From assembly GCA_002284875.1 (NCBI GenBank), contig CP015604.1:1364001-1428000 (forward strand): 64,000 nt of DNA, written 5' to 3'. The first letter of the stretch is position 1, and each line of letters opens with the position of its first letter. This document shows, one piece after another, positions 1 through 64,000 of this stretch. A program made the position numbers and the translations under genes. Under the pieces are notes generated by a model that worked only from the letters and a program-made list of their open reading frames with translations, was not told where the DNA came from and made no database searches. The DNA is from Actinobacteria bacterium IMCC26103. GTDB taxonomy: Bacteria > Actinomycetota > Actinomycetes > Nanopelagicales > Nanopelagicaceae.

Positions 1-980
1 GGCACGTGGCAGCGAGAGCGATGGGTTGGTGATGTGCCTAAAAGTTCTGGACGAGTTGTGTTGCAACCAGATTCTGATGAGTGCTGCTTAAACTCACAAC
101 GAGGTGCGAATGGACAACCAACTGGCAAGTTAATTAACGATGGTGGCTGGCCTGGAATCGCCTTGAGGCGTTCATTATTTTTAGAAACGCGTGGGACAGA
201 TTTCAGAAGGCCCAAGGTGTATGGGGCAAGTGGTGAATAGAAGATGTCATCGACTGGGCCTTCTTCAACGATGCGCCCGGCATACATAACATTTACTCGA
301 TCGGCGACTTGCGCAACAACGCCAAGATCGTGGGTAATGAGCAAGATGCCCATATTGAATTCTTTCTTCAGCTTTGAAAGTAGCGCCAAGATCTGTGCTT
401 GCACGGTCACATCAAGTGCCGTCGTTGGTTCATCTGCAATCAAAATTTGTGGTGAGTTCATCAGCGCCATAGCGATCATTACCCGCTGGCGCATACCGCC
501 GGAAAATTGATGTGGAAATTCTTTAGCGCGCTTAGCTGGCTCTGGAATACCAACTAGATCGAGCATTTCGATGGCGCGGGCCATCGCTTCTTTCTTCTTA
601 CCTGGGTTATGAACTAAATAACCTTCAGCCAGTTGGTTGCCGATCTTGTAATACGGATGCAGTGAAGACATTGGATCTTGGAAGATCATAGAAACTGCGC
701 GCCCGCGAATATCGCGGATTTCGTCATCACTTAGATGGACTACATCTTTAAAGACGCCATGATCACTTAGAGAGATAGAGCCCGAAATTTCAGCTTGCCC
801 CTTCTTGTGAAGACCCATGACAGAAAGGCTGGTTACGGTTTTGCCAGAGCCTGATTCACCAACAATGGCAACGGTTTCACCAGCGCTTAAGGTAAGAGAG
901 ACGCCATCTACAGCACGGACTATGCCATCGTCAGTTTTAAATGAGACGTGCAGATCTTCAATCCGTAATAACTCGCTCAT
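1..980 (-). CDS. Peptide-type ABC transporter ATP-binding protein (DppD/OppD-like), partial
   Basis: Energises uptake of peptides or similar solutes with the two permeases and binding protein encoded just upstream in the same direction. Reading the minus strand from the ATG at 980 gives a Walker A GESGSGKT near residue 40, a Q-loop with FQDP, the ABC signature FSGGMRQR, Walker [13 protein letters not shown] and the H-loop THDLG. A Cys-containing C-terminal extension ([10 protein letters not shown]) is typical of the oligopeptide/dipeptide ATPase family. The reading frame is still open at base 1, so the C-terminus is missing. The ATG overlaps the stop of the preceding permease by 4 bp (ATGA), so the two are translationally coupled. 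Substrate cannot be told from sequence. Confidence 0.93.
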
Positions 981-1972
981 GTGATTCGCACTCTAGGATC
1001 AAGAACTGCATACAACATGTCGACGATTAAGTTCATGACAATAACGACAACCGCCGCCAAGATAGTTGTTGCAAGAACTACTGGCAGGTCAAATTCATAA
1101 ACCGAACGCAAGGTAAGACGACCAAGCCCAGGCAAGTTAAAGATAGTTTCAGTAATGATGGCGCCACCGATTAGACCCGCAAAATCCAAACCCGCCAAAG
1201 TTATCAAAGGTGCGAGTACCGCACGCAGGGTGTGCTTGAAGAAGACCACACGTTCGCCAACGCCCTTGGCGCGCGCAGTGCGGATGTAATCCTCTCCTAA
1301 AGTTTCAAGCAGAGCTGCGCGAGTAAATCGGGTATAGATCGCAGCGTAGGCAATCGCCAAGGTTATCCACGGCAGGATGAAATAGACGCAGAACTTCCAA
1401 GGATTATCAAATATCGATGTGTAACCATTTAACGAGAGTGGAATGAAGTGCCATTTGATTGAGACCCAAATAAGTAGCGCTAAGCCCGTTACAAAGGTGG
1501 GAAGTGAGGTTGCAAGCAGTACAAAAACTGAGGAGCCGGTATCGGGCCAGCGATTTTTAAATTTGGCGGCAACAATTCCTAGACCAATTCCTAGTAATAA
1601 CCACATGATCAAAGCGCCTACTGCCAATGAAATTGTGATCGGCAGAGATTCGCGGAGCATGTCGGTAACGCAGGCATTTTCGTTAAAGGAGTAACCAAAA
1701 GAAGGAGCTGGACACGAGAAGGCAGCGCTACCGGCGCCGTAAGTGCGCCCAGCAAAAATTCCAGAGAGGAAGAGCCAATATTGCACATAGACAGGCTGAT
1801 CAAAACCTAAACGGATACGGTTGGCAGCAATTATCTGCTTCGTGCAACGCTGTCCGCAAGTAAGTGAGGCTGGATCAAATGGTAGAAATGAGAAGATCGC
1901 AAAGACAACCGCTGAGACTATGAGAATAGTCATCGCAGCAAATAGCGCACGTCGACCAATAAACTTCAACAT
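977..1972 (-). CDS. ABC transporter permease, DppB/OppB type
   Basis: A 331-residue membrane permease with one N-terminal helix (FIGRRALFAAMTILIVSAVV), a long periplasmic-type loop and then five more hydrophobic segments, the standard DppB layout. The cytoplasmic EAA loop is visible around residues 230-260 (DYIRTARAKGVGERVVFFKH), and the C-terminus ends in the usual LDPRVR. It lies 194 bp after the solute-binding protein gene and overlaps the ATPase gene by 4 bp. The loop between helices 1 and 2 contains four Cys residues, which is a little unusual for the family. Partner of the permease at 4204-5178. Confidence 0.93.
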   Translation of the reverse strand: MLKFIGRRALFAAMTILIVSAVVFAIFSFLPFDPASLTCGQRCTKQIIAANRIRLGFDQPVYVQYWLFLSGIFAGRTYGAGSAAFSCPAPSFGYSFNENACVTDMLRESLPITISLAVGALIMWLLLGIGLGIVAAKFKNRWPDTGSSVFVLLATSLPTFVTGLALLIWVSIKWHFIPLSLNGYTSIFDNPWKFCVYFILPWITLAIAYAAIYTRFTRAALLETLGEDYIRTARAKGVGERVVFFKHTLRAVLAPLITLAGLDFAGLIGGAIITETIFNLPGLGRLTLRSVYEFDLPVVLATTILAAVVVIVMNLIVDMLYAVLDPRVRIT

Positions 1973-2075
1973 CGCTACCCTCCAAAATTCCCTTAAACCT
2001 AATCGAACTCCACAATAACTCGGTAACCCTACCTAAAAAATAAAAATTAATCTTCAACTATTACCAACAGTAAGA

Positions 2076-2117
2076 AGGTACTTCCCGAGTTCTATCTTAC
2101 AAACTCGGGAAGTACCT
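2076..2117 (-). terminator. 16-bp perfect hairpin between binding-protein and permease genes
   Basis: Bases 2076-2091 and 2102-2117 are a perfect 16-bp inverted repeat around a 10-nt loop. On the minus strand it follows the solute-binding protein stop by about 50 nt and has only a weak T-run after it. Such hairpins often terminate part of the transcripts or protect the 3' end of the abundant binding-protein message; which applies here is inference. Confidence 0.65.
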
Positions 2118-2166
2118 ATCTCTACTGCTTTTTACGCTTTACAGCGTTTGCAGGTAAAGATTTGGA

Positions 2167-3921
2167 TTAGTTATTAATCCAGATCTTTCCATATGCAGGG
2201 TTGCCCTGAGGGACCCAGAAGAAGACATTTGAAAGCTGTGAGCCCCAAATCTCTTGAGCCTTACCAAACACAGTTGGCAATACCCACATCTGCTTCATGG
2301 CATAAGCATCTAGCTCTTTCCACATTGCAGCTTGCTTCTTGCGGTCAGTGGTCTTCATCGCGATGTTGACCTTATCTTCAAATGCCTTGTAGGCAGGATC
2401 TGCACTGTTCTGTGAAAGGTTAAATCCACCGAATGATGCAAATAGCTCAGGGATAACTGTTGATGCGTTAGCCCAGTCTGCTCCCCAACCAGAACCTGAC
2501 ATGTCCTTCTGCTTTGCAGGGTTCATGACGGTTGAGTAGTAACCAGATTTGATGATGTTGTAATTGACCTTGATTCCAACACGAGCATAAGCAGCCTGGT
2601 TAATTGGAATGGTGTCGTTCAGGGTTACAGATTGACGTGCGTCAATTGTGATGCCATCTTCAGTTGCCTTCTTGTAATCAGCAGGACACTTGGTCTTTGC
2701 TGTCTCCATGAGGGCCTTTGCCTTAGGAATATTTCCTTCTGGCATAAAGTCTGCGCTTCCTGGACCTACGACCTTGGTAGGTGCGTAGTCAGTTGCTACG
2801 AGAGGACTGATTACGCCAGTTGCATATGAACCTGCATAAACCGGACCGCCTGCGTAGTCAAGAAGTGCCTTGGCATCGCGTGAGTAATACATTGCTTGGC
2901 GAATTTCCAAGCAAGGCATTGCCTTAACGTTAAATGCGATGTAGTTGGCATAAGGATCTGAATTGTTCATACGACGGTTCTTGTACTTATCGTCGTTGAA
3001 GAACTTATCGCGGTTAGTTGGAAGTGGGCCACCGAAATTCATCGCTGTTGGAATTGTGTCTTCCAACATGATCTGGTCGATAACTTCTTCATCTAGACCG
3101 AACTGAATGATGACTTCATCTGGGTATGGGGTACGGAAACCATCAGAGGCTTTTGACCACTGCTTATTACGGACCATACGAAGCTGAGTCTTATCGTTCT
3201 GAACAATCTTGTAAGGACCTGTTGCTTGTGGCAATAGGTCGTACTTATCGCCTGTATCCATCTTCTTCTGGATAGGTGAAATAACACCATATGTAGCCAG
3301 GTAGTTAAAGTCAGCGATTGACTTGTTCAACTGGAAAGTGATTGTGCGATTGTCCTTTGAGCAAGAGACGGCCTTGTTGTAAGCAGCTTGTGCTTCCTTG
3401 GTGCTCTTGTACGGACCAACATAGATTGAGTTTCCTTCTGCATCTTTTGGAATATCAAGCCATGAGAGAAGGTAAGTAGGTCCATTGTTGATTACATCCT
3501 GTGCGAAAACGCGCGATGTACCGTATTGGACGTGCTCACATGTAATTGGAGTTCCATCTTCGAACTTAGTTCCTGGACGAAGTGTGAACTTCCAGGTCTT
3601 AGCTTCGTTGCTCGGAACACCGGTATTTGTTGCTAGATCTGGAACAAGGTTTGCACCGGCTGCTCCTGGAACTGGATTGTATGCAACCAAAGTACGTGTA
3701 TGAAACGAGTTCATAAACGCAAGGTCGCGTCCTGTGTAAATACGGCTTGGATCTAGGTGATCAAGACGTGGTTCGTGCTCGAGCAGTGTAAGAATTCCAC
3801 CAGTCTTTGGCGTAGTAGCAGCAGATGCAACGTTAGTTCCTGAAACCAGAGCGGTTCCAAACAACAGAGCGCTTGCAGATGCAACGACTACGGCACGACG
3901 AAGAGCGAAACGAGGGCTCAT
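2167..3921 (-). CDS. Extracellular solute-binding protein, family 5 (peptide ABC importer)
   Basis: The secreted receptor of the ABC importer. The protein of 584 residues starts with a Sec signal peptide (RRAVVVASASALLFGTALV, then an AxA-type cleavage region before ATTPKTGG). It contains the family-5 hallmark TKFEDGTPITCEHVQYG around residue 120 (usually WxFxLRxGxxFxDGxPxTAxD). There is no lipobox Cys, so it is probably released or held by protein contact rather than lipid-anchored. ATG 3921 is chosen because AAAGGA lies about 8 nt upstream on the minus strand; an in-frame ATG at 3948 has no such site. It sits between the two permease genes, an uncommon order. Peptides are the usual ligand of the family. 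Confidence 0.92.
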   Translation of the reverse strand: MSPRFALRRAVVVASASALLFGTALVSGTNVASAATTPKTGGILTLLEHEPRLDHLDPSRIYTGRDLAFMNSFHTRTLVAYNPVPGAAGANLVPDLATNTGVPSNEAKTWKFTLRPGTKFEDGTPITCEHVQYGTSRVFAQDVINNGPTYLLSWLDIPKDAEGNSIYVGPYKSTKEAQAAYNKAVSCSKDNRTITFQLNKSIADFNYLATYGVISPIQKKMDTGDKYDLLPQATGPYKIVQNDKTQLRMVRNKQWSKASDGFRTPYPDEVIIQFGLDEEVIDQIMLEDTIPTAMNFGGPLPTNRDKFFNDDKYKNRRMNNSDPYANYIAFNVKAMPCLEIRQAMYYSRDAKALLDYAGGPVYAGSYATGVISPLVATDYAPTKVVGPGSADFMPEGNIPKAKALMETAKTKCPADYKKATEDGITIDARQSVTLNDTIPINQAAYARVGIKVNYNIIKSGYYSTVMNPAKQKDMSGSGWGADWANASTVIPELFASFGGFNLSQNSADPAYKAFEDKVNIAMKTTDRKKQAAMWKELDAYAMKQMWVLPTVFGKAQEIWGSQLSNVFFWVPQGNPAYGKIWINN

Positions 3922-3950
3922 TCCGTAATCCTTTCGATTGGGATGCAACG

Positions 3951-3964
3951 ACGGGTATACCCGT
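3951..3964. promoter_or_regulatory. 14-bp perfect palindrome before the binding-protein gene
   Basis: ACGGGTATACCCGT is a perfect 14-bp palindrome centred about 36 nt upstream of the chosen start of the solute-binding protein. It could be an operator for a dimeric repressor or a short mRNA hairpin near the ribosome site. No other copy was noticed in the window, so the reading as an operator is tentative. Confidence 0.4.
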
Positions 3965-4067
3965 GTTACGAGTGAGGTGAGTTAATCAGAAAATGTCCGA
4001 AAAGTGAATACTCGCAGGTAACTACAAGGTGGTAGTAAGCCGTAGGTAGGGATTCGTTATGAAAACG

Positions 4068-4225
4068 TTACTTGTCGGCGCGTGGATCTTGTCCGACAGG
4101 TTTACTTGTCGGCGCGTGGATCTTGTCCGACAGGTTTACTTGTCGGCGCGAGGATCTTGTCCGACAGGTTTACTTGTCGGCGCGAGGATCTTGTCCGACA
4201 GGTTTACTTGTCGGCGCGAGGATCT
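4068..4225. repeat. 34-bp tandem repeat, 4.6 copies, beginning inside a permease gene
   Basis: Units start at 4068, 4102, 4136, 4170 and 4204 (the last is partial, to 4225). Copies 1-2 have GCGTGG and copies 3-5 GCGAGG at the same place; otherwise they are identical. Each unit carries TGTCGG and CCGACA, so neighbouring units can pair into a row of alternative short hairpins. The copy at 4204-4225 is the real 3' end of the permease gene (its last codons and TAA stop), so the array is an outward duplication of the gene end and does not change the protein. It lies between that gene and the binding-protein gene, where it could affect read-through. Confidence 0.95.
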
Positions 4226-5178
4226 AGCGCATCGCGCAGAGCATCGCCAACCAAGTTAAATGCTAGGACCACAATCACTAGTGATGCCGAAGTAATGAGG
4301 AAGAAGCTCGGCATTATCGTCACATAACGTGTGGCATTTGAGAGCAAGATTCCCCAAGTCGATGCAGGCGGTTGCACACCAAGACCCAGGAAAGAGAAAA
4401 CTGCTTCGGCGGCTAAGTAACCAGGTAGTGAAAGAGAAACCACAACTATTACCGGTGCCCAAAGATTTGGAACCAACTCTTTCATAATGATGCGCCGGCG
4501 GGAAGCACCCATTGCTTGTGCTGCAGTAACAAATTCACGTTCGCGCAGCGATAAAACTTGCGAACGAATAAGGCGGGAGAATCCTGGCCACCCGAAGAAA
4601 GATAAGAAAAGAATTAAAAAGATGATACGTGCACCATTGCCTTGCGCAATTCCGGCTTGTTCAATTCGGCCAACCATTGGCTCGCTAAGAGCTACGATCA
4701 TAAAGAATGCAGGAAATGCTAAGAGAAAATCAGTAAGGCGGCCAAGGTAACCATCTACTCGGCCGCGGAAATAACCACCGACGATTCCGACGAAGAAGCC
4801 GATGGTAAGGCTTGTGAAGGTAGTTAAGATCGCGATCATAAATGAGATACGGGATCCGTATAAAAGTTGTGCCAGTAAATCGCGACCGGTTCCAGGGATT
4901 AAACCCAGCGGGTGATCCAAACTAAAGCCTGCATAACTTCCCGTTGGAATTCCGCTGGTATTTAAGCCATCTAAATTTAAATCGTTAGGATTGATTCCTA
5001 GAATTTTGCAAACTATTGGTGCAAATAGTGATGCGCTGAGCAAGAAGATGCTGATACCAGCAGCAACCATTCCAACTTTGTGGCCCTTGAAGCGGCTCCA
5101 CGCAATTTGGCGGGGGCTTCGGCCTGCGATATCAGCGATAGCAACCGCTGGCGCATCAACTTCTGAGTTGAGAGACAT
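4204..5178 (-). CDS. ABC transporter permease, DppC/OppC type
   Basis: A 324-residue permease and first gene of the importer cluster. It has the cytoplasmic N-terminus of the DppC family (RQIAWSRFKGHKVGM), one helix, a periplasmic-type loop with HPLGLIPGTGRDLLAQLLYG (the family motif HPLGTDxxGRD), and then the remaining transmembrane segments. The EAA loop is near residues 220-240 (REREFVTAAQAMGASRRRI). The end ALDPRADK is the normal DppC terminus and its codons are the template of the 34-bp tandem repeat that follows. The start is divergent from the lipoprotein gene at 5246, with 67 bp between them for both promoters. Confidence 0.93.
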   Translation of the reverse strand: MSLNSEVDAPAVAIADIAGRSPRQIAWSRFKGHKVGMVAAGISIFLLSASLFAPIVCKILGINPNDLNLDGLNTSGIPTGSYAGFSLDHPLGLIPGTGRDLLAQLLYGSRISFMIAILTTFTSLTIGFFVGIVGGYFRGRVDGYLGRLTDFLLAFPAFFMIVALSEPMVGRIEQAGIAQGNGARIIFLILFLSFFGWPGFSRLIRSQVLSLREREFVTAAQAMGASRRRIIMKELVPNLWAPVIVVVSLSLPGYLAAEAVFSFLGLGVQPPASTWGILLSNATRYVTIMPSFFLITSASLVIVVLAFNLVGDALRDALDPRADK

Positions 5179-5245
5179 GCGCTCTACTCTATACTGGGTA
5201 TTAGGAAATAGTCACCTTAGATAGAAAAATTTATATGGAGGCTCC

Positions 5246-5773
5246 ATGACAATTGCAATTAAATCAAAGGCTGCGCTCGCGCTCGCGTTAGCGCTAACTC
5301 TCAGCGCATGTGGTGGCTCAGATAATGCAGCCAAAGTCGATGACCAATCACTTGTTACCAATGTGGAAGAGACTCCGCAAGCATCCGGTGGCTTTGATGC
5401 TCCAGTGGTGACCCAAGATAAAGTTAGTTACACGCTCTCATCGCCTGCCCACTTCACACCTGGAAAATTTGCCTCCGGCATGTTGCCTGGGCAAATTAAT
5501 GAACGCTTTAATCTCAGCGTCTCAAATGGATCAGCCGCCGATTTAGATCTAGCAACTCTAATCGTCAAGGGTTCAACCACAACTGGTGCCTGCGTCGATA
5601 TCTTTGATGGCGATAACCAGATGGAAGGTGCACCAACTACACCACTAGCTGCAGGTGCAACTGCAACTTTCTCTTGGGGTCTATCTTGCCCAGGAAAAAG
5701 TGGCGAAGATATTTCGGTCGTTCTCTCTAATGGCACAGATAATTTGATTTCAGTTACTGGAAAACTCGCTTAA
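5246..5773 (+). CDS. Small lipoprotein of unknown function
   Basis: A 175-residue protein with a lipoprotein signal peptide: charged start, Ala/Leu-rich core and lipobox LSAC followed by GGSDN, so Cys22 should be lipid-modified and the protein held on the outside of the membrane. After a polar linker there is a single beta-rich domain (about residues 55-175) with two Cys (GACVDIF and GLSCPGK) that could form a disulfide. The pattern resembles immunoglobulin-like DUF4352-type domains, but I cannot assign a family firmly. GGAGG lies 6 nt before the ATG. A strong terminator follows the gene. Confidence 0.8.
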   Translation: MTIAIKSKAALALALALTLSACGGSDNAAKVDDQSLVTNVEETPQASGGFDAPVVTQDKVSYTLSSPAHFTPGKFASGMLPGQINERFNLSVSNGSAADLDLATLIVKGSTTTGACVDIFDGDNQMEGAPTTPLAAGATATFSWGLSCPGKSGEDISVVLSNGTDNLISVTGKLA

Positions 5774-5784
5774 TTAGTTTAATT

Positions 5785-5826
5785 AAATAACCCGCTCTAG
5801 CCAATGGCTATGGGCGGGTTATTTCT
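5785..5826. terminator. Bidirectional intrinsic terminator
   Basis: AAATAACCCGC (5785-5795) pairs with GCGGGTTATTT (5814-5824) around a loop that can itself fold (TAGCCA/TGGCTA). A- and T-rich flanks on both sides serve the convergent lipoprotein gene and the MFS gene, whose stop codon lies inside the right arm. Confidence 0.85.
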
Positions 5827-7048
5827 TTATCCGCTTTAAATAAGCAAAGAATGGAATCGGTAGTAAAACACCAAAGGCCATAAGCAAAACCCAGAGCTGT
5901 TCTAAGTGAGCGCCGATCATTAAACCTGCAATTGCAGGACCGGCAATTCCAGAGATGCCCCATTGCAAACTTGTTAGCGCACTAGCGCGACCGCGAATAT
6001 GTTCCGGAGCTAACTCTTGTGTCAAAGCCGGACTAGTCGGTGCGTGGACCATCTCACCAAAGGCGAAGATTAATTGGCTGATGCAAAGTGCGATTCCCGC
6101 CATCAACATAGATAAGTATGGAGAAATGCCAACGACTAGCCAAGAAAGCGCCCAAATAACGGCCACGGCAATTAGTGCGGTGTACTTGGAATAATTGGCG
6201 ATCAACTTTAAAACTAGCGGTTGGAAAGCAACGATCGCAAAAGTATTTACCCCGAAGATTATGCCGAGCCAATTAGGCGCTAAATTAAGGTATTGCGTGG
6301 CATATACAGGTAGCCCTGATTGCAACGGACCGTAGCCAAAAGTTAAAAGAATAATTCCGGCGATAGTCAGAATAGATAACTCTTTGATCGCAAAAAGTTC
6401 ACGATAACTTCCCTTATCTGGCTCGTGCTCTTTTGCTATGTACTTGCCTGCGTGTGGAGTATCTAAACCCCAGATAAAGAAGATAAAGACCAGATAGGTT
6501 AAAGAATCAATGAAATACATTATTTGGTAAGAAAAAATTGAATCTTCACGGATGATAATCGCCGATAAAAATCCACCCACACCGAGGCCTAAATTCATCA
6601 ACATAAAGTTAAAGCCGAATATCTTGGTGCGATCTTTTACTGGAGTAACGCGAGTTAAGATCACCATTTGTGATGGCCAAACGCATTGACCGCCAAAGGC
6701 AAAGAGCGTCATAGCGATAAAGGCATGTGTGTGAGTTGTGACGAAGGCGAAGGCTAGAGCTGAAAAACCAGTCATCAATAAGCCCGCCAGCATAACCTTC
6801 TTCGGTCCGATGCGATCGACCAGAGCACCTAGCGGTGCCGTGCAGACTATTCCAAATAAAGCGCCCCAACCCATTAATAACCCACCAAAGGAAATTGTGA
6901 AACCGCGCATATCGTGGAGATAGACCATCAAAAGTGAAAGAGTCATGCCGCGACCGATAGCGCTTAAGGCGATACCCGCGACTATGCGACGTGAATGTGG
7001 ATTAAGTAGCGCCGTGAACTCTTTAAAGGGCAGTTTTGAGGCGAGCAT
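5819..7048 (-). CDS. Major facilitator superfamily transporter
   Basis: A 409-residue protein with about twelve hydrophobic segments. The loop between helices 2 and 3 has GALVDRIGPKKVML, the MFS motif A (GxLaDrxGrkxxl), and a related half-motif is seen in the second half. The central cytoplasmic loop is charged (AKEHEPDKGSYRE). It resembles the drug-exporter-type MFS proteins of actinobacteria, but the substrate is unknown. The gene is divergent from tgt with only 32 bp between the two start codons, so the promoters must overlap. Its stop codon lies in the shared terminator. Confidence 0.85.
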   Translation of the reverse strand: MLASKLPFKEFTALLNPHSRRIVAGIALSAIGRGMTLSLLMVYLHDMRGFTISFGGLLMGWGALFGIVCTAPLGALVDRIGPKKVMLAGLLMTGFSALAFAFVTTHTHAFIAMTLFAFGGQCVWPSQMVILTRVTPVKDRTKIFGFNFMLMNLGLGVGGFLSAIIIREDSIFSYQIMYFIDSLTYLVFIFFIWGLDTPHAGKYIAKEHEPDKGSYRELFAIKELSILTIAGIILLTFGYGPLQSGLPVYATQYLNLAPNWLGIIFGVNTFAIVAFQPLVLKLIANYSKYTALIAVAVIWALSWLVVGISPYLSMLMAGIALCISQLIFAFGEMVHAPTSPALTQELAPEHIRGRASALTSLQWGISGIAGPAIAGLMIGAHLEQLWVLLMAFGVLLPIPFFAYLKRIKK

Positions 7049-7080
7049 CAGCGCAGTCTATATCTGAGACAATAACTCTT

Positions 7081-8322
7081 GTGTCCAATAACTTCACATT
7101 TGAAATAAAGCACAGCGCTGTAAATTCGCTGGCGCGCGTTGGCACAATCTCAACACCTCATGGAGATATTCAAACTCCTGCCTTTATTCCAGTTGGCACC
7201 AAAGCCACCGTTAAATCAGTGCTGCCAGAGGCGATGAAAGATCTAGGTTCGCAAGCCCTTCTAGCCAATGCCTATCACCTCTATTTACAACCAGGTCCTG
7301 ATCTTTTAGATGAAGCAGGCGGGCTAGCTAAATTTATGAATTGGAACGGTCCCACCTTTACCGATAGCGGTGGTTTTCAAGTACTTTCCCTTGGGGTTGG
7401 CTTTAAGAAAGTTCTGGCGATGGATGCTAAAACCTTTAGATCTGATCAAGTAATTGCCGGCAATAAAGAGCGTCTGGCACATGTCGATGATGATGGCGTT
7501 ACCTTTAAATCGCACCTGGACGGTTCGATGCATCGCTTTACCGCCGAAATATCTATGCAGATCCAACATAAAATCGGCGCCGACATAATCTTTGCCTTTG
7601 ATGAATGCACGACTTTGCATAACACTCGCCCGTATCAAGAACTGGCGATGGAGCGCACTTACGATTGGGCGATCCGCTGCCTGGATGAACATGATCGCCT
7701 GACAAAATCACGCAGCGATAAACCATACCAAGCGCTCTTTGGTGTGATCCAAGGTGCGCAATATGAAGATCTACGCAAAAAAGCCGCCGGTGATTTAGGT
7801 GCCATGTCATCATCGGGTATCGAATTCGATGGTTTTGGTATTGGGGGGGCATTAGATAAAGATTCACTGGGCACGATTGTCGGCTGGGTCAATAGCACTC
7901 TGCCAGAAAATAAACCAAAGCACCTACTTGGTATCGGCACCCCCGAAGATCTATTTATCGGCGTAGAAAACGGCGTTGATACCTTTGACTGTGTACTTGC
8001 ATCACGCATTGCCCGATCTGGCGCGGTCTACACATCTACCGGGCGAATAAACATTGCTAATGCTCCATATATCCGTGACTTTAGCCCGATCGATGAGAAT
8101 TGCGACTGCTACACATGTCAGAATTTCACGCGCGCTTACTTGTGCCATTTATTCCGCGGTAAGGAAATGATTGCAGCAACTTTGGCAACGATTCACAATG
8201 AGCGATACATTGTGCGCTTAGTTGATCAGATGCGCCAGGCGTTATTAGCTGGAGACTTCAAAGAGATGAAGGAAGAATTCTTAGAGCGCTACACACATCG
8301 ATCTGGACAATCACGCGATTAA
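7081..8322 (+). CDS. tgt: tRNA-guanine transglycosylase
   Basis: Exchanges the wobble guanine of GUN-anticodon tRNAs for a queuosine precursor (preQ1 in bacteria). The 413-residue protein has the substrate motif TDSGGFQVLSLG near residue 95, the GFGIGGALDKDS loop, the nucleophile region with DTFDCVLASRIARSG and the C-terminal zinc site CDCYTC..HLFRG with a following His. The GTG at 7081 is chosen because the family normally begins a few residues before FTFEIKHS; an in-frame start at 7036 would overlap the divergent MFS gene. It is convergent with the acetyltransferase gene at 8323 with no gap. Confidence 0.95.
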   Translation: MSNNFTFEIKHSAVNSLARVGTISTPHGDIQTPAFIPVGTKATVKSVLPEAMKDLGSQALLANAYHLYLQPGPDLLDEAGGLAKFMNWNGPTFTDSGGFQVLSLGVGFKKVLAMDAKTFRSDQVIAGNKERLAHVDDDGVTFKSHLDGSMHRFTAEISMQIQHKIGADIIFAFDECTTLHNTRPYQELAMERTYDWAIRCLDEHDRLTKSRSDKPYQALFGVIQGAQYEDLRKKAAGDLGAMSSSGIEFDGFGIGGALDKDSLGTIVGWVNSTLPENKPKHLLGIGTPEDLFIGVENGVDTFDCVLASRIARSGAVYTSTGRINIANAPYIRDFSPIDENCDCYTCQNFTRAYLCHLFRGKEMIAATLATIHNERYIVRLVDQMRQALLAGDFKEMKEEFLERYTHRSGQSRD

Positions 8323-8889
8323 TTACTTATCGCTCCCCCACTTATATTTAAAATCTGCAGCGCTCATCTCGTAGATATTCTCTGGTCCATCAATTTCATC
8401 CATCTGCTGGCCTTTTAGTTCAAAACCAAAGTAATTAATGACTGCGATAGACGGAGCATTCTCAGGGCTGACTGTGTAGCGAAGCGTACGAACTTCCGGA
8501 AAAGTAATTGCCCAGCACCACATCCCCAAAAGCGCTTCCCGCGCAAAGCCTTGGTTCTGGTAATCACTTTCTATCCCAAGCCCAATTTCCATCATGCCAT
8601 CGCCATCAGGTGCACCATGAAAACTTGTGCTGCCAATTACTTCCCGGTTTTCCTTTAAGACAATCCATCTAACAAACCATTTATTTATAAGTGGATCTGC
8701 CTTAACCTGCGGCACCCGCCAAGCCAGTGGGCCTTGGAAATCGACTAGAACACGTAGCGGATTAGTGAAATTGGCACCTGCTAGCACAGGTAAATCGTTC
8801 CGTTCTTCAAATAGTTCAATTAAATGATCGCCTCTTATATGGTGCAGTTCTAAGCGATCGGTTTCAATTACCGGTTGTAACAAATGCAA
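8323..8889 (-). CDS. GNAT acetyltransferase, RimJ/RimL type
   Basis: A 188-residue acetyltransferase of the RimJ/RimL class. It opens with TDRLELHHIRGDHLIELFEE, typical of this class, and has the acetyl-CoA site MMEIGLGIESDYQNQGFAREAL (motif A, QNQGFA in place of Q/RxxGxG/A) near residues 105-125. The C-terminal NAPSIAVINYFGFELKG is the usual NxxSxxvxeKlGF segment. The acceptor could be a protein N-terminus, an aminoglycoside-like molecule or a small amine; sequence does not decide. It starts one base from the stop of the TRIC-like gene, so the two are probably cotranscribed. Confidence 0.85.
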   Translation of the reverse strand: MHLLQPVIETDRLELHHIRGDHLIELFEERNDLPVLAGANFTNPLRVLVDFQGPLAWRVPQVKADPLINKWFVRWIVLKENREVIGSTSFHGAPDGDGMMEIGLGIESDYQNQGFAREALLGMWCWAITFPEVRTLRYTVSPENAPSIAVINYFGFELKGQQMDEIDGPENIYEMSAADFKYKWGSDK

Positions 8890-9501
8890 TTACTTGCCGC
8901 CTACTTTTGGTAGATGCCAATCAAATTTGATAGAGAGCTCACGAACTAAAATTACTACCAAGCTGCCAAGTACAACTGAAATCAATTCATTAACCCCATA
9001 AAAATCACAACTTACATAAACTAGCGATCCGGCAAGGCAAGAAGTTCCAATGGTTTCGCGATGCAATAAAACTGGCTCTACCTGGCAGAGCACATCGCGC
9101 AATAGTCCACCTGTTACCGCACCTATAAGTCCAAGGATCACCGCTGCCGCAAACGATGCACCTTGCGTTAATGCGAACTGCGCACCAGATACTGAACAAA
9201 CTGCCAAACCAACGGTGTCCAGACCTAATACAAAACGTCCCACCGGTGTTGTGCGCTTCATACTTAAGGTAATTACAACTGCCAGTAAAACCCCGAGAAA
9301 TAACCAACCATGTAATACCCATGGCGGACGTTGGCCCAATAAAAGATTACGGAAGGTGCCACCGGCTAAAGATGCAATCGCTGCGATAAAGGCAATACCG
9401 CCGTAATCCAAACCTTTATTTGCTGCGATACGCGCGCCAACTAAAGCAAAGGCAAAGGTGCCAGCTAAATCAAGGAGGTTAACCAGCAGGTCTAAATCCA
9501 T
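8890..9501 (-). CDS. TRIC/UPF0126-family membrane protein
   Basis: A 203-residue membrane protein with seven hydrophobic segments arranged as two similar halves. Each half carries the glycine-rich family pattern: AIASLAGGTFRNLLLGQRPPWV in the first and GLIGAVTGGLLRDVLCQVEPVL in the second. This is the bacterial relative of trimeric intracellular cation channels (YicG/UPF0126), proposed to conduct monovalent cations; a glycine transporter role has also been proposed for some members. No partner gene is apparent. The stop is directly followed by the acetyltransferase start. Confidence 0.85.
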   Translation of the reverse strand: MDLDLLVNLLDLAGTFAFALVGARIAANKGLDYGGIAFIAAIASLAGGTFRNLLLGQRPPWVLHGWLFLGVLLAVVITLSMKRTTPVGRFVLGLDTVGLAVCSVSGAQFALTQGASFAAAVILGLIGAVTGGLLRDVLCQVEPVLLHRETIGTSCLAGSLVYVSCDFYGVNELISVVLGSLVVILVRELSIKFDWHLPKVGGK

Positions 9502-9533
9502 GGGTTGAGTATAAGAGCCAGAGATTTTTAATA

Positions 9534-10874
9534 TTAGAGGCTAGCGAAAGCTTCTTCGAGAACGCCAAGGGCATCTTTTAGAAGCTCATCGGTAATTACT
9601 ATCGGTGGCAAGAAACGGATCACATTGCCATAGGTGCCGGCGGTAAGAATTAAGACGCCTTTGCTCTGGCAGTACTTAATTATCGTCGCCATCGCAGCTG
9701 GATTTGGGGTCTTGGTTCCGGCTTCAACAAGTTCGATCGCCTGCATCGCACCGCGCCCGCGAACTTCACCGATGATCGAATATTTCGCAGCCAGTGCGTT
9801 TAGTGAAGTGCTCAAAATTTTTCCGATATGTGATGCGCGTTCTACCAACTTATCTTCTTCGATAGTTTCAATCGCACCTAAAGCTGCCGCGCAGGCAATT
9901 GGATTTCCGCCATATGTGCCACCGAGTCCACCAACATGTGATGAATCCATAATTTCAGCTCTTGCTGTTACGGCTGCAAGTGGCAAGCCGCCGGCAATTC
10001 CCTTAGCGGTAATGATCATGTCAGGTTCAACGTTTTCATCTTCGCAAGCAAACATATGGCCTGTGCGAGCAAAACCAGTTTGAACTTCATCTGCAATAAA
10101 TACGATGCCATTTGCGGTAGCAAATTTAGAAAGGCCAGGCAGGAATCCCTTAGGCGGAACAATGAAGCCACCTTCGCCTTGAATTGGCTCAATTAAAATC
10201 GCAGCTACGTTATGTGCGCCGACTTCTTTCTCGATCTTTGAGGTGACAATCTCTAAATAATCCTGCGCCATGGTCGCCAGACTGCCTTCATAGTGGAAGG
10301 AATAAGGCATCGGCATGCGATAGATCTCGCTCGCAAATGGGCCAAATCCGTCCTTGTATGGAACATTCTTCGCTGTCAGCGCCATCGTTAAATTAGTGCG
10401 TCCGTGATAAGCGTGTTCAAAGACAATTACTGCTGGGCGCTTAGTTGCATGGCGCGCGATTTTGATTGCGTTTTCAACGGCTTCAGCGCCTGAGTTCTGC
10501 AAAATTGATTTCTTTTTAAATGAACCAGGTGTGATGCGGTTTAGCGCTTCGCAGACTTCTACATAACCCATATATGGAGCTGTGGTGAAGTTAGTGTGTG
10601 TGAATGCTTGTGCTGCGGCAATTACTCGTTCCACAACGCGAGGTGCGGCATTTCCCACATTTACAACGCCAATACCGGCACCTAAATCAATAATTCGATT
10701 GCCATCAACATCTTGCAAGATTGCGCCTTCACCACGTTCGATGAAGGCGGGGATCGCCATGCCAAGACCTGCAGAGACCGCCTCTTTACGTCGCGCAATT
10801 AACTCCAGTGATTTTGGCCCAGGAATCGCTGTGGCTAAATGGCGAGTTTGCGGGAGAGGGTCCTTTGCGGTCAT
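9534..10874 (-). CDS. gabT: Class-III aminotransferase, probably 4-aminobutyrate aminotransferase
   Basis: PLP enzyme that would move the amino group of 4-aminobutyrate (or a similar omega-amine) to 2-oxoglutarate, giving succinate semialdehyde. The 446 residues include the GAEAVENAIKIAR phosphate-site region, HAYHGRTNLTMALT, IADEVQTGFARTG with the ring-stacking Asp, and the Schiff-base Lys in MIITAKGIAGGLPLAAV. Length and motifs match actinobacterial GabT. Next to it, divergently, is an Orn/Lys/Arg decarboxylase and then an SSAT-like acetyltransferase, suggesting amine breakdown as the common theme. A candidate succinate-semialdehyde dehydrogenase lies at 41740. Related omega-transaminases cannot be excluded. 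Confidence 0.85.
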   Translation of the reverse strand: MTAKDPLPQTRHLATAIPGPKSLELIARRKEAVSAGLGMAIPAFIERGEGAILQDVDGNRIIDLGAGIGVVNVGNAAPRVVERVIAAAQAFTHTNFTTAPYMGYVEVCEALNRITPGSFKKKSILQNSGAEAVENAIKIARHATKRPAVIVFEHAYHGRTNLTMALTAKNVPYKDGFGPFASEIYRMPMPYSFHYEGSLATMAQDYLEIVTSKIEKEVGAHNVAAILIEPIQGEGGFIVPPKGFLPGLSKFATANGIVFIADEVQTGFARTGHMFACEDENVEPDMIITAKGIAGGLPLAAVTARAEIMDSSHVGGLGGTYGGNPIACAAALGAIETIEEDKLVERASHIGKILSTSLNALAAKYSIIGEVRGRGAMQAIELVEAGTKTPNPAAMATIIKYCQSKGVLILTAGTYGNVIRFLPPIVITDELLKDALGVLEEAFASL

Positions 10875-10932
10875 GGTGAAATTATAGAGCCTTCTTTTTA
10901 ACTTCTGCGCCGTGAGCAGTTAGGCTCAGCAA

Positions 10933-12378
10933 GTGAAGATCAATTCCCAACTGCGCAGTAGCGCTCCGCTGCTTGATGCTTACCTTTCTTACTTTGAGGT
11001 AAGTCACACTCCATTTACGATTCCTGGGCATAAGCAGAGAGCAACTCAGATTGATCAAGGACTTGGCGCTTTAGTAGATAGCGATATTCCGCTCTATGGG
11101 GGCCTAGATGAAATCAAGTTAACCAACCAGGTTTTAAAGGCATCTGAATCTCTTGCTGCGCAATTATGGGGCGCAGACTTTGCTCGCTTTTCTACCGGTG
11201 GATCAACTCATGCCAATCAAGCGGTAATTCTGGCACTAGGTAAACCAGGAGATAAAGTCGCGTTAAGTCGCACCGCACATCGCTCTGTCTTGAGCGCACT
11301 TGTTCTAGCAGGGCTTGAGCCAATCTGGTTAACCCCAGATATTGATGCAACCACTGGTGTGCCAGTTGGAATTCCACTTTCTGAAGTAAAACGTGCCGTC
11401 AAAGAAAATCCGGTTGCCTTATTACTTACTGAACCTGGTTATTTAGGAACTATCTCAGATCTAGCGCCACTAATTAAGAAAGCACACGATCATTCAATCC
11501 CAGTAATCGTTGATGCTGCTTGGGGCGGACACTTTGGTTTTCATGCTGACCTGCCAAAACATGTGATGCAGCTAGGTGCAGATGCGCTGATCACCAGCGT
11601 TCATAAAACACTTCCTGGATACAGCGCCTCAGCGCTCCTGCTTGCGCGAACTAATCTACTTAGCGCAGACCGCCTGGAACAAAGTTTTGAAACAACTCAC
11701 ACAACTTCTCCTGCAGGTGCGCCGCTTGCATCCATTGATGCCGTGCGCGCTTTGCTACAAACCCGTGGCCCAGAATTAATAGGTGCCATGTTGGCCAATA
11801 TCGCTGAATTTAAAGCAGCAGTTCAAGCTAACTTTGACCTACCAATCTTCTTAAATACCAACGATTTTCCGGCAGGACGTTTTGATCCCGCCAAGATTGT
11901 GCTGCGCGCCAATCAATTAGGTGCATCTGGCATTGAGATCGAAAAAGCCTTAATTGAAAACGGGATCCGTGTGGAAATGGCCGATCGCGATACCTTGGTA
12001 TTTCTCGCAACGTTGGCCGATACCAAGGAAGATTTCCAAAAGCTGGCAATCGTCTTGGTGACAATATTAAAGAAGGTAGCCACCCAACCGCGGGAGAGTG
12101 CCACAGCGCTTAGCTGGTCAGTTATTCCGCAGGTTGCTATCTCTATGCGCGATGCTTACTTTGCCGATACCGAACTTGTTTCGGCAACGGCTGCAATTGG
12201 TCGCACCTCAGCAGATCTAATTGCGCCCTATCCCCCAGGTGTTGCAGTTGTTGCACCAGGTGAAGTTTTAACGCAGCAAATTGTCAGCGGATTAATTACT
12301 TCCCAAAAAGCTGGTGTGCGAATTGCCTATGCCACAGATCCAACACTTGCAAACTTTCGAGTTGTTAAGACTCGCTAG
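10933..12378 (+). CDS. Orn/Lys/Arg decarboxylase (PLP, fold type I)
   Basis: Decarboxylates a basic amino acid to the diamine (cadaverine, putrescine or agmatine). The 481-residue protein opens with the family motif TPFTIPGHKQ, has FSTGGSTHANQA at the cofactor phosphate site, VDAAWGGHFGF, and the cofactor Lys in ITSVHKTLPGYSASALL. The C-terminal domain has APYPPGVAVVAPGE, the usual end of the family. It lacks the N-terminal response-regulator-like wing domain, so it is the short Bacillus YaaO/SpeA-like form. Start is a GTG at 10933, 58 bp from the divergent gabT start. The 3' end overlaps the convergent acetyltransferase by 14 bp. Substrate cannot be fixed from sequence. Confidence 0.88.
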   Translation: MKINSQLRSSAPLLDAYLSYFEVSHTPFTIPGHKQRATQIDQGLGALVDSDIPLYGGLDEIKLTNQVLKASESLAAQLWGADFARFSTGGSTHANQAVILALGKPGDKVALSRTAHRSVLSALVLAGLEPIWLTPDIDATTGVPVGIPLSEVKRAVKENPVALLLTEPGYLGTISDLAPLIKKAHDHSIPVIVDAAWGGHFGFHADLPKHVMQLGADALITSVHKTLPGYSASALLLARTNLLSADRLEQSFETTHTTSPAGAPLASIDAVRALLQTRGPELIGAMLANIAEFKAAVQANFDLPIFLNTNDFPAGRFDPAKIVLRANQLGASGIEIEKALIENGIRVEMADRDTLVFLATLADTKEDFQKLAIVLVTILKKVATQPRESATALSWSVIPQVAISMRDAYFADTELVSATAAIGRTSADLIAPYPPGVAVVAPGEVLTQQIVSGLITSQKAGVRIAYATDPTLANFRVVKTR

Positions 12379-12841
12379 CAAATTGCTTTAACGCATCCCC
12401 CGATAATCTAAATACTGTCCATTCATCCATTGGGACTGCACCGAGTGATTTATAGAATTCAATCGATGGCTTATTCCAATCCAGGACCCACCATTGGAAA
12501 CGCTCGTAACCGCGTTCGATACATAGTCGCGCCAAGTTCTTCATAAAGCCTTTACCGATTCCGTGGCCGCGATATTCAGGTTGTACAAATAGATCTTCTA
12601 AATAGATGCCGGGCTTACCGAGCCAAGTTGAGTAATTTAAGAACCACAACGCGATGCCGACGATCTTTTCATCGACAACGGCAACATGACAGAAGGCAAC
12701 GGGGTTATCTTTAAATAGAGATTGATTAATCTGATCCACCGTGGCAACCATCTGCTCGGGCGCCTTTTCATAAACTGCGAGCTCGTAAATCAAGCGATGG
12801 ATATCTGCAATATCTTCAGGCTTTGCCAAGCGAATCTTCAT
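12365..12841 (-). CDS. GNAT acetyltransferase resembling diamine/spermidine N-acetyltransferase (SSAT)
   Basis: A 158-residue GNAT protein whose whole length follows the SSAT pattern rather than a generic GNAT. It has LIYELAVYEKAPEQ near residue 20, the WLGKPGIYLEDLFVQPEYRGHGIG block with the acetyl-CoA loop YRGHGIG, and LDWNKPSIEFYKSLGA near the C-terminus. SSAT enzymes acetylate polyamines, and relatives acetylate thialysine. Its position convergent to and overlapping an Orn/Lys/Arg decarboxylase supports an amine substrate, though this is inference. The terminator just upstream belongs to pstS, so this gene needs its own promoter in the 20 bp before the start or is reached by read-through. 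Confidence 0.8.
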   Translation of the reverse strand: MKIRLAKPEDIADIHRLIYELAVYEKAPEQMVATVDQINQSLFKDNPVAFCHVAVVDEKIVGIALWFLNYSTWLGKPGIYLEDLFVQPEYRGHGIGKGFMKNLARLCIERGYERFQWWVLDWNKPSIEFYKSLGAVPMDEWTVFRLSGDALKQFASES

Positions 12842-12864
12842 GTGGGGAGTTTAGGGGAAAAGAA

Positions 12865-12890
12865 AAACGGCCAGGATTCCCTGGCCGTTT
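12865..12890 (-). terminator. Intrinsic terminator of pstS
   Basis: An 11-bp perfect GC-rich stem (12865-12875 with 12880-12890) closes a 4-nt loop; on the minus strand it is followed by TTTTTCTTTT. It lies 24 nt after the pstS stop. Confidence 0.93.
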
Positions 12891-12913
12891 CCCCCTCGTG
12901 GATAGGTTAAAAA

Positions 12914-14062
12914 TTAACCGATCTTTGCAACCTGCGCTAGTGACTTCTTAAGAAGGTCCCCATCAATAACGCTGAATCCAAGTGCTGCACCCTTATCGAG
13001 TGAACAAGCTGGGCTCAAGATGAACTTTGCGTAAGCTGCAACTGCTGCTGCCTTTGTCTTATCTGGATATGCAGTGTCCGCTAGCAGGTAAGAAACGATA
13101 CCGAGTGGGTAAGCGCCCTTTTCCTTTGTTGCATAGTCATAAGTCAAGAAGCCGTTGGCATCTTGTGTTGCTGAAGCAAGGAATGCTGCAACGCCAGCAG
13201 ATGCTGGTTCAACAGAGTTACCAGCTGTGTTGATAACACTTGCAATCTTTAGCTTATTTGCAACTGCGTAGTTGGTTTCAGCGTATGTGATTGAGTAAGG
13301 AGTCTTGCCGGCAAGCTGAGCAACACCTGTTGATGATGCAGCTCCGACTACGCGGCCCAAGTTATCTACTGAATTAATGTCGCCAGGGAAACCATCTTTA
13401 AATACCTTGCTTTTAGCCTTGGTCCAAACGGTTGGAGCAGACTTGTTCAAGTAGTTAGTGAAGTTCTCTGATGTTCCAGATGAATCAGAACGGTAGATAA
13501 CCTTGATTGGCTTATCTGGAAGTGTGTAGCGAGTAGTTGTAGGGATTGTCTGAGCAACGATTGGGTCGCCCTTTGAATCCTTAACAATTACGCCACCCTT
13601 TGTCTTGTAAACAATCTTGTTGTAAGCGCGGTTGTTATCTTTGATGATCGCTGGATCGTTCCAACGTGTGATTGTTCCACCGAAGATTCCAGCGATTGTT
13701 GATGCTGAAAGTGAAAGTGTTGTGCGTGATGGAAGGTTATGTAGCACTGCAATTGGAGCAGCTACTAGTGGAACGTGGATCAATGATGCGCGCTTGGTTG
13801 CTGCTGTGTAAGCACCGTCTGACATCCAGAAATCACCGATTGACTTGTCAGAGTTTGACTGTCCGGTACCTGAGCTAGAAGATGCATAAACATATGAGTG
13901 ACCTGCACCTGAGTTAGCAAATGGAGCCTTGCAAGCTTCGATTAGAAGTGCTGGGAAAGATGCGCCAGAACCTTGTAGATCTACTGCGTGAGCTGGTGTC
14001 GAGGCGACGAGCCCAAAAGCGAGTGCAATTGCTGCAGATTTTGCGAGCATTGAAACTTTCAT
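12914..14062 (-). CDS. pstS: Phosphate ABC transporter substrate-binding protein PstS
   Basis: Extracellular phosphate receptor of the Pst importer. The 382-residue protein has a Sec signal peptide ending TPAHA, then the PstS opening DLQGSGASFPALLIEACKAP (consensus GaGatFPaPly). It also has SSSGTGQSN and the phosphate-binding turn YRSDSSGTSENFTNYL near residue 190. ATG 14062 is preferred over an in-frame start at 14113 because AAGGGGA lies 7 nt upstream. There is no lipobox Cys, unlike many Gram-positive PstS proteins, so the mature protein may be free or otherwise tethered. It is the last gene of the pst cluster, separated by 118 bp that hold PHO-box-like repeats, and is followed by a strong terminator; it is probably transcribed both alone and with pstCAB. 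Confidence 0.93.
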   Translation of the reverse strand: MKVSMLAKSAAIALAFGLVASTPAHAVDLQGSGASFPALLIEACKAPFANSGAGHSYVYASSSSGTGQSNSDKSIGDFWMSDGAYTAATKRASLIHVPLVAAPIAVLHNLPSRTTLSLSASTIAGIFGGTITRWNDPAIIKDNNRAYNKIVYKTKGGVIVKDSKGDPIVAQTIPTTTRYTLPDKPIKVIYRSDSSGTSENFTNYLNKSAPTVWTKAKSKVFKDGFPGDINSVDNLGRVVGAASSTGVAQLAGKTPYSITYAETNYAVANKLKIASVINTAGNSVEPASAGVAAFLASATQDANGFLTYDYATKEKGAYPLGIVSYLLADTAYPDKTKAAAVAAYAKFILSPACSLDKGAALGFSVIDGDLLKKSLAQVAKIG

Positions 14063-14139
14063 TAATTTTCCCCTTATTAGATATAGGTGTACTGCTAGGA
14101 GAAAACTATGCATGCGTAGTTAACGAATCCCACCCATTA

Positions 14140-14179
14140 GGCAAACGTTGGCCAACCTTTAGGTGAACAACAGGTAACG
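14140..14179 (-). promoter_or_regulatory. PHO-box-like direct repeats before pstS
   Basis: Read on the minus strand, repeats begin every 11 bp: CGTTACC, GTTCACC, a weak unit, and GTTTGCC (plus-strand positions 14173-14179, 14162-14168, about 14151-14157 and 14140-14146). The 11-bp GTTCACC unit is the known actinobacterial PHO-box pattern bound by PhoP/RegX3-type regulators. The site is 78-117 bp upstream of the pstS start. Confidence 0.75.
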
Positions 14180-14180
14180 G

Positions 14181-15056
14181 CTACCCGAAGCGGCCGGTTA
14201 CGTAATTTTCGGTACGTTGATCCTTTGGCTGCGAGAAGATCTCACTTGTGCGGGAAACTTCGATCATTTCGCCGGGTCCACCGTCAGATAGGAAGAAGGC
14301 GGTGTAATCAGAGACACGTGCTGCCTGCTGCATATTGTGGGTAACGATGACGATAGTCATTGTGTCCGATAGTTCGCGGATCGTTTCTTCAATTCTTAAA
14401 GTTGATCCTGGGTCAAGTGCTGAACATGGCTCATCCATCAATAAAACTTGTGGGCGTACAGCCAGTGCTCGTGCGATGCAGAGTCTTTGTTGTTGTCCAC
14501 CTGATAAAGATCCACCATGAGTATTTAGGCGATCCTTCACTTCATTCCATAAGCCAGCACGTACCAAACACTCTTCGAGCAACTCATCTTTATTGTCGAC
14601 CTTAAGCTGAGCCAGCTTGATTCCAGAAAGTACGTTCTCACCAATAGTCATTGATGGGAACGGGTTTGGCTTCTGAAAGACCATACCAATTTGAAGACGA
14701 ATCTTTGTTACATCAACGCCAGGTGCATAAACATCTTTGCCATCTAGCAAAACCTCACCGGCCATTGCAGCACCTGGAATAAATTCGTGCATGCGGTTGA
14801 TGGTGCGAATAAAGGTAGATTTTCCGCAACCAGATGGACCAATCAGTGCGGTTACAGACCCTGCAGCAAATTCCAAATTGACGTTTGAAAGCACATGGTT
14901 CTTGCCAAACCAGGCATGAATTCCGCGAGTTTCCAGGCCGGTTCCTGTCGCCTTGGTTGGTTGAGTACGTGGTGACTTTGCATTTGCGACACTTGCCAAC
15001 GAACTAGGTTGCGCAGATGAGGTCATTTCTTTCTCGCTTTCAGGAGTCTGGATCAT
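14181..15056 (-). CDS. pstB: Phosphate ABC transporter ATP-binding protein PstB
   Basis: ATPase that drives phosphate import. The 291-residue protein has an extra polar N-terminal tail of about 45 residues before the ABC domain starts ([15 protein letters not shown]). It shows Walker [11 protein letters not shown]-loop [10 protein letters not shown] (the PstB-specific QxPNPFP), signature LSGGQQQRL, Walker [13 protein letters not shown] and H-loop [16 protein letters not shown] 15056 overlaps the pstA stop as ATGA, which decides the start; a further ATG at 15023 would remove most of the tail and remains possible. Confidence 0.95.
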
Positions 15057-16096
15057 TTGGAAACCTTTCGGGTTGATAGCGCACGTGCTGCAGTGAAGAG
15101 AATTAGGATTAAAACCATTAAAACCAATAAGCCAGCCCAAGCACGGGTCAACGCTTCAGGTGAACCAGCATTAAATGACTTCCAGATGTAATAAGGAAGC
15201 GATCCCATTGGACCGTTAAAGGCGTTTGGATTTATCTTGTCGCCACCACCTGTAAGAAGCAGAATCGGCGCAGTTTCGCCAGCAATACGGGCAATGCCCA
15301 AGATAACTGCTGTCATCAATCCGCTACGGGCAGCTGGCAAAACAATCATTGCGACTGTGCGCCATTGTGTGCCACCAAGTGCTGTTCCAGCTTCGCGTAA
15401 ATCATTTGGAATCAAGCGAAGTACTTCTTCAGAAGTACGAGCAATTGTTGGAATCATCAAAATAGTTAGCGCAAGTGCGCCCATTAAACCCGAATAAGCC
15501 TTTGTGATTGGATAAAGAACCGCAGACAAGATAAATAGACCCGCAACAATTGATGGAACACCGCTCATCGCTTGAACTAAGAAGCGAATTGGACCAGCAA
15601 ACTTTCCGCTGATTTCAGTCAAATACAGCGCAGTTAAAATACCAATTGGCACACTCATGATCAGCGCTAACAAGACCATGGTTAGCGTTCCGGTAATCGC
15701 ATGCAATAAGCCACCCGTAGCGATTGGATCAGTTGGCGTAGCCATTGACATATCAGTTGTGAACATTGATAAATGAATACCGGGCAGGCCATTTTTCAAT
15801 ACGGTAAAGATAATGCTGGCGATAGGTAGAACGGTAAGGATTGCTCCAATGGCTACACAGCTCTTTATAACGGCATCTTTTGCAGCTGGCCCGCCGCGAG
15901 TTACAAAAGCAAAAACTCCAGTAATTAATGCATAAGCGATAATTAGGATGGCCGCATAGGCCAGCTTGCCTTTCATCGCGGTTACTCCCACGAAGGCGTA
16001 TGAAAAAGCGATCGCCAGTATCGCAAATGCAAAATCACGGATGCGATCTCTTGGACTCTTAGCCCATGGTTTGGTTGGAGCTGCGGTAGTTGTCAT
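15053..16096 (-). CDS. pstA: Phosphate ABC transporter permease PstA
   Basis: One of the two membrane halves of the phosphate channel. It is 347 residues long, with an N-terminal pair of helices (about residues 20-65) before the usual six-helix core, which is longer than many PstA proteins. The core has [24 protein letters not shown] at the start and the EAA-type loop around [22 protein letters not shown], the PstA/PstC hallmark. Coupled to pstC and pstB by 4-bp overlaps at both ends, so stoichiometric translation is expected. Confidence 0.95.
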
Positions 16097-17073
16097 CGCC
16101 CTGACTTTCCGGTCGATTTAACAATTACATTTGCTAGCGCATTTACCACCAAGGTTAATAAGAAAAGAATCAAACCAGCAGCCATCAGGGCCTTGATCTC
16201 GTAAGGACTCGCTTCACCAAATTTGAGAATGATTAAAGATGCGACGTTGCCACCTGCTCCTAGCAAAACGTGCCAGTTAATCTGGAATACGATATTTAAG
16301 ACGGTGTAAACGGCAACCGTTTCACCCATCGCGCGACCAAGTCCGAGCATCGCTCCACCAATAACGCCGCTACGACCATGTGGGATTACAACAGCTTTGA
16401 TCATCGCCCAGCGAGTTGCCCCAAGGGCAAATGCAGCTTGAATTCGATCAAGCGGCGCCTGTGCAAAAATTTCACGAGATACCGATGTGATGATCGGGAT
16501 AATCATGATTGCTAGAACCACGCCGGCAACAAATGGTGACCGGGTAAAGAAATATGGTTTTACTTCAAAAAGTGGGATCCAACCCAAATATTTATTTATT
16601 AACTTTCCCCAGTATTCAACACTTGGCATTAACACCAAGAAGCCCCAGATTCCAAAGAGGATAGATGGAAAAGCAGCCATCATGTCGACGATGGCGATCA
16701 ATATCTTCTTCATCCAATTTGGCGCATAAAAATTGAGGAAGAGCGCTGAGAATACTGAGATCGGTAGCGCGATAACTACTGCAACTAATGAACAAAGGAT
16801 GGTTCCGACCAACATAGCCGAAAGCCCAAAGTGGCTCTCCAGCACATTCCCGGCATCATCTGTTGTGATCGCCCATTCGGCTTTAGTTATAAAACCTAAA
16901 CCTTCTTGCTGCAAAACTTCATATCCGCGATATGCCAAGAAAAGTGCAATTAGCCCAAGAATTACGAGCGAGGAAAGCCCCCCAGTCGTAACGATTCCGC
17001 GAAAGACTTTATCTGAGCGACGTGGCTCTGTGGAAATCTTGCGCGCTTCAGGAACTAAAGTTGCATTTGACAT
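16093..17073 (-). CDS. pstC: Phosphate ABC transporter permease PstC
   Basis: The second membrane half of the phosphate channel. It is 326 residues long, with a cytoplasmic N-terminus containing a basic patch (KISTEPRRSDK) and six main helices. The periplasmic-type insertion after the first helix is as expected in PstC (GLGFITKAEWAITTDDAGN). The EAA-like loop is DRIQAAFALGATRWAMIKAVVIPHG, followed by GGAMLGLGRAMGETVAVY, typical of PstC. ATG 17073 is used; an in-frame TTG at 17082 overlaps the phoU stop and is possible. Confidence 0.94.
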   Translation of the reverse strand: MSNATLVPEARKISTEPRRSDKVFRGIVTTGGLSSLVILGLIALFLAYRGYEVLQQEGLGFITKAEWAITTDDAGNVLESHFGLSAMLVGTILCSLVAVVIALPISVFSALFLNFYAPNWMKKILIAIVDMMAAFPSILFGIWGFLVLMPSVEYWGKLINKYLGWIPLFEVKPYFFTRSPFVAGVVLAIMIIPIITSVSREIFAQAPLDRIQAAFALGATRWAMIKAVVIPHGRSGVIGGAMLGLGRAMGETVAVYTVLNIVFQINWHVLLGAGGNVASLIILKFGEASPYEIKALMAAGLILFLLTLVVNALANVIVKSTGKSGR

Positions 17074-17074
17074 A

Positions 17075-17725
17075 TTAAGCAAATTTTCCGGTCACCAAGA
17101 AGATAACGCGACGCGCAACAGATACTGCGTGATCGGCATATCTTTCGTAATAGCGACCGAGCAAAGTTAGATCAATGGCGGTCTCAACGCCGTGTTCCCA
17201 GGTTGGCGCAATTAAAGCTGAGATCAGTTGGCGGTGAAGTAGATCCATCTCGTCATCATCTTTTTCAACTTGCGCAGCCAGCGCGGTATCGCGCGTTGAA
17301 ATTACAACACCTGTCTTGGTTGCAATCTTTTCAGCAGTAACTCCCATAGATTCGATAAGTCCCAAGATCTGATCTGGGACGGCACCTGCTGGGTGGCGCA
17401 GTCTTACAACCTTGGCAACGTGATGAGCAAGATCGCCCATACGCTCAAGATCAGCCGACATACGAAGTGCAGTTACAAGGGCACGCAAATCTGAAGCAAC
17501 TGGTTGTTGGCGCGCAATGATGTCAATGATGCGTGCATCCAAATCGTGTTGCACGGTGTCAATTTTTTCATCGTTGGTAATAACTTCTTCGGCAAGTGAA
17601 AGATTTTTTTCACTAATGGCGCGCGTTGCTTTCGCCATTGAGTCAGAGACCATCACGCTTAGCTCGAAGAGGGTTTGTGAAACGCTATCTAGTTCGTCTT
17701 GAAATACGGATCTAATTAAGGGCAT
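17075..17725 (-). CDS. phoU: Phosphate signalling protein PhoU
   Basis: Cytoplasmic helical protein that links Pst transport to the histidine kinase and down-regulates phosphate signalling. The 216 residues form the expected two repeated three-helix bundles, each with a conserved metal-contact stretch (E/DxxxD type): VQHDLDARIIDIIARQQP and DEMDLLHRQLISALIAP. The C-terminal RYYERYADHAVSVARRV is a strong PhoU signature. Here phoU is the first gene of the pst cluster rather than the last and faces the kinase gene, with the PHO-box repeats between them. Confidence 0.95.
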   Translation of the reverse strand: MPLIRSVFQDELDSVSQTLFELSVMVSDSMAKATRAISEKNLSLAEEVITNDEKIDTVQHDLDARIIDIIARQQPVASDLRALVTALRMSADLERMGDLAHHVAKVVRLRHPAGAVPDQILGLIESMGVTAEKIATKTGVVISTRDTALAAQVEKDDDEMDLLHRQLISALIAPTWEHGVETAIDLTLLGRYYERYADHAVSVARRVIFLVTGKFA

Positions 17726-17768
17726 GGAGGGACGCTAGGCGCACACCATTAACGCAGTCCCACGATTA

Positions 17769-17786
17769 GGTGAACGGAAGGTGAAC
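17769..17786. promoter_or_regulatory. PHO-box direct repeat in the phoU/senX3 divergent promoter region
   Basis: GGTGAAC occurs at 17769-17775 and 17780-17786, exactly 11 bp apart; on the other strand this is GTTCACCTTCC-GTTCACC, the classic actinobacterial PHO box. A TATAGA -10-like hexamer at 17801-17806 lies 14 bp further on, so the repeat occupies the -35 region of the kinase promoter, the arrangement expected of activation by an OmpR/PhoB-family regulator. Confidence 0.85.
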
Positions 17787-17814
17787 TGGCCCTTTGTGGC
17801 TATAGAGTTCGGAT

Positions 17815-18876
17815 ATGTGGCGCCGCGCTAAGGCAGATGAGGCTCAAGTTCAGCGTGAACTACCCATTTTGCTAGTCAGCGCCCTCAATCAATTAGATGG
17901 GGCCAGCCTGGTTGTTGCACCTGGCGAAGTAGCCATTTTCACCAACCCTGAAGCCGAACAGCTCGGAATTCTGCGCGATGGTCGAATTCAAAGTGAAGAA
18001 CTTCTTGCATCGATCCGCGTAGTTCGCAGAACAAATGTTAAACAGACCGGCACTATTGAAATCGCACGTGGTCCAATCGGTGAAGGTAAACGTGAAATAA
18101 CAGTAACCGTTATTCCATTAACCGAAAATGAATTAGTTTTAGTCTTATTGCGCGATGAAAGCGAAGCACAACGCGTTCATGATGTGCGTCGTGATTTTGT
18201 TGCCAATATTTCCCATGAGTTAAAAACTCCGATTGGTGCGCTCTCTTTACTGAGCGAAGCAGTCCTTGGTGCTAAAGATGATTCAGAGGCCGTCTCAAGA
18301 TTTGCCTCCCGTATGCAGATTGAAGCAAAACGTCTAACTGATTTGGTCCAAGAGATTATTCAACTCTCTCGCGTGCAAGACTCTGATCCGCTGAAAGAAG
18401 CGCAACTGCTTTCAGCATCCGACATTATTAAAGAAGCCCTTGATCAATGTCGCACAACCGCCGACTCTCGGCAGATAACACTTACTTTCCAAGAATCCGA
18501 AGATGGGATAATCCTTGGAGACCGTGATCAATTGACCATGGCCATTCATAACTTGATTGAGAACGCGATCAATTATTCCCCGGCTGAAACCAAGGTTGCA
18601 ATCAGTACTTCTATTCAAGATGAGATCATCACGATTTCTGTTGCTGATCAAGGTATCGGGATACCGGAGGCAGAAGTAGAAAGAATCTTCGAACGCTTCT
18701 ATCGCGTTGACCCAGCACGCTCTCGTGAAACCGGCGGTACTGGACTTGGGCTATCTATTGTTAAACACATCATCACCAAACATGGTGGTGAGATTTCAGT
18801 ATGGAGCTCCGAAAATGTCGGTAGCACCTTCTCTATCCGCCTTCCTATCCAATCGCAAAAAGAGGATGAAAGATGA
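17815..18876 (+). CDS. senX3: Phosphate-type sensor histidine kinase (SenX3/PhoR-like), no membrane anchor
   Basis: Sensor kinase that would phosphorylate the regulator encoded next. The 353 residues comprise a PAS-like N-terminal region (about 1-115) and HisKA with the phosphoacceptor His134 in DFVANISHELKTPIGAL. The ATPase domain has an N box (HNLIENAINYSP), a G1 box (VADQGIGIP), an F box (FERFYR) and a G2 box (GGTGLGLSIVKH). The body matches SenX3, but the two N-terminal transmembrane helices of that family are absent: an in-frame TAG lies 12 nt before the ATG. A cytoplasmic kinase would have to read phosphate status through PhoU/Pst. The start is 8 nt after TATAGA, so the mRNA is probably leaderless. 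Confidence 0.9.
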   Translation: MWRRAKADEAQVQRELPILLVSALNQLDGASLVVAPGEVAIFTNPEAEQLGILRDGRIQSEELLASIRVVRRTNVKQTGTIEIARGPIGEGKREITVTVIPLTENELVLVLLRDESEAQRVHDVRRDFVANISHELKTPIGALSLLSEAVLGAKDDSEAVSRFASRMQIEAKRLTDLVQEIIQLSRVQDSDPLKEAQLLSASDIIKEALDQCRTTADSRQITLTFQESEDGIILGDRDQLTMAIHNLIENAINYSPAETKVAISTSIQDEIITISVADQGIGIPEAEVERIFERFYRVDPARSRETGGTGLGLSIVKHIITKHGGEISVWSSENVGSTFSIRLPIQSQKEDER

Positions 18877-19559
18877 CAAAGATACTTATAGTTGAAGATG
18901 AGATCTCATTTTCCGATGCCCTTGCCTTTCTTTTAAAGAAGGAGAGTTACGAAGTTGAAGTAGCAGTAAACGGTACCCAAGCGATCGAATCATTTAACTC
19001 GTTCTCTCCTGACTTAATTCTCCTCGATCTGATGATCCCTGAAGTATCTGGAACCGAGGTCTGTCGCGTAATTCGTTCTACATCCCAAGTGCCAATCATT
19101 ATGTTGACTGCTAAGGATTCTGAGATCGATAAGGTCGTGGGCTTGGAACTTGGTGCCGATGATTATGTAACAAAGCCATATTCATCGCGCGAACTATTAG
19201 CCCGCATTAAAGCGGTAATGCGCCGTAATTCATTTGATTCCCATTCGGATGAAGATGGCCACGAATTAGTGGTTGGTCCAATCCGTATGGATCTCGATAA
19301 ACATCAGATCACTGTAAATTCAATTGCTGTAACATTCCCTCTTAAAGAGTTTGAGCTACTTGAATACTTGATGCGCAATAGCGGCCGGGTTCTGACACGC
19401 AGCCAATTAATAGACCGGGTCTGGGGCAATGATTACTTCGGCGATACCAAGACTTTAGATGTTCACATCAAACGTCTGCGCGCCAAGATTGAATCTGATC
19501 CTGCCAATCCCACAATTATTCATACCATCCGTGGACTTGGCTACAAGCTAGAGATTTAA
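18873..19559 (+). CDS. regX3: OmpR/PhoB-family response regulator (RegX3-like)
   Basis: DNA-binding output of the phosphate two-component system. The 228-residue protein has a receiver domain with the acidic pocket EDE at 8-10, phosphoacceptor Asp52 (LILLDLMIPEV) and conserved Lys in DYVTKPYSSREL. The C-terminal winged helix has the recognition helix region TLDVHIKRLRAKIESDP and the family ending IRGLGYKLE. It overlaps the kinase gene by 4 bp. The 11-bp repeats before phoU/senX3, pstS and perhaps the secreted protein at 61126 are its likely binding sites; that link is inference from family knowledge. Confidence 0.95.
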   Translation: MTKILIVEDEISFSDALAFLLKKESYEVEVAVNGTQAIESFNSFSPDLILLDLMIPEVSGTEVCRVIRSTSQVPIIMLTAKDSEIDKVVGLELGADDYVTKPYSSRELLARIKAVMRRNSFDSHSDEDGHELVVGPIRMDLDKHQITVNSIAVTFPLKEFELLEYLMRNSGRVLTRSQLIDRVWGNDYFGDTKTLDVHIKRLRAKIESDPANPTIIHTIRGLGYKLEI

Positions 19560-20788
19560 CGCCCCAGCAAGTTATCTGTAAAAGTATTTCCGAACTTGTT
19601 TTCTGGATCAATTTGCTGCACTAATTTCACAAAGTCATCCATCTTTGGCATAACCGATTTTAGATATTCTGGGCTTGCCGAAAAGACTTTGCCTAGATGT
19701 GGCCGATATTTAAATTGCGCAAGCACGGCTTCTACGACTTTAACTATCTCATAGGCGGCATCAACTTTCTTCCAGGTAAAGTGAATACCTATTGAATCGC
19801 GCTGATAATGCGGGCTCATCCATAAGTTATCTGCCGCAATCGCTCTAATTTCAGTAACCCATAAGATCTCATTTATCTGGGGAGCAATCTTTTCCAGAGC
19901 CGCAATTGCAGCTGGTGCATCTTTGCGATCGACAAAGAACTCACTCTGTATCTCATCGCCAGCACTTGGGGTGAACTCCATTTTAAAATGCGGCAAACGC
20001 AGATGCCATGGTCCGCTAACGGCCATCTGTTCAGTGCAAGGTTCTGGATTTAAACCTGGCAGCGGATGGCGATTAGATGTTGCGGGATAAGCCTCAAATA
20101 AACCCGCGGGTGCATTAACACCGCTGCGAAACTTCGCCCAAACTTCTCCCCCACCGGCTGCTGCCCAGGTGGTGAAGTAACTGACGCTATATGCCAGCGA
20201 CATAATTTCATCGAGGTTTGCTGCATATATCTCGCGTGACATTCCGCGATAAACGGTCTGTTCTACGTTGAAAGTTGGCTCAATTGCTAAATCAACGTTG
20301 CTAACGATTCCAACTAGACCTAGTCCGACTACAAAACCTGTAAAATCTGGATCTTGCGAAGTTACAGTCTTGATATTTCCATCAGGCAGAATTATTTCTA
20401 GTCCACGTACCGCAGTTGCTAAATTTCCATTGCCAACCCCAGAACCATGTGTGGCTGTGGCAATTGCACCAGCGACTGAAATATGTGGAAGTGAAGCCAT
20501 GTTATGTAGCGCCCAACCGCGATCATGCAGCGCAACTGCGAGCTCTCCATATTTCATTCCGGCTGGAACGGTAACGATGGCTCGATCTTTATCTATGACA
20601 ATCTCTTGCGACATATTTTCAAAGGTAACTGAAACCGCGTTGGTATCTGCAATAGCGTTAAAGCAATGGGCGCTACCGCGTGCTCGGATCTTTCCTTCTT
20701 TTGCAACTATCTTGGCGAGCTCATCTACGGTTGCCGGAGAATGTGACTGAGCATCTTGGAAAGTTACTGTTCCTGACCAGTTCTTCAT
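19556..20788 (-). CDS. FAD-dependent alditol oxidase-like enzyme
   Basis: Flavoprotein of the VAO/GlcD class that would oxidise the terminal carbon of a sugar alcohol (xylitol, sorbitol or similar), reducing oxygen to peroxide. The 410 residues show the FAD domain with ARGSAHCFNAIADT, whose His sits where alditol oxidase binds FAD covalently. They also show ASLPHISVAGAIATATHGSG, nearly identical to Streptomyces AldO. The C-terminal part has HFTWKKVDAAYEIV, RPHLGKVFSASPEYL and DPENKFGNTFTDNLL, all in the same order as AldO. Related aldonolactone oxidases are an alternative. Convergent with regX3 (4-bp overlap), and its start overlaps the uppP stop by one base. Confidence 0.82.
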   Translation of the reverse strand: MKNWSGTVTFQDAQSHSPATVDELAKIVAKEGKIRARGSAHCFNAIADTNAVSVTFENMSQEIVIDKDRAIVTVPAGMKYGELAVALHDRGWALHNMASLPHISVAGAIATATHGSGVGNGNLATAVRGLEIILPDGNIKTVTSQDPDFTGFVVGLGLVGIVSNVDLAIEPTFNVEQTVYRGMSREIYAANLDEIMSLAYSVSYFTTWAAAGGGEVWAKFRSGVNAPAGLFEAYPATSNRHPLPGLNPEPCTEQMAVSGPWHLRLPHFKMEFTPSAGDEIQSEFFVDRKDAPAAIAALEKIAPQINEILWVTEIRAIAADNLWMSPHYQRDSIGIHFTWKKVDAAYEIVKVVEAVLAQFKYRPHLGKVFSASPEYLKSVMPKMDDFVKLVQQIDPENKFGNTFTDNLLGR

Positions 20789-21618
20789 TACGCAATGACT
20801 CCCGTTGCTAATCCCACAAGAACTAAAGTGCCTAAAGCGATTCGGTAATAAATAAATGGGGCAAAGCTTTTGGTAATTACATATTTAAGTAACCATGCGA
20901 TTACGGCATAGCCAATAACAAATGCGATTACTGTTGCGACCATCGTTTCAGGAAGGCTAAATACTTGATTTGCCGAATCTTCACCGAGGGCACCTTTTAA
21001 TTCATAAAGTCCGCTGCCGAATACCGCAGGTAAAGCCAATAGGAATGAGTAACGAAGGGCTGCTTCACGGTTATAGCCAAGCATGCGCCCCATTGCGATA
21101 GTTGCACCAGATCTTGAGACTCCTGGCACAAGGGCAAGTGATTGTGCCAGACCATAAAGAATTCCATGTGCTGGGGTTAAATCATGTAGCTCTCGTTTAA
21201 CTTTTCCATACTTATCTGCGATTCCAAGTATTACGCCAAAGATAATCATCACAGATGCAATTAACCAGAGCGAGCGAAAATCTTTCTTAATAATATCTTG
21301 ACCGAGATAACCTAATACAACGATTGGAAGTGAGCCGATAATAATTAGCCAGCCCATTCGTGCATCGCGCTTTTCAGAACTATCTAATTGGCGGCGCGCA
21401 ATCTGATTTAGCCAAGCTTTGACAATTCTTAAAATATCGCTTCTAAAGTAGATGAATACGGCAAGCTCGGTGCCGATTTGAGTAATCGCTGTGAAAGTGG
21501 CACCTGGATCTTGATTTGTGCCAAATAATGAACCAGCAATACGGATATGTGCACTTGATGAGATGGGTAGAAACTCAGTTAGGCCTTGCAATAAGCCTAG
21601 AAAAATCGCTTCTAACAT
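20788..21618 (-). CDS. uppP: Undecaprenyl-diphosphatase UppP (BacA)
   Basis: Integral membrane phosphatase that recycles undecaprenyl diphosphate to the monophosphate carrier for cell-wall synthesis; overproduction gives bacitracin resistance. The 276 residues carry both family motifs: GLTEFLPISSSAHIRI near residue 20 and PGVSRSGATIAMGRMLG near residue 160, the latter with the catalytic Arg/Ser region. About eight hydrophobic segments follow the expected pattern. ATG 21618 has GAGGA 5 nt upstream and is preferred over the TTG before it. Confidence 0.95.
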   Translation of the reverse strand: MLEAIFLGLLQGLTEFLPISSSAHIRIAGSLFGTNQDPGATFTAITQIGTELAVFIYFRSDILRIVKAWLNQIARRQLDSSEKRDARMGWLIIIGSLPIVVLGYLGQDIIKKDFRSLWLIASVMIIFGVILGIADKYGKVKRELHDLTPAHGILYGLAQSLALVPGVSRSGATIAMGRMLGYNREAALRYSFLLALPAVFGSGLYELKGALGEDSANQVFSLPETMVATVIAFVIGYAVIAWLLKYVITKSFAPFIYYRIALGTLVLVGLATGVIA

Positions 21619-21685
21619 CAAATCCTCTTTCTAATTCAAGCATTTGCACAATCTATAACTGGGCAAACAATACACTTAATTCATT

Positions 21686-22426
21686 ATGGGTTTAGGTTTA
21701 GTGCTCGTCTTAATCGTGATCGGTTTCTTGATCGGGCTCTCCAAGACGGCCATTGGCGGCATTGGAATGATCAATGCAGCGTTATTGGCAACTATCTTGC
21801 CGGCAAAAGAATCAACTGGAGTGATGCTGGTTTTACTCATCGTTGGTGATTTATTTGCAATAGGTGTTTACAAGAAACATGTCGAATGGCATGTTCTGCG
21901 GAAGTTGATTTGGCCAGTCATAGCAGGTGTAATTGTCGGCGCTTATTTTCTAGCCCATTCAACAGATCCATCACTAAAGAAAACTATTGGCTGGATCGTT
22001 TTGATTCTGGTTGCCCTATATCCAGTGAGTCAGCGTTTACAAAAACAAGATATAGATATAACTTTGAAATATCCAAAACCACTTCGCATCGTATTAGGAT
22101 ATTTAGCAGGATTCATGAGCATGGTTGCTAACTCAGGTGGTCCGCCTATGAGCATCTATTTGCTGCTGCGTCGAAATTCAGTAATGAACTTTCTTGGAAA
22201 CACCGCTTGGTTTTTCTTCGTGATAAACATCTTCAAGCTGCCCTTTACTTTGGCGCTTGGACTACTAGATTTTCATTCATTCTATTATATTTTCCCTGCG
22301 CTGCCTGCGGTACCGATCGGAGCAATCGCCGGTCGCAAGCTTGTTTCCAGAATAGATCTAGAACTCTTTCAAACAATCACACTTATTACCGCCGCCGCTG
22401 CTGGCCTAAATTTAATTATTCGTTAA
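21686..22426 (+). CDS. TauE/SafE-family anion permease
   Basis: A 246-residue membrane protein with about eight helices in two halves of the TauE/SafE (DUF81) fold: GFLIGLSKTAIGGIGMINAALL in the first and GYLAGFMSMVANSGGPPMSIYLL in the second, the two repeated glycine/proline-rich motifs of the family. Members export sulfite, sulfoacetate or related organic anions. No sulfur genes are nearby, so the substrate is unknown. Confidence 0.88.
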   Translation: MGLGLVLVLIVIGFLIGLSKTAIGGIGMINAALLATILPAKESTGVMLVLLIVGDLFAIGVYKKHVEWHVLRKLIWPVIAGVIVGAYFLAHSTDPSLKKTIGWIVLILVALYPVSQRLQKQDIDITLKYPKPLRIVLGYLAGFMSMVANSGGPPMSIYLLLRRNSVMNFLGNTAWFFFVINIFKLPFTLALGLLDFHSFYYIFPALPAVPIGAIAGRKLVSRIDLELFQTITLITAAAAGLNLIIR

Positions 22427-22436
22427 TACGATCAAT

Positions 22437-22904
22437 CTATATTGTTTTGGCAAAAGATAAGTAGTCATGGCCAACGCCGTCCTCTAAGAACAAGTTCTTC
22501 ATCGTGCCTTCAAAGATCCAGCTGGCTTTCTCAAAGGCACGGCGCATTGCGATATTTTTTACATCGGTTGAACCTTCCAAACGATGAAAATTATTGGCTT
22601 GCGCCCATTGCCAGGCCAACTCAAGTGCAATTGTTCCGGCACCTTTGCCTTGTTCAGTTTGAGCGATGTCGATTCCAATGTGGGCAACACCTTCTGGCAT
22701 AGTTCTATCGCAGTGGCGTAACTGGATATCGCCGACTAAAAGCTCATTTTTGACCAATGCGAAATGGAGATAATCATTTATCCACTTTCCTGATCCAAGA
22801 AAGCCGATCTTAAAGCGCTCTTGGGCATCGACGGTTACTAGACCTCTAACTTGGCAAGCGCGCTCAAATTCCTCAGTCTTATATGGACGCATCACAAAGT
22901 TCAT
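22437..22904 (-). CDS. GNAT acetyltransferase
   Basis: A 155-residue single-domain GNAT protein. The acetyl-CoA site is HIGIDIAQTEQGKGAGTIALELA (motif A with QGKGAG) and a downstream NFHRLEGSTDVKNIAMRRAFEKASW block gives the RimJ/RimL-like NxxMrraFEKaGF signature. No substrate can be inferred. It is convergent with the TauE/SafE gene, with a 10-bp gap, and divergent from the transaldolase-like gene, with 40 bp between starts. Confidence 0.82.
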   Translation of the reverse strand: MNFVMRPYKTEEFERACQVRGLVTVDAQERFKIGFLGSGKWINDYLHFALVKNELLVGDIQLRHCDRTMPEGVAHIGIDIAQTEQGKGAGTIALELAWQWAQANNFHRLEGSTDVKNIAMRRAFEKASWIFEGTMKNLFLEDGVGHDYLSFAKTI

Positions 22905-22944
22905 GGGAAGAACTTTATGGTAAAAAGGCTCTAACTACTAAGAT

Positions 22945-24024
22945 GTGGGTATGGCTCAATCTCCATTTCTTTATATGAAAGAAAATTCCAAGACTGTGCT
23001 CTGGAATGACTCGGCTGATCCAAAAGAGTTAAAGGATGCCCTAACGTGGGGAATCGTTGGCGCAACATGTAACCCAATTATTGCCCTAAGCGCTATAAAG
23101 GCAGATAAAGATTATTGGATTGGCCGCATCAAGGAATATGCCATGGCACATCCTGCGGCAACCGATGATCAAATTGGTTGGGCAATGGTTGAAGAACTAT
23201 CTATTAACGCTGCAAAAATCCTTGAACCTGAATTTGAGAAATATAACGGACGCAATGGGCGCCTATCTATCCAAACCGATCCTCGTAATTTCCGTGATGC
23301 CAAAGCACTTGCCGATCAAGCATTTGAGTTCTCTAAAATTGCCAAAAATATAATCGTTAAAATTCCTGTTACCTCAGAAGCTATCAGCGCATTTGAAGAG
23401 GCCACCTATCGTGGAGTCAGTCTTAACGCCACAGTGTCATTCTCGGTTTCCCAAACTATTGCAGTTGCTGAAGCAATTGAGCGCGGACTTAAGCGCCGCG
23501 AAGCTGAAGGCTTGGATATTTCGCAAATGGGACCAGTGTGCACAATCATGGTTGGGCGCGTAGACGACTGGGTAAAGGTATCGGTTGAAAAATCTGGTGT
23601 GCTAATTGATCCAGGTGTCATGGAATGGGCCGGAGTTGCCGTCTTTAAACATGCACATCAGATCTATAAGCAACGTGGTTATCGCACGCGATTACTATCT
23701 GCAGCATTTCGCAATCACATGCATTGGAGCCAGATTATCGGTGGGGATGCCGTTATCTCTCCCCCATATGGATGGCAGGTAAAGATCAATAAATCTGGGA
23801 TGGTGCCAAACCTAAATAGCATCGAAGAGCCAGTAGATCCAACTATTTTGAAGACTTTGCAAACCTTGCCTGAGTTCAACAAGATGTATGACGTTGATGG
23901 GCTAAAAGAGAGTGAGTTCACTAACTTTGGTGCAACTTTGCGCACTCTGCGCGGATTCTTACAGTCTGCAAATGATCTAGAAGCATTCGTTCGCGATGTA
24001 ACGGTTCCTAATCCAGATAAGTAA
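22945..24024 (+). CDS. Transaldolase-family protein
   Basis: A 359-residue protein with the transaldolase TIM-barrel pattern. It has TVLWNDSADPKEL with an Asp on the first strand, GIVGATCNPIIALSAI (family: GvTsNPti), the LSIQTDPRNFRD strand and the Schiff-base Lys in NIIVKIPVTSEAISAFEE. SLNATVSFSVSQ follows in the place of the family's NxTlxFsxxQ. It is more divergent and longer at the C-terminus than pentose-phosphate transaldolases (about 370 aa actinobacterial or 215 aa short forms), so the exact sugar substrates are uncertain. Start is a GTG at 22945 or the ATG two codons later; neither has a clear ribosome site. Confidence 0.75.
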   Translation: MGMAQSPFLYMKENSKTVLWNDSADPKELKDALTWGIVGATCNPIIALSAIKADKDYWIGRIKEYAMAHPAATDDQIGWAMVEELSINAAKILEPEFEKYNGRNGRLSIQTDPRNFRDAKALADQAFEFSKIAKNIIVKIPVTSEAISAFEEATYRGVSLNATVSFSVSQTIAVAEAIERGLKRREAEGLDISQMGPVCTIMVGRVDDWVKVSVEKSGVLIDPGVMEWAGVAVFKHAHQIYKQRGYRTRLLSAAFRNHMHWSQIIGGDAVISPPYGWQVKINKSGMVPNLNSIEEPVDPTILKTLQTLPEFNKMYDVDGLKESEFTNFGATLRTLRGFLQSANDLEAFVRDVTVPNPDK

Positions 24025-24030
24025 ATCTAG

Positions 24031-24354
24031 CTAATGCAGTGGGCGTAGTTCAACTTTTCGATTACAAGCTTTAGAAGCTGCGAAGGCAAGTGATCTAGCC
24101 GTTTCTGCATCGTTAGCTTCGATTACCCATAAGCCGCTGACGTTTTCTTTAGAATCAAAGAGCGGTCTGCCAGTGCTCAGATTGGCATCGCCACGATTAT
24201 CAATAACTGTTGCACTCTCGGGCGCATGTAAGCCCCAAGCGAAGATAAATTGGCCATTTGCACGAAGTTGGTCGTTGAACTTATTAATTTCAACCATCTC
24301 TTCAGGCGTTCCCGAATTTGCCTTCTCGTCAATTACAGAGAGTAGAAATTTCAC
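24031..24354 (-). CDS. YCII-related domain protein
   Basis: A 107-residue single-domain protein of the YCII/DGPF group: it opens with KFLLSVIDE, has LRANGQFIFAWGLHAPESA in the middle and FVE-type ending DAETARSLAFAASKACNRKVELRPL. These small ferredoxin-like proteins have no settled function, though some act in chlorinated-aromatic breakdown and others accompany ECF sigma factors. Start is a GTG at 24354; TATTAT (24364-24369 on the minus strand) lies 9 nt upstream, suggesting a leaderless transcript. That promoter abuts the left copy of the rnpB-derived repeat, so this gene probably lay immediately downstream of rnpB before the island arrived. Confidence 0.75.
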   Translation of the reverse strand: MKFLLSVIDEKANSGTPEEMVEINKFNDQLRANGQFIFAWGLHAPESATVIDNRGDANLSTGRPLFDSKENVSGLWVIEANDAETARSLAFAASKACNRKVELRPLH

Positions 24355-24368
24355 CTAGCGATCATAAT

Positions 24369-24392
24369 AGAAGAGTCGCCCTATAAGCCGGA
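24369..24392. repeat. rnpB 3'-end direct repeat, copy 1 (outer att-like site)
   Basis: Identical over 24 bases to 29472-29495 and to the true rnpB 3' end at 29635-29658, all in the same orientation. Copy 1 and copy 2 also share one further base (G). No rnpB body is attached here, so it is a displaced fragment and the expected mark of site-specific integration at an RNA gene end. Confidence 0.93.
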
Positions 24393-24402
24393 GACGACAT
24401 AG

Positions 24403-25554
24403 TTATGCGCGTGAGTAGAACACATCTAGTTGTGCTGAGGAAATTACCTTTCCTAACATTGCATTCACCAGATTAATCTCCGTTGCCTCTTGCGGAGAAA
24501 TCGTCAATTTTGAGTTCAATGCGTACAGATATATCGAATACTTCTTAGATCCTGGTCCTTGTGAGCACGGAGGTGTGTATCCCAGAGCTTTACCTTGGAA
24601 ATTTTGCCCTAGTGTCCCAACGTTTGTAGCACCCGCAGATATGGATGCGACTGTCTTAGGGATGTTAAATACTGTCAGGTAGACATGTTTTCCAACATCC
24701 ACTTCACCGGGACGCAATGGACCAGGAACAGTGTCCATGATCAACACAAGAGACTGAGTGTTGGTGGGAACATTGGACCAACTGAAAGATGGTGAAATTC
24801 CTTTCCCATCACAGGTGAAATCTATTGGAAGAGTCCCACCATTCTTGAAATCGGGACTACTTAAAACCAGTGATTTTGAGGCAGAGACCGCAGGTGCAGC
24901 CTTGATAACTTTGCGAAGAAGGATGATGTTGTCCAGCTTCAGATCCGACGACCAAATCAAAACGGCAGAGGGCGTCCACGTGAAATCAAAGTATCCATCT
25001 TTTACTCCGACGGCCTCTTTGGAAAACTCAGTCGCTAACTTCCATGATGAGTCTTTATAACTAGGTGCAGCCCAGGTGGAAGGCATCTTTACATTAGATG
25101 ATTTGCAGTCATTGATTGGATCATTTGATGTTACGCACTCAGGGTTTAGGGGCGCCTTATTTACCGTTAGGACTTTCCAGTCATTTTGCGATTGAGCAAT
25201 AACTCGATCAGAGACAACTTCCCGAATTTGAAGGATTATTCCCGCATCACCAATCTGCTGATTGGGCTTTCCGATGTACTCCAGTCCTGATGAATTTTCA
25301 GTGAAGTCCTTAGCTATTACCGCAATAGTTAGCGGGTATGTGGCAGAGAATTTGATTTTCTCGCTATTAAAGGATTTTTCAGTGGTTATTGGAACTGAAT
25401 CCTCGCCTACTTTTTTGCCATTTATGTAGAGCGCAAACCAATTATCAGCCCAAACTTCAGCTTGAAAGGCGACACTTTTACTTACAACCGCATGGCTTGG
25501 AGTGGGTAGTGTTAAAACAATTATTGACAAAGCAAGAGAAATAATTTTTTTCAT
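24403..25554 (-). CDS. Secreted jelly-roll plus PEBP (YbhB/YbcL-like) fusion protein
   Basis: A 383-residue exported protein. Residues 1-23 are a Sec signal peptide ending PSHA. Residues of about 25-215 form a beta-rich, galactose-binding-like domain (VWADNWFALYINGKKVGED near the start, WKLATEFSKEAVG later) with a Cys pair. Residues of about 230-383 are a phosphatidylethanolamine-binding protein domain of the bacterial YbhB/YbcL type, with FTCDGKGISPSFSWSNVP, LVLIMDTVPGP, HVYLTVFNIP and YTPPCSQGPGSKKYSIYLYAL. Catalysis is not established for YbhB-type proteins; the domain binds anionic or phosphate-like ligands in its relatives. ATG 25554 shares one base with the stop of the preceding phosphoesterase gene (TGATG). 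Confidence 0.82.
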   Translation of the reverse strand: MKKIISLALSIIVLTLPTPSHAVVSKSVAFQAEVWADNWFALYINGKKVGEDSVPITTEKSFNSEKIKFSATYPLTIAVIAKDFTENSSGLEYIGKPNQQIGDAGIILQIREVVSDRVIAQSQNDWKVLTVNKAPLNPECVTSNDPINDCKSSNVKMPSTWAAPSYKDSSWKLATEFSKEAVGVKDGYFDFTWTPSAVLIWSSDLKLDNIILLRKVIKAAPAVSASKSLVLSSPDFKNGGTLPIDFTCDGKGISPSFSWSNVPTNTQSLVLIMDTVPGPLRPGEVDVGKHVYLTVFNIPKTVASISAGATNVGTLGQNFQGKALGYTPPCSQGPGSKKYSIYLYALNSKLTISPQEATEINLVNAMLGKVISSAQLDVFYSRA

Positions 25555-26852
25555 CAAACGGCATCTCTCGTGTAAGTGTGGCCAATTTGACCGTCGTACA
25601 AGATGAAATCAACTTTTGCTTGGTTCCCACTTGTGGACACTTTCAGAAACCCAGAACCGCCAACACCTATTCCGGATGTATATCCGTATTGGTTTACATT
25701 AATTTTATTTCCAGGATGACTTGGTTGCGGAAGAGTTTGATAAATAATTCCATCAAGCTCCTGCTTAACGTATAGGTGGTCATGCCCCTTGAAGACAAAG
25801 CCAACTTTGTGATCTAACAACAGCTGATGAATAGGCTTGCCCCAGCCTGGTCGATACGTTTCAAAACCATCTGTTCCGTCATTGTTCTTGCCACCCCACT
25901 CATTCTTCATAGCGATTTCCACTCCCCCTCGAGAGGTTGGATCACCGACTAATAAATGGTGAATATAAATAAATTTATGTTTCTCCTTAGAATTCTTCAG
26001 CGTTTCGACTAGCCAGTCGTATTGCGTCTTTCCTAGCGTCCATTCCCAACCAGCCGGTGTTGGATTCTTCATTGTGTAGGTAAATGGATCCAGTACTACG
26101 TGTAATTGGTCTGGACCAGTAAATGAATAATAGGCAAGCTCTCCTGTTTGCTCGGGGAAGTACTCTTTCCGATAATTCTTGGTATTAAAGTTGCTATATC
26201 CAAGTTCACCATCATGATTTCCCAAACAAATCTTTAATGGAACGCTTCCCAGTTTTTGGTAATACCCCTTCATTAATTCAAATCGACCTCGAATATTTGC
26301 CTCTGTCTTACTTGGCAATTTATCGACCATAAAGATATCGCCTAGATCCATCAAAAAAGCGGGCGAAGCGGCGACAATCTGCTTCAGTGTTCCCTCATAC
26401 ACTTCTGCACTTGAATTTTCATCCATGTGGGGATCGGCTTGAATCGCAAATGTCGCGGTAGAAAGCGCATCGACATTTGCAGTTTGGACGCTTCTTTGAG
26501 GAAGCGAAGAAAAATTCTGACTTAGGCCGAGGGCATATTTCACCCTGTAGTAAACCAACGAACCTGGTTTCAGGTTTGTCACTGAAATATTTCTTGTTGA
26601 TCCTTTCGGAATACTAATGACTGACGTCTTTCCAGTGATAGCGCTCTTGCTATAGCCGTACTCGATGTAAGCCCTGGCTGCGGATGTTGCCGAAACCGCG
26701 CTCGTAAAAGAGTTTGGGGTCGGCGCCCCCACTATTTTCGATGTTACTGGAACCGCAGACATAGCTTTTCCGATAGGACTGCTCGCAAGAATGCTTAGCA
26801 GGGAGGCCTTAAGGAAACCGCGACGGTTCATAAAATTAAATGGATTACTCAT
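25554..26852 (-). CDS. Tat-exported metallophosphoesterase, purple acid phosphatase-like
   Basis: A 432-residue hydrolase likely folded before export: the N-terminus has the twin-arginine signal NRRGFLKASLLSILASSP. Next comes a fibronectin-III-like domain (about residues 40-130, ending LVYYRVKYALG). The calcineurin-like domain has its metal motifs in order: ADPH (family DxH), DLGDIF (GDxx), LGNHDGE (GNHD), FIYIHHLL (a His pair) and GHDHLYV (GHxH). The substrate is some phosphate ester outside the membrane. It overlaps the YHYH gene by 4 bp upstream and the PEBP gene by 1 bp downstream. It is a paralogue in layout of the larger enzyme at 27811. Confidence 0.87.
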   Translation of the reverse strand: MSNPFNFMNRRGFLKASLLSILASSPIGKAMSAVPVTSKIVGAPTPNSFTSAVSATSAARAYIEYGYSKSAITGKTSVISIPKGSTRNISVTNLKPGSLVYYRVKYALGLSQNFSSLPQRSVQTANVDALSTATFAIQADPHMDENSSAEVYEGTLKQIVAASPAFLMDLGDIFMVDKLPSKTEANIRGRFELMKGYYQKLGSVPLKICLGNHDGELGYSNFNTKNYRKEYFPEQTGELAYYSFTGPDQLHVVLDPFTYTMKNPTPAGWEWTLGKTQYDWLVETLKNSKEKHKFIYIHHLLVGDPTSRGGVEIAMKNEWGGKNNDGTDGFETYRPGWGKPIHQLLLDHKVGFVFKGHDHLYVKQELDGIIYQTLPQPSHPGNKINVNQYGYTSGIGVGGSGFLKVSTSGNQAKVDFILYDGQIGHTYTRDAV

Positions 26853-27808
26853 TTACGTTGATATACCTCTGTTCTGATTGACCCAGCTGAATCAATGAAC
26901 TGCATACTTACTTCATTAAGTGAGGCCGAATATTTAACATGGAAATCACTTCCGTTGAGCGTGTACTTCAAATCAAATGAAGTATCGCCAACACGCTCTA
27001 AGCCTGTAATCACTGCACCTCGCAGAGGTTCGCCAGCCGGTCTAAATGCCTTAGTTAAAGACTGTGGATCCACCTGTCCTTCTCTCTCTGTCACCACGCC
27101 TTTAAATCCTCCATTGATATATGGGTAGCTCTTGGTTGCGTGATAGTGATAATTCTTTTTTATATCAAAGTGGCCATTAAAGGCATCTAGCCCAGTGACT
27201 TTCTTACCATCTATTTCTGTTTCACCATAAATCGGAAATCCATCGAGAGCGTACGCGATTGGAACTTTTTTTCCGACAATAGTTTGAAGATGAGTTGGCG
27301 CGATGTGATAGTGATAATCATCAGCCCGACCGCAATGCCCTCCCCAATCATCAAGTTCGCCAGCCAAAAGCGCATCATCGCCTCGGTTATTAAGCGCGTT
27401 AAAGATTGGCACGCCATTGACCGCGATAGCTATTGCTCCTCGCAAGAAATGGTCACGCGCTGACATTGGATTGGCAGCGATCACGGGTTTGATTGGAATA
27501 GACCAAGCATTAGTTCCCGCATAGTTCTGGACTGTTGGCACTTGTTGCTGCCAACTTTTAATTCCGACCATCATTTGATGCGATGGAATTCCATTGCATT
27601 CTACGAGATAGTACTTATCGCCCTTAAACACTTTCACGGATTTGGCAAAGGCGATAAATCCAGGAAGTTTTGCAGCGGGAAGAGCGGATGCCGATTCAAT
27701 CGAAAGAATTGAATTAGCAAATACAAGTCCGGTCGCTAATCCTGAAATTTGTAGAAACTTGCGTCGATCTACTTCCGTTAAATGCCTGACTTCATGTTCA
27801 TGGTTCAT
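26849..27808 (-). CDS. Tat-exported YHYH-domain protein
   Basis: A 319-residue exported protein with a twin-arginine signal (DRRKFLQISGLATGLVFANS). The YHYH domain is clear: CGRADDYHYHIAPTHL and a second copy of the motif in KNYHYHATKSYPYINGGFKG, with FNALNNRGDDALLAGELDDWGGHCG before the first. The many His and acidic residues suggest a metal site, but no reaction is established for the family. A C-terminal beta region (LKYTLNGSDFHVKYSASLNE) completes it. It is coupled by a 4-bp overlap to the following phosphoesterase gene. YHYH genes near PEBP-type genes are known in other bacteria, which fits the operon. Confidence 0.85.
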   Translation of the reverse strand: MNHEHEVRHLTEVDRRKFLQISGLATGLVFANSILSIESASALPAAKLPGFIAFAKSVKVFKGDKYYLVECNGIPSHQMMVGIKSWQQQVPTVQNYAGTNAWSIPIKPVIAANPMSARDHFLRGAIAIAVNGVPIFNALNNRGDDALLAGELDDWGGHCGRADDYHYHIAPTHLQTIVGKKVPIAYALDGFPIYGETEIDGKKVTGLDAFNGHFDIKKNYHYHATKSYPYINGGFKGVVTEREGQVDPQSLTKAFRPAGEPLRGAVITGLERVGDTSFDLKYTLNGSDFHVKYSASLNEVSMQFIDSAGSIRTEVYQRK

Positions 27809-27810
27809 TT

Positions 27811-29373
27811 CTATGCCTTTGGTTTAACAATGTAGCTGTGTGCCACACTTAAATTCTTGCGCGTTGAATCTTTGCGTCTGGCTGCTAGGAAGTACTCAAC
27901 TTTCGCCTGCGCTGGCGCAACAGTAACTCGAACATGGCCTGAATTCGGCGCCTTAGTTCCGCTCTTATAAGCATCTTCATTAAACATAGAGAACGTGTCA
28001 TCCGCAGGGTTAGGCATAGACTGATAAATCAAACCGTCGCGCTCCTGAGTACAAAAAATGTGATCGTGTCCCTGGAAAAATATTGATACCTTGTTTTTCA
28101 CCATTAAGTCATGAATAGGTAGTTCCCAATTCGGACGCTCCTTGGCAAAAGTTGACTTGCCTTTGGGATCAATGCCTCCCCATTCATAATTGGTAGACAC
28201 TTCGATTGCCCCACGACCAGTACCCATCACGTGGTGTGCAAAAACAAATTTATATTTAGCTTTGCTTGTTTCCAAAGTTTTTTTCAGCCACGCATATTGT
28301 TCATCGCCAATTCCAATATCCCAAAGATTGGTTACTTTTCCATTTCCTGTAGGAGTTGCTGTTGCGGTTTCTACAGGTGTAGCGCCACCTTTCTTTTTTC
28401 CGCCCCCACCACCTCCGCCACCCTTAGCGGCTGATGGATCCTCTACGCCTGCAACGTTGTCCACGGGATTACTTGAATGCCAATAAGGATCCAAAGTTAT
28501 AAATAGCGCATCACCCCAAGTCCAAGAGTAGTAATCGCGCGGAAGGCCTAATCCAGGGATCGGTGTTGCGTCTCCATTGTAAAAATTATCAGGTTCTGGA
28601 AGAGGAAAATATTTCAATCGAGCATTACCAGCCAAGATCGCTGGATTCGTAGTTGTCCCATCAAGCAGATATGCCGCTGCTTGCTCGTGGTTTCCATTAA
28701 CGAGAAAAAGTGGAACAGAGCTAGTTGCAATCGTGAGCCAGTTTCTATGAGTGCTGTAGATTTTTTCAACATTCTCTTGGCTCGCCTGGCCTTTGCTAAT
28801 AAGCGGATCAATACTGAAATCATCACCCACCATGATGTGAAAATCGGGCTGCTGGGAAGCAATGTTTGCAAGTGTTACCCCATACAACTCAGCATTGAAC
28901 ATCTTGCCGGCACGCTCTGGGTGAGTATCTCCATGAACTGAAAAACTGAAAGTTGATCCAGCCTTGCGAGCCGTAGTAAATGAGTACTGCTTTCCATTCA
29001 TAAAGTTGGCATCTGATGCGCCCTTGAAATTTACTCTGTAGTACACCTTGGTTCCAGCACGCAATCCTTTGATATCAAAGACTGCTGGAGCACTTGGGGC
29101 TGTTTGCAATTGAGAAGTCTTACTTGAGTAACGTGTCTTTGAAGTTCCATACTCAACAAATGTTGTGACTGGTTGCGAAGATAAAACACTTACTGCGATT
29201 GAGGTGGTGGTTGGTCGACCCAAAACTTGAGTAATAACTGGAGCTGTTACTCCGATTGCTTTTCCGATCGAAGTACCCGCAACGGCAGTTGTAAATGCCA
29301 TCAAAAGAAGAGATCGGCGTGTAATTGGGGCCTTGACCCATGACTTCATTAAATATGAAGCGTTGTTTTCCAT
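27811..29373 (-). CDS. Exported metallophosphoesterase with a Gly/Lys-rich insertion
   Basis: First gene of the island operon, 520 residues. The N-terminus looks like a twin-arginine signal (ITRRSLLLMAFTTAVAGTS), followed by an FNIII-like domain (about residues 45-130) and a calcineurin-like phosphoesterase domain. The metal motifs are VHGDTHPE, MVGDDFS, LVNGNHEQ, FVFAHHVMG and FQGHDHIFC. Between the third and fourth motifs there is an unusual low-complexity insertion at about residues 315-345: a run of Gly, then Lys, then Thr/Pro. It probably acts on extracellular organic phosphate; GDD in place of the common GDxxY and the insertion distinguish it from the enzyme at 25554. ATG 29373 is used; ATG 29349 is an alternative. 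Confidence 0.85.
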   Translation of the reverse strand: MENNASYLMKSWVKAPITRRSLLLMAFTTAVAGTSIGKAIGVTAPVITQVLGRPTTTSIAVSVLSSQPVTTFVEYGTSKTRYSSKTSQLQTAPSAPAVFDIKGLRAGTKVYYRVNFKGASDANFMNGKQYSFTTARKAGSTFSFSVHGDTHPERAGKMFNAELYGVTLANIASQQPDFHIMVGDDFSIDPLISKGQASQENVEKIYSTHRNWLTIATSSVPLFLVNGNHEQAAAYLLDGTTTNPAILAGNARLKYFPLPEPDNFYNGDATPIPGLGLPRDYYSWTWGDALFITLDPYWHSSNPVDNVAGVEDPSAAKGGGGGGGGKKKGGATPVETATATPTGNGKVTNLWDIGIGDEQYAWLKKTLETSKAKYKFVFAHHVMGTGRGAIEVSTNYEWGGIDPKGKSTFAKERPNWELPIHDLMVKNKVSIFFQGHDHIFCTQERDGLIYQSMPNPADDTFSMFNEDAYKSGTKAPNSGHVRVTVAPAQAKVEYFLAARRKDSTRKNLSVAHSYIVKPKA

Positions 29374-29471
29374 TCCTAGACTTTAGGTGAGCTTTCGCTG
29401 GCACACCAGAATTATTGATTTAGAAAATCCAAGGAAAATCCTGTGAATATCTATCGCCGCACGAGAATTGA

Positions 29472-29495
29472 AGAAGAGTCGCCCTATAAGCCGGA
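29472..29495. repeat. rnpB 3'-end direct repeat, copy 2 (inner att-like site)
   Basis: Same 24 bases as copy 1 and as the functional rnpB end, lying 163 bp from the latter. It forms the right boundary of the 5.1-kb island and the left boundary of a second, very short interval. Confidence 0.93.
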
Positions 29496-29504
29496 GCTGA
29501 TTAC

Positions 29505-29615
29505 CTAAATCGAATCCTTCTGTTCCTCAATATCTTTACCTTTTAAGTGATACCAAGCCGCATAAATCAGCGCAGCAATTTCAAGAACAGCAAAAACGAT
29601 CAAAAAAGTTTTCAC
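29505..29615 (-). CDS. Possible 36-residue single-helix membrane peptide
   Basis: Between repeat copies 2 and 3 the minus strand holds a GTG-started frame of 36 codons plus stop. It encodes a short basic start, a hydrophobic stretch of about 18 residues (FLIVFAVLEIAALIYAAWY) and a charged tail (KGKDIEEQKDSI). The composition is what a real small membrane protein would have and the frame fills most of the 163-bp interval, but there is no convincing ribosome site, so I hold it as a candidate. No family is recognised. Confidence 0.4.
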   Translation of the reverse strand: MKTFLIVFAVLEIAALIYAAWYHLKGKDIEEQKDSI

Positions 29616-29634
29616 AAATAAATGGTAGCAAAAG

Positions 29635-29658
29635 AGAAGAGTCGCCCTATAAGCCGGA
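29635..29658. repeat. rnpB 3'-end repeat, copy 3 (functional gene end)
   Basis: This copy is continuous with the complete RNase P RNA gene and supplies the 3' strand of its terminal P1 helix. It is the presumed original integration target; each insertion recreated the gene end here. Confidence 0.93.
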
Positions 29659-30001
29659 TCCTGTCCTCTTGCGAGGGATCACCATCCATCTAGATCTGTA
29701 ATTGCTTACAGATTCGAGCAACCTACCCGATGGCTCGAACGAGCAGTTCTCAAACGCCATCTGCGTGGTCTTGCTTCAGGTGGGGTTTACCAAGCTATCT
29801 GCATCACTACAAATACTGGTGGTCTCTTACACCACCGTTTCACCCTTACACATTTTCATGTGCGGTCTATTTTCTGTGGCACTAATCCCGCGGATTTCTC
29901 CGGGTGGGTGTTACCCACCACCTTGCTCTGCGAAGTCCGGACTTTCCTCGGTCCACCTAGAAATTAATCTGGGCGCAACGCGGTGATCCGGGCGACTCTT
30001 C
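29636..30001 (-). ncRNA. rnpB: RNase P RNA, bacterial type A
   Basis: Catalytic RNA that removes the 5' leader of pre-tRNAs. On the minus strand the molecule opens with AAGAGTCGCCCGGATC and closes with GGGCGACTCTT, which pair as helix P1. In between are the universal GAGGAAAGTCCGGAC core near the 5' side, GGGTGAAACGGTG, GGTAAACCCC and the 3' core AGGATCCGGCTTATAGG. Ends are placed by the P1 pairing and may be off by a few bases. Its 3' terminus is the repeated att-like sequence described separately. Confidence 0.95.
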
Positions 30002-30029
30002 TTAATAAGGATACGGCAACTAACTAGCT

Positions 30030-30926
30030 TTATGAAACGTGTTTTTCGCGCTCACTTGAATTACGCGTGGCGGCAAGGCTAGTTATTGCAGTAATTATTA
30101 GCGTTGTGATGATTACGCCAAGGCTAAGTTCTAAAGATACTTCGGGGACTTCAACACCGTTGCCGTGCAGCGCTTCTAGGATCATCTTCACGCCAATAAA
30201 GGCCAAGATAAACGAAAGGCCTTTTGATAGGTAAATAAGACGAGTTAGTAAGCCTTCAAGTAAGAAATAGAGTTGGCGTAGTCCCATAAGTGCAAAGACG
30301 TTTGCGGTTGTAACGATGTAGGCACTGTGAGTTAGGCCAAAGATTGCGGGAATTGAATCAAGTGAGAAGACCAGGTTTGTAATACCGAGTGCGATAAGTG
30401 CGATGGAGAAAGTGCTCAGTCCGCGCTTCTTAAGAGCGGTAATAACTTTGCCTTCTTCAAACTCTTCTTCGCCATCTTCTTTAATCAACTTCCAGGCTGT
30501 ATAGATCAAGAAGGCACCGAAGATGTAGAAGACGCCGCTGAAGCGCGAAACTAGTGTGGCACCGATTGGAATCAAAAGCCCGCGGATAGCGATGGTCAAA
30601 AGAATGCCTAGTAATAGAACTAGCTGCTGTGATTCTTTCTTAACTTTAAGGCTGGCCAGCAAAATGATAAATACAAAGATATTGTCGACCGAGAGAGCAT
30701 ATTCAGTTAACCAGCCGGCGAAGAACTCTTTCTGCATAACTTCGTTTGTCCAATGTGGCATGAATATTCCAAAGCCGACAGCGGCGCCAATATAAAGAAC
30801 CGTCCAAGATAGCGCTTCCAGAAACGATGTCTCTTTATTGCGACGAATAATGGCTAGGGATAGATCGAAGATAATTACTGCAGCCAAGAAGGCGATTGTA
30901 AAGATCCACTCGCTATTTGAAATCAA
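30030..30926 (-). CDS. TerC-family integral membrane protein
   Basis: A 298-residue membrane protein with about nine helices and the TerC/Alx signature of acidic residues inside helices: EFFAGWLTEYALSVDNIFVFIILL and NLVFSLDSIPAIFGLT. Members act in metal (manganese) export, often serving secreted metalloenzymes, or in tellurite resistance. The start is a TTG at 30926 whose last two bases overlap the upstream stop as TTGA. The gene lies 29 bp before the rnpB 5' end in the same direction. Confidence 0.9.
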   Translation of the reverse strand: MISNSEWIFTIAFLAAVIIFDLSLAIIRRNKETSFLEALSWTVLYIGAAVGFGIFMPHWTNEVMQKEFFAGWLTEYALSVDNIFVFIILLASLKVKKESQQLVLLLGILLTIAIRGLLIPIGATLVSRFSGVFYIFGAFLIYTAWKLIKEDGEEEFEEGKVITALKKRGLSTFSIALIALGITNLVFSLDSIPAIFGLTHSAYIVTTANVFALMGLRQLYFLLEGLLTRLIYLSKGLSFILAFIGVKMILEALHGNGVEVPEVSLELSLGVIITTLIITAITSLAATRNSSEREKHVS

Positions 30927-32008
30927 GGGCGAAAGTGTCCCGTCTCGTTAAGGCTACGCAGTGCGCGCAATCCATCTGATGGCCAAATTGAAATTGATGA
31001 TATTGAACAAGGAGCTGCATCTAGGTGAAAGACCGCCTCGGTTGGCGCTCCCGTAACTATTTGTGCCGCTAATTTAATTACTCCATTGTGAGTTACGACA
31101 ACGACGCGCTGGCCGGGATACATCGCAGCAACTTTTTCGAGCGCTTCTTCAACGCGAACTGCGGCTTGATCATATGACTCTCCCCCGGCGGGTGCGTAAG
31201 AAGTTGAGTTAAGCCAGCCTTGATATTCATCAGGAAAATTCGCTTTTACTTCTTCAAAAGAAAGCCCATCCCAATCACCGAATGAGAGTTCATACCAAAT
31301 CTCATCAAAGATTATTTCAAGTCCGGTGCAATCTGCGATCGCTTGTGCTGTCTGGGTTGTGCGAGCAAGTGGTGAGGCAATGATTACTTCAGGGTCTAAC
31401 TTAGCAATTGCTTCAGCAACAGCTGCTGCTTGGGCTAAACCTTTCTCGGTTAACTCAGGATTTAAGGCACCTGTGCCAGAAAACTTTCGCATAGGGGTTA
31501 GCACGGTTTCACCGTGGCGGACCATATAAATCATCGTTGGTACTTCATCGCTACGCAGGCGCTCTGATAAATAATTCTGCTGGATTTGTGGTTCAGGCTT
31601 ATGGGCAGATTCACCATCTAGGGCTTTATTGGCTAAGCGATCAGCATGTGAATTATCATCGCGAGGAATCCACGAATAAGTAATCAGTGAAGGATCGTGC
31701 GCTGCGCGGCATTGCTTGGCTAGATCGCGCATATCGGCATGTTTAATCTGCCAACGCCCGGACATTTGTTCCACAACTAATTTGGAATCCATCGCAACTT
31801 CAACTGTGGCAGCAGCATCTAATTTATGGATATGGCTAAGGCCTGCAAGTAACCCGCTGTATTCGGCAACGTTATTTGTGGCAATTCCAATTACATCAAA
31901 GAGTTCAGCAACGATCTTGCCGCTTTCGGTAACGACTGCGCCGTAACCGGCAGGACCAGGATTTCCGCGCGATCCTCCGTCGGCGGTTAATTTAAAGTGG
32001 CGCGACAT
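30923..32008 (-). CDS. Bifunctional RNase HI / histidine phosphatase
   Basis: A 361-residue two-domain protein of the Mycobacterium Rv2228c type. Residues 1-135 are RNase HI, removing RNA from RNA-DNA hybrids: the catalytic acidic residues are in TADGGSRGNPGP, NNVAEYSGLL, VAMDSKLVVEQM and DDNSHADRLANKAL. Residues of about 155-361 are a phosphoglycerate-mutase-fold phosphatase with MVRHGETVLTP (catalytic His in RHG) and VVVTHNGVIKLA (second His). The mycobacterial relative dephosphorylates alpha-ribazole phosphate, so a cobalamin role is possible; an adenosyltransferase gene lies at 46183. It is packed between the zinc-ribbon gene (no gap) and TerC (4-bp overlap). Confidence 0.93.
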   Translation of the reverse strand: MSRHFKLTADGGSRGNPGPAGYGAVVTESGKIVAELFDVIGIATNNVAEYSGLLAGLSHIHKLDAAATVEVAMDSKLVVEQMSGRWQIKHADMRDLAKQCRAAHDPSLITYSWIPRDDNSHADRLANKALDGESAHKPEPQIQQNYLSERLRSDEVPTMIYMVRHGETVLTPMRKFSGTGALNPELTEKGLAQAAAVAEAIAKLDPEVIIASPLARTTQTAQAIADCTGLEIIFDEIWYELSFGDWDGLSFEEVKANFPDEYQGWLNSTSYAPAGGESYDQAAVRVEEALEKVAAMYPGQRVVVVTHNGVIKLAAQIVTGAPTEAVFHLDAAPCSISSISIWPSDGLRALRSLNETGHFRP

Positions 32009-32737
32009 TTATAGACCTCGCACCAATATGCACCGGCATTCTTCACAGCGCGCTAGTTCATCTTCAGCCAGCGCCGCAATTCGTTGCAGTTCAATAGTAT
32101 TTAAAGTTAAGTGACAACCTTTGCATTGGTTGCCAATTAGAGCAGCGGCACCTGTGCCGTTATTTGCCGCGCGGATCTTTTCATAGAGCGCAATTATTTC
32201 GGGATTAACGCCCGCCACTGTCTTGGCGCGCTCTTGTGCCGCAGCGCTTAAATCTGCCCCAATCACAGTAAGTACATTCTCTTTCGAGATTTCTAGGTTT
32301 GCAATTTCTAGGGCGAGCGCAGCTTCCTCTGCCTGCAAAGCGGTAATGCGTTCCTTAATGCCATCTACGCGCATCATGATTTCAAGTTCTACTTCTTCTA
32401 GTTCGCTCCGGCGACCGGCGAGTGAGACTAACTCGTGCTGCAATTGTTCTAACTCTTTAGCAGCCCCTGTGCCAGATCCCAGTCGAGTCTCATCTCGGGT
32501 TATGCGTGAGACAACTTGTTCTACATCTGTTTCAGCACGGTTGAGCTCGCGCTTTACATCGCTTAGTTCGGTTTCGGCAGCAATACGCAGATCGCGCGCA
32601 TTGTTGGCTTTGATGGTTAGCGATGCAATCGCTGCAATTTCCGGAAGGGCGCCAGCTTTTGCCTGCAAGGAAGTGGTAGTGAAATCCAAGTTCTGGATAT
32701 CTAAGATGGAACGCTGCTCACTCGGGGTCGCCTTCAT
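32009..32737 (-). CDS. Coiled-coil protein with C4 zinc ribbon
   Basis: A 242-residue cytoplasmic protein: residues of about 30-180 are a long heptad-patterned coiled coil rich in Glu, Arg and Ala. The C-terminus holds a C4-type zinc ribbon, CKGC then CEEC about 22 residues later. This matches the actinobacterial Rv2229c family, always found next to the RNase HI-phosphatase gene as here. The zinc ribbon suggests nucleic-acid binding, and flagellar/secretin-type relatives also exist; no reaction is known. Confidence 0.88.
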   Translation of the reverse strand: MKATPSEQRSILDIQNLDFTTTSLQAKAGALPEIAAIASLTIKANNARDLRIAAETELSDVKRELNRAETDVEQVVSRITRDETRLGSGTGAAKELEQLQHELVSLAGRRSELEEVELEIMMRVDGIKERITALQAEEAALALEIANLEISKENVLTVIGADLSAAAQERAKTVAGVNPEIIALYEKIRAANNGTGAAALIGNQCKGCHLTLNTIELQRIAALAEDELARCEECRCILVRGL

Positions 32738-32777
32738 AAGTGCCTCCGTAAGAGTGTTTACAGCATATGGAATTTTC

Positions 32778-32852
32778 TGGTGGGCGCTGAGGGTTTCGAA
32801 CCCCCGACATTCTCGGTGTAAACGAGACGCTCTACCACTGAGCTAAGCACCC
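32778..32852 (-). tRNA. tRNA-Val (anticodon TAC), CCA encoded
   Basis: On the minus strand GGGTGCT pairs with AGCGCCC as the acceptor stem. The D arm is GCTC-AGTGGTA-GAGC; the anticodon stem TCTCG/CGAGA encloses TTTACAC, giving anticodon TAC; the T arm has GGTTCGAACC. A discriminator A and the CCA end follow. A tRNA-Val beside the peroxiredoxin-DUF3052-aceE group is common in actinobacteria. Confidence 0.96.
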
Positions 32853-32880
32853 GATTCTTGCTTGGCAAATACTACCTTAA

Positions 32881-33354
32881 CTAAAGAGCGGCGATTGCTG
32901 CCTTGTAATCCCCGTTATTACGCGCATCACCGAGGCCATTTACGACCGCCCAGCGAATTACGCCAGCTTTATCAATGATGAAAGTACCGCGCATCGCACA
33001 ACCAAGATCTTCGTTGAAAATTTGGTAAGCCTTAGCGGCTGCGCCATGGGGCCAGAAATCTGCAAGCACTGGGAATTTATAACCTTCTTGTTCCGCAAAT
33101 ACCTTTTGGGTAAATGGTGAATCACAAGAGATCGCAATGACTTGCACATCATCATTTTGGAATGAAGCTAGATCATCGCGAATTGCACAGAGCTCGCCGG
33201 TACAGGTTCCGGTAAATGCGAATGGAATAAAGAGAACTACAACGTTCTTATCTCCTTTAAAAGATGACAGTGAAACTTTCGCACCGTGCTGATCTTTTAA
33301 CTCGAAATCTGGAGCAACTGATCCAACTGATAATCCTGTAAGTGTTTGACTCAT
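32881..33354 (-). CDS. Peroxiredoxin, AhpE-like
   Basis: Thiol peroxidase of 157 residues that reduces hydrogen peroxide or organic peroxides in the cytoplasm. The active-site segment FIPFAFTGTCTGELCAIRDD places the peroxidatic Cys after TGT (family PxxxTxxC), with a second Cys four residues later. DLGCAMRGTFIIDKAGVIRW is the conserved strand containing the catalytic Arg. The layout matches the actinobacterial AhpE group, consistent with its place beside DUF3052 and aceE. The electron donor is not encoded nearby. Confidence 0.92.
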   Translation of the reverse strand: MSQTLTGLSVGSVAPDFELKDQHGAKVSLSSFKGDKNVVVLFIPFAFTGTCTGELCAIRDDLASFQNDDVQVIAISCDSPFTQKVFAEQEGYKFPVLADFWPHGAAAKAYQIFNEDLGCAMRGTFIIDKAGVIRWAVVNGLGDARNNGDYKAAIAAL

Positions 33355-33363
33355 ATGCGAAAT

Positions 33364-33777
33364 CTAGCGCTTGCCAGCTTTTCGCGCGACTAGACGAGTT
33401 GCCGTCCAATCATTTGCTACAACTAAAGTTGATGTTTGGCTCATACCTGCAATCGGTGCGGCATCTTGAATATCACTTGGCTCAACGTGGCCATCGCGTC
33501 CAACCTTTGGCGTTAAGACCCAAATCGGTCCAGTCTCACTTAAATAGGTGAGGCCATCCATTAATTCATCGACGAGATCTCCGTCACCATCGCGCCACCA
33601 TAAAATCACGGCATCGACTACTTCAGTGGCAGAGCCTTCAACAAATTTTGTTCCGGTGGCGGCTGCGATCTCTTTACGTAGCCCTTCATCGCAATCATCG
33701 TCATAGCCGACTTCAAGGACTATCTCTCCTTGAGCAAATCCCATCCCCTTTGCCACAGGACAAGTCCACCGAAACAT
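33364..33777 (-). CDS. DUF3052 family protein
   Basis: A 137-residue protein conserved in actinobacteria and of unknown role. It shows the family pattern: AQGEIVLEVGYDDDCDEGLR near the start, AVILWWRDGDGDLVDELMD in the middle, WVLTPKVGRDGHVEPSDI and a C-terminal AGMSQTSTLVVANDW. The ordered alpha-beta pattern resembles a compact Rossmann-like fold with no obvious catalytic residues. It is divergent from aceE across 79 bp and followed by the peroxiredoxin gene 9 bp later. Confidence 0.88.
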   Translation of the reverse strand: MFRWTCPVAKGMGFAQGEIVLEVGYDDDCDEGLRKEIAAATGTKFVEGSATEVVDAVILWWRDGDGDLVDELMDGLTYLSETGPIWVLTPKVGRDGHVEPSDIQDAAPIAGMSQTSTLVVANDWTATRLVARKAGKR

Positions 33778-33856
33778 TTGACCTTTGACAAGGGTTTTGT
33801 GAGACGAAATCTCAGCCGATTTTGCCCTACTGCGCCGTAAGCGCGAGAATAGGGGT

Positions 33857-36577
33857 ATGAGTGAGAACTTCGGGGTCCCAGATCAGATCATCGACCAGTT
33901 AGTAGATATCGACCCGACTGAGACCGCTGAATGGCAGGCATCCTTTGATGCAGCCCTGACTAGCGCCGGCCCTGTTCGCGCCCGTTTCCTAATTTTAAAA
34001 TTACTACAGCGCGCACATGAGAAAAATATTGGCGTTGCTGCTCTTCGTAATACCGATTACATCAACACAATTACTCCAGAGAATGAACCAGCTTTTCCAG
34101 GAGACGAAGCAATTGAACGTCGGATCCGTGCCTATATTCGTTGGAATGCTGCGATGTTGGTGCACCGCGCACAACGTCCCGGTATCGGTGTTGGCGGACA
34201 TATTTCAACATATGCATCATCTGCTGCTCTCTATGAAGTTGGATTTAACCACTTCTTCCGCGGCCAAGATCATCCCGGTGGCGGAGATCAGATCTTCTTC
34301 CAGGGACATGCATCTCCTGGAATGTATGCACGTGCATTTATGGAAGGCCGCTTAAGCGAAGATCAATTAGATGGTTTCCGTCAAGAACTTTCACATAAAG
34401 GTGGTGGACTTTCTTCTTATCCGCACCCACGTTTGATGCCGGAGTTCTGGCAGTTCCCAACTGTTTCAATGGGTATTGGTCCAATTAATGCGATTTATCA
34501 AGCACGTTTTAACCGTTACCTACATAACCGCGGCATTAAAGATACAAGCCAGCAAAATGTTTGGGCATTCTTAGGCGATGGTGAAGTTGATGAAGTAGAC
34601 ACATTGGGTGCAATCGGCCTGGCATCACGTGAGAATTTAGATAACTTAACTTTCGTTGTTAACTGTAACTTGCAACGCCTAGATGGTCCGGTGCGCGGTA
34701 ATGGCAAGATTATTCAAGAACTCGAATCAACCTTTGGTGGCGCAGGCTGGAACGTTATTAAGGTCGTATGGGGTCGCGAATGGGATCCACTATTGGCGCA
34801 AGATCGCGAAGGCGCACTCGTAAACATTATGAATACGACTCTTGATGGTGACTACCAAACATTTAAGGGTGAAAGCGGCGCATATATCCGTGAGAACTTC
34901 TTCGGTCGCGATCCACGAACTGCTGCAATGGTCTCTAGTTGGTCAGATGATCAGATCTGGGGTCTAAAGCGCGGCGGACATGATTACCGCAAGTTATATG
35001 CCGCATATGCCGCAGCAACTCAAGGCAATGGCCGCCCAACAGTTATCTTGGCTAAAACAGTTAAGGGCTGGACACTTGGTTCGCACTTTGAAGCCCGTAA
35101 CTCAACGCACCAAATGAAGAAGATGTCACTTGAAGATATCGTTGAATTCCGCGATCGCTTAGGTATTCCAATTGCAGATGACAAATTAGATAAGTACACA
35201 CCTCCTTATTACAAGCCAGCAGAATATTCTGCGGAAGCTAAATACCTGCAAGAACGTCGCGCAGCCCTTGGTGGATCAATTCCACGTCGCCGCAGCATCT
35301 CTCGTCCTTTGGCACAGCCTGCTGATGAAGCATATGAATCAGTACGACGCGGATCAGGTCAGCAAGAGATAGCAACGACAATGGCATTTGTTCGCATGCT
35401 TAAGGATCTAATTAAAGATCCAGGGTTAGGTGCACGTCTTGTGCCGATCATCCCTGATGAAGCGCGTACATTCGGTTTGGATTCACTCTTCCCAACGCTG
35501 AAGATTTATTCACCGCATGGCCAGCAGTACAAATCGGTGGATCGTGAATTAATGCTTTCCTATAAAGAATCAACCGCCGGTGTGATCCTCCATGAAGGTA
35601 TTAATGAAGCAGGGTCCGTTGCCTCATTTACTGCAGTTGGTTCGTCATATTCAACTCATGATGAACCAATGATTCCGATCTATATCTTCTACTCAATGTT
35701 TGGTTTCCAGCGCACAGGAGATGCTTTCTGGGCAGCTTCTGATCAGTTGGTTCGCGGCTTTGTTGTAGGTGCCACCGCAGGTCGCACCACTCTAAATGGT
35801 GAAGGTTTGCAGCATGAAGATGGCCATTCACCGCTGCTAGTTTCAACTAACCCTGCAGTTGTTGCTTATGACCCAGCATTTGCCTACGAACTCGGACACA
35901 TTGTTAAAGATGGTCTGCGCAGAATGTATGGCGAAAATAGTGAAAATATTTATTACTATCTAACTGTTTATAACGAGCCATATATGCAACCGGCTGAACC
36001 AGATAATTTAGATGTAGCAGGTTTGTTAAAGGGAATTTATCTCTACCAGGGCGCGGTCAAACAGCGTAAAAAGAATGCGCAGATCTTGGCATCTGGCGTC
36101 GGTATGAACTGGGCGCTTAAGGCAGCAAAATTACTTGAATCTGATTGGGGCGTTAACGCATCAGTCTGGTCGGTTACCTCATGGAATGAACTTCGTCGCG
36201 ATGGCCTAGCAGTTGATCGCCATAATTTATTAAATCCAAATGATCCGCGCAGCGCTTATGTCACAAATAAGTTAAAGGGTGCCGAAGGTCCAGTAATTGC
36301 AGTAAGTGATTACATGCGCGCAGTTCAAGATCAGATCGCTCCTTGGGTTGAACAAGAGTTTGTCTCACTTGGAACAGATGGCTTTGGTCTATCTGATACT
36401 CGCGGCGCTCTTCGTCGCCACTTCAAGGTTGATGCTGAATCAATCGTTATTGCGACTCTGGCATCCCTTGCTAAATCTGGTCAGGTAAAGCAGAGAGTTG
36501 TGCAGGATGCGATCAATAAGTATCAGATCAATGACATCAACGCTGCCGATCCAGGTAACACTGAAGGCTCAGGCTAA
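33857..36577 (+). CDS. aceE: Pyruvate dehydrogenase E1 component, homodimeric type
   Basis: Thiamine-diphosphate enzyme that decarboxylates pyruvate and passes the acetyl group to the lipoyl domain of E2. At 906 residues it is the full-length single-chain E1 of proteobacteria and actinobacteria. Visible landmarks are [19 protein letters not shown], the ThDP motif starting [11 protein letters not shown] and running to [20 protein letters not shown], and [21 protein letters not shown] in the pyrimidine-binding half. GAGAAT at 33845-33850 lies 6 nt before the ATG, so the mRNA is probably leaderless. No E2 or E3 gene is in the window. Confidence 0.97.
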
Positions 36578-36583
36578 AAGGCT

Positions 36584-37771
36584 TTAATCAACCTTTACTG
36601 CGCGGGCAAAGAAGGCAGCTGAAATTAACATCGCGGCTGGAATCGTCAAAGCAATTGCAAGCGAACCAGTAAATTGCGCAGTCCAAGCAACGCACGCTTT
36701 CAAAATAAATACTGCCGAGTTATTTATGACTCCCATTTGTCCGACCACTACTGCACTTGGCAGAGATGATCTGCGATTGCCAGCTGTGTAAAAAGTTGGC
36801 GCCATTAGCGATGAACCAGCGCCAGCAAAGATAAATGCGATGCATGTTGCAGCAAGGGCTATGTGCTTATGGCTTGCTGGGATATGTACAGCGATCGTTA
36901 GGAAGGCTAGAAAACCAAATCCGCCGACGAGGGCCAGAAATCTTACGGTGTGGTGGATATGAAAACGCTGGGTAATTCGATTGGCACCAAGACGACCGGT
37001 GATCATTGCAATCATAAAAAAGATATAAGGAAGAGCGGCTAATCCAGCATTTACGCCGATTCGTTCCTTGGCAAATATGGCAGACCAGTCACCAGTTGAG
37101 AATTCTAAGAAAACCGCGCACAAGAGTCCACCGCTAACCAGCCAATCAACTCGAAAAGATGAGAAAAGAGTTCGCAGTGGTAAATGTTCTTCCTTATCTT
37201 CATTTGCCTTCATCAAAATTGGCGATAAGTGATTTACAGAGATAAAGATTAGAAGCCACATCGCAATTGACAAGCCACCGACATGTAGTGCAAGTCCAAT
37301 ATGATTAACAACGAGCGCAGAAATTATAGATGTGGCTAGGGCGCCGAGCGCCCAAATTCCATGCAGCTTAGAAATCGTCAAATCTTTCACGCGGTTCATA
37401 GAGTCAAATGCTTGGGCATTGACTGCAATATGAAAACCAGAAATTCCCCAGCCTAAAATGATGTTAAAGAATAGAAAAAGTGTTGAAGATTTTGTTTGCA
37501 CAATTGAGGAAAGTGCCACAGTCATCAAGGTGGCGTTCGCTAACAAAACCACCTTTGTTCCGAATTTATGAACAATATGCCCGGTAAAGAAGAGACTACC
37601 TAGCGCACCAAGAGTGCCAGTACTGATCAAGGTACCAAACTGGCCATTACTTAAGCCTAGGTTGGCCTTTACTTCAGGAAATCTTGGCACCCAGGCCATA
37701 ATAAAAATTGCAAAGACAAAGAAGAGTACTTGCAGCAGTGCATCCTCAACCTTTGGCGAAACAGTTTTCAT
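36584..37771 (-). CDS. Major facilitator superfamily transporter (FucP-like)
   Basis: A 395-residue membrane protein with about twelve helices. The first half has FFTGHIVHKFGTKVVLL at the motif A position (degenerate) and the start WVPRFPEVKANLGLSNGQFG resembles the sugar-porter/fucose-permease-like group. The central loop is charged (MKANEDKEEHLP). The substrate is unknown. It starts one base before the chaperone gene stop in the order of transcription, so the two are closely linked, and it is convergent with aceE with a 6-bp gap. Confidence 0.82.
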   Translation of the reverse strand: MKTVSPKVEDALLQVLFFVFAIFIMAWVPRFPEVKANLGLSNGQFGTLISTGTLGALGSLFFTGHIVHKFGTKVVLLANATLMTVALSSIVQTKSSTLFLFFNIILGWGISGFHIAVNAQAFDSMNRVKDLTISKLHGIWALGALATSIISALVVNHIGLALHVGGLSIAMWLLIFISVNHLSPILMKANEDKEEHLPLRTLFSSFRVDWLVSGGLLCAVFLEFSTGDWSAIFAKERIGVNAGLAALPYIFFMIAMITGRLGANRITQRFHIHHTVRFLALVGGFGFLAFLTIAVHIPASHKHIALAATCIAFIFAGAGSSLMAPTFYTAGNRRSSLPSAVVVGQMGVINNSAVFILKACVAWTAQFTGSLAIALTIPAAMLISAAFFARAVKVD

Positions 37772-38632
37772 TTAAAAGAGCGCATTTGCTAGCGCTGCGC
37801 GCGCCTTTATTACTCGCGGATCAGCTTGATCTACCAAGGCAAATAGCTCAAGTAAGCGATCTTTAACTCTCTTCTGTTCTGCGCCATCTAAGAGTTGAAT
37901 AAGTCGTAACAAGCGCGCAAAGGCTGGCTCTAAATAACCGCTAACAACTTCTATATCTGCGCATTTCATCTGAACATCTAAATCATCTGGCTCTGTTATT
38001 GCATCTTGCATAATCTTTGCACCATCTAGTCCATCGGTACGTGCAAGCAATTGAGTCTGGGCTAAACCTAGCGTTGCAAAAGTATCCCCTGGCTTGCGCG
38101 CAAGTAACTTCTTATAGGCAGCCTCTGCTGTTGGGAAATCTCCTGCATCTAAGGCAGCGAGTGCTTCCTCTTCTTCCGGTTCAATCTTCTCAACCGGGGC
38201 ATCGCCAACGCCTTGTTCGGCAGCTAGCGCCAATACTTTATCTAGCACCATACGAATCTGTGCTTCGGGATAGGCCTGTTCAAAGAGCGGCACCATCTGT
38301 TCATTGATTATGGCAACGGCAAATGGAACTGCGCGAACTTGCAGAGCCTGCGCAACCTGTGGCTGGGCATCGACATCAACGCGGCCCAGTGACCAGCTAC
38401 TTTCGTATACAATTTCTAAAGCACCAAGAGTTGTAACAACTTCCTGTGATTCAGGTGATCTTGGTGACCAACAAATTAAAATTACTGGTTTGCTCTTTGA
38501 GAGCGCTAAAAATTCATTAGTTAAGTTCTCAGGTGTTATTTCCACTCCTGGCATCGGGCCAGTTGCTTCTGCCTTTGGTTTTCCCAGGGAACTTAAATCA
38601 ACAGCGCGTCCAAAGTTAGGAGGCAGAGTCAT
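37772..38632 (-). CDS. Thioredoxin-like TPR co-chaperone (YbbN type)
   Basis: A 286-residue protein with an N-terminal thioredoxin-fold domain (about 30-145) in which the usual CxxC is replaced by WSPRSPES, so it cannot do thiol exchange. A C-terminal tetratricopeptide region follows (about 150-286; ALAALDAGDFPTAEAAYKKLL and further repeats). This is the actinobacterial form of YbbN/CnoX, a holdase that hands substrates to chaperonins in studied species. The gene begins the base after the DUF4032 stop. Confidence 0.88.
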   Translation of the reverse strand: MTLPPNFGRAVDLSSLGKPKAEATGPMPGVEITPENLTNEFLALSKSKPVILICWSPRSPESQEVVTTLGALEIVYESSWSLGRVDVDAQPQVAQALQVRAVPFAVAIINEQMVPLFEQAYPEAQIRMVLDKVLALAAEQGVGDAPVEKIEPEEEEALAALDAGDFPTAEAAYKKLLARKPGDTFATLGLAQTQLLARTDGLDGAKIMQDAITEPDDLDVQMKCADIEVVSGYLEPAFARLLRLIQLLDGAEQKRVKDRLLELFALVDQADPRVIKARAALANALF

Positions 38633-39862
38633 TTACTTAGCCCCCATTTCTACTCCGGAATCGCGCCTAAAAGGCAGTACATCATCGATATAAGACTGTG
38701 CTGCAAAGGTTAGTCCAACATCGTGGCCTTCGCGCTCACTTAGATACCAGCGATGTTCTAGAACTTCGTGGAAGAACTGCGCTTCTTCAATTCGGCCAGT
38801 TAAATTCTGCGGAATCATCTCAACAATTGGACGATAAGTTTCATTAAGCCAGCGCCTTGCTGAATCTGCAATCGGTGGTTTTGGACTCTCTTCGCGACCA
38901 CGGAAGCGATCAAGGGATGCAAGTAAGCGTTTTGCTTGCAAAGCCTCAGTCTCTAAACCAGTTAGCTCGCGCAAGCGATTGCGGTGATAGCCAGGTGCAA
39001 CCAGCTTTGGTTGGAAATACAATTTTTGCGATTCGCCATCTAGGGATACTGATACCTCATCAACTGCAAAACCCAGATCATGTAATTGGCGCATGGCACG
39101 TTCTACCGCATGGCGATCCTTCGGATCTAAGACTTGACGTTCTTTTAGCGCTTTCCATATTCGGTGATAACGCTTGATCACTGCTTCACTGGCACGAATT
39201 GGATCCATTCCTGGGTAGAGAACTCCAGAGAGCGCTAAATCTTCTAGTTCGGCAGCAACGTTAAAGTGGGCGATCTCTAAATCATGTTCTCGTTGGCCAT
39301 CGCTAAGTGATTTCTGGAATTCGCCGGTTTCCGCATCTACCAAGTAAGCAGCAAATGCTTCAGCATCGCGACGAAATAGAGTGTTTGAAAGTGAGCAATC
39401 TCCCCACCAAAATCCCAGTAAATGTAATTGCACCAAGAGCAACGCCAGCGCATTTGCCATCATCGTTATGTCATTGGACGTTACATCTTTACCACTTAAT
39501 AGAACGCGATAAGGAAGTGAATATGGAAGGAAACGTGTAACAAGTGCGCAAGGAAGTTCTTCATTTGCTTCATTTGTACGCCCTTCAATTACTGCAATGG
39601 ATTGCACACTAGGTGCACCTAGATGAGCAAGCTCGCGCAGGGCTTTATATTCGCGATTGGCAAACTCAGAAACGGTTTCTTTGACTGCATAGACTTCTGA
39701 ATCAGGGTCATCGGTTGATCGCACCAAACGAACCACGTGGCGCGATATACCGCGCTTTTCCGCAAGAGCTGGATCTTCTGGCCATTCTTCCAAATTGATC
39801 TGCCAGGGCAGCCCGGTAACGGCGGCGATTTCCTCGCCTAATCCCGTAATGCGCAACGCCAT
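38633..39862 (-). CDS. DUF4032 protein with kinase-like fold
   Basis: A 409-residue protein. The first two thirds resemble lipopolysaccharide-kinase/RIO-type folds: an AVKETVSEF strand with a likely Lys, LALLLVQLHLLGFWWGDCSLSNTLF carrying the catalytic-loop pattern GDxxxxN, and YLVDAETGEF in the place of the DxG-type motif. The last third is the DUF4032 extension. No substrate is known. ATG 39862 is chosen because longer frames run into the divergent gene at 39894. A TATTCT on the minus strand (39882-39887) overlaps the -10 of that gene. Confidence 0.82.
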   Translation of the reverse strand: MALRITGLGEEIAAVTGLPWQINLEEWPEDPALAEKRGISRHVVRLVRSTDDPDSEVYAVKETVSEFANREYKALRELAHLGAPSVQSIAVIEGRTNEANEELPCALVTRFLPYSLPYRVLLSGKDVTSNDITMMANALALLLVQLHLLGFWWGDCSLSNTLFRRDAEAFAAYLVDAETGEFQKSLSDGQREHDLEIAHFNVAAELEDLALSGVLYPGMDPIRASEAVIKRYHRIWKALKERQVLDPKDRHAVERAMRQLHDLGFAVDEVSVSLDGESQKLYFQPKLVAPGYHRNRLRELTGLETEALQAKRLLASLDRFRGREESPKPPIADSARRWLNETYRPIVEMIPQNLTGRIEEAQFFHEVLEHRWYLSEREGHDVGLTFAAQSYIDDVLPFRRDSGVEMGAK

Positions 39863-39893
39863 AGCGCAAGGATATCGCTTTAGAATAGGCGAC

Positions 39894-41009
39894 ATGGCTA
39901 TAACTGATCGCATCAAACGTAAACCTAAGGCAAACACTGCGCCAACAGATTTTGGTACTCAGGGCCACCCATTAGATAGATCACATCCCTTCTACTTTGG
40001 ATTCGTTGGAACTCTTGGAGCCCTTGTCGCCATAGTTTTGATGCGCGCTCTTGCCAGCACCAGCCAGATATTTGTATTAATAATCGTTGCGCTCTTCTTG
40101 GCAACTGGTTTAAATCCTGCAGTAGAAGCGATTCAGCGACGCGGAATGTCACGCACAAATGCAGTTGTAATAATTTTTATCTCAGTAATTGTCTTTGTTA
40201 TTTTCTTTATCGCAGTTGTAATTCCACCGGTTGTTTCACAGGGCACGCAGCTAATCAATAGTGGTCCTGCGCTACTTGCTGAATTGAAAAATAACTCAAC
40301 GATCGCCGATTTAAATACTCAATTTGGCATTATCGATACTCTGCAAGCGAAATTGAAGGAGATAACTGCCGATGGCACCTTAATTATCTCGGCCTTTGGT
40401 GGCGTAATCGGCGTTGGTAAATCTGTACTTTCCGGAACCTTTACCGCGCTAACCGTTTTGATTCTCACCCTTTACTTCATTACCTCCTTGCCACAAATGG
40501 TCGACCTGGGCGTTCGCTTTGTTCCAGCTAGCCGGCGCGATCGGGTCTCTCGCCTGGTCAACGCAGTTATTTCGCGAGTTGGTTCATTCGTTGGCAGTCA
40601 GATAGTTATCGCCTTTATGGCATCTGCCTTTGTCCTTGCGCTATCTCTAGTCTTAGCGCTGCCATCACCAATTGCGATCGCAATGATTGTCTTGGTCTGC
40701 GGATTAATCCCGCTGATCGGTCACTTTATTGGGTGCTCTGTTGTAACAATTATTTCGCTAACCCAATCAGTCTCAACTGGACTCATAGCATTTGTGGCTT
40801 ATGTGGTTTATGTACAGGTCGAAAATTACCTAGTTACTCCCCGCATCATGAAGCGCACCTTGGCTGTGCCTGGTGCAGTAACAATTATTTCAGCATTAAT
40901 TGGATCATCACTTCTTGGTCTAATCGGTGGCTTGCTAGCCGTGCCGGTTGCGGCATCAATAATCTTGATTCTTGATGAAGTGGTATTTCCGAGAGCCGAT
41001 AACTCTTAA
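39894..41009 (+). CDS. AI-2E family transporter (PerM-like)
   Basis: A 371-residue integral membrane protein with a basic N-terminus (KRKPKANTAP), two early helices (about 45-90), a soluble segment (about 120-170), and a bundle of five or six helices including the conserved PIAIAMIVLVCGLIPLIGHFIGC and VENYLVTPRIMKRTLAVPGA near the C-terminus. The family includes TqsA (autoinducer-2 export) and Na+/H+ antiporters, so the substrate is open. TAGAAT (39881-39886) ends 7 nt before the ATG, implying a leaderless mRNA. Confidence 0.88.
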   Translation: MAITDRIKRKPKANTAPTDFGTQGHPLDRSHPFYFGFVGTLGALVAIVLMRALASTSQIFVLIIVALFLATGLNPAVEAIQRRGMSRTNAVVIIFISVIVFVIFFIAVVIPPVVSQGTQLINSGPALLAELKNNSTIADLNTQFGIIDTLQAKLKEITADGTLIISAFGGVIGVGKSVLSGTFTALTVLILTLYFITSLPQMVDLGVRFVPASRRDRVSRLVNAVISRVGSFVGSQIVIAFMASAFVLALSLVLALPSPIAIAMIVLVCGLIPLIGHFIGCSVVTIISLTQSVSTGLIAFVAYVVYVQVENYLVTPRIMKRTLAVPGAVTIISALIGSSLLGLIGGLLAVPVAASIILILDEVVFPRADNS

Positions 41010-41716
41010 ATATCAGTTGGAAGTGGCAAGCGCTTTGGTGCAATAACTTTAGTTATCTCACTTAACACTCGATAAACCGCTGGTTCGCCTACCCAGAGAT
41101 GCTTGGCGCCTTCCACCGGAATTATCTCTATCTGGCTTAATGGTTTAAATCTCTCAATGGCTTGTGGTGGTTGCAAATAATCATCAAACTCGGGAACAAG
41201 TGCAATAACTGGTCGACCATCTTGAGCCCACCATTGCAGATCACTTACTTCTGAAGTGCGAAGCGGTGGTGATAAAAGGATTAACCCTTTAACGCGCGGA
41301 TCTCTGGCGTGACGCAGCGCAAGATCGGTGCCAAATGACCAACCAACTACCCAAAGATTTTCTAACTTCAAGGTATCTAAGGAGTAGCTCATCATCGCTT
41401 CGACATCAAAACGTTCAGCGGTGCCATTATCAAAAACACCGGTACTGGTTCCGGCTTCGCTACTTGTTCCGCGCGAATTAAACCGAATTACTTCAATACC
41501 AGCCATCGCAGGTAATCGATTAGCAGCTTTCTTATAAACATGGCTATCCATCATTCCGCCTGCGGTTGGAAGTGGATGGAGACAAAGGATAGCTCCGGTG
41601 TAATCGGAAAGTGGGGCGGCAACTTCCCCGATTAACTGCTCACCATCGGCGGTAGTAACTGTAAAAGGTGTGCGGTGCGCCGGCAAAATAGTGCTAGGGC
41701 GTACTGGCTGCAACAT
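41006..41716 (-). CDS. Alpha/beta hydrolase
   Basis: A 236-residue cytoplasmic hydrolase. LCLHPLPTAGG is the oxyanion segment, VVGWSFGTDLALRHA holds the nucleophile Ser in GWSFG, PEFDDYLQP the acidic residue and EGAKHLWVG the catalytic His. The pattern is of the small serine hydrolases that act on esters, with no closer assignment. Convergent with the AI-2E family gene (4-bp overlap) and divergent from the aldehyde dehydrogenase by 23 bp. Confidence 0.85.
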   Translation of the reverse strand: MLQPVRPSTILPAHRTPFTVTTADGEQLIGEVAAPLSDYTGAILCLHPLPTAGGMMDSHVYKKAANRLPAMAGIEVIRFNSRGTSSEAGTSTGVFDNGTAERFDVEAMMSYSLDTLKLENLWVVGWSFGTDLALRHARDPRVKGLILLSPPLRTSEVSDLQWWAQDGRPVIALVPEFDDYLQPPQAIERFKPLSQIEIIPVEGAKHLWVGEPAVYRVLSEITKVIAPKRLPLPTDI

Positions 41717-41739
41717 AGATGAGAGTCTAGTCTTTGCCC

Positions 41740-43221
41740 ATGACTACTTTATCCAGCGCAACATTTGCATCTCACTATCCAGTAACCGGTGAAGTGCTTG
41801 CCGAATATCCCATCACCGATCGTGATCAGGTTATTGCTGCCGTTGCTCGTGCGCGTGCGGCATCTGCTGCTTGGCAGAATCTAGGATTTGCTGGCCGTCG
41901 TAAAGTGCTTCTCAAGTGGAGTAATTTATTAATAACAAAGTTAGATGAGATCACTGAACTTGTCTCACGTGAGACTGGTAAACCAGTAAGTGATGCCAAG
42001 TTAGAAGCCTCCCTTGCGGTAGGTCACTTAGGTTGGGCTGCGCGCCATGCCGAAGGTGTAATGCGCACATCCCATCGCTCCCCTGGTGCGTTAATGGCAA
42101 ATATGTCTGCAACTGTTGAGCGCTCACCGGTTGGTGTCGTTGGTGTGATTGGTCCTTGGAACTATCCCATCTTTACTCCAATGGGTTCTATCTCTTACGC
42201 ACTTGCTGCAGGAAATACCGTTGTCTTTAAACCAAGTGAATACACGCCAGGTGTTGGAATGGTGTTGGCACAGACTTTTGCAGAAGTCGCACCGCTGGCT
42301 GACATTTTCATCTGTATTACGGGTCTGGGCGCAACTGGAAAAGATTTATGTGAAAGTGGAGTAGATAAATTGGCATTTACCGGTTCCACCCGCACCGCAA
42401 AGTTAGTAGCCGCATCATGTGCAACCACGATGACTCCGGTTGTTCTCGAATGCGGTGGAAAAGATCCGGTAATAGTTGCAGCAGATGCTGATATTAAGCG
42501 AGCCGCGGATGCAACTATCTGGTCAGCCATGTCTAACGCCGGGCAAACCTGTATTGGTGCCGAACGTGTATATGTCCACGAAAGCGTTGCCGATAAATTT
42601 ATTGAAGAAGCGCTCAAGGTTGCCCGCAAGATTCATCCAGGTGCGCCAGGTGTTGGTAACTACGGGCCAGCAACAATGCCTTCGCAGATCAATGTTATTC
42701 AAGGCCATATCGATGATGCGCTAGCTAAAGGCGCAAAAGCTGTAATGGGTGGATCTGATTCAGTTAAAGCTCCCTTTGTTGAGCCAGTTATCTTGCTCGA
42801 TGTTCCCGAAAATTCCACTGCGATGACGGATGAAACCTTTGGACCAACTATTGCAATCAATCGCGTTAAATCTATGGATGAAGCAATCGCGCTATCTAAT
42901 GCATCTAAATATGGTCTTGGCTCATCTATCTGGTCAAAGCGCCAAGGCAAGAAGATCGCCCGCCAACTTCATTGCGGCATGGTTGCGATTAACTCGACGA
43001 TTTCATTTGCAGCAATTGCTTCGGTGCCATTTGGTGGCGTAAAAGATAGTGGTTATGGACGTATCCATGGCCCTGAAGGAATTCTCGAATTTACTTATCC
43101 GCGTACAGTTGTTCGCGCCCGTTTCCAATTGCCAATTGCATTTACCAGCTTTAAACGCACTAAGGGCAACGATAAGTTAATTGTTACCTTGACGCGCATG
43201 CTTAACGGCCGACTAGGTTAA
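41740..43221 (+). CDS. NAD(P)-dependent aldehyde dehydrogenase, possibly succinate-semialdehyde dehydrogenase
   Basis: A 493-residue member of the ALDH superfamily. It shows GVIGPWNYPIFTP, FKPSEYTPGVG with the cofactor Lys, FTGSTRTAKLV, catalytic Glu in LECGGKDPVIV and catalytic Cys in SNAGQTCIGAERVYV. The ending (PFGGVKDSGYGRIHGPEGI, then a basic tail with LTSFKRT-like residues) resembles the actinobacterial GabD2 group, which would complete GABA breakdown with gabT at 9534; the two are not adjacent, so this is a suggestion. ATG 41740 is 6 nt after TAGTCT (probable leaderless start). Confidence 0.87.
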   Translation: MTTLSSATFASHYPVTGEVLAEYPITDRDQVIAAVARARAASAAWQNLGFAGRRKVLLKWSNLLITKLDEITELVSRETGKPVSDAKLEASLAVGHLGWAARHAEGVMRTSHRSPGALMANMSATVERSPVGVVGVIGPWNYPIFTPMGSISYALAAGNTVVFKPSEYTPGVGMVLAQTFAEVAPLADIFICITGLGATGKDLCESGVDKLAFTGSTRTAKLVAASCATTMTPVVLECGGKDPVIVAADADIKRAADATIWSAMSNAGQTCIGAERVYVHESVADKFIEEALKVARKIHPGAPGVGNYGPATMPSQINVIQGHIDDALAKGAKAVMGGSDSVKAPFVEPVILLDVPENSTAMTDETFGPTIAINRVKSMDEAIALSNASKYGLGSSIWSKRQGKKIARQLHCGMVAINSTISFAAIASVPFGGVKDSGYGRIHGPEGILEFTYPRTVVRARFQLPIAFTSFKRTKGNDKLIVTLTRMLNGRLG

Positions 43222-43533
43222 TTAAAAACGCGGCGCATTGCGTGTGCGCTCGGTATTAGGCCGGCGATTATTTCGCTTGGCCCAACACGCGTTATGCCAG
43301 TGGCGACGACCATCTTCATCGCCATCCATCCAAGCAACTGTATGTGGCGTTGCCATCGGAATTACTTGATCACAACCGGGACAGCGATAAGGTTTATTAG
43401 AACTAGATCCGGTGATCTTTCGAACAATAAAATCACCATCTGCATGTTCTTCAATTGTTTGATTGGAAGTCGCGATATCGCGATCTTCGGTTTTTGGCCT
43501 GCGACCCTTTGGAAAGTTGCGGCGTGGGCTCAT
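43222..43533 (-). CDS. Conserved actinobacterial zinc-ribbon protein
   Basis: A 103-residue basic protein, with many Arg at both ends. The centre has the metal pattern CPGC followed by HTVAW and HWHNACW, probably one zinc site made of Cys and His. Proteins of this size and pattern occur widely in actinobacteria, often loosely labelled ATP/GTP-binding; no function is shown. ATG 43533 (SPRRNFPKGRRP) is preferred; an in-frame ATG at 43563 would run into the divergent transporter promoter. Confidence 0.7.
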   Translation of the reverse strand: MSPRRNFPKGRRPKTEDRDIATSNQTIEEHADGDFIVRKITGSSSNKPYRCPGCDQVIPMATPHTVAWMDGDEDGRRHWHNACWAKRNNRRPNTERTRNAPRF

Positions 43534-43580
43534 AAAGGTATTTTCTCGCACTTTTGCCGACAATGTGGCATGGTTGCCAT

Positions 43581-44450
43581 ATGAGCGATTCGGGCAATGT
43601 GATCTCTGTCCGTGGCCTAAAGAAGAGCTATGGATCCACCCAGGCAGTTGCTGGTATTGATTTATCTATCGCTCAAGGCGAGATATTTGCTCTGCTTGGC
43701 CCAAATGGCGCTGGTAAGACGACCACCGTTGAAATCCTGGAAGGTTTTCGCACCCGCGATAGCGGAGATGTTTCGGTATTAGAGACCGATCCTGCGATTA
43801 AAGGCGCGGCCGGAAGAATCTGGCGCAATCGAATTGGCATAGTATTGCAATCAACATCTGATGCAGGTGATTTATCAGTGCAAGAGACAGTCGCTCATTT
43901 TGCTAAATATTATGCCAACCCACGTAGCGTTGATGAAGTTATTGAATCTGTTGGCCTTACTGAAAAATCAACTGAATTAATTCGCACTTTATCGGGTGGA
44001 CAACGCCGGCGTTTAGATGTGGCGCTCGGAATTATCGGCTCCCCCGAACTTTTATTTCTAGATGAACCAACAACTGGCTTTGATCCCGAAGCCCGCCGCG
44101 CTTTTTGGGCGCTAATTAAATCCTTGCGCGATAGCGGCACCACAATTGTCTTAACCACGCATTATTTGGACGAGGCAGAAGCGTTAGCCGATCGCGTTGC
44201 GGTAATTAATCATGGCCAGATCGTTGAAGTTTCAACCCCGGCGCTTTTAGGCGGACGTGCGACTTCTCTTGCCACAGTCTCATGGCTTAGTGAATCAGGG
44301 CCAAAATCTGAGCGCACCGATAATCCAACTGCGCTGATACGTAAATTAACCGAGAGTTATTCTGGTGAAATCCCAGAACTAACGGTCAAGCGCGCTTCAT
44401 TGGAAGATATTTACCTGGAAATGATCGGGGGCGCAGATGAAGCAGAATAA
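43581..44450 (+). CDS. ABC-2 type exporter ATP-binding protein
   Basis: A 289-residue ATPase: Walker A GPNGAGKTT, Q-loop GIVLQSTSDAGDLS, signature LSGGQRRRLDVALG, Walker B LLFLDEPTTGFDP and H-loop LTTHYLDEAEALADR, followed by the C-terminal extension of drug/lipid exporters (DrrA-like). It forms a two-gene exporter with the permease whose start lies 14 bp inside it. ATG 43581 is chosen since the earlier in-frame start overlaps the divergent zinc-ribbon gene. The substrate is unknown. Confidence 0.9.
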   Translation: MSDSGNVISVRGLKKSYGSTQAVAGIDLSIAQGEIFALLGPNGAGKTTTVEILEGFRTRDSGDVSVLETDPAIKGAAGRIWRNRIGIVLQSTSDAGDLSVQETVAHFAKYYANPRSVDEVIESVGLTEKSTELIRTLSGGQRRRLDVALGIIGSPELLFLDEPTTGFDPEARRAFWALIKSLRDSGTTIVLTTHYLDEAEALADRVAVINHGQIVEVSTPALLGGRATSLATVSWLSESGPKSERTDNPTALIRKLTESYSGEIPELTVKRASLEDIYLEMIGGADEAE

Positions 44451-45240
44451 AGTGCCAAGCGCTCTGACCATCGGAATCGCTCGCGGTGGCTTAGAGATCA
44501 AACAGTTCTTGCGCCAACGCGAATCAGTTGTCTTTACCCTGGCTTTCCCAATTATGTTGCTCGGTATTTTTGGCTCCGTGTTTACTAACGAACTAACCGA
44601 TGGCGTAACTTTTAGCCAGTACTTCGTTGCCGGCATGATCGCATCAGGCCTGGTTAACACGGGCTTTCAACAATTAGCGATCATGATCCCGGTCGAACGT
44701 GACTTTGGAACGCTAAAGCGTCTGCGTGGCACACCAATGCCAGCTGCCAGTTATTTCATCGGCAAGGTGATCGTTGTATTTGCAACGATGGTTATCCAAG
44801 TTCTCTTACTTTTAATCGCAGGAATCATATTCTTTGGCGTTAATCTGCCAACTAGCCCCGCGAAATGGCTGACCTTTACTTGGTTGATCTTGCTCGGTAG
44901 CGCAGCATCGACATCGCTCGGCATTGCATTTTCGGTAATTCCCAAGAGTGGCCGAGGTGCATCTGCTGTCGTATCGCCAGTTGTGATCGTGCTGCAATTC
45001 TTTAGCGGCGTCTTCTTTGTCTTCACAGATCTGCCTGCTTGGATGCAGCAAGTTGCAGCAATTTTTCCACTCAAGTGGATGACCCAAGGAATGCGCTCTG
45101 TCTTCTTACCTGACTCATTTGCCGCTCGTGAAGTAGCCGGCACCTGGGAAACTGGAAGAACTTTTCTAATCATTCTCGCCTGGTTTATCGCTGGGTTATT
45201 TATTTCTATTCGCACCTTCAAATGGGAACAACAGAAATGA
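44437..45240 (+). CDS. ABC-2 type exporter permease
   Basis: A 267-residue membrane protein with the six helices of ABC-2 permeases: N-terminal FLRQRESVVFTLAFPIMLLG, the cytoplasmic loop VERDFGTLKRLRGTPMPAASYFIG (the conserved exporter coupling motif) and a late helix pair around VVSPVVIVLQFFSGVFFVF. It is translated directly after the ATPase gene through a 14-bp overlap, and its stop overlaps the ATG of the following secreted protein. Polyketide, lipid or peptide export are all possible. Confidence 0.88.
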   Translation: MKQNKVPSALTIGIARGGLEIKQFLRQRESVVFTLAFPIMLLGIFGSVFTNELTDGVTFSQYFVAGMIASGLVNTGFQQLAIMIPVERDFGTLKRLRGTPMPAASYFIGKVIVVFATMVIQVLLLLIAGIIFFGVNLPTSPAKWLTFTWLILLGSAASTSLGIAFSVIPKSGRGASAVVSPVVIVLQFFSGVFFVFTDLPAWMQQVAAIFPLKWMTQGMRSVFLPDSFAAREVAGTWETGRTFLIILAWFIAGLFISIRTFKWEQQK

Positions 45241-45863
45241 TCAAATCTAAAAAGTTGGCTTTGGCCTTAGCCCTTGGTTTAGCACTTAACGTTGCACCCG
45301 CAACGGCCGTAACAAAAAGCCCAACGCCAACTCCAACGGCGAGCGTTACAAAAGCACCTGCTACCAAGGCTCCAATAAAGAAGGCTCCGGTGAAGAAAAA
45401 GAAGAAAGTTGTTAAGTTAACGCCTTCACCGTCACCTTCATGGCCACCAGTAGGTTTTAAAACAGATAAGTTAAATGAGACAAAGTTATATCTGAAAGTT
45501 CCAACTGCCAAAGAGTTAGTTGGAATATTGTCGGCCAAATCAGCACTTGCTTCGCAAATTAAGGCCTGCACTAAATTCACATGCGGGGCGGTCTTAGTAG
45601 CATCTGAAACTGGTTGCCGTTGGTGGCAGATAACTGCTGATGTTGTGGGGGCGACTTCCCCAGAAAACCGCACCTTAAAAACCTTCGGAAAGATAACAAC
45701 GTCAGTCACACGCAGCGCAGCACAGCAAGTTGTGACAATTTTATTGGTAACTTCCGAGCCGATCGGTGCAGGTCATATCGTCTCCAATATCAGCGCTGAC
45801 TGTAATCAGAGTGAACCCACGGGGCAACTTCCTAATACCGATTATCAAGTAGTGGCTGGCTAG
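45237..45863 (+). CDS. Secreted Lys/Pro/Thr-rich protein of unknown function
   Basis: A 208-residue protein with a Sec signal peptide (KKLALALALGLALNVAPATA). Residues of about 26-75 are a low-complexity linker of Pro, Thr, Ala and Lys (runs such as KKAPVKKKKKVVK and TPSPSPSWPP). The rest is a globular region of about 130 residues with four Cys (ACTKFTC, GCRWW, ADCNQ) that could form two disulfides. The basic linker could bind the cell wall. ATG 45237 overlaps the permease stop as ATGA, so the protein is coupled to the exporter, but a role with it is only inferred. Confidence 0.75.
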   Translation: MIKSKKLALALALGLALNVAPATAVTKSPTPTPTASVTKAPATKAPIKKAPVKKKKKVVKLTPSPSPSWPPVGFKTDKLNETKLYLKVPTAKELVGILSAKSALASQIKACTKFTCGAVLVASETGCRWWQITADVVGATSPENRTLKTFGKITTSVTRSAAQQVVTILLVTSEPIGAGHIVSNISADCNQSEPTGQLPNTDYQVVAG

Positions 45864-45865
45864 CG

Positions 45866-46186
45866 ATGTTAGGTGGAATTAATAACGGGCTTTTCTTAAG
45901 TAGTTTTGGCGGCTTCTTTGCAGTCGCTATCTTGGCGCTAATTCTAAAGTGGGCTTTTGCCAGAGGTAAATCTCTAATCGAGCAAACTCCAAAAGTTGGG
46001 CGCGAAGATGAATATGGTGCTTTGGTAGTAATCGCCTCACCGAATAACCATATTGAAGGTGAGTTATTGCGTTTAAAACTGGCGACATCGCAGATTAAGG
46101 CGACTTTGGCTCATACTAAAGATGGGCCAAGGCTTTATGTCTTTGCGCGCGATGAGAAAATTGCGCGCGCTATTTTAAAGAGTTAG
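45866..46186 (+). CDS. Small membrane-anchored protein of unknown function
   Basis: A 106-residue protein with one N-terminal helix (about residues 12-30, GGFFAVAILALILKWAFA) and a cytoplasmic domain of about 60 residues. VVIASPNNHIEGELLRLKLATSQI suggests a small ferredoxin-like fold, reminiscent of DUF2007 putative signal-transducing domains, but I cannot confirm the family. It starts 2 bp after the secreted-protein stop and its own stop overlaps the convergent adenosyltransferase gene by 4 bp. Confidence 0.65.
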   Translation: MLGGINNGLFLSSFGGFFAVAILALILKWAFARGKSLIEQTPKVGREDEYGALVVIASPNNHIEGELLRLKLATSQIKATLAHTKDGPRLYVFARDEKIARAILKS

Positions 46187-46755
46187 CGGTTAGCTCCCGG
46201 TACCCACAACTGATCACCGATCTTTTTATTTGCAACTCTGGCCAATACAAATAAGAGATCAGAACAACGGTTTAAATACTTTGCAGTTAAAGGATTTACG
46301 CCAGTTCCAAAGCCATGAATAGCTGCCCAGGTGCGACGTTCGGCACGACGTACAACGGTACGCGCCACGTGTAAATGTGCCGCAGCAGGTGTTCCGGATG
46401 GCAATACAAATGAGCGTAACGGTTCTAGATCTGCGTTGTACTTATCGATCTGTTCTTCAAGATAAGTAACTTGGCTTTCAAGCACGCGCAGTGGTTCAAA
46501 GGCTGGTGCATCAATTACTGGCGTACAAAGGTCAGCGCCCACATCAAAAAGATCATTTTGAATTCGGATAAGAAGCGCACGAATATCATCACTTAACTCA
46601 TCGGTTGCGATAACAACGCCAATAGTCGAATTGGCTTCATCGACAGTTGCATATGCCTCAAGGCGAGAATCGTTCTTTGAAGTACGGCTCATATCTCCCA
46701 GAGAAGTCGATCCGTCATCGCCGGTCTTGGTGTAAATACGCGTTAAATTAACCAT
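46183..46755 (-). CDS. Cob(I)yrinic acid a,c-diamide adenosyltransferase, PduO type
   Basis: Transfers the adenosyl group of ATP to cob(I)alamin to make coenzyme B12. The 190-residue all-helical protein has the N-terminal ATP site TRIYTKTGDDGSTSLGD, YATVDEANSTIGVVIA, and RTVVRRAERRTWAA near residue 130, followed by NPLTAKYLNRCSDLLFVLAR, all in the order of the PduO/MMAB family. This implies that the organism uses adenosylcobalamin, though no dependent enzyme or B12 pathway gene is visible. It is divergent from murA with 28 bp between the starts. Confidence 0.93.
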   Translation of the reverse strand: MVNLTRIYTKTGDDGSTSLGDMSRTSKNDSRLEAYATVDEANSTIGVVIATDELSDDIRALLIRIQNDLFDVGADLCTPVIDAPAFEPLRVLESQVTYLEEQIDKYNADLEPLRSFVLPSGTPAAAHLHVARTVVRRAERRTWAAIHGFGTGVNPLTAKYLNRCSDLLFVLARVANKKIGDQLWVPGANR

Positions 46756-46783
46756 GGCCCTAGCCTATAAGTAGACTTGGCTT

Positions 46784-48058
46784 ATGGCATCTTCGAGCAC
46801 CGCAGGCAGCGATCGCTTCCGCATCGTCGGTGGCGCCAGCCTAAAGGGCGAAGTAACGGTTACCGGTGCGAAGAATTCGGTCCTAAAACTTATGGCCGCA
46901 TCCCTACTTGCAGTTGGTAAAACCACAATTCGCAACGTGCCAGATATCGCGGATGTGGACATTATGTCGGACTTACTCACTCGCCTTGGATGCACTGTTG
47001 CTCACTCTGGTTCTGTAGTAACTATCGAAGTTCCAGAATCGCCACAACATCGTGCAGATTACGATCTGGTGCGCAAGATGCGTGCATCCATTAACGTACT
47101 GGGTCCACTTGTGGCCCGCACCGGTCACGCCGAAGTTGCGCTGCCGGGCGGTGATGCAATTGGTTCACGTGGTTTAGATTTTCACATTAATGGTCTCGAA
47201 TCTTTGGGCGCTAACGCTCACGTTGAACATGGTTATGTAATTGCAGCAGCACCGAACGGGCTAACTGGTGCAGTAATTGATCTGGATTTCCCAAGCGTTG
47301 GCGCAACTGAAAATTTAATGACTGCAGCGGTATTAGCAAAAGGTGTCACAACAATCGAAAATGCTGCGCGCGAACCAGATTTAGTTGACCTGGGTGAGTT
47401 CCTTATTTCAATGGGTGCCAAGATCGAAGGTTTAGGTACTCCACTTATAAAGATCACCGGTGTTGCCAAGTTAAACCCAACCGATCACACCACAATCACC
47501 GATCGCATCATCGCCGGAACATGGGCATTTGCCGCTGCTATGACCCAAGGTGATATCACTATCCACGGTGGTCGCGCAGATCATATGGAAGTTATGTTAG
47601 AAAAACTTGCTCATGCTGGTGCCATCATTACTTCAACCCAAGATGGAATTCGCGTGCAGATGAACCACCGCCCACGTGCGACCGATGTTGCAACACTTCC
47701 CTACCCTGGGTTTGCCACAGATTTATTGCCATTTATTATCGCAATGAATGCCGTTGCAGATGGACATTCCATGGTGACTGAAAATGTCTTTGAATCTCGT
47801 TTTATGTTTGTCAACGAGTTGGCTCGCTTAGGTGCAAAAGTTACAGTCGATGGCCATCACGCATCTATCAATGGCATTTCAAAACTCTCCGGCGCGCCAG
47901 TTGAAGCAACTGATATTCGCGCTGGCGCAGGCCTTGTTCTAGCGGCTCTTGTCTCCGAAGGTGAAACCACAGTCGATGGTGCGTTCCATATCGACCGTGG
48001 CTATCCAAACTTTGCCGAAGATCTACGCACCCTCGGCGCCAACGTCACCCGAGAATAG
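46784..48058 (+). CDS. murA: UDP-N-acetylglucosamine 1-carboxyvinyltransferase MurA
   Basis: First committed step of peptidoglycan synthesis, adding enolpyruvate to UDP-GlcNAc. The 424 residues have the inside-out alpha/beta barrel signatures: [15 protein letters not shown] near the start with the UDP-site [35 protein letters not shown] and [13 protein letters not shown]. In the active-site loop position 124 is Asp where Cys is usual (LPGGCxIG); this occurs naturally in Mycobacterium and gives fosfomycin resistance. TATAAG at 46766-46771 lies 12 nt before the ATG. Confidence 0.97.
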
Positions 48059-48064
48059 ATAATA

Positions 48065-48139
48065 AAAAATATAGATTTCTCAGCTCCAGAAACATGAAAA
48101 GCAACTACACGGTTTCTTCCACTGAAAATCTATATTTTT
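48065..48139. terminator. Nested inverted repeat between convergent murA and atpC
   Basis: 14-bp perfect AT-rich arms (48065-48078 and 48126-48139), extended by CTGA/TCAG after one bulged base, enclose a 38-nt loop that holds a second small stem (AGAAAC 48088-48093 with GTTTCT 48112-48117). T-runs at both outer ends let it act as terminator for either gene. Its low GC is unusual for an intrinsic terminator, so other roles are possible. Confidence 0.65.
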
Positions 48140-48150
48140 ATGAGGTAAGA

Positions 48151-48402
48151 CTAGTTAACTGACTCCGTCAAAATTGAGACGCGATTGTTGGAGACAGATA
48201 AGAAGCCGCCTTGCACGTTAAATTCTTTTGTTGTGCCATCGACGCCTTTGATGCTTACGGCACCGTCGACTAGTACGCCAAAGAGCGGTGTGTGACCTGG
48301 GAGAATTCCCAGATCACCATCTGTTGTGCGAGCAGAAACCATCACTGCTTGCCCAGACCACACTTGTTGTGTTGGCGAAACTAGTTCGACGTTAAGAGCC
48401 AT
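48151..48402 (-). CDS. atpC: ATP synthase epsilon subunit, short form
   Basis: Central-stalk subunit, here only 83 residues. The sequence covers the N-terminal beta-sandwich (ELVSPTQQVWSGQAVMVSART, DGDLGILPGHTPLFGVL, GGFLSVSNNRVSIL) and ends there; the C-terminal two-helix domain that inhibits ATP hydrolysis in longer relatives (about 120-140 aa) is missing. No frameshifted remnant of it follows the stop. It is the last gene of the atp operon, 4 bp after atpD. Confidence 0.92.
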   Translation of the reverse strand: MALNVELVSPTQQVWSGQAVMVSARTTDGDLGILPGHTPLFGVLVDGAVSIKGVDGTTKEFNVQGGFLSVSNNRVSILTESVN

Positions 48403-48406
48403 GTTT

Positions 48407-50739
<2,333 letters not shown>

Positions 50740-50742
50740 GAG

Positions 50743-52383
50743 TTACTTCTTCACCGCCGGTGGGACGTGCTTGGTGATTGCTTCAGAGCCTTCTGATTCA
50801 AGAGCTTCTGCAGCGGCATCGTTGACGGCAGCTACAACAGATGAGGTAAAGCGCTGCTTAAATGCGGCAACTGCTTCTTCCATCTTGGAAACTGTGTCAT
50901 CTTCGAGCAGCTTGGTCTCTGAGATAACTGTAAAGATCTCTTTACGTTCGCGGCCAATGAAATCTAGAAGTTCAGATTCAAAGCGACGAATATCGGCAAC
51001 TGCAACATCATCTAAGGCACCTGATGTACCGGCCCAGATTGAAACAATCTGACGCTCGAGTGAATAAGGTGAGTACTGACCCTGCTTTAGCAGTTCAACC
51101 ATACGTGCACCGCGCTCGAGTTGAGCCTTTGATGCCGCATCAAGGTCAGAACCGAAGGCAGCAAATGCCTCGAGTTCACGGAACTGAGCAAGGTCAAGAC
51201 GCAAACGTCCGGCAATCTTCTTCATCGCCTTTGTCTGTGCTGAACCACCCACGCGAGAAACCGAAACACCTACGTTAATGGCTGGACGAACGCCAGCGTT
51301 AAAGAGATCAGTTTCCAAGAAGCATTGACCATCGGTAATCGAAATTACGTTGGTAGGAATAAATGCAGAAACGTCATTTCCCTTTGTTTCAATGATTGGC
51401 AGACCAGTCATTGAACCGCCACCGAGTTCATCAGATAGCTTTGCGCAACGTTCTAGCAAACGTGAGTGCAAGTAGAAAACATCGCCTGGGTATGCTTCGC
51501 GACCTGGTGGACGGCGAAGTAGAAGTGAGACTGAACGGTAAGCCTCTGCTTGCTTGGAGAGATCATCAAAGACGATTAGTACGTGCTCGCCGTTGTACAT
51601 CCAGTGCTGGCCAATTGCAGAACCAGTATATGGAGCCAAGTATTTAAAGCCCGCTGGATCTGATGCAGGAGATGCAACGATAGTTGTGTACTCCATTGCG
51701 CCAGCTTCTTCGAGCGCGCCTCTAACAGATGCGATCGTTGAACCTTTCTGGCCAATAGCAACATAAATACATTTAACTTGCTTCTTTGGATCTCCAGTCA
51801 ACCAGTTTTCACGCTGATTGATGATGGTATCTACTGCAACTGCAGTCTTACCTGTCTGGCGGTCACCAATGATCAACTGACGCTGTCCGCGACCGATCGC
51901 TGTCATCGCATCAATTGCTTTGATTCCTGTTGCAAGTGGTTCCTTAACTGGTTGGCGCTGAACTACAGAGGGAGCCTGTAATTCAAGGGCGCGACGCGCA
52001 TCTGCTTTGATCTCGCCTTTGCCATCAATTGGACGACCGAGTGGATCAACAACGCGACCTAAGAAGCCATTGCCGACTGGAACCGAAAGAATTTCACCAG
52101 TACCGCGCACTGATGTTCCTTCTTCAATTCCGGCGTAACTACCGAGAATAACCACACCGATTTCGCGCACATCAAGGTTAAGTGCCAGACCGAGCGTTCC
52201 GTTCTCGAACTGTAAAAGTTCGTTGGCCATTGTTGATGGGAGTCCTTCAACGCGAGCAATACCGTCGCCTGCTTGGCTTACGGTACCTACCTCATCGCGT
52301 GAAGCAGTTCCTGGATCGTATGACTTAACAAATTTCGCTAAGGCATCTCTGATCTCTTCGGGCCGGATTGTAAGTTCCGCCAT
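50743..52383 (-). CDS. atpA: ATP synthase alpha subunit
   Basis: Non-catalytic nucleotide-binding subunit of F1. The 546 residues include the N-terminal segment that contacts the delta subunit, Walker [15 protein letters not shown], the conserved [12 protein letters not shown], Walker [21 protein letters not shown] and the visit-loop region [15 protein letters not shown]. The C-terminus carries an extra acidic tail of about 35 residues as in other actinobacteria. Confidence 0.98.
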
Positions 52384-52434
52384 TTTTTTCTCCCTTATCC
52401 TTTTATCTCTTGTAAATCTTCTATTTCGGTAAAA

Positions 52435-53274
52435 CTAAGCGTTCTTTCCAGCAAGCAGACGGTCTGCTTGGGATATACGTGTAAGTAAAGTTCCATCAAT
52501 TAACTCATCTGCGACTCGAATAGACATTCCGCCTACGACTTCTTGCTTAACGCTGGCATTGACTTTGATTTCACGACCAAAGGTTTTGGTAAGTGACTTG
52601 GCAAGCCTGCTGATTTGTTCGGCGCTAAGAGCAGTTGCAGAAACTACGTGGGCGATCTGGCGATCTTTGATTTGCGCGATTGCAGCAGCAAAATCGTTAA
52701 GACCGGCTTCTACATTTCGGCCGCGTGGATGATCTACAAGATAAGAGGTCAGATCAAGCGTTGCTTGAGTTACCTTCCCTGACAGGAGAGAGGTGAGTAA
52801 TTCACTCTTAGGTGCAGCTACGACGTTACGTACCGCAAAAAACGCTCTTAACTCTGGGCTCTTTGCAATGGTTTCAGAGACTGCAAAAATTTCAGATTCT
52901 AGATCAGCTAAAGATCCGCTCTTTTCGGCACTTGCTACCAAGGCTTGGACGCCTAGGAATTCCAGCACATTTCCAAAATCTCTTGGTGATGACCAGCGCA
53001 AACCAGCCATCTTAGAAAATATCTCTAGAGCTTGTGCAGAACCAAGGCCCTTAAAAATATCCTTGCCTAAAGTGGACTTAGCTGACTCATCACGAGCGTA
53101 ATCGGTGAGTGCACGTCGCACCGCGCTGGAGGAATCTAAGACCTTAACCATTGCGAAAAGGTCAGCCGAAATCTTTGCCGCAGTAGCAGCATCTACTGCG
53201 GAGATTAATTTCTCCAAAGCAGAACGCGTTACGGCAAGTGATTGACGGCTTGCGCCCTTTAACAATAGTGACAT
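52435..53274 (-). CDS. atpH: ATP synthase delta subunit (actinobacterial long form)
   Basis: Peripheral-stalk protein joining F1 to the b subunits. It is 279 residues, longer than the 180 of E. coli but normal for actinobacteria (270 or more). The N-terminal extension (about 1-95) precedes a canonical delta domain. The C-terminal hallmark VVSATALSAEQISRLAKSLTKTFGREIKVNASVKQEVVGG is followed by RVADELIDGTLLTRI. It starts 3 bp after the atpF stop. Confidence 0.95.
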   Translation of the reverse strand: MSLLLKGASRQSLAVTRSALEKLISAVDAATAAKISADLFAMVKVLDSSSAVRRALTDYARDESAKSTLGKDIFKGLGSAQALEIFSKMAGLRWSSPRDFGNVLEFLGVQALVASAEKSGSLADLESEIFAVSETIAKSPELRAFFAVRNVVAAPKSELLTSLLSGKVTQATLDLTSYLVDHPRGRNVEAGLNDFAAAIAQIKDRQIAHVVSATALSAEQISRLAKSLTKTFGREIKVNASVKQEVVGGMSIRVADELIDGTLLTRISQADRLLAGKNA

Positions 53275-53276
53275 GG

Positions 53277-53813
53277 TTACTTAGCCTTCTCCATATCTTC
53301 AAGGAATCTTTCGACTACTCGAGATTGGCGGGCCTGATCATCTAAGGCTTCTCCAACAATCTTGGATGCAAGATCTGTAGCAATTGCACCAACCTGAGTG
53401 ATGAGAGCGTTATATGCCTGTTGACGTTCGGCATCGATAGATGCGCGGGCCGCCGCAGTAATACGTGAGGCTTCCTCTTGGGCGCTGGTACGCATCTGCT
53501 CAAGAATTGCTGCACCTTCAACACGTGCTTCATCGCGCAATTTTGCTGCTTCTCCACGAGCATCAGCTAGTTGTGCTTGATACATTGTTAAAGCTTGGGA
53601 AGCTTCGCGCTGTGCAATTTCTGCACGCTCTAAGCCACCTTGAATTGCCTCGGTGCGATCTTTATACGCCTTCTCAAATTTTGGTACCGCGCGTGTGCGA
53701 AGTAAGAAGAAAAGAATTCCGAATGCGATAAAGCCAACAATGATTTCCGCAGGCTTTGGGACAACCGGGCTTGCGCCTTCTCCCGCAGAGAGAAATTCAA
53801 ATCGACTAATCAT
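53277..53813 (-). CDS. atpF: ATP synthase b subunit
   Basis: Peripheral-stalk subunit of 178 residues: one transmembrane helix near residues 25-42 (IIVGFIAFGILFFLLR) followed by a charged coiled coil (KFEKAYKDRTEAIQGGLERAEIAQREASQAL and onwards) that reaches to F1. Length and pattern are normal. Confidence 0.95.
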   Translation of the reverse strand: MISRFEFLSAGEGASPVVPKPAEIIVGFIAFGILFFLLRTRAVPKFEKAYKDRTEAIQGGLERAEIAQREASQALTMYQAQLADARGEAAKLRDEARVEGAAILEQMRTSAQEEASRITAAARASIDAERQQAYNALITQVGAIATDLASKIVGEALDDQARQSRVVERFLEDMEKAK

Positions 53814-53841
53814 CTTTAACTCCTAGTTTCTTAAACTGTTC

Positions 53842-54048
53842 TTACTTCAAGACGAATGCGAGAACTAGACCAAAGAGAGCCAAAGCTTCAGCGAGGGCGA
53901 ATCCAAGGAATGCGATTGGCTGCAGAATGCTACGAGCCTCTGGTTGGCGTGCTACGCCGTTGATGTAAGCAGCGAAAATTAATCCGGTTGCAGTACCTGG
54001 ACCGATAGTCGAAAGACCAAAGCCCACGATTGCGAGAGTACCTGTCAT
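53842..54048 (-). CDS. atpE: ATP synthase c subunit
   Basis: Rotor-ring subunit of 68 residues, a helical hairpin. The polar loop is [10 protein letters not shown] and the ion-binding Glu is in [18 protein letters not shown] of the second helix. The residues around it lack the Gln/Ser/Thr pattern of sodium-binding rings, so proton coupling is expected. Confidence 0.97.
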
Positions 54049-54071
54049 TTCTCTTTCCTTTCAAATCTTGA

Positions 54072-54087
54072 CCAAACGGGCGTTTGG
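54072..54087 (-). other. Small hairpin between atpB and atpE
   Basis: CCAAAC (54072-54077) pairs with GTTTGG (54082-54087) around GGGC, in the 49 bp before atpE. A hairpin here may help the high translation needed for the c subunit, as found in other atp operons; not shown for this one. Confidence 0.45.
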
Positions 54088-54097
54088 CCAAACCTAT

Positions 54098-54883
54098 TTA
54101 GTGCTCGTCTGCGAGCGCTCCTGCGATATATAAAGCGGTCAAAAGTGTAAATATGTAAGCCTGCAGGCACTGGATACCGAGTTCGAAGAAGCTCAGACCG
54201 ATTGCAAGTCCAAAGGAGAAGATGCTTAAGAATTTGAGCAAAATACCGCTCATTAGCAAGTACTCGCCACCTAAAGTGAAGACCAGAAGAAGTAAGTGGC
54301 CGGCAAACATATTTGCGAATAAACGCATAGAAAGAGTTAGCGGACGTGTAACTAAGTAAGTCAAGAGTTCTACGGGAGTAAGAATCAAGTAGACCGGCTT
54401 TGGAATGCCTGGCATGAAGCAAATATCTTTTAGGTACTTACCTAGCCCATGCTTTTTAATCGCAACATAGTGGTAGCAAATATATGAAAATATCGTCACG
54501 CCAACTGGAAATCCAATATGAGACATCGTTGGAAATTGCAGAAGTGGAATCACGCCAAAGACGTTATTGACCAAGATAAAGACAAAGAGAGAGAAGAGAA
54601 AAGGCACAAAGCGCATGAACTCAGGGCCAATGACATCTCGGCCAAGCTCGTTGCGGATGAATGTGTAGACAGATTCGCCGGCATACTGGAGCTTTGAAGG
54701 AACGATCGCCGCCTTGCGAGAAGAGGCGATAAAGAATGATGCGGCGATGATTACTGAGAGAAAAACCATCAAAACGGGCTTGGTAAATAAAATGCTATTG
54801 CCAAAAATCGGCGGGAAATCAAAATCTGCACTACTTGGGGGGATAAAACCGTTGCCGGCTTCCCGCAACAAAGTGTGCATCAA
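54098..54883 (-). CDS. atpB: ATP synthase a subunit
   Basis: Membrane stator subunit that conducts protons to the c ring. The 261 residues have about six helices; the essential Arg is in LTLSMRLFANMFAGHLLLLV, and FELGIQCLQAYIFTLLTALYI is the conserved last helix pair. The N-terminal part (PPIFGNSILFTKPVLMV) matches family. GGAG lies 6 nt upstream of the ATG. Confidence 0.97.
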   Translation of the reverse strand: MMHTLLREAGNGFIPPSSADFDFPPIFGNSILFTKPVLMVFLSVIIAASFFIASSRKAAIVPSKLQYAGESVYTFIRNELGRDVIGPEFMRFVPFLFSLFVFILVNNVFGVIPLLQFPTMSHIGFPVGVTIFSYICYHYVAIKKHGLGKYLKDICFMPGIPKPVYLILTPVELLTYLVTRPLTLSMRLFANMFAGHLLLLVFTLGGEYLLMSGILLKFLSIFSFGLAIGLSFFELGIQCLQAYIFTLLTALYIAGALADEH

Positions 54884-54939
54884 TTACTCCTTTAAGAATC
54901 AGGGGTTTGTGACCCTTGGGGGTAGGGCACCTGGCATAA

Positions 54940-54967
54940 CCTATAGCCTCAGCCACGCAACCTGCAA
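54940..54967 (-). promoter_or_regulatory. Probable promoter before atpB
   Basis: On the minus strand TTGCAG (54962-54967) and TATAGG (54940-54945) are separated by 16 bp, resembling a sigma-70-type promoter 57 nt before the atpB start. It would let the main subunits be made independently of the small genes upstream. Confidence 0.5.
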
Positions 54968-54987
54968 AACGGGCAAATTTACTGGAT

Positions 54988-55176
54988 TTACTGCTTGATA
55001 AAACGTAGCCAAATTAGCCAAAAACTAGAACCTATACCCATGACCAATCCCACAATTAATAGGTATCCAGTTCCAAGAAAATGATCGGCGATAGCGCCGG
55101 CTCCGCCCCAGAAAACTAAACCTGAGATTAGATAGGCAATTATCGACCAGAAAGCTGCTTCATCGTTTACTGCCAT
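54988..55176 (-). CDS. Small membrane protein of the atp operon (AtpZ-like)
   Basis: A 62-residue protein with two helices: FWSIIAYLISGLVFWGGAGAIADHFL and YLLIVGLVMGIGSSFWLIWLRFI. Its place before atpB and the Gly-rich pattern match the small AtpZ/AtpI-type proteins thought to aid c-ring assembly or ion transport. ATG 55176 is preferred because AAAGGGA lies 7 nt upstream; an ATG two codons earlier touches that site. Confidence 0.75.
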   Translation of the reverse strand: MAVNDEAAFWSIIAYLISGLVFWGGAGAIADHFLGTGYLLIVGLVMGIGSSFWLIWLRFIKQ

Positions 55177-55190
55177 ATTCATTCCCTTTT

Positions 55191-55226
55191 ATTCATATTA
55201 TTATTCATATTATTATTCATATTATT
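55191..55226. repeat. 12-bp tandem repeat, three copies, between two atp genes
   Basis: ATTCATATTATT occurs three times in succession at 55191-55202, 55203-55214 and 55215-55226, filling most of the short gap between the AtpI and AtpZ-like genes. Every unit is AT-only apart from one C, and on the minus strand each carries an ATG. Confidence 0.9.
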
Positions 55227-55641
55227 AAGAACCTTCTCCAGGCAATGGTAGGTGCAGTCTTAGTTTAAGGAAAGCCCGTATCTCCCCCGCCAGCCAGGCA
55301 AATGTGATCAGAATCGCAACTATTCCAAAAGTTGTTCTATCTAACCTATCTTCTGGAACTGCATTTACGACAACCAGTAAGAATGCGCCCAATATAACTA
55401 GCTTTGCAAAATAGGAGACCAAAACCAACGCCATGGTTGTAAGCGGATCTAATTTTCGCGAATACTTTGAGATTGCTAAATGTATGCAGAAGAAAATTAG
55501 TACTACAAATTCAGCGAGTATCCCTCCCAGAAGAGCTGATGTGCCACGCCAAATTACAAAGCCGGCAGTTGCTAAAACACCAATAATTGAAGCAGGTGCA
55601 ATCGCACCTTTCCATAATTCAAATTCTGGGGATGAGCTCAT
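55225..55641 (-). CDS. atpI: ATP synthase protein I (AtpI-like)
   Basis: A 138-residue membrane protein with four helices, weakly conserved as usual for AtpI. Its place directly before the ATP synthase genes, together with its length, is the main support. AtpI helps assemble the c ring in some bacteria. The start overlaps the preceding transferase stop by 4 bp; the stop lies in the 12-bp repeat. Confidence 0.8.
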   Translation of the reverse strand: MSSSPEFELWKGAIAPASIIGVLATAGFVIWRGTSALLGGILAEFVVLIFFCIHLAISKYSRKLDPLTTMALVLVSYFAKLVILGAFLLVVVNAVPEDRLDRTTFGIVAILITFAWLAGEIRAFLKLRLHLPLPGEGS

Positions 55642-56714
55642 GCTTTTACTTTACCCTTACTACTAACTAAATATGAAGTCGCAGCTAGGGCTAGAGCAAC
55701 TACGCCTGCAATCCAGAGCGGAGCAAAAGCCGATATCGTCACCGGAAATGCGATAGTGGCAGTCCATAGATACATAATTCCAGCGGTGCGAATCTGCGTA
55801 TTGCCAGCGCGCATTATTCGATGATGTAAATGTTCTTTATCTGACGCGAAAGGTGATTTACCGGCGCGGACTCGGCGAAAGATCGCCAGCGTTAAATCCG
55901 CTAACGGAATTGCAAGAACAGCAAATGGCAATAGCAACGGCAAGAGCGCAGGGCCTAACTTTTCTTCACTGATTGCATTGGGATCAACCTGGCCAGTTAA
56001 GGTAATTGATGAGGCAGCCAGCATTAAACCTAAGAACATCGAACCGGAATCACCCATAAATATTCGAGCAGGGTGTGAGTTATGGGGCAAGAAACCTAAA
56101 CAAACTCCAATTGTTACTGCCGTGATTAGCGATGGCGCACCCGCACGATTAAAGCCATAAACAACTGCTAAAAGGTAAGCAAATGCAAAGAAAGCAGCCC
56201 CTGAAATGGCCACAATTCCAGCGGCTAAACCATCTAACCCATCAATAAAGTTAACTGCATTTATCGTCACTAGAACAACTAAAACGGTAAGTAGCTGTCC
56301 AACGCTTGGTGGCAGCATCGTCACGCCATTTATAGGAAGCCATAAAACTTGAATTCCATAAAGCAATAAGATGCCCGCAGCTAACGCTTGCCCCGCTAAC
56401 TTGGTTATCGCATCTAGCTCAAATTTATCATCGGCCATTCCAAGTAGGACTAGGAAAGTGCCTGCTAAGAAAATTCCCTGCGCATCATGTCCAAAAGATT
56501 TTCCAACCAGAGAAAGATTGCCGGCGATTAAGAAGGTAGCTGACATCGCTAGCCACATGGCAAGTCCACCCCAGCGTGGAGTTGGAATTACATGGATATC
56601 GCGTTTACGGATCTGAGCTATGACTCCAAAATGAAGTGCCCATCGACGGACAAATGGTGTGATGATGTAACAGAGCGCTGCTGCTAGTAGCAGAGTTACT
56701 AGGTACTCGCGCAT
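55638..56714 (-). CDS. wecA: Undecaprenyl-phosphate N-acetylglucosaminyl-1-phosphate transferase (WecA/TagO type)
   Basis: Starts a cell-wall glycopolymer by moving a sugar phosphate from UDP-sugar to the lipid carrier. The 358-residue protein has about eleven helices and the polyprenyl-phosphate transferase motifs: DIHVIPTPRWGGLAM near the N-terminus, LGMADDKFELDAI with the DDxx pair, NAVNFIDGLDGLAAG and IFMGDSGSMFLG. In Mycobacterium the homologue beside the atp operon starts arabinogalactan. UppP at 20788 recycles its lipid carrier. Confidence 0.92.
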   Translation of the reverse strand: MREYLVTLLLAAALCYIITPFVRRWALHFGVIAQIRKRDIHVIPTPRWGGLAMWLAMSATFLIAGNLSLVGKSFGHDAQGIFLAGTFLVLLGMADDKFELDAITKLAGQALAAGILLLYGIQVLWLPINGVTMLPPSVGQLLTVLVVLVTINAVNFIDGLDGLAAGIVAISGAAFFAFAYLLAVVYGFNRAGAPSLITAVTIGVCLGFLPHNSHPARIFMGDSGSMFLGLMLAASSITLTGQVDPNAISEEKLGPALLPLLLPFAVLAIPLADLTLAIFRRVRAGKSPFASDKEHLHHRIMRAGNTQIRTAGIMYLWTATIAFPVTISAFAPLWIAGVVALALAATSYLVSSKGKVKA

Positions 56715-56737
56715 TCAATAACTTCCTAGGATTTTGT

Positions 56738-58003
56738 TTACGCTTGGTAAATTGGGAAGCGTGCAGTAAGGGCGTGGACTTCAGATTTAATCGCCAAATG
56801 TGCTGCTTCATCATCAGTCTTAATTGCGCGCGCAATAAGGGATGCGATGGTTTTCATTTCGGCAACACCCATACCTTGAGTAGTTGTCGCCGGAGTTCCA
56901 ACGCGGATTCCGCTGGTGATTCCAGGCTTTTCTGGATCATAAGGAATCGAATTCTTATTCATAACAATTCCTGCTTGGCCACAGCGCTCATCTGCAACTT
57001 TTCCAGTTACACCAGTACTGCGAATATCCATCAGGGCTAAGTGAGTTTGCGTGCCACCGGAAACTGCGCGCATACCCTCTATTTCCAGCGCTGCAGCAAG
57101 TGCTTGCGCATTAACAATTACATCCTTGGCATACTTTTGGTAGGCCGGTGTTGCACATTCGGCAAGGGCGACTGCTTTGCCAGCTACCGCCGACATGATT
57201 GGTCCACCCTGCATCCCCGGAAAGACTGCCTTATCAATTGCTGCCGCATGTTCAGCCTTGGTCAGGATCATGCCACCGCGTGGACCGCGTAGAACTTTGT
57301 GAGTTGTGAATGAGACAACATCTGCATAAGGAACAGGAGAAGGAATCGCTTTGCCGGCGACAAGGCCGATGAAGTGAGCCGCATCTACCCACATAATTGC
57401 GCCGACCTCATCGCAGATCGCGCGAATCTTTTCAAAATCAATTAGCGATGGATAGGCAGTTGCACCTGAACAGATCATCTTTGGTTTGGTTCGAATTGCA
57501 ATGTCGCGTATCTCGTCATAATCAATTAACTCGTTATCTTGACGAACCCCATATGACTCCACGTTAAACCATTTACCCGAGAAGTTAACTTTCGATCCAT
57601 GAGTTAGGTGGCCACCGTGTGGCAAGGACATGGCAAGGACTGTGTCACCTGGTTTGGTAAAGGCTTGGTAAACCGCGACGTTGGCGCTGGCACCAGAGTG
57701 TGGTTGTACATTGGCATGTTCTGCACCAAATAAAGATTTAGCGCGATCAATGGCGATAATTTCTGCCTTATCTACTTCTTCGCATCCACCGTAATAACGC
57801 TTTCCAGGATAACCCTCGGCATATTTATTGGAAAGCGTTGAACCTAAAGTTGCGAGAACTGCGCGCGAGGTAAAGTTTTCAGATGCAATCAACTGCAAAT
57901 TGGACTGTTGGCGCTTTAACTCCGAGAGCAATACCGCTGCGATATCAGGGTCTTGCTGGCTAAGTAGTGCAAAATCGGGGCCGTAAAATGTCTCTGCGCT
58001 CAT
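56738..58003 (-). CDS. glyA: Serine hydroxymethyltransferase
   Basis: PLP enzyme interconverting serine and glycine with tetrahydrofolate, the main source of one-carbon units. The 421-residue protein has LIASENFTSRAVLATLGS near the start, EGYPGKRYYGGCEEVDKAE, DAAHFIGLVAGK and the cofactor Lys in VVSFTTHKVLRGPRGG. Length is standard. It lies 17 bp after the YrdC-like gene in the same direction, a frequent actinobacterial neighbour. Confidence 0.97.
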   Translation of the reverse strand: MSAETFYGPDFALLSQQDPDIAAVLLSELKRQQSNLQLIASENFTSRAVLATLGSTLSNKYAEGYPGKRYYGGCEEVDKAEIIAIDRAKSLFGAEHANVQPHSGASANVAVYQAFTKPGDTVLAMSLPHGGHLTHGSKVNFSGKWFNVESYGVRQDNELIDYDEIRDIAIRTKPKMICSGATAYPSLIDFEKIRAICDEVGAIMWVDAAHFIGLVAGKAIPSPVPYADVVSFTTHKVLRGPRGGMILTKAEHAAAIDKAVFPGMQGGPIMSAVAGKAVALAECATPAYQKYAKDVIVNAQALAAALEIEGMRAVSGGTQTHLALMDIRSTGVTGKVADERCGQAGIVMNKNSIPYDPEKPGITSGIRVGTPATTTQGMGVAEMKTIASLIARAIKTDDEAAHLAIKSEVHALTARFPIYQA

Positions 58004-58020
58004 GCGCGCAAGCCTAAGCC

Positions 58021-58662
58021 TTACTCGTGAGAAATGTCGGGTACGAGGGCTGTGATTTTGCTCAGTGAGATTGCGCCTTGGCGCGTGATGCGAGATCGGA
58101 TTCCGGTCAGATCTATGACAGTACTTGGGGCGCCTGCGGGCAGAGCCCCAGCCGTAAAGATGGCAGCGACTTCAGAATCTAAGTATGAAATATCCGCCGA
58201 ATCACTTATCGCAGTTTTCCCAGCTAAGGCGGCGCTTGCAACAGCGACGGGGCCAGATTTCTTTAACACATCCAAGATAAATTCTGAATTTGGAATTCGT
58301 ACGTTAATTTGATCAAGAGTATTTCCATCTCCCAAATCCCAGTTCAGGCCAGCTTGTGGTTTGAGATTTAAAGATAGAAGCCCAGGCCAAAAATTCTCCA
58401 TTAACGCTCGCGCATCTGCCGAGATACTTCGGGCAATGCCATCTATTGAATCGCGGCTAGCAATTGCAACTTGCGCAGCAACACCCAGCGGATCACCGCG
58501 CAATACATGTAATGCACGAACTGCATCGTGGAAGAAAGCATCTGCAATTAGTGCATAGCTATGTTCTAGTGGCGCCACAATGACATAACCATCTTTCAGG
58601 GCAGTAATTGCTGTCGCAACGTGTTCTGCCAAGTCACCTTGTGCAAGTTCGTAGCGCGCCAT
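58021..58662 (-). CDS. YrdC/Sua5-like protein with degenerate active-site motifs
   Basis: A 213-residue protein whose fold and operon position match TsaC/Sua5, which makes threonylcarbamoyl-AMP for t6A in tRNA. But the conserved motifs are altered: VAPLEHSYALIADAF stands where LPTDTVYGLGADAF is expected, the KxR pair has become VLRGDP, and SSAN is ASAA. The FWPGLLSL segment, WDLGD, and VRIP remain. It may have lost activity or changed substrate, or act beside a second copy elsewhere. It starts the base after the prmC stop. Confidence 0.8.
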   Translation of the reverse strand: MARYELAQGDLAEHVATAITALKDGYVIVAPLEHSYALIADAFFHDAVRALHVLRGDPLGVAAQVAIASRDSIDGIARSISADARALMENFWPGLLSLNLKPQAGLNWDLGDGNTLDQINVRIPNSEFILDVLKKSGPVAVASAALAGKTAISDSADISYLDSEVAAIFTAGALPAGAPSTVIDLTGIRSRITRQGAISLSKITALVPDISHE

Positions 58663-59526
58663 TTATTTCCTAACCGCAGATGTCCAACGGGGACGCCCAG
58701 TTAAATCTTGATGCAGAGCCATGTCAATGAATTCGCGTGATAGCAGCGCATCAATTGCCGCGCCTTGTTCTTCGGTATGTTCTATTGCCAAGACTCCCCC
58801 GCGCTTTAATAAGCGAGCTGCGGCATCGATAAAGAGTTTCGGTAGTTCTAATCCGGTTGCTCCGCCAAAGAGCGCGATATGTGGCTCGTGTTCTGCGACA
58901 TCGCGCGGCAAGGATTGTTGATCTCGAATATATGGTGGGTTGGCAATAACAATGTCGCATTTCACGCCAGGTAATACATCTGCCACATCACCTGCTACAA
59001 CTCGTACATTTTCGGAAATCTTTGCCACATTTTTCTTTAGCCAGGTGATCGCGTCTTCACTTTTCTCTACTGCGATTACCCGCGAACGTGGCGCTTCTGT
59101 GGCAATTGCCAGCGCAAGTGCCCCAGAACCGGAACCTAGGTCAATTACCGAAATCTCACCGTCAACGGTCTGTTCTAAATTTGCGATGTGGGTAAGTACT
59201 GCATCAACCAATAATTCACTTTCGGGACGGGGAACTAATACGCCAGGGCCAACTTCGATCTCTAGGTGTCTGAAGTAAGCAATACCAGTTAGATATTGCA
59301 ACGGTTCATGAGAAGCGCGACGGGAAATCAACTTGGCGAAGGTATCTTCGATAACGCCGAAATCACCGAGTGATTTTAAAGTTGCATCTAACTTAACCGA
59401 GTTATGTAGATCCATCCGCGAGATTCCAAGAACATAAGCAAATAAGTGCTCAGCATCGATTTCTTGAATATCAGCTGCCGCCAGCCGTTCTTTGGCTGAA
59501 CGCAGTAGAGGTTTGATATCGCTCAT
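58663..59526 (-). CDS. prmC: Peptide chain release factor N5-glutamine methyltransferase
   Basis: Methylates the Gln of the GGQ motif in release factors, the product of the next gene upstream being one substrate. The 287 residues comprise an N-terminal helical domain (about 1-80) and a SAM-dependent methyltransferase domain with VIDLGSGSGALALAIA and the catalytic NPPY in CDIVIANPPYIRDQ. Length is normal. The gap to prfA is 15 bp. Confidence 0.97.
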   Translation of the reverse strand: MSDIKPLLRSAKERLAAADIQEIDAEHLFAYVLGISRMDLHNSVKLDATLKSLGDFGVIEDTFAKLISRRASHEPLQYLTGIAYFRHLEIEVGPGVLVPRPESELLVDAVLTHIANLEQTVDGEISVIDLGSGSGALALAIATEAPRSRVIAVEKSEDAITWLKKNVAKISENVRVVAGDVADVLPGVKCDIVIANPPYIRDQQSLPRDVAEHEPHIALFGGATGLELPKLFIDAAARLLKRGGVLAIEHTEEQGAAIDALLSREFIDMALHQDLTGRPRWTSAVRK

Positions 59527-59541
59527 TGTGATTGGCCGGAA

Positions 59542-60624
59542 TTAATTAGTTGAGGAAAGTTTCGCGGCTTTATCAGCATCTAATAGCGCCTGAACAACAT
59601 CATCTAGCTCGCCATTTAATACCGAATCCAAGTTATTAGATTTGTAATTTACGCGGTGATCGCTCAAACGGTTTTCTGGGTAGTTATAGGTGCGGATTCG
59701 TTCTGAGCGATCGACTGTGCGCACTTGGCTCTTACGTTCGGCCATCGCGGCGGCTTCCGCTTTCTCCTGGGCATCTGCCAATAAACGAGCGCGCAAGATA
59801 CGTAGCGCTGACTCTTTATTTTGCAGCTGTGACTTTTCATTCTGACAAGAGACAACGATTCCGGTTGGAACGTGGGTTAAACGCACCGCGGAATCTGTCG
59901 TGTTAACAGATTGTCCGCCCGGACCTGAAGAACGATAAACATCTACGCGTACATCGTTCATATTTAGCTCAACGTCTACTTCTTCTGCTTCCGGCAATAC
60001 AAGTACGCCAGCAGCTGATGTGTGGATACGCCCTTGGCTCTCAGTTTCGGGAACGCGTTGCACGCGATGCACACCACCTTCAAATTTCAAACGTGCATAA
60101 GGAGTCGTTCCAGGTTCTGGAGTTCCCTTGGATTTAATCGCCATCGAAATATCTTTATAACCACCAAGATCTGATTCGGTCATATCGATGATCTCAACTT
60201 TCCAATTCCGCTTTTCGGCATAGCGCTGATACATGCGGACTAAATCTCCAGCAAAGAGCGCAGATTCATCGCCACCTGCTCCAGCTTTGACTTCAATAAT
60301 TACATCGCGATCATCATTGGGATCACGCGGCAGCAATAACTCTTCTAATTTATCTGCGGCTAGCTCAACGGCTGCTTCCATCGCGGGAATCTCAGTTGCA
60401 AATGATTCATCTTCCGCAGCCATTTCTTTTGCTGCTTCTAAATCATCTGCAGCAGATTTCCAAGCGTTAAAGCCGGCAACAACTGGACCTAATTGGGCAT
60501 AGCGCCGACCTAGCTGACGAGCCTTGCCTTGATCTTCATGGATCGAAGGATCAGCCATCTGCTTTTCAAGCACTTGATATTCGCGCACCATTTCATGTGC
60601 GGATGCAAAGCGATCATTACTCAT
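59542..60624 (-). CDS. prfA: Peptide chain release factor 1
   Basis: Recognises UAA and UAG stop codons. The 360-residue protein has the tripeptide recognition region ([24 protein letters not shown] with the PxT-type PET) and the hydrolysis motif [16 protein letters not shown]-terminal helical domain 1 is present. The chain is full length. Confidence 0.97.
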
Positions 60625-60672
60625 CTGGCTTCTCCCTTCTCTTAGCTAATATTCCTTCATTGAGATAAAAAT

Positions 60673-60717
60673 AAAGAGACCGCGCCGCAACCTTTACGGC
60701 TGCGATGCGGTCTCTTT
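60673..60717 (-). terminator. Intrinsic terminator of rpmE
   Basis: AAAGAGACCGC (60673-60683) and GCGGTCTCTTT (60707-60717) form an 11-bp stem with inner pairing GCCG/CGGC. On the minus strand ATTTTTATC follows. It lies 6 nt after the rpmE stop and separates it from prfA. Confidence 0.9.
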
Positions 60718-60723
60718 AAAAAG

Positions 60724-60957
60724 CTACTTAGCTGCTGCGTTCTGTGACTTTGACTTATCTCCGAAGCGCTCTTCGAACTTGGCGACGCGTCCACCAGTAT
60801 CGAGGATGCGCTGCTTGCCGGTGTAGAACGGGTGGCAGACTGAACAAACTTCAACGTAGATAGATCCGCTGGCAACTGTTGAGCGGGTTACAAACTTTTC
60901 ACCGCAACCACAAGTTACTTGGGTCTCTTTATATTCTGGGTGGATCTCTGGCTTCAT
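60724..60957 (-). CDS. rpmE: 50S ribosomal protein L31 (zinc-binding form)
   Basis: Ribosomal protein bL31, 77 residues. The zinc ligands are present (TCGCGEKF, then [14 protein letters not shown]), so this is the C+ form made when zinc is adequate. [11 protein letters not shown] and [23 protein letters not shown] are family hallmarks. AAAAGGAAAAAG lies just before the ATG. It is followed by an intrinsic terminator. Confidence 0.97.
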
Positions 60958-61050
60958 TCTTTTTCCTTTTCATTGGCTGGGTCCGCCATTAGCGGTGAAC
61001 CAGGTCATAACCACGTTATGTAGTGATAGGCGCTAATCCTCTCGCGAAAT

Positions 61051-61101
61051 GAGTAATCCGCAAAATCCGTGCGGGGGACGCACAGATTTTGCGGATTACT
61101 C
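61051..61101. other. Very long perfect hairpin downstream of the secreted-protein gene
   Basis: A 17-bp perfect arm (61051-61067 with 61085-61101) continues, after one unpaired base on each side, into a 5-bp GTGCG/CGCAC stem and a 5-nt loop. No T-run follows on either side. It lies 24 nt after the gene at 61126 and about 95 nt before rpmE, the likely 3' end of that transcript; an intrinsic terminator would normally need a T-run, so an mRNA stabiliser or a mobile palindrome are alternatives. Confidence 0.85.
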
Positions 61102-61125
61102 TCCCTATATCCCTCGATAGAAAAA

Positions 61126-61530
61126 CTATGCCTTTGGCGCAGCTGACGCCTTTGGGGCTGGCGTTTCCTTAGCTGGCTTGGCTGGCTTGGCTGGTTTCAC
61201 CAAAGCCGCCAGAGCTGCTTTGGCAGTTGCATCTGCTGCTGCAACTGCTGCTTTACGTGCATCTTTAGCTGCTTGTAATTGGGCATCAGTTGTCACGCTT
61301 GCAAGAGCTGCTTGGAAATCAGCTAGCGCTTTTGCATTTGCGGCACGGCGAGCATCAACGATGGCACGGTGTGCACTTACATAAGTATTCATCTGCGATT
61401 GGAAGGTTGCTTGTGCTTGCGCGCGCGCAATAGCGGCATCCTTTGTATCAGCAGCAATTGCTGTTGTAGCTCCACCAACAAGTGAAGTCGCGATTAGAGC
61501 TGCACTTAGAAATTTCTTAGTAGAAAGCAT
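61126..61530 (-). CDS. Small secreted Ala/Lys-rich helical protein
   Basis: A 134-residue exported protein with a Sec signal (KKFLSAALIATSLVGGATTAIAA). The mature part is almost entirely charged-and-Ala helix (residues of about 30-110, rich in AKA/ADA patterns), ending in a Lys/Pro/Ala tail (KPAKPAKPAKETPAPK) that could contact the wall. I recognise no family. ATG 61530 is chosen because AGGAG lies 8 nt upstream; a TTG six bases earlier is possible. The 11-bp repeats upstream resemble the PHO boxes of the pst region, suggesting phosphate-dependent expression. Confidence 0.75.
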   Translation of the reverse strand: MLSTKKFLSAALIATSLVGGATTAIAADTKDAAIARAQAQATFQSQMNTYVSAHRAIVDARRAANAKALADFQAALASVTTDAQLQAAKDARKAAVAAADATAKAALAALVKPAKPAKPAKETPAPKASAAPKA

Positions 61531-61591
61531 TTTCAATCTCCTCTTTCGCCCGCCTGGTGGTTGGCTGATAAGGAGATATTGCGGTGTGACC

Positions 61592-61631
61592 TTGTGAAGA
61601 CTTTGTGAAAGCCTTGCGGTGGCGCGGTGAA
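61592..61631 (-). promoter_or_regulatory. PHO-box-like direct repeats before the secreted-protein gene
   Basis: TTGTGAA at 61592-61598 and 61603-61609 are exactly 11 bp apart, followed at the same spacing by TTGCGGT (61614-61620) and CGGTGAA (61625-61631). The GTGAA core and the 11-bp period are shared with the repeats at 17769-17786. A CAATAT -10-like hexamer on the minus strand lies 10 bp closer to the gene. Confidence 0.65.
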
Positions 61632-61648
61632 GTTAGCGAACTTTGGGC

Positions 61649-63247
61649 TTAGCCCTCGTTTGGACCAGAAGTTGTCTTCTGGATCTGCATCAAGAACTCG
61701 ACGTTGGACTTAGTGCCCTTCATCTTCTCGAGCAAGAGCTCAAGAGCCGCTTGTGGTTCAAGGGCGTGCAATACACGACGGAGCTTCCAAACAATATTGA
61801 GTTCTTCAGTACCCATAAGAATTTCTTCCTTACGTGTACCAGATGCAACTACGTTAACTGCTGGGAAGATGCGCTTATCAGCCATACGGCGATCAAGAAT
61901 AAGCTCCATATTTCCGGTGCCCTTGAACTCTTCGAAGATAACTTCATCCATACGAGAGCCGGTATCAACCAAAGCTGTTGCCAGAATTGTTAGCGATCCG
62001 CCATCTTCAATATTACGTGCTGCACCAAAGAACTTCTTTGGTGGATATAACGCAGCAGAGTCAACGCCACCCGAAAGGATGCGACCTGATGCAGGAGCTG
62101 CGATGTTATATGCGCGACCTAAACGAGTAATTGAATCGAGCAACACAACAACGTCGTGGCCGAGTTCAACTAAGCGCTTGGCGCGCTCGATCGCAAGTTC
62201 GGCAATCGTGGTGTGATCATCTGCGGGACGATCGAATGTCGAAGCAATAACTTCGCCTTTAACAGAGCGCTGCATATCGGTAACTTCTTCTGGGCGCTCA
62301 TCAACTAGAACCACCATCAAGTGACACTCAGGGTTATTGGTTGTGATCGCGTTAGCGATTGCCTGCAAGACCATGGTCTTACCAGCCTTTGGAGGCGAAA
62401 CAATAAGTCCGCGCTGTCCTTTACCAATTGGCGCAATCAGATCGATTACGCGTGTAGTCAAAATATTTGGTTCAGTTTCCAGGCGCAGGCGCTCTTGTGG
62501 GTAGAGAGGTACCAACTTGCCGAATTCCACGCGCCCGCGCGCTTCATCAGGAGTTACTCCATTGATTGTTTCTAGAGTAATTAGCGGGTTGTACTTCTGA
62601 CGTTGCTCACCTTCACGAGCCTGACGCACCTGACCGGTAACAACATCGCCCTTGCGAAGTCCGTATTTACGAACTTGTTGCTGCGAGACATAAATATCGT
62701 TTGGCCCAGGCAAGTAACCACCTGTACGGATAAATGAGAAGTTATCCATGATGTCAACGAGACCACCGACTGGAACTAATACATCATCTTCGCCGATAAC
62801 AGGTTCGCGTTCTTCACGTGGTCCACGATCGCGATTACGGTCACGGCCACGATTGCGGTCACGGCCACGTCCCCGATCGCGACCGGCAAAGTTACGGTCG
62901 TTATCGCGTGGGCCATTGTCATGGTTATCGTCTGAACCTTCGCCATCGCCGTCATCATCATTTGAGTTGCCACTTGAATTATTCTGTGAGCTTTCACGGC
63001 TGGAATTCTTTTTAGCATTACGCGCTTCGCGGCGGGCTTCGCGTTCGGCTTTTGCAGCCTCGCGATTTGCCGCCTGTAAATCTGCGATCGCAGTTACTAG
63101 CGCATCTTTCTTTAACTTGGTTGCACCATCAATACCTAACTGTGCAGCAACTTCTTTTAACTTAGGAAGGCTCATTGCCGCTAGTTCTGGACTATTTGAA
63201 CGGATTGGTTCAGCGTCCTTAACTTGATCGTTATCTTGATCTGTCAT
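61649..63247 (-). CDS. rho: Transcription termination factor Rho
   Basis: Hexameric RNA helicase that ends transcription. The 532 residues have a Rho-N domain (SLPKLKEVAAQLGIDGATKLKKDAL), then a disordered Arg/Asp/Gly/Asn insertion (about residues 65-150) as in other actinobacterial Rho proteins. The RNA-binding OB fold follows (DIMDNFSFIRTGGYLPGPNDIYVS), then the ATPase with Walker A VSPPKAGKTMVLQAI, Walker B VVLLDSITRLGRAYN and the Q/R-loop region. The second RNA site is in ILSGGVDSAALYPPKKFFGAAR. Note that bicyclomycin-site residues lie within these last motifs. Transcribed from its own leader. Confidence 0.97.
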   Translation of the reverse strand: MTDQDNDQVKDAEPIRSNSPELAAMSLPKLKEVAAQLGIDGATKLKKDALVTAIADLQAANREAAKAEREARREARNAKKNSSRESSQNNSSGNSNDDDGDGEGSDDNHDNGPRDNDRNFAGRDRGRGRDRNRGRDRNRDRGPREEREPVIGEDDVLVPVGGLVDIMDNFSFIRTGGYLPGPNDIYVSQQQVRKYGLRKGDVVTGQVRQAREGEQRQKYNPLITLETINGVTPDEARGRVEFGKLVPLYPQERLRLETEPNILTTRVIDLIAPIGKGQRGLIVSPPKAGKTMVLQAIANAITTNNPECHLMVVLVDERPEEVTDMQRSVKGEVIASTFDRPADDHTTIAELAIERAKRLVELGHDVVVLLDSITRLGRAYNIAAPASGRILSGGVDSAALYPPKKFFGAARNIEDGGSLTILATALVDTGSRMDEVIFEEFKGTGNMELILDRRMADKRIFPAVNVVASGTRKEEILMGTEELNIVWKLRRVLHALEPQAALELLLEKMKGTKSNVEFLMQIQKTTSGPNEG

Positions 63248-63272
63248 CTCTATCTTTTCATTTGGGGCTTCG

Positions 63273-63294
63273 TCTACGAGCGTGAGTTCGTAGA
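63273..63294 (-). promoter_or_regulatory. Hairpin in the rho leader
   Basis: TCTACGA (63273-63279) and TCGTAGA (63288-63294) form a 7-bp stem, extendable by AAGC/GCTT past a bulge, 26 nt before the rho ATG. The 164-bp space between thrB and rho holds no frame of note; rho leaders often carry self-regulation, which would fit, and thrB transcription could also end here. Confidence 0.45.
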
Positions 63295-63411
63295 AGCAAA
63301 AAGCCTAGTTATTTGGAATTGGTTACCTGCCGACTTTCACCGTAACTTCCGGCTGAGCAAGTGGGCTAACCATAGCACCCCGCACGGGCAGGCTGCAAAA
63401 TTCGAGTCTGG

Positions 63412-64000
63412 CTAGAGGATCATCGCTCCTGTGCGAGAAATCTCTAAAGATTTAGCTTCAAACTTGCTGCCGGCGGCGCGGATCAATTCTGCAACATCGC
63501 TTTCACTGCCTGTATGTAAAGCCAGCACAGTTGGACCAGCACCAGAGATAAAGGCGGCAACTCCAGCACCACGCAACTTATTTAATAACGCAAATGAGGC
63601 TGGCATCGCTTCGCTGCGATAGGACTGATGTAGGAAATCTTCAGTTGCTCTAAAGAGCAAATCCGGACGCAACGTTAGGGCGTGCACTAACAAGGCGGAG
63701 TTCGCGGAATTTCTTGCCGCATCGCGATGCGGAATGCTTTCGGGCAACATCTTGCGCGCCTTTGACGTGGCAACTGCAGTAGATGGAATAAAGGCGATTG
63801 CGCGGATGCGTGTATCAACGTTTAGCGAAATTGCTTGCGCCACATTCTTGCCATGCTGATCTTCTTGCCAAGCAACAACAGCATTTCCATAAAGCGCGGC
63901 CGCCACATTGTCTGGATGGCCTTCCATATCAGTTGCTAGCTGCAGTAACTTCTCATCGCTCATCTTCTCGCTACCGGTTAAGACCAAAGCGCGCGCAAGT
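63412..64000 (-). CDS. thrB: Homoserine kinase, C-terminal part (cut by window edge)
   Basis: Phosphorylates homoserine in threonine synthesis. The frame is open to the window edge, so the N-terminus is missing. Visible are the end of the GHMP core (LARALVLTGSEK), DMEGHPDNVAAALYGNAVVAW (the conserved EGHPDN of homoserine kinase) and the C-terminal GAGVAAFISGAGPTVLAL motif 3. Its position before rho is the actinobacterial thr-rho arrangement. Confidence 0.95.
   Translation of the reverse strand, partial: LARALVLTGSEKMSDEKLLQLATDMEGHPDNVAAALYGNAVVAWQEDQHGKNVAQAISLNVDTRIRAIAFIPSTAVATSKARKMLPESIPHRDAARNSANSALLVHALTLRPDLLFRATEDFLHQSYRSEAMPASFALLNKLRGAGVAAFISGAGPTVLALHTGSESDVAELIRAAGSKFEAKSLEISRTGAMIL

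Follow-up and report, generated by a model that had tools for sequence, protein, structure and literature searches.

The locus described here raises the question of why the last bases of rnpB, the gene for the RNA component of RNase P, should be present three times in the same orientation, with protein-coding genes between the copies. It lies in a 64,000-nucleotide stretch of DNA (the window) from Actinobacteria bacterium IMCC26103, a member of the Nanopelagicaceae (acI lineage). The acI actinobacteria are among the commonest lake bacteria and have very small genomes; to our knowledge, the routes by which they gain genes are poorly known. The initial annotation of the window read the repeats as stacked site-specific integrations at rnpB. 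This main reading is supported by the variable occupancy of the site, by units that are intact across genera, by the comparison of two relatives (G083 and G052) and by integrases situated beside rnpB copies, and it applies far more widely than the window.

An exact-match search places the 24 bases AGAAGAGTCGCCCTATAAGCCGGA, all on the same strand, at 29635–29658 (copy 3), 29472–29495 (copy 2) and 24369–24392 (copy 1), which confirms the coordinates first reported. The target gene, a class A RNase P RNA on the minus strand at 29634–29999, is intact and complete (Rfam RF00010, model positions 1–367 of 367, 304.6 bits, E 9.7e-99); copy 3 is therefore the genuine 3' end of rnpB, and copies 2 and 1 are displaced copies downstream of it. 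The order, read from rnpB along the minus strand, is core, 139 bp, core, a four-gene operon, the outermost core and, 14 bp further, a YCII-domain gene (24031–24354, minus strand; PF03795, 2.7e-6). No integrase is encoded in either unit of this array. When the closed 1.46-Mb genome was searched with a 23-mer, allowing up to three mismatches, the matches were the three window sites and one ectopic site (C1:347004, one mismatch). A reversed control pattern of the core gave zero matches in every genome searched, and a genome of 1.46 Mb should not contain an exact 23-base repeat by chance.

Cassette 1, which adjoins rnpB (body 29496–29634, minus strand; 163 bp core to core), would be the most recent insertion under the stacking model. 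Its length of 139 bp between cores is as first described, but the interval is not featureless: a 36-codon ORF with a GTG start (29505–29615, minus strand) possibly encodes a single-helix membrane peptide. This ORF has no Pfam match, and no homologue among the array loci compared. Cassette 2 (body 24393–29471, minus strand; 5103 bp core to core) was described as a self-contained operon of exported proteins, and its four genes, all on the minus strand, are recognized by Pfam, with signals assigned by eye. In the direction of transcription they encode a calcineurin-like metallophosphoesterase (27811–29373; PF00149, 4.8e-7), a YHYH-domain protein (26849–27808; PF14240, 1.6e-15) and a second calcineurin-like metallophosphoesterase (25554–26852; PF00149, 3.2e-7), each with a twin-arginine-like N-terminus, followed by an exported PEBP-domain protein (24403–25557; PF01161, 7.1e-17). 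An extra base common to copies 1 and 2 had been taken to mean that they descend from one att site. Read on the rnpB strand, this base is one C that precedes the core; among displaced copies the base in this position is highly mixed (T in 63, C in 47, A in 37 and G in 20), so that the shared C tells nothing about descent.

The ectopic rnpB-end copy of the window genome (37 bp, 92%; L002, G000:C1:345491-348527) heads a cassette with an XRE regulator and a membrane-protein gene, which is also found within the rnpB arrays of other genomes. By eye, this cassette is flanked by direct repeats resembling the 3' end of a tRNA-Ser gene.

A search with rnpB as query reveals that its last 24 bases recur downstream in many genomes of the same genus. 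Across the family, the 22-base rnpB end was found in 120 of 159 Nanopelagicaceae genomes, from 13 of 16 genera, and many have two to seven copies, in a sample with one genome per species and in which many contigs end just past rnpB. Core copies were examined in detail in 26 genomes. The oriented loci comprise 141 core-to-core units, of which the shortest has 93 bp and the longest 11.4 kb; the median is 925 bp, and 73 are shorter than 1 kb. Core orientation is mixed in none of these loci. Simple mechanical calling with a threshold of 60 codons, which gives approximate counts, found a single ORF in 60 of the 141 units and two in 29. The ORFs run predominantly with rnpB (235, as against 91 in the opposite direction), and often no more than 50 bp separate the core from the first start codon in the forward direction. 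The cargo, as judged by Pfam from 52 cassette proteins, includes EamA, GNAT, MFS, DoxX and SMR proteins and methionine sulfoxide reductase, together with many unknown families.

Some units are of a different nature. A cassette of 380–475 bp, absent from the window's array, contains a tRNA-like gene designated tRNA-Gly(ACC) by ARAGORN (L041:5695-5769, L065:1870-1944, L126:10406-10480 and about 20 other loci), usually approximately 205 or 300 bp past a core and often 175 bp ahead of the next. The predicted RNA bears the alanine identity marks A73 and a G3-U70 pair. Its D stem is weak, its anticodon stem has six pairs and shows compensatory changes, and the CCA is encoded. Three further units (L054:4274-4373, L057:6104-6257 and L077:10793-11086) include approximately 100–290 nt of the 3' part of rnpB, beyond the core alone. 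A second core pair, far from the rnpB array, is present in a g12 genome (L143; G217:C2:558200 and 569583). In addition, displaced rnpB-end copies occur in the Streptosporangiaceae (L195:1661-9116; several in L200, Microtetraspora; L229).

Comparison of relatives places the variation precisely at the rnpB end. Of the 853 genome pairs that can be aligned across rnpB, 797 lose homology no more than 40 bp from its 3' end, and such breaks are seen even in pairs with 97–100% rnpB identity. Once alignments of rnpB itself are set aside, 1137 local alignments remain, of which 256 begin at a core, against a random mean of 4.8 (maximum 21), and 45 span core to core, against a random mean of 0.07 (maximum 4). 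Near-identical units, cut exactly core to core, are found in different genera and at different positions in the arrays: a 303-bp cassette is 98% identical in G010 and G195, and a 931-bp unit is 93.5% identical in G132 and G145, each pair representing different genera. A 5.2-kb match between G101 and G176, again of different genera, includes the adjoining rnpB and has 98% identity. A MarR–DoxX block is situated directly behind rnpB in G052 and behind an additional 434-bp cassette in G083 (70% identity); G083 and G052 are thus an occupied and an unoccupied site for this cassette.

In G088 the counterpart of the window's four-gene operon, 88% identical over 5.0 kb, directly follows rnpB and fills the interval between two cores; beyond the second of these comes a YCII homologue itself bounded by two cores. 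Relative to G088, the window has one extra unit, of 163 bp. The two versions of the operon unit do not agree over their left 40–300 bp, which calls for extra recombination. The initial annotation predicted an empty site in which the rnpB end is joined straight to the YCII gene. This was not found among the relatives; the core-to-YCII junction reappears in G088 and G176, there behind other cassettes.

Homology often also breaks a few bases from the 5' end of rnpB, even at 97–100% rnpB identity, and the upstream neighbours differ. It may be that rnpB itself has changed place.

The absence of an integrase, part of the original description, holds for the window's locus but not for the system as a whole, since the search proposed there, for integrases beside rnpB in related genomes, was successful in several Nanopelagicaceae assemblies. 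G050 encodes a 374-aa tyrosine integrase (PF00589, 1.3e-26) that ends 37 bp ahead of a displaced core. Its homologues in G056 (two), G074 and G202, with 42–54% identity, are all located at rnpB or a displaced core, and the same is true of the integrase in the L161 and L162 assemblies. The rnpB-located integrases of the Nanopelagicaceae form one clade (support 100/100) with the residues R-K-H-R-H-Y. Their neighbours, some of which were scanned with Pfam and PHROGs, include a conserved gene upstream of int and genes for a zinc-finger repeat protein and for excisionase-like proteins of the HTH_17 type. The G202 element also encodes a primase-like protein and, by eye only, a methylase–helicase pair. 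Elements of the G074 type have a degenerate distal core, with four or five mismatches.

Outside the family, distant relatives of these integrases (approximately 27–34%) are encoded within about 100–300 bp of a full rnpB in Planomonospora, Nonomuraea, Streptosporangium, Planotetraspora and others, and Actinomadura is also among the genera with a related integrase beside a full rnpB. On a viral contig, L239, a 28-base rnpB end adjoins the integrase gene. The 22-base core had no match in the viral contig collection, and among the best matches in phage records, Arthrobacter phages Kukla and TripleJ and corynephage 304L have no recognizable rnpB end near int. The rnpB-adjacent integrases as a whole do not form one clade in the tree, which implies at most seven changes; this count is an upper bound because L163, L169 and L186 were labelled as having no such location although other evidence places them next to rnpB. 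As they are not a single clade, specificity for rnpB may have had more than one origin, or may have been lost.

Most arrays have no integrase beside rnpB. Eight closed array genomes (G015, G083, G098, G068, G101, G133, G134 and G176) encode only two PF00589 proteins each, taken to be XerC and XerD, so that the enzyme responsible acts from outside, was lost, or is something else. Serine recombinases were considered as movers and rejected, being absent from 16 of 17 closed genomes, with one in G083. From the lack of other PF00589 proteins, and of serine resolvases in nearly all closed genomes, we infer action in trans by transient helpers.

We consider it probable that rnpB is the attB of a tyrosine integrase family and that the integrase-less cassettes, including the two in the window, have been moved in trans. 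The rnpB 3' end would be the chromosomal attachment site of the Nanopelagicaceae tyrosine integrases. A circular element or cassette carrying the 23–26 bp core would recombine with the rnpB end, the host contributing rnpB up to the core and the incoming unit contributing a new 3' end. The old end would be displaced downstream as a core, and repeated rounds would build a tandem array with the youngest unit beside rnpB. Autonomous elements of approximately 5–11 kb would carry genes for the integrase and for excisionase-like HTH proteins, and one of them also a gene for a primase-like protein; integrase-less cassettes would use the same core and be mobilized in trans by the autonomous elements, with transient helpers as the source of integrase. 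Cleavage of the core by the integrase, circular intermediates, movement and excision would all be part of such a process, and cassettes would presumably be expressed from rnpB and benefit from a site behind a transcribed gene. Upstream of the core stands rnpB sequence in the one situation and unrelated sequence in the other; strand exchange would accordingly be predicted at or inside the 23–26 bp block, with TCCGGCTTATAGGGCGACTCTTC as a candidate segment. Displaced cores vary most at bases 1–4 and moderately elsewhere, and rnpB-attached cores are almost invariant, a pattern that fits retention of the host's 5' part and acquisition of the 3' end from the incoming unit. More tentatively, it is possible that rnpB is a resident, integron-like capture platform, at which promoterless single-gene cassettes from a family-wide gene pool are caught by helper integrases in trans.

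Some of these observations could be explained differently. If the units were residual islands, each once a full element from which the integrase has been deleted, no movement in trans would be required, and homologous recombination would exchange graveyard arrays between genomes. An integrase C-terminal fragment just past a core in G082 and the decay of displaced cores are in line with such an origin, and the G101/G176 match takes in rnpB, as homologous exchange would. However, many single-gene units of 160–600 bp recur core to core with different neighbours and in different genera, and have no longer shared flanks, which makes it unlikely that the arrays are residues only. Another recombinase could instead move the cassettes, for example the resident XerC/XerD pair, in the manner of Xer-exploiting elements. 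Proteins of this type are the sole two with PF00589 left in several closed array genomes, and serine resolvases are missing from 16 of 17 closed genomes; yet, by eye, the core is without a dif-like pair of 11-bp arms around a 6-bp centre, and a dedicated integrase clade is located at this same core. We therefore regard movement by Xer or a comparable enzyme as very unlikely.

A last possibility, that the copies act as conserved RNA or regulatory elements or arose by duplication with no recombinase involved, is highly improbable. The core does belong to helix P1 of the RNA, and several units have a hairpin just past the core, but close relatives differ in layout, displaced copies change along their whole length and integrases adjoin them. 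One common layout with the copies acting as conserved RNA elements was the outcome that the initial annotation set against its own reading, and it is not what the relatives display; core decay and the turnover of junctions contradict the conserved-RNA version of this explanation. Integration at rnpB by a tyrosine integrase, with most cassettes moved in trans, is thus the reading retained here.

In the open-access literature we found no published account of rnpB as an attachment site or of rnpB arrays; one may exist elsewhere. If cassettes are exchanged at one fixed site, this would be a main route of gene flow in acI, and a single 23-base probe detects the system in any metagenome. With a defined integrase and site, rnpB would join the RNA genes used as attachment sites, and the arrays are an example of cassettes lined up with no resident integron integrase.

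The closest known systems are elements at tRNA and tmRNA 3' ends, such as Islander-type islands, AICEs and prophages. They likewise target the 3' end of an RNA gene, which is restored while a displaced fragment marks the far end, they have a tyrosine integrase near one end, and they can be stacked in tandem. The rnpB units have the direct repeats of the target end at their boundaries that are characteristic of such elements, exact over 24 bp in the window and present family-wide. An integrase is encoded by the elements in G050, G056, G074, G202, L161 and L162, and not by the window's units. The differences are that the target here is rnpB, that most units are without an integrase, that half are shorter than 1 kb, and that there are up to seven copies. 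Islander is described as covering tRNA and tmRNA genes (PMC4383910), and a survey of actinobacterial ICEs makes no mention of rnpB (PMC3218068).

Phage satellites, PICIs and tycheposons are also small and non-autonomous, and like them the rnpB cassettes would need a helper. In contrast to these elements, no packaging or capsid-remodelling genes were recognized by Pfam among the 52 cassette proteins scanned.

Integrons and CALINs resemble the rnpB arrays in their tandem, often single-gene and mostly co-directional cassettes, with one site each, from which the first start codon is often no more than 50 bp away, and in cargo such as SMR, GNAT and EamA proteins. Unlike in integrons, no integron-type integrase was found beside the rnpB arrays, as judged by PF00589, most arrays have no integrase of any kind next to rnpB, and it is an essential RNA gene whose end serves as the primary site. 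In addition, when 139 displaced cores were folded together with flanks of 40 bp, attC-like structure proved not to be general: the median z is −0.55, and 28 of them have at least 10 pairs centred on the core. The system may therefore best be described as having the anatomy of integration at an RNA-gene 3' end and the array format of an integron.
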